In this document: piece after piece, positions 1 through 45,000 of the stretch
Layout: each line of letters begins with the position of its first letter
Numbering within the stretch: the first letter of the stretch is position 1
Made by a program: the position numbers and the translations under genes
Assembly (NCBI GenBank): GCA_018398765.1
Contig: JAHBMJ010004592.1
Coordinates: 1-45,000 of the forward strand
Length of the DNA stretch: 45,000 nucleotides
Reading direction: 5' to 3'
Source: Chromera velia
Taxonomy: Eukaryota; Sar; Chromeraceae
Notes under the pieces: model-generated
Seen by the model: only the letters and a program-made list of their open reading frames with translations
The model's database searches: none
What the model was told of the DNA's origin: nothing

Positions 1-747
1 AGGGACGAAGGCAAGCGGGCGGGCGAAGGGAAAAGGGGGCTCTCTTTTGTCCTATGCAAAGAGTGACAAGAAGGATGGATGCATGGATGCAGACAGAAGA
101 GCAGACAGAGGAGAAGTTCTTTGACTGGCTCTTTGACGATATCTAGGACGATATACATTTCGAAGCTCTAGTCGAAGCTAGTTTTGGTCAATCTTTTTAA
201 GCGTTTACCAAGCTAAAAGTGAAACTGGGATCCTAGATATGATTCAAACTCTAGTTGAAGCTAGTCATTTAACCTTTATTTTTTTTTTATATATACAATA
301 AATTTAAAAAAAAAAAAAAAAAAATAGACGTTTTCAGATTTTTTTTTTTTTTTTACCACTGTGCGTCGCCTAGGTGAACTTAACCACATTTAATGTCATA
401 TAATAGACTCATATTTAAGTTAGTAACCTCTGTCATCATATTTTACTTGTTCGACGTTCATTTGATCATAACCACCACCAGCTTTAGTATACCAGCCCTT
501 ATGAATACTAGCATAAATTAATATTTAGTATTCCTAACGTAAAGTTCTTAAAATTAATAGATTTTTTGTTGTTATAATCTAGGTTATAATTATCAATGAT
601 GATGACAATATATTTGAAGAATGAAGACCATCTTGAACCGTAACCATACTGCCCATGTACACCACAGTGTAACTTTTGTCTCCGCCTCGACTACTACTGT
701 TGCCGTACCCCGCTTTTGGCGGCAATTTAGTTGATCGCTGCTGATTA
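1..747. other. 3' flank of the helical-repeat gene; no gene seen
   Basis: AT-rich DNA with homopolymer runs (A and T runs near 300-350) lies downstream of the minus-strand stop codon at 748-750. A short imperfect direct repeat containing GAAGCTAG occurs near 165-182 and 250-267. I see no credible coding exon, RNA gene or transposon end. It probably includes the 3' UTR and polyadenylation region of the neighbouring gene, but I cannot place a cleavage site. Confidence 0.5.
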
Positions 748-3700
748 TTATTGAGACGGCACGTTTTCTCGACTCGCCGTTGGACCCATTTTTCTTTCAA
801 AGTGGCGAAAGTGAGCGGAGACATCTTCCGAATATGGCCACACCTGCGCCCTTTCCTCAAGAGCGAGTCTGAGTTTTTCACGTGAAGCTCCGATCGCTCG
901 ACGAAGAGTCTCAACCTCAGACGCCGCCCCACCGAAATTCTCTTCGTCACTCCTCGCCAGGTCGTCAAAGAACCCTTTTCGATCTGAATACTGTGCCACA
1001 CTCTCAACCCTCCATGGCCCCTTCATTCCCTCATGCTGCGCCTCTGCCAACTCCCAAGAGGAATGCCCACGCCGGGCGGCACCCCCAAACGAAAGGGCCA
1101 CTGCCGCAACTGCCGACAGCATAACGTCAGCCGACACTCCCGCTGCCGCTCTCCTCGCGTCTCCCAATCTCCTCAACTCTGCGTCAACTCCCCCCAAAGC
1201 AATTTCATGAGAATCTGAAGCCTTCGGAGTCCCCCCAAAGTTTAACCTCTGAGGCCTCTTTGCCTCTGCGAATGACACCGAGGAAGACTTCTGAAGGGTC
1301 CTTGTCACATCCCTCCTCAACCCCTCACACACACACCGGAGTTTTGCAGCCACCTGGGCGCCCTTCTCTCCCTCAGTGAGTGTCTCAGAGGACATAGCAG
1401 CAAGACCACTGACGGCCTCCAGGAGGTCTGACTGGACTGAGAGGAGAGCAGGGGATCGGGCAGAGAAGGCGAAGGCGCCAGGTTGGTGAGTCTGCATGCG
1501 CGGGCGTCTCTTCACACGGTCTCGTTGTTGGTTCCTGTCAGATTCTCTCTGTCCACACCGCGTTCCTCCCGACTCCTCGTTGTCCTCCGATATCGTTGAC
1601 ACGAGGCTGCCTTCGGTGGTCGAGACAGGGAGAGAGAGCCCTAAAGGTTCGCTGACTGTGTCCAGAATTCGGGAGATAAACTGGGTGTGGGCGGTGATGT
1701 GCTTCTGCAGATCCTGCAACATCGAACAGCGAGGACCGAAGAAATCAGAAGAGACAAGAAAGACAGAGACAGAAACACAGAGACAGTCGGACAAAGCCGC
1801 CATTCATTCTGAAAGCAGAATACGATTCTTTCGTCCTCCCTTTTCTGGCCACACAGTTTCTCTCTTGCCCTCTCCTCCAGCATAAATGTAACGCGGGTGC
1901 CGAGCGAGTTCTTTTTCTTTTCAGGGAGGAGTGATTTCCTTTCAAGTCTATGTACAGATGCTGCTTGCTTTTGGCGCAGATATCAATATGAAATCTGTCT
2001 TTCCGTCTGCACGACAGGGCCTGAGCTCACCTCCTCCTTCCCCTTCCCCTTCTCTTCTAGATGAGTCCACAGGCGGGCGAATCCACTCGCATAGTAACCC
2101 AAAAGCAGACAGGCAACAGGGAGACTACTGAGGCTTGCTGCCTGAGGAGCGCTCCCATCAGGAGGAAACAAGGCCCTGCAGTCTCGGGCAGGGGCCTTCA
2201 GGACATCTTCAAAGAAAGGGGACCTGCAGAGGGGGGAAGCAAAAGGAAAAGGGGCAGTAATTTGGATACGCCAATGACGGTCGGGCTGGCATCAAACTTC
2301 TCACCCATGACGAACAACGGGGAGGCAGAAAGCAGACAGTTTCTAATCGAAAATGAGGACAAGAAGAAGAAGAAGAAGAATGTAAACAGTGGGCGTACGT
2401 ACAGAGAAAAGGACAACTAATAGACTGGGTAGTCTTGGCTTTCTGAATCGACTCACCTGAATGCCTCGAGAAGCGGACCGAGAGCCGAGCCAACACGAAG
2501 GCTCTGCAGTGCTGCCATCGCGGAGAGAAGAGACGCGAGAGCCCTCTCCTTTCGTCCTTTTCGTCTCTCTTGCCTGAACTCTTGCTGTGCGGTTTCGAGA
2601 ACTTTCTCTTTTTTTCCCGTTTCCTTAATTTCTTCCTCTATCTGAAGCCTCATTCTCTTGCTGACCGGACTCTCGACTGTTTCGGCCCTTTCCACCGCCT
2701 CCTCGGTACCTCCCTGCATGACGGCAACTTTCCTCAGCTTTTCTTCTTCCTCTTCTTTCCTCTCCTCTTCCATCTTTCTGTCTACACCCTCTTTCATTTT
2801 CAGAGAAAGGACACTCAACAACTCGGCGTCACGAAACTTTAGCTGAGCACACGCAGATGCAACCAGAGAAAGCTGGCGCAGAGACAACAACTCAGCACAG
2901 GCTGCCTCAGGGGCCCCTATTTTGTTGTCACTTCCCCCACCAGAATGTCCCCGAGAATTTCCACTTCCCCTTCTCCCCCTCTTTTCTTCTAATGACAACA
3001 TATGGGGTTTTCCTGCAAACGCAACAAAATTGTTGGAAGCCTCCTCGGGTGTGATTCTCTTTGCCATCTCCGCAAGTCTCGTCGCCCTTCTCCGAGGGTC
3101 TTTCTCTTTCTTTTTCTCCTTCGCTTTGGCTGCAGCCCTCCCGGGCCGCCTCCCTCTCTGCGTCCCTTTTCCCTCATCAGAATCCTTCAGGTTGGAACGC
3201 GACTGACAAACATGGGCTCGAGCCTCCATGCGCCCAGGTGTTTCTGTCTGGAAGGTGGTCTCTTGGGAGGCATTGGGGGGAATTTGAGGAGATATGCCCA
3301 GGAGCCTCTCACAGTCTCGCCCCTGCAGCATCGCCACCAGACGGGAACAGTGGGGGGGGGCGTGCCGGTAGAAGAGGAGGGGGGGCGGTGTGAGGGAGTC
3401 GCAGAGAAGGTCTGCGTCCCCCCTCAGAGAAGAGTCGAGGAATCGAATCGTTCTCAGCAGAGGCACAGAGCGCAGAGGAGACTCAGGATTGAGGCCGTGT
3501 CTCCAGAGATCTCTCCTCTCAGCTAGAAGGGCGTAGGGACGCAGCGAAAGTCTGCGGGCCTTCTTAAGAAGAGTCACGAATTTCGTCGGTGCCTGCAGTG
3601 AAGGGTCAAGTAGGAGCTAGGGGGAGTGAAGCCATGCACCGACACAAAGAGAACGAGGACGAGAAAGAACGGCCGTAATTGAAGTACCATAGGAGTAGCG

Positions 3701-6700
3701 GGATCAGATCAATCACGCAAATCAACAGCCACATCAGAAACCAAAAAGCATCCGGCCTCATCATGCATGCTCCTTCGTTCGTACACTGGGAGGACGCATA
3801 ACGCAAAAGAAAACAAACAGTGTTTGCTTCAGAAATTGATTATATGCATGCCTCAAACGCAAAAGCCATTCGCTTCCAACAAAACACACCTCATGATTGT
3901 TGTTTTGGCCTCAAAAAAGGCATATGCAGGCACGCAAGTCTTTCATCCAACTGACCGAGAAATCTGCCCGCCCCGTAATTGCTCTTCGTAAACGCGCCCT
4001 TCTGATCTCCCTCCCGCTTTCTTTTTCTCTTCGCCTTCCCCGGATGCGCGCACGAATGTCCGTGTACGCAGATTCTCCCGTTGCTCTTTTCGCCAAACGC
4101 TGTCCCCTCTTCCCTTTCTTCCCTCCCTGACTTCCTTTGCTCTCCCTCCTTTGTTTTCGATCCCCCCCACTTCCCTTCTCACTCTTTTGGCTGCCCTTCA
4201 AAACTTCTGTTTTCGCTGTATTCGGGAACGACACTAGAAAGCCCTCCGATTCTGCTGCGGGGGGGAGGCGCACTACGCGTGCCCCAACCGGCGTCGGAAA
4301 TTGTGATTCGCCCGCCGCGCTTCTTTCTGTCGGCTTGCGCTCCCCCATCTTTTCCCCTTTTTTTGCGCTCTCCTCTTTCCTCTTTCCTGCCTCTTCTCTT
4401 CGGTGTTTCCTGAGCACCAGCCGTCTCCTTACTCGGCTCCATGCGGGGTGAAGCAACGAATCTCCAAACAAAGCCCTCCACCCGTCCACAAAGCCTAGAT
4501 GCCGTCTGCCCCCCAACTGCACCACAATTGCGTTCTTCTCCTTCTTCTTCTGTGGAATGATCGAACCCAAAGTCTCCCTCTCTGCTGCCCTGATCAACGC
4601 CGACTTCGACAAGAAGCCGTGGGACCCCTCTGGGGATCCATCAGCAGGTGGGACGGGTGGGAATGCAGCTGTGGATCCCCCCACTTTCTTGGCAAGCGTC
4701 TGGGGGTCAGAGGAGGGGGACGGAAGGGAGGGGAAGCGGAGGGAAGGGGAAGAAATTTTCTCTATCACTTCTTCGATATGATCTGGACTGGTTGCAAAAG
4801 CAGACAGGGACACGACCGGCTCGGCATCTGCGGCTCGCACTGTCTCTGTCTGTCTCTCCAGGAGGATCTGCTCTTCTTGCTCTGCCCACTGCTGACCTAC
4901 TGAGTCAGTCTCCCTGAGGATCTGGGTTCTGGAAGGACCAGAAGGGGGTGGAGTTCTTGATTCTGTTACATGAGAAACTGCAGGTTGTTTTGCTCTCGAT
5001 CTACTGGATTTTTCATTTTCTCTTGTTGCCTCAATGGCCTCTCCAAATAATTCGTTTTCTTTCCTTTCTCTCTTCTCTCGTTGCCTCCTTTTCTTTCCTC
5101 GTCCTTCTCGCTCAGCAGAGCCCTCGTGCCCTTTTTCATCCGTTCCGGTTCCCTCTTTTTCTTTTGACTCTGACTGAGAAGACTGTCCCTTTCCTCCCCT
5201 GAGGGACGACTCTATCGTTGCCAGTGCCTCGAGTTGCCCCCCTTCCCCGAGACTCGAGAGGAGCGCTGTGAGGGGATCTGCCTCTGATGGCAGAGAAGGA
5301 GTAGAGGAAGAAGCTGGAGGAGGAAGAGAGGAAGCAGAAGGAGAAGACAGACAAGAAGAAGAACACGACGACGAGGAAGAAGTGGAAGATAGAGGAGAAG
5401 AAGAAGTGGAGGTAGAAGACGAAGACCTCAAGGAGGAAGAGGAAGACGAAGAAGAGGAAGAGGAAGAGGAAGAGGAAGAGGAAGAGGAAGAAGAAGAAGA
5501 AGAAGAAGAAGGAGAAGAAGAAAAAGAAGATGAAGACGAAGACGAGGAAGAAGGAAACACATCAACCGAGCGATCCCCCACGGAATCCAGTCTCATTCTT
5601 GTTCCTGCGTTCTCTGTACTCCAAGACTCGGTACGCTCTGAGAGGGGAGTTTCAGGGCCCCCGATAGACTTCTTCTCTGCCCCTCCTGTCTGAGAAAGAG
5701 AAACGGCTGTGGAGGTGAAAACTCTCTCCTGGCTCTTCGCTGCTTCAGGAGAGGTGGAGAAGAGGCGGTCGGAAAGGGGAATTTCAGAAGACAAGAATTC
5801 CTGAACCGTCTGCTGGGTTGACTGAGCCTCAGCTGCTGGGCCTCCCGTTCCTGCTGTCTCAGGCTGCTTTCCTCTTTCCCCTGCAGGTTCTTTTGTCCTC
5901 CTCTTGAAAGGGGAGAGGAAGAATCTGTCCAACCGACTCAAAGACTCAGCCTCCTTGCTTGATGAAGGAGCCAACCAATCTGCTTCATGGACCCTCTCTT
6001 TACGCCCAATCCCCCCCTCTCTTAAGCTCTTGCCCCGGCTCCACACTCCACTTCTCTTTTGGCCTTCTTTCGTCTCTTCCTGTGATTCTTCTTTATGTCC
6101 CTTACTGCTTTCTTCGGTCAATGACCGCGTGAGGCTTTTTGACAAAGCATTGAGGAGACTCACGTCTCGAACACCCAGAGCCCCAAACGCAGCAAACAAA
6201 GCGGCAGTCGCATCGGGAGCCACAGTGAGGGGGGTGAACGCAGAGGAGGAGCGGGAGGCGGAGGTCCTGCTGCTGTGGGGCCTCAGGACTATCTTCACCA
6301 TTTCTGCAGCTCTGTGCACGGCCGTCTCCGTCTCTGCAGCTTTATCTGCCTTCCTCCACTTCTCTTCTTCTCTCCTCTCTGACACCCTCAAGAGGGCACT
6401 CAGCCTCATGTCTGGAGGAACACGGCTTCCTTCTGCTCTTTCCGTCTCTTTGTTTCCCCCATCACCGTTCCCTGCTTCGAGGGGAGGCTGCTGAGAGAAC
6501 TTGAGGTCTGCATCCGAGTGGGATAGAGAGGGAGGGAGAGAGAAGGGGTTGCTCATTGACAGACATGGCAGAGGACAAAGCTCAGTGCAATGCAAGAGAT
6601 GAAGAGGCATAGACAGTTGAAACGCGGGAAGGAACTTCAACAAGAAATCGCCTCATGGATGGGACATACAACGTCACAGGAAGGAAGGGAGACTCTGAAG

Positions 6701-8540
6701 AGAATCAGAAAAGGAAACACAGAACGAGATCCCAATACTAACATGCACAAGTCTTTCCTTCCGCTCAACTCACCGCTTCCTCCCCTTCCTTTTGCCATTT
6801 CCCTCGCAAGAAGTTCCGCCAGAGACGCAAACAGACTCCGGTGTTTGTACCCCAAGTCGGCAAATGCAAAAAGAGAGGCCGACAGCTCCCTCGACCGAAA
6901 GTTCCCTGCCGTGGCTTCCACCGCCTTTCCGTACCTGCATTTCACGAGATGCATTTTCTTTCTTTCTGCATAGGCTGCATGAAGTGCGTACGGTATGGAT
7001 GCAGAAACAATTGCGAGCATTTTAAAGCAGACAAACCCATTCCAATGAATGCCATAGTGTTTCCTTTTGGCCCGCACGATTTCTTGCAGACGCAGGCGAA
7101 AACCGACAACTGGCAAAAACACGTGCTGCCTGTGAGCCGGAAAGAGAAATTCTGAAGCACAACCTTCCACCTTCCCCTTTGTCGAACACACGAAAAGTCC
7201 TCAGTGTACTGATCTCACCTCACTGCATTCATTCCTTCGCGAAGTGTACTTCCTACCTGACCTATGAAGCATCGGGCAGTCTCTCCACCCGTAGAAGGCG
7301 AGGGCCCTCAGGTGAGCCGCCAGGTGGGCGGGCGACAGAGAGCTCAGCTTCTCCTCGCAGTGCCGCTGCATGAGGAGAAACAGAGAGGGAGGGGGCTGCC
7401 GGACTCCAGCCCGACGCAAGACCCGGCACACCTGCATAAGGAGAGAGAGAGTAGACATAGAAACACATATGCACACAGAGTGAGGAGGAAAAATATTTAG
7501 AGAGACCGGGACGAAACGGAACGACGGATAGGAGCAGAATAGGCCTTTTATGATAACACATACGCGTCTCTTTCACTCGTTGACGAACATAAAAATGAAG
7601 GGGGGGGTCTCACAAGAGAGAGAGGCAAACACACAGACAAACGCACAGCCAGACAGACAGACCGACCTACCTGTACAAGCACTTGTGTGTCCACTGTCTT
7701 GTCTGCCCTCAACAGGCTGTCACAGATTCCATCCAACAACGCGTGATTGGCTGCGTCCAGATCTGCAAACAGAGCCGCAGCTGTGGCCAGAATCGTCTGA
7801 CTCAACTCTCCCAAGCCATCGCAGACTTTTAAGAAAGCCCACTCAGCCGCGAGGGATCTGGACAGACCCGCTTGTGTGTTGTCCAGTCGGCAGTGGACGA
7901 GAAACTGCAGGAGCAGCACGGACTCAGAAGCAGACACCCCCCTCTTCCCGTCCAACAGAACTTTCAAGAACAGGTCTATCTGGGGAATGGGGGGACGATA
8001 GCGCAGTCTCCGGAAGCTGTCAAGAGCTCTTGAGAGATCCCCCGGCGCCGCCGTTCGAGCCCGGGTGCGCCAATACAGAGCGTCAGTCAGAGCACGGAGA
8101 ACCACGGGGTCTCTGCACCCAACGTTGGCCATCCCAGTCGCAATGCCTGCCAGCTCCTCGGCTGTGACTCGGGTGAGTACCGAGAGGACCAGATTGCCTA
8201 GGTCCATCCACACGAGGGGGTCCCTTATGCCTGCACGGGCCGAGTGGGCCACCTGGAGGGCGACGTCCTCTCCTGTCAGCAGTTTCTTCACCAAGAGGGG
8301 GGCGCCTGCGTGGGAATGGGGGGAGAAGGCGGCGAGTCCGTCATCTTCCTCAGAAGCCTCTGAGGACTTCTCTGCTCCTTTGCTCTCAGTGGGATTGAGG
8401 AGACGGGGAGCCCTCTGTCTGACTGTCCGTATCCGATCAAACACAGAGGAAGAGGAAGCAGAAAAGAGACGCTTGGCGCCTCTCCTGCTGCATCTGGAGA
8501 GGTGCACCTCGACAGAGTGGGGAAGGACAAAGAGAAACAT
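748..8540 (-). CDS. Large helical-repeat, low-complexity protein (RAP/heptatricopeptide-like), probably organellar
   Basis: Model: join of 8540-7671, 7431-7262, 6934-6774, 6507-3956, 3592-2457, 2223-2031 and 1713-748 on the minus strand; 6048 nt, 2015 aa, stop TAA. Every junction has GT..AG borders and matching phase. The start is the ATG at 8540-8538. The N-terminus is Arg/Ser-rich with a RLFSASSSS stretch, as in a mitochondrial or plastid transit peptide. Residues ~75-400 form tandem amphipathic helices with phrases such as ELAGIATGMANVG and LSASLFAFADLGY. These resemble the ~37-residue helical repeats of alveolate RAP/HPR organelle RNA-binding proteins. I do not see a C-terminal RAP domain. 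Residues ~690-800 hold a long Ser tract, encoded opposite a purine-rich GAAGAG-type run at about 5300-5560. Much of the rest is charged low complexity; helical phrases reappear in the last exons (LLLGYYASGFARLWTHL). A role in organelle RNA metabolism is inference. The weakest border is the donor at 3955 (GTCAGT). Confidence 0.78.
5268..5562 (-). repeat. Purine-rich microsatellite encoding a poly-Ser tract
   Basis: The plus strand is almost pure GAAGAG/GAGGAA repeats. On the minus strand, in frame with the gene, it encodes mainly Ser with scattered Phe, Pro and Thr. It lies inside the largest exon (3956-6507) and keeps the frame. A plus-strand reading gives a poly-Glu open frame, which is only a shadow. 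Confidence 0.8.
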
Positions 8541-9576
8541 TCAGCTAGAGGTCCGTTTGTCAGTATTATTCGGAAAAGGAGACGGCTCTGCATTAATTCC
8601 AAACGAAAAGCGACAGTCACAAATTTCCCGAAATCCCCATCACAGAGAAGTCGCCCACACAGCTTCCAACAACGGCTGCCTCATGCAGACGTATATATCA
8701 CTATATATATATCGATAGATGGCTGGCTCGTTCGCGTTCAGTTCTTGGACCATCTTGCCTGCATGCATGCATGTGCATGCATGCACGCGGCCCCGGCCGC
8801 GCGGCCGATGCATGTGCGCTTGTGCACGCGCGTTCAGCCTCCTTCGCCGTCTCGATTGACTATATTCAATATATACCCCTGCCCTTGAATTTGGCTATGG
8901 AGGGGCGGTCTATCCTAGACAATCTTTTGACCCGTCGGGCCAGCACCCCCAAAGATGGTCTGGTATAGTTAGTCTTGGGTACCTGCATACAGTAAATAAA
9001 CAACAGTATGCCGTCTCCAACAATTCAACTGGGGTGCTCACATACATTCACAAGAAAGGCGAGGGGGGGACACGCTGACCAGCAAGACACGCACACACGG
9101 CCAAAAGGGTTATCCCTCTCTATGCAATGCGATCATGCTACTTTCGAGAGAGAGAGCAACACATCTTCAGTCAAAATGCTGGCTTATGTTTGTTCCCCCC
9201 TGCTCATAAAGTAAGCAACACATGAAAAATCGAACCCTAAAAGTCAACATTTTCACGAAATAACCTGCGGGAGTTTTCCGGAAAAGTCAAGAGACTACAG
9301 AACAACGCTTCAAAGAATCAAAGAAGCCGTCTATCATCTCTCACTTCAACAATTCATACAGAGAAGAAAGCAAACTCTGACTGAGTCTGATTGGTTGTCA
9401 ATGCATGTACGCATGATTCAAGCATGGCGGGTCCCTAGCGTATAGGCCCGGGCCCTGGCACGAGTGCTCTGTATTGGAGGCCCGCACATTTTTTTTTCCC
9501 ATAGCAAAATTCAAGGGCAGGGGTTTATATACAGTGGCCGGGCCCCGGTAGTTCAAACTATACGTCGCCACCTATG
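8541..9576. other. Intergenic, upstream of the helical-repeat gene; repeat fragments only
   Basis: This holds the presumptive promoter of the minus-strand gene but no motif I can name. Around 8760-8835 there is a palindrome-rich stretch of alternating GCATGC and GGCCGCGCGGCC. A ~30-bp segment at about 8837-8866 (core CCTCCTTCGCCGTCTCGATT) recurs at about 12931-12960, so it is part of a dispersed repeat. No open frame here looks like a protein. Confidence 0.5.
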
Positions 9577-9773
9577 CTATAGTTCGATAGTTTTGCCTAG
9601 TGGGGCGCTAGATCATAGTACGTAGGATTTACGCCTTGGCAGAGGGTATCTCCGACAAGTCATGAAGGCGGTTCCGGTCGTAAGCTTGCTTTATAGTATT
9701 TTATAGGCTGAGATATTCCCTATGCCAAGCAGCTTTTTACGTCTAGCCGCCTAAGGAAATCCTACGCGGCTCC
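9577..9773. repeat. Dispersed repeat, copy 1 (197 bp)
   Basis: This segment is repeated without gaps 591 bp downstream at 10168-10364, with only scattered transition-type differences. It begins CTATAGTTCGATAGTTTT and ends ACGCGGCTCC. It is flanked by GGGCCCGG-type palindromes. It has no coding potential. Age and mobilising machinery are unknown. Confidence 0.8.
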
Positions 9774-9996
9774 TACTCCATGTGTTTTCAGGATTCCCTT
9801 CTCATACTTCTCCCCCCACTAACGATAAACATCACCTTTCACAACCAGGACCGTCACGGAATAGTCCTTCCCTGAAAAGTTAGGTTCACTACTCGAGTGA
9901 TTGCTCTTAACAGGTGTGCGATTGAAAGAATGTATGATGTGCAAATAATACGGTGGGAAGGTAGGGTCCGTTTTGGTTTTCCAAACTGTCATTTCC

Positions 9997-10121
9997 CTTT
10001 CTCTCTTTTCTTTCTCTACATTTCTATCTTTTCATATATTCGTTTCATCTTTTTTATCTTACATGCGGCGCGGCCGGCCGTTTAAACGTGCAGCCCTAGT
10101 TCACGTATTCCCTTTGCTTTC
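9997..10121. repeat. Dispersed repeat linking block, copy 1
   Basis: A ~125-bp block runs from a pyrimidine tract (CTTTCTCTCTTT) through CTTACATGCGGCGC and GGCCGGCCGTTT to ATTCCCTTTGCTTTCC. It recurs at about 12314-12436. In both places it sits next to another member of the same repeat family, so these are pieces of one longer repetitive unit. Confidence 0.7.
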
Positions 10122-10167
10122 CATTCAAACTATAGCCTAGCTATAGCCGGGCCCGTCGCCGCCTGTT

Positions 10168-10364
10168 CTATAGTTCGATAGTTTTACCTAGTGGGGCACT
10201 AGATCATAGTATGTAGGATTTACACCTTGGCAGAGGGTATTTCCGATAAGTCATAAAGGCGGTTCTGGTTGTAAGCTTGCTTTATAGTACTTTATAGGCT
10301 GAGATATTCCCTATGCCAAGCAGTTTTTTACATCCGGCCGCCTAACGAAATCCTACACGGCTCC
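10168..10364. repeat. Dispersed repeat, copy 2 (197 bp)
   Basis: Ungapped second copy of 9577-9773. Differences are mostly C/T and G/A (for example GCGCTAG versus GCACTAG), as expected from decay by C-to-T change. It abuts the decayed coding region at 10340-11590. Confidence 0.8.
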
Positions 10365-11590
10365 CAGTCTGCAGCACGCCCCCAATCTAGAGTGCAGCCT
10401 CTCTCTCTCCCTTTATCACTGCATTTTTGCGATCCCGGTGGGCTTGCTTGAGAGCCTTTACGGCATCTGCGCTTTTCAGAACACCCGTACCCACCACGCA
10501 GTCTTGGGAGGGTCAGTGTCTCAGGAGGAGACCTGGTGCCGCTCAGCAACTTTCTAAGGGTTTCCATCCTCAATGAAACACTTTGTCTGGTGCTGTGTGA
10601 TATCCTCCTCAAATGGGTTTGGGAGCTCTGAGGCTTTCAGAGCAAGGTTGGCAGGTGCCATTCCTAGCCGAGGGCTTGGTGAGGATAGCTCCAACTGTTG
10701 GTGCTGTCATAAAGAGAGATGGTATAATCGCTCTTAGTTCTGTAGCTTTAGCTGCGATCGCTTCATTCAGTTTAGACAGGTGTAGCAGGTCGTCATCGAG
10801 TGAGATAGGGACATCTTCTTTTTCTGCTTCTTTGAAATCCTCGTCGTCTGCACAAAGGGTCTGAAACACGCGACAAGCATTTGCCTTGCTCATACCCTTT
10901 ACCCACGGTAACCCTAAAATTCAAGTTGATCCGGCTGAGACCCCATCAGTGCGGCTTGCCGTTTCGGGTTTCTCTCCTCTCCATTGGGGGCAGATCCGAA
11001 GGGCCGCTTGGACAAATTCTTAAGAAGTGACTGCTAGCTGTTATATATCATTATAGGGAGCGGGCTCGTAGACTCCCTGCCTAAAGAGCAGCTCTGAATC
11101 ATCATCGCTACCCCCGACCTCATCGTCTCCGTTGGCTGCTACTGCTGCTGCTTCCGACTCTCTCCTAAACTCTTTCTCTTTCTTTTCTACCACTGCTTCT
11201 TTCAGTTTTTATAATTGAGGCAAGAACATTTTCTTTCATTTTTTGGATTGGAGCGCATACCCTGCTGCTTCATCTTCTTTCTGTGCTGCTTTGATCAGGA
11301 AGTCCCAGAGTGCAGCATCTTCTGGCCGAGAACTATTCTTCTTCATCTTTTTCCCCGTATAACTCTCCCTCGGGGTTTCCCTCTTGCTCTTCCACTAACT
11401 TCTGCACAGCCTGAGTAGCCTCCAGCTGCTCTTGAAGTTTCTTAACCTTGGCTGCTGCTGCTGCCTTGGCTGCTGCGGAGGGTGGGCTCTTCAGCTTTGT
11501 TGGTGCCTTAGGCGGTGCCTTCGTATGAGAAGCCCCCTTCCCTGTCTCCTTGGTGGGCTTGCCCGCGGCCTTCTTCTTGGGGGCCATTGT
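10340..11590 (-). pseudogene. Decayed coding region, Lys-rich N-terminus; possible retroelement gag or dead host gene
   Basis: Several protein-like segments follow one another on the minus strand but are separated by stops and frame changes. From 11587 there is an ATG frame (MAPKKKAAGKPTKETGKG...) of 84 aa with a Lys/Ala-rich, linker-histone-like start, a short coiled coil and an acidic end. About 11330-11240 another frame gives EDAALWDFLIKAAQKEDE. About 11210-11046 an acidic frame ends in YEPAPYNDI and a stop. From 10893 there is a 94-aa frame (MSKANACRVFQTLC...), and around 10520-10400 a segment reads VVGTGVLKSADAVKALKQ. No conserved domain is recognised. The order and shared strand suggest one mutated gene. 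Unspliced introns are an alternative explanation for part of the breaks. Confidence 0.45.
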
Positions 11591-12313
11591 GTCGGAGACC
11601 TGTGTGCAAGAAGGTAGAGACCAAATTTAGAATAGGGGTGATTCTCTTATTGTAAGAGGATTTTTTCAACCAATCCAATCCTCTCTCTCATCGTTATTTT
11701 GCTGTACTCTCTAAGCAATAGCCTAGGCAACAGCTGTTGTCTCGTCTCATCTTTGTCTCATTGCGGTTGTTACTTCACAATTCTCGCATGATCTTTCATT
11801 ATTTGACTCGCCTTCTTTTTTAGTAGGCTATGGCAGGCTCGCTGACCTATTTCTGTTGTGGCCTATCAGCTGCTTGTTGTTATCAAGATTTGTCAAGACA
11901 GCAGAAGTTCTCTCCTTGCTCTCTGGGCGCTGCACTCACAGAATAGGAGGAAAGGGGCAATGAAAATTTTTTTGAGTCAAAGACCCTTAGATTTGCTCTC
12001 ATATACTTCCTTCCTCAGGCGGCACTTGGCAGTACCTGAGTAGGTCACTGACTATCACTTGTCAATGAGGTCCAGACTGGGTGCTCTCTGCACGCCGAGT
12101 CTACTTTTCTATGTGTCAGGAGGTCTGAGATCTTTTCAGATATACTCATGGTCGTCTTGACCTCAAACACTTTCAATTTTTCTTTAGAAAGAGAGATGCA
12201 GGTCACCTGTTTTCTCAGAGCCTGTCAGTCTTCTTGACTTATGGGAAGAGTTCCCCGAAACAGATCGTCCGTTTTAGTTTTTGACTAGGGTTTTTGAAAC
12301 TGTCGTTTCCTTT
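11591..12313. other. Intergenic; nothing recognised
   Basis: Mixed-composition DNA upstream of the decayed minus-strand frame at 11587. Short open frames on the plus strand lack protein-like composition. No terminal repeats were found. Confidence 0.4.
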
Positions 12314-12436
12314 TCTCTCTTTTTTTTCTCTACTTTTCTGTCTTTTGATATATTCGTTTCATCTTTTTCGTCTTACATGCGGCGCCGCCGGCCGTTTGAA
12401 CGTGTAGCCATGGTCCACGTATTCCCTTTGCTTTCC
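12314..12436. repeat. Dispersed repeat linking block, copy 2
   Basis: Second copy of the block at 9997-10121: a pyrimidine tract, CTTACATGCGGCGC, GGCCGGCCGTTT and a CACGTATTCCCTTTGCTTTCC-type end. It runs directly into the repeat copy at 12437-12561. Confidence 0.7.
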
Positions 12437-12561
12437 AATCATAGTAGAAGATCGCATTTTGACGGAGTGTTGCCCCAGCAAGCCGCTAAAACGACCCATC
12501 TATGCACAGCTCTTTCGGTAGCATATGCGATTTGAACGGTTGTTAAGGATCCTACGGCTCC
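12437..12561. repeat. Dispersed repeat, second subfamily, copy 1 (125 bp)
   Basis: Repeated without gaps at 12987-13111, 550 bp downstream. It contains AAGCCGCTAAAACGACCC and ends GATCCTACGGCTCC. That end resembles the AAATCCTACGCGGCTCC end of the 9577-9773 copies, and the following sequences (AGGATTCCCTTCTC-like, then CCCGAGTAATGG/ACTCGAGTGATT) also match. The two subfamilies are therefore probably diverged versions of one element. Confidence 0.75.
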
Positions 12562-12986
12562 TTACCCACAGCCGTTTTATAGGATCCCTTCCCCTCATAG
12601 TCTCTCCCACTCATCTCAACCCATCAGTATAGAATGGTCCGTCTCTGCCAGTAACAGATTCACCACCCGAGTAATGGAATCGGCTTTTCAGTACTTTTCA
12701 GCAAAGGGTCATAATTGAAAACAAGAGAATATAAGAATTTTACGTTCATTGATGCGGTAGGTGGGTGGGTTTCTATTCTTTTCTGCGACTGACTGGACGG
12801 TCCTTTCTTTTTGACTTCTCCTTTTCTCTTCTTGTTTTACTATTCACTACTTTTAGTGTCCTCGAGACTCCACGGCTGAACGTTTAGCGTTGCGCAAAAG
12901 CATGCAGCGAAAAGCTACCTTTATCTGCCATGCAGCCTCCTTCGCCGTCTCGATTAACTATATACAGTGGCCGGGCCCCAGTAGAC

Positions 12987-13111
12987 AATTATAGTAGAGG
13001 ATTGCATCTTGATGGAGTGTTACCCTGGCAAGCCGCTAAAACGACCCGTCCATGCACAGCTCCTTCGGTAGCGCATACTATTTGGATGGTCGTTGAGGAT
13101 CCTACGGCTCC
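12987..13111. repeat. Dispersed repeat, second subfamily, copy 2 (125 bp)
   Basis: Second copy of 12437-12561. It is preceded by CTATATACAGTGGCCGGGCC, which also occurs near 9524-9545 in front of the first subfamily. This again links the two repeat groups. Confidence 0.75.
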
Positions 13112-13274
13112 CTGTCTAATCCGGGGCCCAATCTGATACCCAACGAGAGGTTAATGAAATTACTCAAATTCGTTGCTAATCATGACTTTGAAGTGTTTGA
13201 TAAGCGTTGGAAAGGATACAGTTAGCAGAATTTGAGAATAAACGGTGGTAAAAGCGGGTAGAAAAGTTTAACAT

Positions 13275-13808
13275 TACACCAGTCCTGTAGTGTTACACAA
13301 AGTTAATTGTGTAACAATTACCCCTGACCCCCCCCTTGTTGCACATAAAAGTGTGTAACAATTTGTGTGCAATAATTCTAGACAAATCCACCGTCCCTCT
13401 CATGACACCCCCTCTGCTCCCGTATTTGTTCTTTTTATCCCTGCCTCCAGTGCTCAAAACTCTCCCTGCCATGTTACTGACGACACCATTACTCTAAAAG
13501 CAGTATCCTCAAACCGCGTCCTGAAGAAAAACTTTAAGAAGAAAACGAAAATGAAACGTGGAATTAATACACACTAAAGTATGTAATAATGCATTCCTAA
13601 AAGTGCTAGTAAAAGTGATAGATTGAATTAATGCATACTAAAGTGTGTACTTAATATATTCCTAAAAGTTACTGTGATGGTTTGAATTAATGCACACTAA
13701 AGTGTGTACTAATTCATTCATCAAAATTCTATTAAAATGTGTAACAAAACAATGTGTAACAAAACATTTTGAAAAAAAATGATTGTGTAACCTTACAGGA
13801 TTGGTGTA
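13275..13808. mobile_element. MITE with ~25-bp terminal inverted repeats
   Basis: The left end reads TACACCAGTCCTGTAG then TGTTACACA. The reverse complement of the right end reads TACACCAATCCTGTAA then GGTTACACA. This gives about 25 bp of inverted repeat with three mismatches around a 534-bp AT-rich, non-coding body. The TA at each end could be a TA target duplication (Tc1/mariner type), but this is not certain. The interior has three imperfect ~60-bp tandem units (13557-13740), each with GAATTAATGCAnACTAAAGT, and many GTGTAACA motifs. Confidence 0.65.
13557..13740. repeat. Three imperfect ~60-bp tandem units inside the MITE
   Basis: Units start near 13557, 13622 and 13681 and share GAATTAATGCA, ACTAAAGTGTGTA and ATTCCTAAAAGT-like blocks. 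The period varies from about 59 to 65 bp. No coding potential. Confidence 0.6.
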
Positions 13809-14710
13809 GAAAATATGTAGAGTAACAGAAAATTGATGACATAATATTAGCGAATAATAGCAAAAAATATGCTGTATATTGATTTTATTTGAATCAACTT
13901 TTTGAATTGTACTATCAGAATATAGGAAGAAAGGACTCAGCGAGTATAGCCGAGCATAAGTGTTTCGATTAACATGACAATCAGCATTTGAACAACAAAC
14001 TTTTTTGTAAAGGCATGCATAGTTAAAAGAAACAATGGCACAAATCTTGTTCTTTTAAGAATGGTATCCGTTTTCTATGCCAAGAAGGTGCGTCAGGCTT
14101 GTCGCTTGCATAAGAACTTTTCTGCTGAGTGTAACAGATATATTGACGGTGATTAGGATCATACCCATCAAAACTTTATAAGGTGCATTTGCTTGATAGA
14201 TCTAACAAGTGTGTTGTGACAAATTCTGACAATCTATAGAAATTTGATTTAATTGCGTGCATAAAACCACACAACCAATAAAAAGAGAACACACAACTCA
14301 GGAATACATATGGACTCCTGCGGACATATCAAAAACACATGGGCAGTAACGGATGGTATTGCGGTCCGCGAGCATTGCATACATGTGAGGAAGGGGAGAT
14401 GTAACAAGAAGAGGGAAGAAACATACGGAAACATACTAAGACAAACGAAACATTCCACAAGGATCAAAAGGTAGTGAATGTATAGAACAGACACTAGGCA
14501 GTCCCATGTGATTACATGTGATTCGTAATTATGTCATATGTATGCACCTTTCTGCTCATCAAACCAATCAATCAAGGCCATCTCTTTCTCTTTTGCGAAT
14601 CCTTTTACCCATAATTTCATACATGGTAGCGCAGCATGCTGAGATCTTGTGACTTTGCATTTTTTATGCTTCGTGGTGTAACGTGCTTTTTTGAATCAAC
14701 CTGCTTGCCC

Positions 14711-14748
<38 letters not shown>

Positions 14749-15140
14749 GATTAATGCATTGGGTGAACGATTGGGTGGTTTGCGCTAAGGTGAAAGAGCC
14801 CTGAACACGGTTGTGAATCTTTTCCATATACATCTCTACACCCAGAATCTTTTAATGTGCTGCATGTCGTCTAAGATCTGTACATAACGATCGAGCCACC
14901 TAACTGTTTCCAAGCCCTGATCAACTACATGAATATGCAATAGAAGGAAACCCAACAGATTCATATTCCTTCCTTTCTCGATAATATACATTCAATTCGA
15001 TTTGGATATTCCTGACTCTCTCTCTCACGATTCGATTCGGGTACTGCCGACTCTTTTTCTCGCTCTCTTCTGAGTCCTCTTCATTCTTTCTGACTCTCCA
15101 GCCTCCTATAATGCTTTTCGACATTAACAGAGCCTTTCTA
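13809..15140. other. AT-rich intergenic DNA with a TA microsatellite
   Basis: There is no credible gene in this stretch. A perfect TA dinucleotide run lies near 14716-14745. The short frame at 14249-14494 (minus) is hydrophobic and Cys-rich but has no family features and is unlikely to be translated. Confidence 0.5.
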
Positions 15141-15616
15141 CTCTTTGTACATATACTCCCTTAGATGCCCCGGCCCGCAGAGAGTCTGTCCGACTGTCTA
15201 TGTAACAATCACTCTTCGCAGACACAAGAAGTTAACAACAGAAACAACAGGGAGAGAAGGAAAGAGTACACAAAAAACGACAGAAAATGGAGTGGTCGGC
15301 GGGAATACAACATACAGAATGTCAGATTCAGTTGGTCTTCATTCTGGTCGAATTAGAGGCAGTAGCTGCGGGCCCCTGCACAGGGCCAGGCCCTCCCTGC
15401 ATGACATTGTGCAGAAATGCCTGGCTCACCTGCACTCCCTGACCTCCAGGTACGAAAGTGTGGATTGGCTCGACTGGGAATACTCTTGCGGCACGAACGG
15501 CTGGTGGAGTCTGCTGTGCAGTCGTAGTCTGAGCTGCATGTAGCTGATAGACAGCCTTGCAAATGCTGCGGTTTGCTGTGTGCTGAAGGCCTTTAGATCT
15601 GCAGAGAGGGCGATTG
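15141..15616. other. Intergenic; faint decayed coding signal on the minus strand
   Basis: Minus-strand frames between 15560 and 15340 contain protein-like phrases broken by stops. They lie just outside the inverted-repeat element at 15617-16407. They may be a remnant of a larger transposon, but no domain is recognised. Confidence 0.3.
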
Positions 15617-15678
15617 TACCTCCCTGAACCTAATGTCCACTTGAATGGTGGGGCCGCATTTTTAGATAGGCTTGAACG

Positions 15679-15810
15679 CCCGCGCCGCAGGCACGGGCGG
15701 TGTCTTGAAAGGCAGCGCCGCAGGCGTGGGCGGTGTCTTGAAAGGCAACGCCGCAGGCGTAGGCAGTGTCTTGACCGGCCGCACCGCAGGCGTGGGCGGT
15801 GTCTTGAAAG
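15679..15810. repeat. 33-bp minisatellite, about 4 units
   Basis: Units follow CGCCGCAGGCGTGGGCGGTG plus TCTTGAAAGGCAA with a few changes; the third carries CTTGACCGGCC. On the minus strand they read as an 11-residue repeat (FQDTAHACGAA), because 33 is a multiple of three. There is no other sign of translation. Confidence 0.75.
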
Positions 15811-15876
15811 GTAGCATGCAGCTGCATGCTAAAGAATCGCAACTGCATGCGTGTCCACCCGTCTTCCGAAGTGTAA

Positions 15877-16254
15877 CTGTATCCAAATAACCCTGAAGAA
15901 AAAAAAATCGACAAGATTGATGGACTTTCAGACTTTTCGTTCAATTACCTTGCCTCTCAGAGTATCCAACATGACCCAACAGAAGAAGGATTCACAGCAT
16001 CAGAAGTATTGCCTACAAAGTGTTGGTGGTTGATCTTGCTTTGCCGGGGTCTAAGAGAAACTGAGACTTGCAGAAGGCTTTCTGGCAGGAAACTCTTCGT
16101 GCGATACCCGGACCCCCAACTCCACCCTTGGGGTTACTCCTTCAACATGTCGAAGGAAGACCCCGCCTTCTTGCAGAGTATGTTTAAAGCTCTAGAAAAG
16201 CCCCTCGGAAAGGCCGACAAGCGGCAGAATAGTATTTTAAAGGCAATATATTGA
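15877..16254 (+). CDS. Unidentified 125-codon open frame inside the inverted-repeat element
   Basis: The frame is open from just after a TAA (15874-15876) to a TGA ending at 16254. Its residues look protein-like: KIDGLSDFSFNYLASQS early, WWLILLCRGLRETE in the middle, LHPWGYSFNMSKEDPAF late. The only Met is the one in NMSKED, so the true start or an upstream exon is not visible. No family is recognised. It may be a remnant of the element's own protein. An overlapping minus-strand frame is less convincing. Confidence 0.3.
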   Translation: MYPNNPEEKKIDKIDGLSDFSFNYLASQSIQHDPTEEGFTASEVLPTKCWWLILLCRGLRETETCRRLSGRKLFVRYPDPQLHPWGYSFNMSKEDPAFLQSMFKALEKPLGKADKRQNSILKAIY

Positions 16255-16407
16255 TTTATTTATATGTTATTATTTTTTATTTTTTTTTTTTTATTCTTTG
16301 AATGAGATTTGCTAGGCCGCAAATTTGGATAGACTTGATTTGCCACGCCACAGGCGCGGATGATCTTGATATTTTTTTTTCAAGTGGACATTAGGTTCAG
16401 GGAGGTA

Positions 16408-16819
16408 GACGATTGGCAGCCGATTGCATCATGATGTATCGGAGTCGAAGTCTTCTGCTTGCTTTAAATTTTCTTTTTCTATTCTTCTCTCTGTCTCACC
16501 CTCTCCTCCATCCTCTTATTATATCTAGCCTCCTCTCCTTCCATCATCTGATTCTATCTCTGTGCGGTGATGCTCTCAGGGTACACGGGATGCACGAAAG
16601 GGCGGTCAGCCTCCTCTTCTTCTACCTCTGCCTCTGCCTTTTACTGCCGTTGGGGTGGTAACTCAAGAGCTTCGACGTTGACCATCACTGCATCCCCCTC
16701 CTCCACAAACACTCCCCCCAAAGGCGTTGCGGCTAAGGAAGTAGGTGAATCTTCAGCCACCGCAGGGCCTCCCCCCTGGAAGATTTCAAATTTAGGCTAG
16801 AATTTAGGCTTTTTTAAAT
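16408..16819. other. Intergenic; no gene recognised
   Basis: The left part is pyrimidine-rich (16450-16560). The plus-strand frames here (16413-16661 and 16567-16800) are hydrophobic or Ser/Pro-rich with no recognisable feature. Confidence 0.35.
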
Positions 16820-18170
16820 GAGTTAAGATAAAAGTCCGACTTGAGGGCAAAAGTTCACTTTTAAAGGCACAAGCCTAGGCTTGAAAGAAATGGGAGGGAC
16901 AGCCGAAGATGCCGCCCCCCCATGATGGTATCTGGGGTGGGTAGTATTTCTGTATTTAAGGATACTGGTGGAAGCACCAGCGGCTGCTGCTGCTGCTCCT
17001 GCTGAGCTCCCCAATTTTTTTGTCATCCCAGGTCTGTTACCTCCACCCCCATCTTTCAATCGCATCTTTCCCACAAATCCTACGACACTCTTCAACTTGT
17101 CTGCTTTGCTAGACTTGTCTGTATACTAGAAGGTCCACAAATACCCCTTCTCTTCTGGAGGAGGCTTCTGAATGCAACCAACAACCCTCTCCCACACCGT
17201 AATGGTGACGCCTCTGTCGTACTTGGGGGCTCTATGAAACAAAACCGCCTGACCTACTGTTGGATAAGCAACCCAAGCCAGCTCAATGACGACTCGCCTG
17301 CACAGATGCACAAATAAAATAGTCTTCACCGTAGATACATCAAGAGACGAATGCATCCCCGCGGGCCTCTCCGATATCTTCTCTGACACCTTCTGGACGG
17401 CCGTCAAAAGGCTTCCCTCCTCTGTCACCTAGTCTGTCACCCTCAAAAAGTTTGCAAGGGGCCTCACCACCCGTGTTCCAACTATCTAAATCAATTTGTT
17501 TTAAAGACGGTTAGCACAGACACTTCTTGACGTGAGAGTTTTGGGGTTTGAGAAGTCCATGCTCGTTACTTGGAAACCCGAGATCAGATTCTTCTTTATC
17601 TCACAGATCTCTGCATGCTGCATGCATCACACAACAAAACACCATCAGATATAGAGCCTACTGCCTGAACCAGTAATCCGAGGACACAGGACTGATGAGA
17701 AGGAGGGACAAACATTTTTTTATGGAGACAAAACAAGAAACGGACTAGGTACACTAACCCAGACTGACCTGGTATACTCTAGGGTATACTTACCATAGCT
17801 GGTCCTGCAGAGTCGGCTCCGTCATAAAAATCACTTCAAGAAGCTTGTACATTCGGTCAGCAAAGGGCGCATCATAAGTGCCATAGTCAATAGTTCTATC
17901 AAAGAATGGGGCGAACACGCACTATACCACAAATTCCCTCAACTGCGTGACTCTGAGTCTGCGTCTGCCCAAGAAAAATTGTACTTTCCTCTGCCCAGGC
18001 TTTTAGCCCCTTTTCTCTCGACTCATTGATCCACTGTGCGCTCTCAAAAAGAGCAGAACACACACTATTTGACTCAAAAGGAACAAGGTGCGTCTGTGAT
18101 GTCTGATTATCATCCTGAAGTACAACACTTGCACGTGTAACCTGAAGGTCAGCCGTTGGGGCGGGCATTT
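16820..18170 (-). pseudogene. Decayed minus-strand coding region, unidentified
   Basis: Protein-like segments lie in order on the minus strand. From 18168 there is an ATG frame (MPAPTADLQVTRASVVLQ...). Near 17995 the better coding frame shifts to one reading FFLGRRRLRVTQLREFVV, then a stop, then FAPFFDRTIDYGTYDAPFAD and MYKLLEVIFMTEPTLQ. This ends at a donor-like GTAAGT (17793-17788). After a possible intron, frame resumes near 17480 (TRVVRPLANFLRVTD), has an in-frame TAG, and continues to 17126 (VSEKISERPAGMHSS...). A last 90-aa frame at 17095-16823 is Gly/Ala-rich. The mixture of a splice-like site, one frameshift and two in-frame stops suggests a dead spliced gene or transposon protein. 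No domain is recognised. Confidence 0.45.
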
Positions 18171-18843
18171 CTTTATTTAACCGCCAGACTGCCCGTTCTC
18201 AACCGAAAGTGCATTTTTTTTTAAATGGAAAGCCAGGTATGCGACCTGGATAGTAATCTATAATTAATGAGAAGCGACATCATGTTTAAGGGGGGGTACC
18301 TCTAAATAATTTGAAGTAATCATCACCAAAACTATCATAAAACAGCTTTACTAGCTCTACGTGACACTTTTGATATGATAATTAGCGAGTAAACAAGTTT
18401 TTTTTAGTGGTTTACTATTCTTTCATATTGGGATATAAGATCATAATTTATTAAGTCAATCCCTCTAGACGCTTCTGTGCTTACTTCTGTCTGGTGTTGA
18501 GAAAAATATTATTGCCGGAGAAGGATACCTAAGCACAGCTCGTGCCGGCCGGCACGCGCTTGCAGCGCCGGGACCATGCCGCGCGGGACCAGATCGAAGG
18601 CATGCATGCAGAGTCCGAGCTCAAGATACGGACAAGTTTTGAGCAGATCGAGACCAATTAAGAATTCAGAACAGGCTCAGATGAGGCCGCAAGTTCCCTG
18701 GCTGTATATTGATTCCTACACACTGCACTGAACGCTGATCAGCGACCTTTTTCGATTCAGCCGCATCTCTCGAGTTGTTCTCGTAGTGGCCCAAGTGTTG
18801 AACCCCTCTGCCCACTCACTCTGCGAGAGAGGATTGTGTGCCG
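18171..18843. other. Upstream region of the EF-hand gene
   Basis: AT-rich up to about 18500, then GC-rich with a CCGGCCGGC palindrome near 18545 and GCATGCATGC near 18600. It holds the presumptive promoter and 5' UTR of the gene starting at 18844. No specific element can be named. Confidence 0.4.
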
Positions 18844-20899
18844 ATGTCGTCCCCTCCCCGCATCAGCAGGGGGCTCACAGGCTTCGCTGCCCCCTCCACC
18901 AGCCTTGACAGACCTGTGGAAACGTTGCAGGTGCATGGGTGGGGGATGAAGAGAAGATCCTGTTCAGTGTTGCCAGTCTGCACCAGACTGACTGACTGAC
19001 TGACTGTGTGCGTATCTGTGTCTGTGTGTGCAGGACTACAACTACCAGCAGGATGAGTTGATCAAAAAGGCCTTCGCTCTCTTCGACGAGGACGACTCTG
19101 GTGCGATCACCCTGGAAGAGCTGAAGGAGGCTCTGCACAAAAAGTTTGGGGGAGCCTCATTGAGGGACCCTCAAGCAAGGCGGCAGATGGAGGAGAAGAT
19201 TGAAGACGCTGTCCTGGTCAGTCAGGCAGGCAGGCAGGCGGGCAGACGGTGACTGCTCAGTCAGACCAAAGCTGGTAAATACTTTCGCTTTACACACATC
19301 AATCACTGCCTGTTGGAAGTGGAGGACTGAGAGTGAACCGCATCCTTGGTTGGTCGGTCAGTCAGTGTGACATTGAGTCAGCGCGTCTGTAATGAGACGC
19401 TCGCCCGTCTGTGATAAGACGCTTGGGTGACTGCATTCACTTTGCACACATAGAAACATTGTTTGAAGCGCCGCTTTGGTCACTTAGCCAGGTCAGTCTG
19501 TCAGTCACTGGGTCAGTCAAATCGGACCACAAGGCATTCCGATCGCATCCCTGGTGCTCCCGACGTTTCTTGACTTTCCTTTCTTCAAATAATTCAGATC
19601 CCCTCTTCTTCTGTTGCTGCCTGCAGCGTGTACAAGAGAACGTGGACGAGGACGGGAGCGGGGAGATCACCCTGGAGGAATTTCAGAGCATGATGAAGAA
19701 ACAATTGGTCAGCAGTTGGCTGGGTGGGTGGGTGGGTGGGTGGGTGAGTAGAGGTTGGTTTCGTTGTGCTCAGTGCTGACAGGACCATTGCCTTTCGATG
19801 GAGAAAAGTGCGTGCTTCCCATAAGACAAGAAAACGGAAGGTGGGTGTTTGTGCCACCTGAAACTTGAAATCAAATTCGTGGCGTCTTTTTTCGAGCAAG
19901 CCCCTTTGTGTTTCTTTTTCTCACGGACCGAGCCCCACGAGAAGAAAAAGCGGGAAAGTGCACGCGCCCGCTGGTTGGTGTGGAGATGTTTCTACATCTT
20001 TACATTCACATGAATACCGCCACGGCAGAACAAAAACGACGAAGAGGACGAATTTGCACGCGCATGGAGAACGTTCAACGTCCACAGGAGCAAAGACCTG
20101 CAGGGAAAGTGCGACCTCTCTGCTCTCAAGTCAGTCCGCCCAGCAGTCTCTTCTTCAGTCGCTTTGCTCCTTCCAACATCTCCTTCTGCCCCGTTTGTTA
20201 GCCTGACTACCACAGCCTGGTGGTGGCCCGCCCACTTCCTTGCACAATTGTTGGTCTTCCTTTGATGTTCGTCAAAGAGGTGGGCGCTTCTTGTTTGCGT
20301 CTTTCCCCGAGAATCCTCCCCACATGCATGCAGACACAAAGAGGGCGTTCTCTTTTCTCTCGCTGCTGTCCCGCACATCCCCCCCCCCTCCCAACTAAGG
20401 ACCCATTCCACTCGACCCCTGTCTCGTCTCTTCACTCCCCATCAGGCTTAAAGTGTTTGGCGGCTTTTTTTTTTCTGCTCTTTGTTTGTTCTCTCCGGTT
20501 CTGGCGGGGCTGCATGCAATGTCCATGCATGATTTTGTTTCTTTGGTGTCGTCTTTTAACCTCCCCCTTCTCTCTCTCTCCCCCTCGATCATGCTGTGTT
20601 CTTGAGACACTGCCCGTCGTTTTCCTTCTGGTCTTTTTTTTCATCTTCTGTCCTCCCCAATGCCGGCCCCCCTCGATCCTCTCAGGACGGCCTGCGGCAC
20701 TCTCGGGGAAACGATTCCCGACGAGATGCTGCTGGAGATGATCAAGTGCGCCATGGACCCAGACGCGAATCCGGCAGGGAGGAAGAACAACCCGTACATC
20801 ACCTACGAGGAATTCAAGAAGATGTGCAAGGACGAACTGAAGATGCCCGACATGAAGGGCCAACCAGGAGCAGTCGGACCGTGGGCAGGAAAGCGTTGA
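18844..20899 (+). CDS. Four-EF-hand calcium-binding protein (calmodulin/centrin-like)
   Basis: Model: 18844-18930, 19034-19216, 19627-19707, 20029-20129 and 20686-20899; 666 nt, 221 aa, stop TGA. All borders are GT..AG and phases 0,0,0,2 match. The start ATG at 18844 gives a basic Ser/Pro-rich N-terminus (MSSPPRISRGLTGF) before the domain. EF1 loop is D47-E58 (DEDDSGAITLEE) and EF2 loop D97-E108 (DEDGSGEITLEE); both have all canonical oxygen ligands and should bind Ca2+. EF3 (exon 4; RTFNVHRSKDLQGK) lacks Asp/Asn at most ligand positions. EF4 (from D175, DPDANPAGRKNNPYITYEEF) has a lengthened loop. So two active sites and two structural ones are expected. Exon 4 is short and is found only by reading the intron for the missing third helix-loop-helix; it supplies the phase needed by exon 5. 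The role is probably a cytosolic calcium sensor; the target is unknown. The family label centrin versus calmodulin is not settled. Confidence 0.9.
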
Positions 20900-21495
20900 T
20901 TGAATGGACAGGATGGAGAGGGAACGTATGAAGGGGGAAGAGGTCGGAGGGGATTTGTGCGTAGGGAGCCGTCTGTGTGCAGGAAGAGAAGGAGGGTGTA
21001 CATGTATGTGCCTGCATGCCTGCCTCCTTCACTTGACTGCAAGCCACCTGCCAAGTGAGCAGGTGTACAGCTATGGAGGGCACACCTTAATTGTCCCTCT
21101 CTCTATATAGAGGCAGGGAGGGAAGGACGCCGCCGTTGTTCCCTGTTGCTGTGTCAGAAAAGACTGCCTGCCTGTCTCAGTTCCCTTTTTTTGGAGAGTC
21201 GGATTCTGTTCCTCCGTCCCTTCTTCTTGATCCTTTCTGAGATGCCGCCCAGGCGGGAGAGTCGCGTTCCTTCTGTCCATCAATGGTATTACAAGTAATT
21301 ACAGGTGGAAAGACTCAATCTAAGACTCAATACTGTCACTATAGTTAGTAATTACTGTTCAGAGCGTGCTAGCTCTTTTTTAACCATAACAATTTATGTT
21401 ATATGTTAGTATCATCAATAGACTTAGTCATAGAATAAGTAAGATTCTAGGTGAGATTGTATGAATTCACTATATAGTAGACTCGTGCAGCAATT
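20900..21495. other. 3' flank of the EF-hand gene; no gene seen
   Basis: Contains the presumptive 3' UTR (to about 21280) followed by AT-rich spacer. Open frames on either strand are short and without family features. Confidence 0.45.
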
Positions 21496-23336
21496 AGTAG
21501 GGATAGCTATCGTATCGTGTCGGTATCGGTATCGAAGTATCGACTATCGGTTCTTTCTCGGGCGGCCGAATATCGGTTAGTATCGGCCTACTTAGAGCTT
21601 GTAAATATTTGTGAAGGATTATTATATGGCCAGACGTGCGCCGGGCTGGGCCTCGATGCTCGAAGACCAGGCGCGGCCGCGGGCCCAGTAACACGTATAC
21701 CGTACATCCCTAACCGGCTCCATGCACGGAACCGGCTCCATGGAGCGTACACTGAATTCAGTCTCAGCAGCCGGAACAGCGCCTCAAGACAAGACTACAT
21801 GTTCACTGTATCCGATCTAACACAGCTTCATCATTTCCGTTTTCTAAATAAAACTGCTTCTAGACAATCAAAGCATCATAACAGCCAGAAGGGGAAAAAA
21901 CAAGCTAAGGTGTGGGCATATTATAAACGTCAGGTGGATAGAAATTTTGTCTCCTCAGCATGTAGAGTTGCTTGACCCGTTGTTGACCTGTCGGAGTTAG
22001 GTCACTGGCCAACGTCCAAACAACTCAAGGACAGTAGTCTAAGAATCGTCTTTCCACAGTGTTGTCTCTTCTTTTTGTGCCGTCTTGGGACTCTTGGAGC
22101 TTCAGGAGTGACCGGATTGACCAGAATATCAACATGGGCGAACTGAGATTCGGAAAGGTCAGTTATAAGTGAGGTCACTGTCATTTGGTGACATCCATAC
22201 TCTGTCATTGAAGCTTGTCACTTTACCATTGATGTTCAACCACTGAACATGCTTCTGATGACCTTATCTTTTATAAAAGCTTGCCATTTGGCGACTCGCT
22301 GCTCGTTTTTCGACGTTGACCTAGCTTCCTACAACGGTTCGGTCTTCATCTAGGTCTTCACACCCTCTGAATCACAATACCAGGACCGTCTATCTGTTTC
22401 CTTGTGGGAACCTTTATAGTCCAACGTGTTTGTCTTGGTCTTTTTTATGCTTTTACTTGTGCAGAAGGAACTCCTAATACCGCAAGCAGTGCTGTTTTCA
22501 TTTTTCTGGAACTGGATCTGCTCTCCCTGGAATGACCAGTAAGTTTGTCACATGTGCCCGCTCTGTAGAGGAAGGAGAGGGCTTCCCCACAGTCTAGAAA
22601 GCTGAAGATTGTCTTACTATGGATGTGTTCTACCAATTTGTTGCAGCTTTAAAATTTCAGTTGGCCGTTTTGCGTGTTGGTTGATTTTCATGGAGATGCA
22701 CACACATACAGATAAACATATAGACTGCTGTACACTATCAGACCTTTGACCTCAATTTTCTCTTCACTTCGCTTGCTGAGTATCAACCACCATGTCACTC
22801 AAGAGAGTCTAACCTAAGCTGCTTGCTGCGTAGCTTGTTTTTTCTTTCTTTTTTGTGCTGCAAATCTACATGGTTCCTTTGTAAGTGCAGAATAGCATGT
22901 CGATGTCTGCGTTTTACTATAAATTTTGTATGCATTCACTTGCATTTGGGTGATTTTAGCACACCCATCAGAATAAAAACGAGTCTAACAGTTTGTGTCT
23001 GGCATAAGATTTCCAGGAACGACATGTTGATGAAGTCATTGTCAATCTGATGATGTGTTGACTCTTTTAGAGGGGGGGGTTAAAAGGGCGAAGCCCCCCT
23101 TATAGTTTGGCCTTCTAAACGTTTCAGAGCCGATTTTCTAAGTAAAGTTGACTCTTTAAAAACATGAGATTTTTATAAAAAGTTTTTAGTTTGACGAATG
23201 ATACTGTTTGCACTAGGTTTTAGCCTTGTACGCTAAAAATTTTATATCAGTATCGAAATTATTGACGATACCCCCTTTTTTTGAAACGTTAAATTCCGAT
23301 ACGATACCGATACGATATGATAGCTATCCCTACTAG
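21496..23336. mobile_element. DNA transposon remnant with GATA-rich terminal inverted repeats (hAT-like)
   Basis: The left end reads TAGTAGGGATAGCTATCG then TATCG, and the reverse complement of the right end reads TAGTAGGGATAGCTATCA then TATCG. Both continue into degenerate TATCGGTATCG repeats for about 45 bp. TAGGG starts and TATCGGTATCGG-like ends are typical of hAT-superfamily elements (family knowledge), but I find no clear 8-bp target duplication. The 1.84-kb body has a plus-strand frame to 21975 ending KVWAYYKRQVDRNFVSSACR, which faintly resembles the start of a BED zinc finger. The rest is riddled with stops, so the element is not autonomous. The superfamily call is tentative. Confidence 0.6.
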
Positions 23337-23780
23337 CTGTTGCATTCTTATATATTATTACTACATATTATTATGTAGATGCCAGTCTGATGCCTGCTAG
23401 AGTACATAAGTCCAGATTAATAGTATTCTGTGATGATTATGTAGTGCAATAATATAAGATACGCATACGATTATTTTATATGTTTTAAAGTAGAGTTTAA
23501 AACCTGGGCGTTGTCTGAGGGGGAATTCCCCTAGGAATTCCCTCCGAGAAAAAAAAATCTGCACAGGGATTAAAAAAAAATTAAAAAAAAATATCTCATA
23601 ACATTAAATTTCTTTTTTTTTGTCAATCATATCATATACAGTCAATATGAGGTGATTCTAATAGATCTTAGTCTGCCAGTGTCAGAGTAAAAACTATTAG
23701 CCCACTGTGACGAATACTAGTTTTCATCTAAGTTAAAGTAGTATATTTTTATGGTGATATAAATTTTACTGTATTATTTA
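23337..23780. other. AT-rich spacer between two transposons
   Basis: No gene is visible. A small inverted repeat around GGGGGAATTCCCC (about 23519-23541) and A/T homopolymers are the only structure seen. Confidence 0.4.
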
Positions 23781-23918
23781 TACACTGTGCTGTTAAGAGT
23801 AACCAACTTAATTTGGTTACCCAAGTGGCCGTTAGGCCGCTTAGTAACCATTTTCATAGTTACGGTAATCATGTAGAGTCACATTGATTACCGTTAATTG
23901 TTTCGGTAACAAAAACTT

Positions 23919-24155
23919 AGTATGGTATAATCATTTTTTTAAGCTAGACAAACTAGTGGGTAAATCGAGTAGCAAAGACAGATTTATTGTAAAGTTCTCT
24001 TATGTCCATAAATATGTATAAGTTGAAGTCAAGTTCTTGATATTATAGAAATAATTTAGACAAAAAAAGTTTAAAAATAATCTTTTTACGTCGTACTCTA
24101 CTCATACACAGTTTTTAAAGATGCGTTTCTCCCTAGGTTTCTCCTATATTAGATC
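23919..24155. repeat. 237-bp direct repeat, left copy (target-site duplication of the LINE)
   Basis: Identical by eye over its full length to 25834-26070. It starts AGTATGGTATAATC and ends CTATATTAGATC. Just outside the copies the sequences diverge: left neighbour AACAAAAACTT and right neighbour TCGATTCAAC belong to the host TIR element. Confidence 0.9.
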
Positions 24156-25643
24156 CTCTCCTCTCCTCTTTCTCCTCTCCTCTTTCTTCTTTTCATCAAC
24201 AATCTGCATAAGTCTGTCAGCTCCGATAATGAAAACAGGAATCAAAGCTTGGCTGGGGGTACTGATAGAGAGACTCCTGTCAGACTGTCTGACATTTTAA
24301 TCGAAAGCATCGGATATGCTGACGACCTTGTTCTGTTTGCTCACAGTGCTTCTGACTTGCAGAAACGCCTGTCTCGCCTCGAGGACCATTGTAAGGAGCA
24401 CGGCCTGAAGGTGAATTTAAAGAAGACAAAAGTTATGCGTCTCTCCTCCCCCCACCCCGACCTAGTACCCCGGACCCCTTTTCTTTATGAAGGCAGACCA
24501 GTGGAAGCGGTGAATAAATATAAGTATTTGGGCAACTGGGTTTTTGAGGGCGGGGACCTTAGCAGGATAGTCGAAGCCCGCATTGAGGCGGCAGAGAAGG
24601 CTTTGGGGGCGGTGTTTGGTACTCTCTCTTCTCTGAGCTTTGTTTTTCCCTTTTCTAAAATTACTTTGTTCAAGGCCCTCTGGTTGCCAGTCGTGCTGTA
24701 TGGACTGGAAACGATCCCACTGAGAAAGACAGATGTTGCCTGCCTCGATGCATTACAGTTACGTTTTGTTCGATGTTGTTTTGGTCTCTCTCATCACTCC
24801 TTTGTTTCGCCTTCCCTTCTCTCTTTCTCTCTCGAGCCATTCAGTTCTCTACTTGGTAAGTTGAGTGGGGGCTTCATCCAATGCATCAAATCGATCGACC
24901 GTGCTCTACTCCGGGCAGTGTGGAATGAGTGCTTGGCTGGCTCATGTGAACCCTTTGTTAAGACAGTAAAATGGCTGGCCGTTCCATTAGATTGCTCCCT
25001 TTTGTGGCCTCTATTGCCAAGTATGGTGGGGGACAAGTTTAAAGGGAAGGGCAAGGACAGAAGGAAAAGGACGGCAAAAAAGACCGTAGAGGGTGCCTGG
25101 CTGTCCGACTGGTTGAAAGAAGAAACTAGAAACGTTAGAGACAGAGACGGAATTTTTCCCCACCTTGCGAATCTCTCCCCTTTCCAATCAGAGAATCCGT
25201 CCAGACAGCGTTTGGCCATGCACCTTCTGAGTGAAAGGAAATGGCGTCCGAGAAGTGAAATGATAGAGTGCAGTGTTGAACCTCTGCCAAAGAGTCTGTT
25301 GCAGTCCTCTGCAGGCTTTCGTACGCTTTTCAGGGCTCTCACAGGGGGGGATATAGATAGAACCCAACCGGAACGGCTGTGCGATAAATGTTTGTCCCCC
25401 TCGCGTGTGATCAAAGATGAAGTTCATGTTCTGACGGAATGTAAGGACACAGAAAGGGAACGGAACAGGCTGAAAGAACTGTACAAAATTGTGAAGCAGA
25501 AAGCACCCATTAACATAAGAATACAGATCGCACAACGCGTTGCAGGTGCAACCGGGAGGGGCACTTCTGATAATGAGAAAAAAATGAAGGATATGGTGTT
25601 GCTGTTGTGTATAATTCTGCCTAGAAGCGGTTCCAAACTATAG
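24156..25643 (+). CDS. 5'-truncated non-LTR retrotransposon reverse transcriptase, C-terminal half
   Basis: The frame is open from the left repeat border (24156) to TAG at 25641-25643, 495 codons without a break. It enters in the RT domain: LSPLLFLLFINNL corresponds to the conserved PLSPxLFxLFIxxL block. It continues to the catalytic box GYADDLVLFAHS (Y-A-D-D; about residues 55-58 of this fragment) and the HGLKVNLKKTKVM and KYLGNWV blocks that follow in LINE-type enzymes. Near the end is a CxxC...HxxxxC zinc-knuckle (CDKC then H-VLTE-C), common in C-termini of non-LTR elements. The upstream endonuclease and RT N-terminus are missing, so it cannot act alone. No native start codon remains. Clade is undetermined. 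Confidence 0.9.
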   Translation, partial: LSSPLSPLLFLLFINNLHKSVSSDNENRNQSLAGGTDRETPVRLSDILIESIGYADDLVLFAHSASDLQKRLSRLEDHCKEHGLKVNLKKTKVMRLSSPHPDLVPRTPFLYEGRPVEAVNKYKYLGNWVFEGGDLSRIVEARIEAAEKALGAVFGTLSSLSFVFPFSKITLFKALWLPVVLYGLETIPLRKTDVACLDALQLRFVRCCFGLSHHSFVSPSLLSFSLEPFSSLLGKLSGGFIQCIKSIDRALLRAVWNECLAGSCEPFVKTVKWLAVPLDCSLLWPLLPSMVGDKFKGKGKDRRKRTAKKTVEGAWLSDWLKEETRNVRDRDGIFPHLANLSPFQSENPSRQRLAMHLLSERKWRPRSEMIECSVEPLPKSLLQSSAGFRTLFRALTGGDIDRTQPERLCDKCLSPSRVIKDEVHVLTECKDTERERNRLKELYKIVKQKAPINIRIQIAQRVAGATGRGTSDNEKKMKDMVLLLCIILPRSGSKL

Positions 25644-25833
25644 CCGACTATCTCAAGAAGGTCCATTCTGTCGATAAGGCAAGTTGAGGCGAATCGATCC
25701 GATTGGCATGCAGGCTTCCTCATCCCCCCCCCCATGAATGTGTGCTCTGGGTTGTCCTCAAAGCCTTGCTAGTGGCTTGGGATTTGGCGTCGCTAAATCT
25801 AGGATTTAACCCTCAATCATCATCATCATCATC
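24156..25833 (+). mobile_element. 5'-truncated LINE insertion
   Basis: The inserted segment lies exactly between two identical 237-bp repeats. Its 3' end is a short (ATC)n tail at about 25815-25833, after ~170 bp of 3' UTR. A truncated 5' end, simple-repeat tail and target duplication are the signature of target-primed reverse transcription. The unbroken ORF and identical flanks indicate a recent insertion. Confidence 0.88.
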
Positions 25834-26070
25834 AGTATGGTATAATCATTTTTTTAAGCTAGACAAACTAGTGGGTAAATCGAGTAGCAAAGACAGATTT
25901 ATTGTAAAGTTCTCTTATGTCCATAAATATGTATAAGTTGAAGTCAAGTTCTTGATATTATAGAAATAATTTAGACAAAAAAAGTTTAAAAATAATCTTT
26001 TTACGTCGTACTCTACTCATACACAGTTTTTAAAGATGCGTTTCTCCCTAGGTTTCTCCTATATTAGATC
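25834..26070. repeat. 237-bp direct repeat, right copy (target-site duplication of the LINE)
   Basis: Right-hand copy of 23919-24155, offset exactly 1915 bp, no differences seen. It starts directly after the (ATC)n tail of the LINE. Confidence 0.9.
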
Positions 26071-26238
26071 TCGATTCAACACATTTGCGGGCAGATATAC
26101 GGCCAGATTACCGCGGTAACGGTAGTGCTTTCAGACTCCCCGAGTTACCAAATTTGGGTTAACAATTTGCTAGCCAATTTGATGGTAACCAAAAGCTTTC
26201 TAAGAAGGGCTGGTAGTTACTCCTAATAGCACAGTGTA

Positions 26239-26530
26239 ATTATTTGTATGCACAACAGCAAAAAAGGATATGAAGTCGAATTATTTTTGTTTAAAAATTC
26301 AAGAATCCAATAATAATGTGAACAACAGTAAAAAACTATACAATGCTGCTAGCAATGCTGCAATCAGCTAGGCAATCAGTAGCGATCAGTATACAGTGAA
26401 GGACATGAAAACAGTCAGAAAACTCTTTAAACTCCTTCCTCAGTGAGGTCCTTCTCAATATGCTTAGTAGGAAAAGCACGCAGACGAATTAGAACCTATC
26501 TGAGCCTGGCAGATCCTGCCTGCCGCTACT
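26239..26530. other. Spacer downstream of the receptor-like gene
   Basis: Lies between the transposon cluster and the minus-strand stop codon at 26531-26533. It probably contains the 3' UTR of that gene. No other feature is seen. Confidence 0.4.
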
Positions 26531-26667
26531 TCAAAGTGGCAACCGAGAAGAGGACAGGATTGTACACGCGGCCGCCAGAAAGCATCCATACAGCTGCAAC
26601 GGCAAAGAAATTATAGCCAAATGAAGAACCAGAAAAGCCAAAGATTTTGATATTGAGGATTTAGCGC

Positions 26668-26710
<43 letters not shown>

Positions 26711-26732
26711 CAGAGAGAGAGCGAGAGAGAGC

Positions 26733-26770
<38 letters not shown>

Positions 26771-29700
26771 GAGGGCGCAGACTGCATACCCAGAAAAGTG
26801 TGCTTCCGATGAGCAGCAAGATGCGTAAAACTGGGAAGACTCCACACAATCAGAGTTGCAGGCAAGGATGCAGCCACTGCAGGACGAAAAGAAAGGCCTG
26901 ATTGTCCCAATTAATGAAGGTTGTGTCCATCTGTGGACCAGCATGCATGTTTCTGCATTCCTTTCTGCCTCCTGACTTTAAAACAGTGACTTACCTGAAG
27001 CAGCTGTGCGGGGTGAAGATGCAACAGAAGTTGCACCCCCTCTCTGAACTCTCTCAATGAAATGCCCCTGTCCCCCAGCCCGCTCTGTATCGAGGGGGAA
27101 TCGAAAAAAGCACGGCCGACTGCGGTCATTCTCCGAAAGCATTCTCTCTCTCGGTTGCTTGCACTCGTGTGCATCCATCTCTGAAGAGAGTCAGTGCACC
27201 CCCCACTCCCATCTCTGTCCTTATGGAACGAAATCAATCGCTCCCGTAAACTACAGTCTGCAGTCTCTGCATCCTCCTCGCTCCACCGCATCACTTCCCG
27301 TCCCTCTCCTTCTCCTTCTCCTTCTCCGTCCTTCCCACTCTTGCAAGTGACCTCCGACCTAGATTCCCCCCCCGAGAGAGGATGGAACGTCTCGCGTCCG
27401 CCTAGCATCATGGTGCTCCTATCCTGGCGAGTCCTCAAGAGGGCTTCCGGCTTTGAGTCATTCTCATTCTCAAATTCTAGAAGAGCTCCTTGACCTTGGG
27501 GAGGAAAGTCAGAGTTCCTACCTGTCTGAGCTGTGGGCCTCCGGACTTTGATTTTCTCCGAATCAGCGGGCGTCTCCTGACGAGGAGACTGCTGATGTGC
27601 GCTGCTTGCCTGAGGGACAGCAGCAGATGCCTGGTGCTCATCCCTCAAGAGAACCGGTTCAGCTACCGGTGTGACAGTCACCCTCACAGAAGGGACGCTA
27701 TCACGAGCAAGACACGGCAGCCCGGCTGTGCTGTCACGGGGGGATAGAGGAACGTGAGGGCGAGAGTCGCTCGGCATGGCTCTGCTTCTCTTGTCTGCAA
27801 AGTCAAGAATTGAGGAATGGTCTGAGAGGGGGAGGCCGTCCAAAGAAAAAGACAAAGACATCTCACTTTGAATCTGAGAGTCGCTACCCCCCTCTCTTTT
27901 GTGTGCGGTCTGAAGAGGGTGAAGAGGGTCAGCAGGCTCGGCAAGGACTGACACCTCCCTCCCCTCTCCTCCTTCTCCCGCCCACTGCTGACGCCTCTCT
28001 TCCTCCAAGGCCCCAGCGGCCGCCTGCAAGTCTGCAGCGGCGGCTTGCGGAACCCTGCAGTTGTCTTTCATCTGCCCGTGGGGGCAGCTGGGAGGAGGAG
28101 CGCCTGGATGAGGGACCCTGAGCAGCTCTCTGACGACTACACAGTGTTCTGCAGTGTCTTCACATGTGCTGGCGATGAACAGTTTGTCCCTTTCTTCCTT
28201 GGCCCGCCCGTCTCCCATCGAGCCCCCCGACAGAAGGCCCAGACGAAAGGAGAAACTGTGGAGCAAGGGAAGGTCACGGAGGTCCTGGGGAGAAGTGCTG
28301 AAGGAAAGGTTTCGAACATTTCCAGAGTCTTTCTCTTCTATCGCTACTGAATGTGCATCTACCTTTCTGCTCTCTCTCTCCGAATCCAATACCCTCTGTA
28401 CTTCACGCACCTCTGTGCTTATGTGCTTCCAGCAGCGCTCAAAGGCGCGGCGCTCTGACGGGAAGAAAGTCGGAAGCAAATTTTGAGCCTGGGGGTCCTT
28501 TTCTCGAGTCGAGGGCTGCGTTTCTACTTTCTCGTTTCTCCTCCGTGTGTCGTGTTCCTCAAAATTGAACCTCGAATTCCTCTTTACCACTGCCTCCCTC
28601 GACTTTAGAAGAACACGTTCCCTCCTCTTGTTCGCCCTTTGAGAAAGTAGCCTGACGGGCACAAGGGAGTGACCCCCTTCCTGCAGGCGCACACGTAAAA
28701 CGCCCCCACTGCAGCACTGGCTTTGATCAGTGTGCTTGTCACACCGGAATGTTCGAGAAAGGAAACGACAATGGACGGCATTACCGCAAGATGACATTCC
28801 CGTTTTCTTCTTCTCCCCACCCCTACAGCAACATGGACTGAGTCTGTCTGTGCACCGCCTCCACCCCGATTCCTTCAATCTCCGTGGAGGGAGGCAGGTC
28901 CACACCGCAGTCTCCTTCTCCCCCTTCTTCACAGACAGGCGGTCTGAGAGAATGAAGACGAGACACCTGACAACGAAAGCAGCGATCAAGGTGAGCAGCA
29001 GGTGAACGAGGACCACTCTGACTGCCAGACTAATCGTTGTGTCTGTTACAACCTGCAAAAATAACATCAAGGCAGAAGAGCTAGTTTCAAGGCCCACAAA
29101 GAAGCACAGATGATGACATGTAGTGTTCAAACACTCACATTGTTGAAACGACAGAAACAGCGCAACAGGACAAGGAGAGCGCCACTCAATGCGATGAAAG
29201 AAAGCGCTACTGACCTTCAAGACATTCACACCAGCATACCAGACAGCGAGGGAGAAGCTCTCCAGCCAGTTGAGGGCTGCAGACCTATAGGGGCGTAGAG
29301 TTGTCTGAAGGGCGAAAAACAAGACCCCGTGGACATTCAAAATCGCGTACCGCGCAGAAGCGCTGGGGGCAAGAAAACAGAGCGGAATGCTCAAACGCCG
29401 TGCGAATATGACCAGCTCCCAGAAGATAAGTGAATCACGCTATCCCCCCAGCAACAAACTGAATTGCCGACGGAAGGAAGCCAAGCGCATGCGACCACTT
29501 CTCTGCATCAACACAGAGTAGCTTGTCTGAGAACTTTCTTTGTCGACACCTGCCCTAACACATCGCTTCAAAATTCCTCGCCTTCTCCGAGTCCTTTTCT
29601 CTCCCGTCTGGTCATCCTTCGAGACAGAAAACGATCGCTTGGCGCTGCCCCCCGCGCTGAGTCTGGAACTATCCAACAGCATCAAGGACCCAACCAAAAG

Positions 29701-32700
29701 GGGTACACCGAACACCCCCCCCAACAAGACACCCAAAGACACATACCACCATCGTGAGTAGACCCGATTCTCCCAAACACATCTGATTGAAGGAAACTTG
29801 TGGAGACGGCGCTCCGTTAGAGAAGGATGGAGAGGCTCGCACCTCAGGGAGGCCATTGGAGCTTCCACAAGAGACGAAGCCCAAAGGAACACCGTGGAAA
29901 GGAGTACGGGGGTCATGTCCTGATGGAGGGAGTGAAGCCGAGCCCAAAAGCTCGTCGCCCTGTCAAACTTACGGCGGAAGACACCCAGGCATCGCCTGTT
30001 AAACTCTAAACGCATGCGAAAGCGCTCACACACCAACGGGAAGCTCTGTGCAGATGCATCGACGGCATCGGCGTCTCCAGTCTCTCCGGCGGCGGTCATT
30101 GAGACCGCTCTGGAGGGCCCCGCTTCTCTTGGGTTCCTTTCCGGAGGCACACACGCAGCATTGGAACCAGCTGCTGCGCATGCTCTCGTGTTTGCACTGC
30201 TCAGGCGAGTCTTTTCGCTCTCTTGCCGCTTCCCTCCTTCTCCATTCTGGCCGGCTCCACAACAATAACTGGACAAAACAACCAGGAACCCGACAGTACC
30301 AATCAAACAGACGACAGCCAGGGGGGCGAGAAGAGAGAGCAGCTCCCGACCTGCCATGTTGGAACTTCCAGTCCGATCAAACAAATCGAAGAGGCACTTC
30401 ATGCTGAATATCTCGCCAACAGTAGGAATGTTTCTCAAGACGTCGAGGACCTCCTCTGCCGCTCGGACCATGAAGAAAGCCGCAGAGGAATCCCAGCTCT
30501 CTCTGTCACTCCCTACCCACTGTGAAACCTCTTCTCGGAATACAATCAATGCAGGACGCGCCAGGTCAGCCAAGAAGCCTAGGCAAGTGAGAAACACTGT
30601 GAGGATTTTCACAGCGATGGCGTAATCGGCAACGTCCAGCTTCGGATTGTCCTTCGTGACCACGAACGTGTAGACCACAACCACAGCCACCAACAGGAGA
30701 AACAGTCCGAGTGCTGTGAGGACCCTCAGACCGGGTGAGGGGCACTGGCGGCACCTGATTTCCGCCCCTCTCCTCAGCAATAAGAGCCCCTTCTCGCACT
30801 CTGTGCAAAGAGGCTGCGGGCAAAGACAAAGAGGCAGAAGGAAAAAGCCGTGAGGACAAGAGGGAAGCTGCTTCCTTCACAACAGCGAAAGTCCTGCACA
30901 CTTAGCCTCTATTCATGAAGTCTTCGCACAAGGTTGAAGCAGTCTATAACAGAAACGGAGGTAAGCTCGTTACTTCAAGACAGAAAGGCTACCAGTAGAC
31001 ACAGAAAGATTTACTTCTTCTCGATCATCCAACGTGATCGACTCACCCCCACATGTCCAGACAGACAGACAGTCCCCGCCGTCTCATTCTGGAAATGGAC
31101 CTGGAGGGGGCTGACGGTCACAGAACTGTCGTCGTCGTTTGGGGGGTCAACAGACAGACAGGTGTTGTCAAAGGGGCATGGAACAACCACCGCACGGGGC
31201 CAGCGCTGTACAAGCGAGAAGTTCGTGTGTGGGACCGGCCGGGGGTGTGCCATGAGATCCCTCAGCATCTGCTGGAGGCTGTCTTGTGCGAGTGCCTCGA
31301 GGAGGCGCAAGGGCGACAGAGTCTGGGCAAAGTCTTCAGTCTGAGTACCACATGCGTTTTCTCCCCGAAGCTCTCTACGGTCTGCCCTCGAACCCGAAAG
31401 AGCTTTTGGAAGGTTGCTGCTGTGTTTGAGGACCTGGGAGATTTGCGCAGGGGTGAGTGGGAGGCCGCTGCAGGTCGCATTGAAGGGGCAAGGCTGGCAG
31501 GAGCCTGATGTGAAAAGAGTGAGGGGGTCATTGTGAGTGATGATATCGGGGAGTGATGTCAAAATACTGCCGTCAGGTGCTTTTGTGTCGGGGGGAACAA
31601 AATAGAAATTCTCCATGCAAATGCACTGAGAGGGCTTTATGGACCCTGGAATGCTCCCGCTGTTGGGGCTGCACTGTCGGCAGACGGATGCGCCCCGCAC
31701 ATCTGTGTCTCTGTAGAAGCCCTCGTTGCATCGGCAGTCGGAGGGGGCGCTGCTGCCGGGTTGGCTGGAACTGTTGGGGTCGCATGGACGGCAGACGAAA
31801 CCCTCCTCTGGGGAGCTGCGATAGAAATTCTCTCTGCAATAATTCATGCACGTGCATGTGTTGCACAATACATGCAGGTTTTTAAGAGTACAGAACACAG
31901 CGAGTAACTCTGCTAGACAACAGAACAATACACGGGAACAGCACTCCTTCTCAGTAGATCTCAGACAAACGTAGCTCCTTTTTCGCGCAGTAATGGGAAC
32001 GTCCTGTGCCTCTGCGAATGGACATTTTTTGGGGGTCCTTTTCTGTCCTTCCCGTGTCTTCCTTTTTCTTTACCACCCTTTTTCCTTGCTGGCATCGCGA
32101 GCTCATTCGCGCCCTTGCTCGCTGCAGTGCATCATTCCTTTTCCGGTTTATGAACTGGCTGCATGACTGTGGGCCACAGAGAGATAGGAAAAGTCTTTCT
32201 GACTGACAGAAGTATCGGAAAGCAGGTCATTGACTGACTTGCAGAGGCAGGCAGAGTCAGTGACTGACTTGCAGAGGCAGGCAGAGTCATTGACTGACTT
32301 GCAGAGGCAGGCAGAGTCATTGACTGACTTGCAGAGGCAGGCAGACTCGGCGGTCAGTCTGTCAGCGTTCAGAGGGCAGCGATCAGCGGTGACAACAATC
32401 GTGCAGTTCCCTGTGTTTCCTGCCATGTCTGTCCCCTCCACCAGAACGTTGAGAGTCTCCTCAGAGGAAAAGTGACGCTCAAGTGCCGTCTCATTGGGGG
32501 TCCAAAAGGTCAGACGGACGTTCTCGGGGGCCTCCACATTGTCCCTCACAGTTGGGCCCCGAGGAAAACTGAGAGACGGCATTTGCCTGCTCACTTTCAG
32601 TCTCTGGGGTGGGGGACAGATGAGCAACGGGGCCTCTTTATCTGCAGATAGAAGACCGTGAACACGTACAACGTTCGAGAAGTGCTTGAAGACACATATC

Positions 32701-35700
32701 AAGTCAGAATAGCACAGCTTCACAAAGACGTCTATCAAAAGATGCTTCTGGCAAATCCACAGCTGCCAATCCAGGAGTAATCAACACCAAGCAGACGAAG
32801 ATAACCTCAGTTGAAAGACAGTAGTGTTAAAGGCGGCCAAACAAGTTGCTGGGAGACTTCATTCCTTAGCACCAGCTGGTAGCGATCTTAGACATACAAT
32901 CACACCGGACCCTTCCTGCAGTCCTTCCCCGAACGTAATCGTCTCTACAGTTGCAGCTGAAACGATCGATAAAAAAACTCAACTCAATGTAGAGGCTTCA
33001 TTTCATTTCACTTCATACGGCTGACCCACCGATCACATCCAGGCGGAGAAGGCAGTGCGAAGCCCCACCCCCTTCCCAGGATGCCGTGACCTGAATCGCA
33101 TAGCTCCCGACTTGAAAGAGGGCATCCTCAACCTGTGGTTCGAACGACACGCGCAGCATCCCTGGAGAGCTCTGAGGGTTTGTTCTAACTCCCAATTTGT
33201 CTCTTCTTGAGTCGAGGAGCTCCTCCTCTGATCCCCTCCAGAACGCCACACCCTTATCTGCCTGTTGGGTCAAAGACTTCGGACACCTGAGGCCAGGCTT
33301 TTCTGCAGAAATTGTGCATGCATTCTGTATGTATGAATGCATGAAAATGAATGCGGACACATGAGGCCAGGCTTCTCTGCAGAAACAACCGAAAAAAACG
33401 GAGTGGAGGATCTGAAGGTTTACCCGGAGTGTATGTTTTGCTTTGCGGTCTCTTTCTTATACACCCCGTCAGACAGCCATGGTATCCAAAAAACGAGAGA
33501 CACGGAAAAGGACCGTGCCTGCTCAGAGAAATGCAAGAGCGAATACATATGGATGTGACACAGAAAGTCTGGGGCCTTGTACACCATACAAACAACAAAT
33601 TCAAAATCTGATGGAATGAAGGAAAAACCCAACTGACTGACTCAGGAGAGGCACAAACGACGAGACGCTATCCACGCTCATTCCGATTCCTAGTTGCCCA
33701 TGTGTCCCTCTGCCCGCACTAAGCGCCCACAACTCCGTCAACACGAACGAGCTGTCATACCCACAACTCTTTGCAAGCGATTCCACTCTCACTCCTGGCA
33801 CCTCAACAGGCCTGGACCGAGTTTGAGAATCCCCCAGGGCCAGTTGTCCCCCGTCATTTCTCCCCCAACTGTAGAGCCGCCCGTCCGTCAGCAGAGCCAG
33901 ACAGTGCTCACCCCCACAGCTCACCTCCTTGACTTCACCCGACAGACCGACTACTAGTTGGGGGATTCTACGATCCCTCCGGTCTCCCAGACCGATCTGG
34001 CCGTAATCATTCAACCCAAAACTGTATACTCTCCGGGAGCGAGTCAGAACCACAGAGTGGGAGGTCCCCGCAGCTACAGACACCCCTTTCTGCTCCCCTC
34101 CCTCCCCGACTACAACTCGAACAGGAAACAGTGCTTGCTCTTCGTGCTCTCCCGTGCCCAGCTGTCCATGCAGATTCGACCCCCAGGCATACACTGCCCC
34201 CGACGCGCAGACAGCAAGCGTGTGCCCCGTTGCTGCCGTGTGAGCCCCTCCAAAAACCACACCCGTCACCGTCTCATTCAGGAGGGCCCCCCCCACAAGC
34301 CTCGGACTCAAATGATCTTCCATGTCTCCGTGCCCTAGTTGCCCGCTCCCCCCCCTCCCCCATGTGAACAGCCGCCCCTGCTCTGTCCATGCAGCGCTGC
34401 ACGCAAAGCGGCACATAGAGTTGAGTAGGACCGGGTAAGCGTGACAAGGGATGCTTCGTTTCGATAGAAGAGAGCCGACAGATATCTTCAGGCGCACTCA
34501 CACGCGCGAATGCACGCACGCACACACACGCATACCCACATACCTGTGTTGGTGCCCGCACACCACCCCCGCGAGCCTGTCGACGACTCCCGAAGACGCG
34601 CCCCCCTCTGAGAGATCCACGCTCACCTCACGCGGAACCACCTCCCCTCCATCTGCACTGCCCCTCACACCCAATCCCAGTTGCCCATAGTAGTTGTGCC
34701 CGAACGCAAAAATCGTTCCGTTGGCAACCAAAACCAAAGAGTGACCACGATCATCGTTGAAGTCCCCCCCCCCTCCGCAGGCATCTATCACTTCAGAGAG
34801 GCCAGGCACTTTGGTTGGAGAATGCCGATCGCTGAAGTCTCCCACTCCGAGTTGTCCGTCTCGATTCCTCCCAAATGCGAACATCTGACGGTCATCGTCC
34901 ACCAGCAGAGAGTGGGAGTACCCAAGAGTCGCCCACCGAGGACGGACCTGAAGAGCTGCAATTTAGGGACACAAAGATGAATGAAGTCAACGAGAGTGTT
35001 TCCGGACAAATTCATCCATGAAGACAAAAAGAAGAGTTCTTTGTTCGATGCATCCCTTCTCAAATCGAAACTGAGAGAGAGAACCGACTTGACAGAAGGC
35101 AAAAGCAGCCAAAAATTAAGCAGTCTTCGCAACGAAATGCATCCCTCAAAGAAATACCCGAGGAAAGATGAGAGCGGTGCAAGCAGGGATCGAGGCAAAA
35201 GAAGAAGGAATCGTCGGCTTCAGACTTAAGTCTTCGAGTCTCAATGCGGTAGAGAAGCAGAATAAATAAAAGAGAGAACAAAAAAATGCACGGATCCCCT
35301 TCGAAACTCACCGATGGAGTGTGAGACCTGCATTTGCAGCTGAAAGCTTCTTGCCGAGGAGTCATCACTGTAAATCCAAATCAGAAGGGACCCGTTGGGC
35401 ACTCGCAGTGTTTCATGGCTGCTTTTCCAGCTTCCGAAGAGGCACTTGCAAGAGTTATGTAAAGGCGCTTCTGCGCATGAGAGCCCTTCCAAGAGCATGA
35501 AAAAAACCCCAACAGAAGTTTCTCCCCCCTGCATGAAGTGATAGCAAAGAAGTATGGACTCATAATCAATGTGATTACAGGCGACTTTTCTACCGTCCAC
35601 AGAACTCCACTGCGGGAGACGAGCCGGTCTTGCACGCTTTCAAGGAGTGTAGCGTGGCTTTTGCAGGTTCCTTGGAGCCACGTACTTACCCCTTTGCTGA

Positions 35701-36442
35701 CCTCTGCTGTTTCTGCCTCTACACCCACAGCCAGAAGGGAGACCTCTGAGAGCTCGAGCCTGTACCAAACCCCCACCTCGCCGTCTTCCCCCCCAGAAGG
35801 CCGGCATGCATGGGCGTCTTGTGTGGCCCCGGCCAGAGTTCCCTTGACGGTTACAGAATCTTGGCCGTCGGAGAGATCACCCGTCAGGTCGACAGCACTC
35901 GAAGGCTCGTCATTGGCAGGCAATGGGTCAGTGCGATAAGGGGGCGGAAGCGGAGACGTTGGAGACGGAAGCGGGGGGATGAGGGGTGAAGCGGGTGTTG
36001 CGGAGGCAACGGGAGGAGGGGCGGTGGGGGCAGCATCGATTTTTCGGGCCATAATGAAACAGCCAACGTCACCTTTCCAAAGCGGTGCAAGGCCCAGCCA
36101 GCAGCCGTTACACTGGAAGGCACAGCCGTTTTCTCCCGGTTGTCTTTCGGCTCGGCATTTGCTCAGGCACTGTGCGTCGCTGCTGACGGTGCCGAGTCCT
36201 CTTTGCGACCCTTCCACTGTGTAACCACACATGAATCCTGCAGGAGATAGTCCGTCTTCGTCAGTCCGAGGACAGTTGCCTGGATTGATGTTCGTGTCGG
36301 AATTCTGTCGCTCTCCGCTGAGGGGTGAACTCTCCGGCGGAAGCAACGACGGAGTCGGTGCCGCCTCCTGGCGGCCCGTGCCGTCTCCTTTGCAGAAAAG
36401 GAGCGAGACAGCGATTGCAAGGAGAGCTGACGTGGTTGCCAT
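26531..36442 (-). CDS. Secreted-N-terminus multi-membrane receptor-like protein: Cys-rich, RCC1, HYR, GCC2/GCC3, TM, with in-frame TAG
   Basis: Model (minus): 36442-35690, 35609-35312, 34955-34544, 34396-33642, 33302-33030, 32641-32329, 31833-31047, 30813-29215, 29052-26995 and 26593-26531; 7311 nt, 2437 codons with the final TGA. All nine junctions keep phase. Residues 1-20 are a signal peptide (LLAIAVSLLFC). ~55-135 is a Cys-rich PAN/Apple-like region, then Pro-rich. ~180-350 resembles a pre-peptidase C-terminal (PPC) beta domain. ~351-740 has seven RCC1 repeats (FAFGRNRDGQLG, FTWGRGGSGQLG, YAWGSNLHGQLG...), a full propeller. ~741-830 and ~831-925 are HYR-like. ~935-1020 holds CxC GCC2/GCC3 repeats. 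From ~1225 there are eight or nine membrane helices, then a ~680-residue cytosolic tail with EF-like DRDGSG. An in-frame TAG (29442-29440, codon 1655) sits within the membrane region; coding character continues past it. The last 21-codon exon is the least certain. A surface receptor or transporter role is inference. Confidence 0.82.
26663..26775. repeat. AG/CT microsatellite in the last intron of the receptor-like gene
   Basis: A GA dinucleotide run with a few interruptions (GACAGAGACAGAGACAG, GAGAGCGAGAG). On the transcribed minus strand it is a long CT tract. It lies 70-180 nt upstream of the proposed final acceptor (26594-26595), where it can serve as pyrimidine-rich intron sequence. Confidence 0.8.
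32229..32348 (-). repeat. Four 30-bp units carrying four equivalent splice donors
   Basis: Each unit encodes SACLCKSVND (one has SVTD) in frame with the preceding HYR exon and contains a TGCAA|GTCAGT donor in the same phase. Exon ends at 32329, 32299, 32269 or 32239 would all join exon 31833-31047 in frame, adding 0, 10, 20 or 30 residues with extra CxC pairs. I used 32329 in the gene model. The joined product reads ACLCKENFYRSS at the start of the GCC2/GCC3 region. Confidence 0.75.
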
Positions 36443-37043
36443 GGTCTGCCGATCCGAAAGAGCAAAGTGGTGGTGTAGGGATGAGCGAGTATAGCAGATT
36501 CTCCCACTTGGTACTATAAAAATGATTGAATACGTGACTTTCAGACAGCAGACCCTCGTTGCTGGTCACTCAGCCTCTAGCACATGGAAAGCGAAGACAG
36601 GGCCTTTCACATCTTCAAACACTGTTGGTCAAAGGATTATAAAGACAGTGACCAAAGTTAGGGTAAGCTGAGAAACTTTTTGAGCTGCGGGGACTTCTCA
36701 ATAGCGGGGAACTCCGAACTTGTGAGTCAGAAGACTTGCCTGGTGAAGGTCTCATATGGGGTCCCCGATGCGCGTCTCGCCGTCTCGCGGCGCGTATATA
36801 TACGCGGCATCTTGCCGTCTCCATGAGTGCATACCCTCTTGCATCGTCTTGGAGTATATATCTCCGAGTGCTCCGTTATGCTGACCATTGGAAGCATCTC
36901 GCTGTGTGCAGAGAGTGCTTTGTTGTAGCTTTCTTTGTTGTGCATGGGTGATGCGCATTTTTCCTAGTGATCTCCCGGGACCTGTTCCGACCTGTTCCCT
37001 GTGTTCTCGAAACGTCTTCCAGCCGTGAATCCTAAACTCAGGT
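36443..37043. promoter_or_regulatory. Divergent intergenic spacer between receptor-like and OTU genes
   Basis: About 600 bp separate the two oppositely oriented start codons, so both promoters should lie here. A perfect 16-bp palindrome CGCGTATATATACGCG is at 36791-36806, followed by AGTATATATCTCCGAG near 36851. Either could be a TATA-like or factor-binding site. There is no direct evidence of function. Confidence 0.4.
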
Positions 37044-39488
37044 ATGAAAGAGCTGTTCGTACTGAGTCTTGATGTGGAAGGGGGCGGCAACTGTCTTTAC
37101 GGTTGTATTGCCTATTGGACGAAGGGAAGCGCGGAGGCACATGGTGCGGTTCGGAATGAGGTCTGTGACAAGCTTGAGGAGATGGCCAAGGAGAATAACA
37201 ATATGCCCAACTTTTGGAGTCATCCCTCTGGAGACGGCGGGCTTGCTTTCAAAACCTTCGGCCAGTACATCAACAACCAGAGACAGCTCGGTGAGTGGGG
37301 GTCTGACCAAGAACTGGCACCAGCAGAACAGTGCTACGGACCATTTTTTGTCTTCTCGAATGGGCGCGACGGAAAGATTCGGTACATGCCGAGAGGATCG
37401 ACCCGACTTGCCCCACAAACCTGTTGCTACACACGGGGCTCCATTACAAAGTCCTTGCGGTTGTTGACCGGTGTGCCGCTGACCACAAGAGCACCGTGCG
37501 AGACTTCGCACACCCGACCTGCATCTCTCTGAACGATGCGGCCCCCGTCTCCCCTTTCGACTGGGGAAACGAGGAAGAGACGAACAACGAACAAAAGCAT
37601 CTGTCAGTTCACGCTGCTGTAGTTCTGTCCTCGTTTGCATTCAACAGCTCTCAAAGATGAGATGCAACGCGCTTTGTTGAAGGGTCTTTCGAAGCTCATC
37701 TTCAGAAAATCTGTTTCTCTGTAATTTATTCACCCTGTTGACGTCTAGCTCCTCTCGTCTTAAGTTTGTGTTCCCTTCTCCTGTGCGTAAACAGATCGAG
37801 TCCCTTCAATGCCCTTTTCAAAACTCACTTTGTCTCCTGTGCGTAGACAGATCGAGTCCCTTCAATGCCCTTTTCAAAACTCACTTTGTCTCCTGTGCGT
37901 AGACAGATCGAGTCCCTTCAATGCCCTTTTCAAAACTCACTTTGTCTCCTGTGCGTAGACAGATCGAGTCCCTTCAATGCCCTTTTCAAAACTCACTTTG
38001 TCTCCTGTGCGTAGACAGATCGAGTCCCTTCAATGCCCTTTTCAAAACTCACTTTGTCTCCTGTGCGTAGACAGATCGAGTCCCTTCAATGCCCTTTTCA
38101 AAACTCACTTTGTCTCCTGTGCGTAGACAGATCGAGTCCCTTCAATGCCCTTTTCAAAACTCACTTTGTCTCCTGTGCGTAGACAGATCGAGTCCCTTCA
38201 ATGCCCTTTTCAAAACTCACTTTGTCTCCTGTGCGTAGACAGATCGAGTCCCTTCAATGCCCTTTTCAAAACTCACTTTGTCTCCTGTGCGTAGACAGAT
38301 CGAGTCCCTTCAATGCCCTTTTCAAAACTCACTTTGTCTCCTGTGCGTAGACAGATCGAGTCCCTTCAATGCCCTTTTCAAAACTCACTTTGTCTCCTGT
38401 GCGTAGACAGATCGAGTCCCTTCAATGCCCTTTTCAAAACTCACTTTGTCTCCTGTGCGTAGACAGATCGAGTCCCTTCAATGCCCTTTTTAAAACTCAC
38501 TTTGTCTCCTTTTTAATTCCTGTACTCTCGTGTCTTTTGCAGGCAGTGTCAAGAGATTGAGATGAAAAGGGCGGAGGAAGAAGATCTCAAGCGAATCAGG
38601 AGACGGGAAGAGAAGAGACAGTGGGAAGAAATCGAAAGAAAGATGGCAGAGGAGGCAGCGGAGGAGAGAAAGAGGGTGGAAGAAATCGAGAGGAAGAAGG
38701 CGGAAGACACCAACAAGAAAAGAAAGAGGGCAGTGGAGAAGGAGAGAGGGAGGGCTGAATCAGATGTGGCCGAGATGGAGATGCAGAAGAAGAATCACGA
38801 CTCCCAAAAAACCCGGACCGAGTTCTCCTTCTTCAACAACTGGAACCCCAAACTGATGAAGGAAGCCTACAAACTCCTGTAGGTCCTCTCTCCCGTGCCC
38901 TTCCTCTTACTGCCAAAATTTCATCCCCCAAATTTTGTCACCGCTTTGCCCGCAGTCTCCCATGTGATTGTCAGTCTAGTCTTGGGTTTCTTTCAGAGTA
39001 TTGACTCAGAAAGGAATCTTCAATTTCTTCGCCCACGTGAATCCCCACAAGCAGCTGTACTTTCTCCCCCTCCGTCTCTGTCCAAGTTTGTCTCCGATTG
39101 CCTCTGTCTGTCTTGTTGTCTCTCTGTCCGTATCTCTCCCTGTCTCCCTGCATGTGAATGTCTCTTCTTCTGTCTCCCGCTCTCTCTGTGTTTCCCTTTC
39201 ACAACCCTCCTACCTTGCTCCCTCTGCCTGTGGATGGGTGTGCGGGGGTGCGATCGGTCTAAGGTGCGTGTCGACACGGGTGCCACAAGCATCCATTTGT
39301 TGCCAGGCATTTCTAGCCCCTTCTGTCCCTGAATTCCTTCTTTGCCCGGTCATCTGGTGTTTCCTTCTTAATTCTTCAGGAAAATGGTCGTAGAGCAACG
39401 TCAACGCCGGGGACGGAAACCCATCGACCAGATGGCGCTCATGATGGTGCACATTGCGATGGTGTACAGCGGAGGTTGGGAAGACTGA
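37044..39488 (+). CDS. OTU-type cysteine protease with coiled-coil C-terminus; frameshift in exon 1
   Basis: Model: 37044-37602, 38543-38878, 38997-39056 and 39380-39488. Phases of the last three junctions match (all phase 2), stop TGA. Exon 1 from ATG 37044 encodes the OTU nucleophile block (DVEGGGNCLYG, Cys17; family usually has D-G-N-C, here G-G-N-C). It then gives a typical middle part (FGQYINNQRQLGEWGSDQEL, FVFSNGRDGKIR). Near 37385 the frame must shift: the original frame runs to a stop at 37532, while the next frame gives PTNLLLHTGLHYKVL with the catalytic His. The intact part downstream is a ~110-residue charged coiled coil (KRAEEEDLKRIRRREEK...) followed by TQKGIFNFFAHVNPHK and a basic, Met-rich end. 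OTU proteins remove ubiquitin; that function here is inferred and would be lost if the frameshift is real. The start could lie further upstream. Confidence 0.7.
37791..38510. repeat. 56-bp minisatellite, 12.9 copies, inside intron 1 of the OTU gene
   Basis: The unit starts ACAGATCGAGTCCCTTCAAT and ends CTCCTGTGCGTAG. Twelve full units and a 48-bp partial one lie head to tail without spacers. All look identical except the last, which has TTTTTAAAAC in place of TTTTCAAAAC. The intron is 37603-38542. This is not a CRISPR array because there are no spacers. Confidence 0.95.
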
Positions 39489-40332
39489 CAAAGGGAAGGA
39501 GGCGAAGAACGAAAGAAGGAAGATGTAGAGGACACTCGAAAGTGCGTTGAGTGGCGGATTGAGTGAAAGAACGAGAAGCAGGGACAAGAGAAGGAACCGC
39601 ATGTTATCCGAGGGAGGGGGGGTGGGAGGGACAAAGGAAAGCACGAACGGCAAAGCTTCCTGCCGCCCATGTCTTAAAGATGTGGGGCGAGGAAGAGGCA
39701 CATTTAAAGGGACTTGGAAGACTTTTCTTCCAAGAATCATTCGAACGGACGCGTTGAAAAAAGGAGGACGCAGCGGGAGCACGCTCACAAAGACAAACAA
39801 TACAGGCAGAGAAAAATGCAGAGGGACAGACAGACAAACGGAAAAAGAGAAAGAAGGGAATGAAGAAGGAAAACAAGAAAGGAAAACGCGCGGGCATCCT
39901 CCCATTTTTTTCATCCTACTTCTACGGCGTTGCGACTTCCATGGATCAAGGTCCGAATCGATGCCGATCGATGCATCTGGAATGAAGGAAGGCGGGTTTG
40001 TCCGAGGTAAGCAGGGTGCAAATGCATCCGAGTTTTGCAGGTGGGTCCTGCGTTTTTGCCCTGACCGTCCTTTTTCTGCATGTCGTTCTTCATCGAAAGA
40101 GAATGAATGATCTTCCAACTTTTTCATCGTGGGGGACCGACTTTGGTTTTTTGGTCCTAATGAATCATCAGGTCTGCATGCCCTTCGACAGGAACATGTA
40201 TGCCGCAAGTGTGAGCGTCGGAATGGCTCGCCGCGGGCCGTCCATTTGAGTCGACTCACGCTTCCGTTGGCAGCAGCTCATGCAGCTGGTTCACGGCAAC
40301 GGGTCTGTTCTAAGAGATCTGCAATTATTCCC

Positions 40333-40338
<6 letters not shown>

Positions 40339-40365
<27 letters not shown>

Positions 40366-40382
40366 NGGGGGGGGGGGGGGGG
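40339..40382. repeat. TG microsatellite, N, then poly-G
   Basis: A perfect TG run is followed by a single ambiguous base and about 16 G. This is probably a low-quality or collapsed position; length is not reliable. Confidence 0.85.
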
Positions 40383-40607
40383 CTGCTCAAGAGAATGGCG
40401 AGTGCGGGCGGGATCAAACCCATTAATGTCGATTGAGCGCAGCTGCAACTGAGTCTGATTAAATGATCTTGAATGACGGTCACCTCCATCCTGTGTGTCT
40501 CTCGGTGTGCCTGCCTGGCTGCCTGCCTGCCAAGTGAATAGAGCAACGGCAAACGAAAGAGATGTCAGAAGGAAAACAACATGGAGTGTGTCGGTATGTC
40601 TGTCTGC

Positions 40608-40638
<31 letters not shown>

Positions 40639-41534
40639 TTTCGGTTCAGTGTGTGAGGTAGGAATTAAGAACGACAGAGAAAGAGGGTAAGTCTGAGAAG
40701 GAAACAGGCAACGGGAAACGGTCTCTCTCGGTGCACAGATCATCATGATGACTAGCATGATGATGCTCAAGCATGCCCGTACGCGTGCAATCCACAGCAA
40801 AATGCGTTCAATTTCAAGTGATTCCAAAGTTTGAAGACTAGTTTGAAGATCATCGTACATGGTTGTATGTAGGTACGAATTTGAAATTCCAAATTTGACG
40901 ATAAAAGCTAGGATAAAAGTTAATTTTACTTAAATATTTCAAGTTGATGTAGGCATATGCAGGCACGGTGGATGGTTTGACTCTGCTAAGAGTCTGCTTT
41001 AAAAAAATAGATAAATAAATAAATAATGAAAAATAAAAATAATTTCATGCAAACAATTATTTTTTTGTTTTTTTACATATCGGAAGCCTGAATAATTAAG
41101 GGATTTAATTGATATAAGAAGCGATCGTCTTTGTAAATTGAATCTCAAACGAATGATGATTGTAGGCATTGATGTTAGCATTGTCATCCAGCTGCATTCA
41201 ATGATGACGAAGTTAGTCTGGTTCATGGGCCGGTCGCCATAACTTTTCTAAGATGATTAACGATGTTTTTTTTTTTCTAAAGAATTTGATGGTTCAACTT
41301 TAGGCGTATCACAGCAAAAAAAAAATAATTAAAGTCAATTCTCGTTTTTGTTTTTTTTTACGATGTTGGGTAACAAACAACTGTTGGTCAAGTGTTGCCC
41401 AACTATTGTTTTGGTGTTGCATAACTTTTGCTTAGGTGTCACTGGTAGTAATAATCACACGTTTGTCATTGTATGCGTAAACTAAGAGTTTAATCCTCAT
41501 TCATACTATATCTGACAGATATTAAAAAATATAG

Positions 41535-41770
41535 GAATGAATGAATGAATGAAAGAATGAAAAAATGAAAGAATGAAAGAATGAAAGAATGAAAGAACTT
41601 GAATGAAAGAATGAAAGAAAGAATGAATGAAAGAATGAATGAATGAATGAATAAATGAATGACTGAATGGATGAATGAATGAATGGATGGATGGATGAAT
41701 GAATGAATGCATGATTCAGCGCAGCATAAATGAACGAACGAACGAAGGAAGGAAGGAATGAATAAATGAA
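41535..41770. repeat. GAAT/GAAAGAAT tetranucleotide repeat
   Basis: An imperfect run of GAATGAATGAAAGAATG with GGATGGATGG and GAACGAACGAAGG variants. On the minus strand it yields spurious His/Ser/Phe/Ile-rich open frames. Confidence 0.85.
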
Positions 41771-41871
41771 TGAGTGCATCTAGGAGTGCATAAGCGTAGA
41801 TCTATTCACAATTGTGTTTGACTCATAGGAGAGTGCCACAAGCTTAAGCTACTCAACTGGTATTCCCATCA

Positions 41872-42915
41872 TTACAGTACAAGGAGTCTTTTCTGTCTTG
41901 CCAACAACTCAAAATTCAAAAAAAACCTGTGTTCTGGAAGGCCCTTACATGTCAGACCCAAACTTTGCATGCTGATTGAATACACAGAACCCGAATTTTT
42001 CCGTTTGCGCTTGTCAAAAGAACTCAGCTCTATTGAGCTTGCTCCGATATACAACACATCAAGCGCAGAAGTACCAAAGCAGAGAGTGCTCGGAAACGGC
42101 TCCGGCACTTCCACTTCCAAAACACACTCCCCATTCGGACTCAATCTAAGGACTCTCCCACCCCCCCAGTGGGCTACCCACACGTGGTGCTGAGAGTCCG
42201 TCACTGCCCCCGTCAGGTACCCCCTGCTTGAGTCAGTCGACTTGAAAAAAGTGCTTCCCGGGCCCACGACAGATCGAGTCGCATGGTCATACTGAAAACG
42301 TTTCAAGACCCTCCCCGGCCAGTCTGTTGCGTACATTGTGATCCCGTCCTTTGCGAAACAGAGCCCGTCCCCCTTCCTAAAGTCTCCCCACGGTTCTGCG
42401 TCCGTGAGTCTCTTGAAGACCCCGTCCCGTCCCAACGCATGCAAAGATGACGTCTGGCCTCGGCAGGGTCCGTCCATGCCCCAGAGCTCGGCGGCCCCCA
42501 CGACCACGAAGTGACCAGACTTGTCTGTCCGCCCTCCGTTGGGGAACGTGGACGTGTCTTCGGGCTCAAATTCTGCGAGAGGAGAGGGGACATAAGCGAA
42601 CGTTTGGAGATCCAGCAAGGTGACCCCAAACTCTAGGGCCACTGCGAGAATGGTGTCGTGGCAGTGACGCACGAATCCAAAGCAAAAGGGTCGGTGCTGG
42701 AGGTTCAGTACTGTCAGGTTTGACTCTTGTTGGTCGTCTTCTGGGTCGTATAGGAAGAGCTTTCTGCCCTCCTGGTCCACCCAGAGAAGCCTCCCCAGCC
42801 GTTCTGACCAAAGCATGCAGGCAGCCTGCTCATTTCGGGAGTCGACCTCGAAGGAGGGGAGCGTGTTTGTGATCTGGTGCAACCGCTCCCTCTTCACACT
42901 GGAGCCAGACCCCAT
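41872..42915 (-). CDS. SMP-30/gluconolactonase-like six-bladed propeller protein
   Basis: Single-exon frame, 347 aa, stop at 41872. I chose the ATG at 42915; the frame is open a little further up but has only a GTG there. The fold is recognised from CMLWSERLGRLLWVDQEGRKLFLYDPE (family: P-x-W-x-x-x-x-G-x-L-x-W-V-D), FPNGGRTDKSGHFVV (family N-D-G-x-x-D-x-x-G-x-F-W), GDGLCFAKDGITMYATDWPGRVLKRF (family N-G-L-A-x-S-x-D-G-x-x-x-Y-x-x-D) and HVWVAHWGGGRVLRLSPNGE. The Asn in FPNGGR and the Asp in ATDWP, two usual metal ligands, are kept. The N-terminal Glu ligand is replaced (Ala before CMLW), and the second Asn is Asp (KGDGL). The substrate is therefore uncertain; lactonase or esterase activity may be altered. 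MGSGSSVK at the start fits an N-myristoylation signal, suggesting membrane attachment. An upstream exon cannot be excluded. Confidence 0.82.
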   Translation of the reverse strand: MGSGSSVKRERLHQITNTLPSFEVDSRNEQAACMLWSERLGRLLWVDQEGRKLFLYDPEDDQQESNLTVLNLQHRPFCFGFVRHCHDTILAVALEFGVTLLDLQTFAYVPSPLAEFEPEDTSTFPNGGRTDKSGHFVVVGAAELWGMDGPCRGQTSSLHALGRDGVFKRLTDAEPWGDFRKGDGLCFAKDGITMYATDWPGRVLKRFQYDHATRSVVGPGSTFFKSTDSSRGYLTGAVTDSQHHVWVAHWGGGRVLRLSPNGECVLEVEVPEPFPSTLCFGTSALDVLYIGASSIELSSFDKRKRKNSGSVYSISMQSLGLTCKGLPEHRFFLNFELLARQKRLLVL

Positions 42916-45000
42916 CAAGCAAGGCAGCACAGAGCACACGTTCGAATGCGGCTACTCAACTCCCATTGACTCGATGTACGTAGACGGTGAATTGCCAGGT
43001 CGTTCAGTCTGCATGTCAGATCGAATGATTCTCACTCCATGCATGGAATTCACAGACCGATGGGTGGCTTCGCAATTCGTGTTGATTGACACAGGTTTGT
43101 CGTCAGCCTCTGCACGTCTGGACTGCGATCGACCCTGGAGCACGAGGGGGCAAAAGCCTCTATACTTCATGGCGACCATGCGGATCAGCTCGTTGAATGA
43201 TTGAAGAATCGATGATTGACTCCATATATTAATTCGATCCATGCATGTGCAACTTGATCACTGTATATATATTTAATTCTTTAGTACAGTACATCGGTCA
43301 CTGTATCGGTGTGCATGCATGCATGCACGGAATTTAATTGATGTATACAAGTCAAATCGCGCGCATTGCGCGCGGAAGTAAGTCTAGCAGAGCGGATCGG
43401 CTCAGTAGCAGTAAACTAGTAAGAAACTCCAGCTCCTTTACTCAAGTGCGCGACTTTCCGCTAAAAAAAAAAGCAAAATTAAACGAAAAAATTGCACCAT
43501 TTTTTCTCATTTTTTGTAAAGAGTCACTCGCGTATTGTACATATATGGCAGGTTGAAGGGGTGACGGAATATTCCAAATAAATTAAAAAAAAATAGGAAA
43601 TCAATCAAACTTATATTTAATTTAACATCTCAGTTTCACGGTAAGGAGAAAACAGTATACAACTGCCTTACGGAACCCAAATAGTACATCTTAGATAGCA
43701 AATCTCACAAGCAGAAGGCCCCCATCATAACATTTTTAACATCCGCGCGCGCATGCGTGCGTGCCCCGGCCTCCAGAGGGCGCAGTTGTCTCGGGAGACG
43801 GAGATGGGAGACTTGCCTCTCGCGGTAAGGCGGCAGCTACATGAAAAAGTCGACAGAGACAGATGAATAAATTGAATGGGTCGAGTTCTCATATCAACAA
43901 AGAGATATCCACACGTTGCAACGAAGCGCAAAAGGAAATGAAAGGAAAGACAGATGAATTGAAGGAGAGATGAAAAATGTATGGGGTCTCCCCTCTTTGA
44001 AGAAAGAAATCATCAGACAAGACAAAACTTATGATACCTTCCTTGTTGTGAAAGAAGTAGAGAGCAAACAGAACCTCGAGCGGAATTAAGTCTGGCACCT
44101 CAACAGCAATGAAACTAGAGGGGGCTTACCAAAACATATCCCTGGTCAGGGGTCTTCATAACGGCGGTGCGGATCCGCATTGCTGACCGCGCAAGGCACA
44201 AGGCACTCGGAATAGCACTTTAACCCCACCCTCATCACTACGCAGCGAGCCACCTGCCAGCACATCTGGTTTTCATAAGGAACTCATTTTTCAAAAAGAG
44301 TGTATCATATCTGTATAAATATATTTAATAATGAATTTTAATCATTTTAATTTCAATGCATCTCTTTCTGAGAAGTTAATTGTATATACAGCTTTCTTGA
44401 GCCAAAGAGCAAAACAAACTATCATCCGAAACCATAGTTAGATTGCTGTAGGAACAATTGCCTGTGACCCGCTGTGACTCGACAGAAGAGGAAAATAAAT
44501 ACCAAAAAGAATGGTACAGCTGTAAGGTCCATTTCATCGGAAGCAAAAAGGGAACTGATTGACTGACCTACTGACTAACTGAATCACTTATATACATACT
44601 CATTAACTAGTGGTGATAGAAAGTGGCTATGACTGACTATTTATCTGTCTAACTGTCTGTAAAAACGAATAAATATATGGCTTCTCTGCCTGCCTGTCTT
44701 CCTGCGTGCCTGCCTGCCAGGAGGGGCCCTGTGGAGTCCTGTCTGCCTGCCTGCCTACCTGCCTACCTGCAGGCCTGTCTACCTTCTTGTCTGCCTGCCT
44801 GAATGTTCATATGTATATCGATATGTATATATGTATGAGCTGGGAGACAGAGAGAGGGAGAATGTGCGCAGTTGGTGCTTTAAAACTCTAGCAGGACTGC
44901 ATCAACGGTGCATTTCATTATGTCGGCATTTTTGCCTCTTTTGTCTGCGTTTGTCTGTGTGCGTAGGTGACGGCTAGCTCAGTCACGTTCTACTCTACCA
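42916..45000. other. Intergenic to window end; no gene recognised
   Basis: Upstream flank of the SMP-30-like gene. It contains a GCATGCATGCATGC run near 43312-43326, AT-rich DNA, and CTGA and CTGC/CCTGC-type tetranucleotide runs between 44557 and 44800. Open frames are short and compositional. Confidence 0.45.

Follow-up and report, generated by a model that had tools for sequence, protein, structure and literature searches.

Organization of the gene

The window, that is, the whole stretch of 45,000 nucleotides analysed here, comprises bases 1-45000 of contig C3576 in a genome of Chromera velia that was searched as 177.8 Mb in 4040 contigs. Spliced genes, histones and 11 matches to the alveolin family IMCp agree with this chromerid origin, the last of these weakly, since the genome of a bacterial control, Caulobacter vibrioides, matches IMCp as well. 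Comparison of the window with paralogous loci, together with GT/AG sites, predicts a gene of ten exons and 2436 codons that runs from 36442 down to 26531 of the minus strand, a model that is known from sequence alone. In this model, all exon junctions are in phase with GT/AG sites, and the introns measure 80 to 495 nt as judged from the modelled exon ends. The modelled frame contains stops at codon 1655 (TAG) and codon 2437 (the terminal TGA) and nowhere else; 1654 codons precede the TAG and 781 come behind it. The description in the earlier note of an otherwise intact gene of 2.4 kcodon, with about 780 codons beyond the stop, thus holds for the sequence-based model. The predicted features, in the order of transcription, are as follows:

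35690..36442, minus strand: exon 1, with the ATG start and a hydrophobic N-terminus, possibly a signal peptide (hydropathy only)
35312..35609, minus strand: exon 2 (gene model; resembles one paralogue)
34544..34955, minus strand: exon 3, RCC1 repeats (PF00415, E 2.3e-18)
33642..34396, minus strand: exon 4, RCC1 repeats (PF00415, E 2.1e-56)
33030..33302, minus strand: exon 5 (gene model and paralogue comparison)
32329..32641, minus strand: exon 6 (gene model; further in-phase donors at 32299, 32269 and 32239)
31047..31833, minus strand: exon 7, the cysteine-rich part (gene model and cysteine columns)
29215..30813, minus strand: exon 8, with most membrane segments and the TAG (gene model, hydropathy)
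29440..29442, minus strand: the in-frame TAG, codon 1655 of 2436, in exon 8 (letters, gene model, paralogue column)
26995..29052, minus strand: exon 9, 3' of the TAG, with the last membrane segment and a long tail (gene model, hydropathy)
26531..26593, minus strand: exon 10, the final 20 codons and the terminal TGA (homology, gene model)

A 30-nt tandem duplication at 32329-32239 (minus strand) presents four identical splice donors, all in the same phase, so that exon 6 could lengthen by 10, 20 or 30 residues with the frame kept. The intron after exon 8 (29053-29214, minus strand) is 162 nt long and open in frame; the frame would therefore survive its retention.

The surroundings of the gene include a reverse-transcriptase fragment (RVT_1, E 1.2e-12, plus strand) between two identical 237-nt direct repeats (window 23919-26070), approximately 0.46 kb beyond the last exon, and the identity of the repeats suggests a recent insertion. 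Upstream of the gene, a tandem array with a unit of approximately 56 nt, read by eye, occupies window ~37780-38510. An SMP-30/gluconolactonase domain (PF08450, E 5.5e-34) is encoded by an open frame at window 41875-42951 on the minus strand.

Domains and membrane layout

When ten stretches were scanned against Pfam, RCC1 passed the cut-off in two of them (exons 3 and 4), and the remaining eight gave no family above it; RCC1 and RCC1-like were the only families to reach their cut-offs. The cysteine-rich exon 7, which four paralogues share at 58-65% identity, gave no Pfam match above cut-off in the five copies scanned. The name 'GCC2/GCC3', under which the gene had initially been described, did not reach a Pfam cut-off in these scans. 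Hydropathy suggests an N-terminal segment and, further on, approximately five segments ahead of the TAG and two to three behind it. The TAG, which the earlier note placed inside the membrane region, borders a hydrophobic segment (approximately residues 1659-1677) and is not in a helix core, as judged from hydropathy only. Two queries for solved structures related to the membrane part returned no match at E values up to 1.

In its general layout, a large protein with a cysteine-rich part followed by several membrane segments (the latter by hydropathy), the window family resembles the cysteine repeat modular proteins (CRMPs) of Apicomplexa and Chromera. The likeness is one of layout, and the family differs from the CRMPs in its RCC1 repeats, which do not appear in the CRMP domain list as far as the available text gives it.

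The TAG codon and the corresponding site in other copies

The minus strand at 29451-29434 reads CTG GGG GGA TAG CGT GAT. As reported in the earlier note, the TAG at 29442-29440 is in frame within exon 30813-29215, and the frame is the same on both sides. A hidden intron that removes the TAG was considered and rejected: the flanks FSLLLGG and FWELVIFARRL are conserved in the closest copies, and an intron of 80 to 495 nt would delete these conserved residues. A search of the genome for a nearly identical copy or allele that has a sense codon here found none: the 14 other DNA matches of at least 158 bases have 65-74% identity, and a match of 52 bases has 85%.

A survey of the site with a 109-residue segment of the C3287 paralogue as query found 22 places including the window, a number that is a lower bound. 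The column that holds the TAG contains 16 Tyr, four Phe, one gap (in the C4005 copy near 81 kb) and a single TAG, that of the window, which is also the only place among the 22 with a stop anywhere inside the segment. Since the 20 other copies with a residue in the column have Tyr or Phe, the TAG replaces a conserved aromatic residue, and the earlier note's expectation of a Tyr at this position holds. In the same stretch as the window TAG, the C4005 copy (L033, near 80954-81190) has a frameshift and a small deletion.

Selection and age of the stop

Selection was assessed with a three-sequence codon model (window, C3287 and C3568) on 611 codons upstream (exons 7-8) and 486 codons downstream (exons 8-9), with columns near gaps and stops dropped. 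All resulting omega values are rough, synonymous sites being near saturation (branch lengths 1.7-3.8 per codon). Upstream of the TAG, omega is 0.128 on the window branch vs 0.171 on the other branches; downstream, the values are 0.229 and 0.282, respectively. In this model, no relaxation of selection was detected on the window branch (2dlnL 1.7 upstream, 0.7 downstream), as expected if the lesion is young; that function has been lost is something we infer only. An omega of 1 for the downstream part is rejected (2dlnL 50), with approximately 0.16-0.33 (interpolated) lying within 3.84 units. The part after the TAG has thus been under purifying selection for most of the history of the copy's branch.

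The 781 codons after the TAG contain no second stop or frame break, and both downstream introns keep GT/AG. If this part were unselected since the TAG arose, neutral divergence would amount to less than ~0.035 per site with no indels, or 0.008 at an indel/substitution ratio of 0.2; the ratios from 0 to 0.2 are assumptions. Such a clean, selected downstream part suggests that the TAG is young on the branch or that the downstream part is still used; an assembly error is a less likely explanation for the same pattern. Readthrough or a base error would likewise leave a clean downstream frame.

The same data bear on the idea that truncation is regulated or neofunctionalised, with the 1654-aa short protein as the selected product. 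The upstream part is indeed intact across 1654 codons; the selection to which the downstream part was subject along most of the branch, however, is at odds with such a product, as are the other 21 places, all free of stops in the 109-residue segment. Furthermore, the short form would, by hydropathy, be a membrane protein without its last segments. It is therefore highly improbable that the short protein is what selection has maintained.

Apparent decay in the paralogue family

Apparent stops or frameshifts in exons 7-9 are found in six of the eight closest paralogues; the count is limited to these exons and leaves out exons 1-4, as RCC1 repeats cross-align. The C3287 paralogue is without lesions in exons 6-9, and the C128 copy is clean in exons 7-9 except for a frame change, which was kept out of the lesion count since it extends across a stretch of N. 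The six affected copies range widely: the C3568 copy has a single TAG in a variable loop; of the two copies on C4005, the one near 57 kb contains two stops, which sit in a poorly aligned tail and may be intronic, and the one near 81 kb shows at least one frameshift, within the FSLLLGG stretch; the C3899 copy has two frameshifts and one TAA; the C3197 copy has nine stops and frame changes; and the C2448 copy has nine stops, some of them in stretches of 26% identity and possibly intronic. Also uncounted is a TAG at position 394 of exon 8 in the C3899 copy, as two overlapping matches run past a frameshift there. Some of the apparent lesions may thus be intronic or assembly errors. Nevertheless, the receptor-like family is apparently decaying, and its copies would seem, from their sequences, to decay often.

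In the two most decayed copies (C3197 and C2448), TAG accounts for nine of 18 stops vs 46% expected from one-step changes in the window CDS, which indicates that TAG is not favoured among decay stops; the decayed copies contain all three stop types. The lone in-frame TAG of the C3568 copy (L011:9917-9919) falls in the loop that follows the third hydrophobic segment, the rest of exons 7-9 being open, and its context matches that of the window TAG in having GGA before and C after.

The state of the family is also relevant to the reading in which a base-calling or assembly error made the TAG while the real codon is a sense codon and the gene is intact. A run of six G and one A precedes the TAG, the 2436 codons are otherwise free of defects, and selection is seen downstream, all of which would fit an error. 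Several other copies carry apparent lesions, however, even though some of these could be errors too. The published Chromera velia assembly (193.66 Mb, 5953 scaffolds) was built from Illumina reads and corrected with ICORN (PMC4501334). If the assembly analysed here is the same, substitutions that survive this correction should, in our judgement, be rare, and a wrong base is an unlikely source of the TAG.

Genetic code, tRNAs and RNA structure

One H3-like gene (L046) has a TAG directly after its conserved C-terminus, which argues that TAG is not reassigned in the nuclear code; L047-L050, the four further H3-like sequences, terminate in TAA. No CTA anticodon occurs among 20 tRNAs that were read, of at least 52 tRNA matches in the genome. 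A reassigned code or a suppressor tRNA is thus not supported by this gene and these tRNAs. Internal stops were present in two of 12 histone matches, one with two TAA and the other being L050 (contig C1899), in which an in-frame TAG lies shortly before the conserved end, with the end still in frame; L050 is possibly a histone pseudogene.

CAR-YYA is a motif after the stop that is linked with readthrough. Simple folding of the 113 nt from the TAG onward, performed without pseudoknots, revealed no stimulating 3' RNA structure: an equal or better fold was reached by 168 of 200 shuffles (z 0.89).

Programmed readthrough or recoding, in which an amino acid is inserted at UAG at some rate to yield a long and a short form, has to be weighed against these results. 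The intact, selected downstream frame would be accounted for, the base after UAG is C, the C3568 copy likewise has a lone GGA-UAG-C in exons 7-9 that are otherwise open, and L050 has its internal TAG. On the other hand, a stop conserved among relatives, as would be expected for readthrough, was not found, the TAG being present in one of the 22 places and absent from the other 21 (paralogues only). The RNA 3' of the TAG shows no excess stability over its shuffles, the CGT GAT that follows does not fit the CAR-YYA motif, TAG terminates an H3-like gene, and a tRNA with the CTA anticodon is missing from those read. Readthrough is accordingly very unlikely to explain the TAG. The lone TAG of the C3568 copy and the internal TAG of L050 are as early decay gives, yet they also fit decoding of UAG.

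Editing of the mRNA from A to I, which would turn UAG into UGG (Trp), resembles premature stop codon correction by RNA editing as described in fungi (PMC7306014). What the two cases share is a premature stop in an otherwise intact frame; the window case is from another lineage and known from DNA alone, which makes the fungal system only a lead. One change gives Trp, and the family as a rule has an aromatic residue in the TAG column. All three stop types in the decayed copies would be left unexplained by such editing, and this mechanism has an exceedingly small chance of being at work here. Whether by readthrough or by UAG-to-UGG editing, the UAG in the window and C3568 copies might be decoded as an aromatic or other residue, so that a chromerid alga would produce these receptors in a long and a short form; this should be regarded as a long shot.

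A probable recent nonsense mutation

By far the most probable explanation is that a single base change recently created a nonsense codon in one member of a multi-copy family of large RCC1/cysteine-rich, multi-pass membrane proteins. Four lines of evidence support it: (i) the TAG at this site is unique to the window copy among the 22 places; (ii) lesions are many in the family; (iii) the downstream part is selected; and (iv) no recoding signal came from the tests of RNA structure, code and tRNAs. Among the four options that the earlier note had listed, the evidence thus favours the recent nonsense mutation, whereas readthrough and regulated truncation have little positive support.

The nonsense mutation could have acted in the following manner: one base change would have converted the conserved aromatic codon to TAG, and translation would end after 1654 residues. 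The protein would thereby lose its last two to three hydrophobic segments and the cytosolic tail, 781 codons in all. If the organism applies the exon-junction rule, nonsense-mediated decay may also remove the mRNA, as 225 nt separate the TAG from the exon 8/9 junction downstream of it. The outcome would be an early-stage pseudogene or a truncated allele or protein in a family whose copies often decay. We infer here that the TAG is a true genomic base, that it terminates translation and that function is lost.

The locus has much in common with an early-stage unprocessed nonsense pseudogene: the introns are kept (ten exons with GT/AG sites), so that the window copy is not a retrocopy, there is one premature stop, and a lesion-free paralogue (C3287, exons 6-9) exists alongside further-decayed copies. 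It differs in that the window copy has so far only one lesion, and in the signs of selection that its downstream part retains.

Evidence from RNA or peptides of passage through the stop would be of real interest, a literature search having found no report of stop codon readthrough in Chromera. Caution is advisable with automated annotation, as a gene predictor may split the TAG-bearing gene or invent an intron. As a recent nonsense mutation, the TAG would represent a clean case of a gene that has only begun to decay, within a large family whose members are probably surface proteins.
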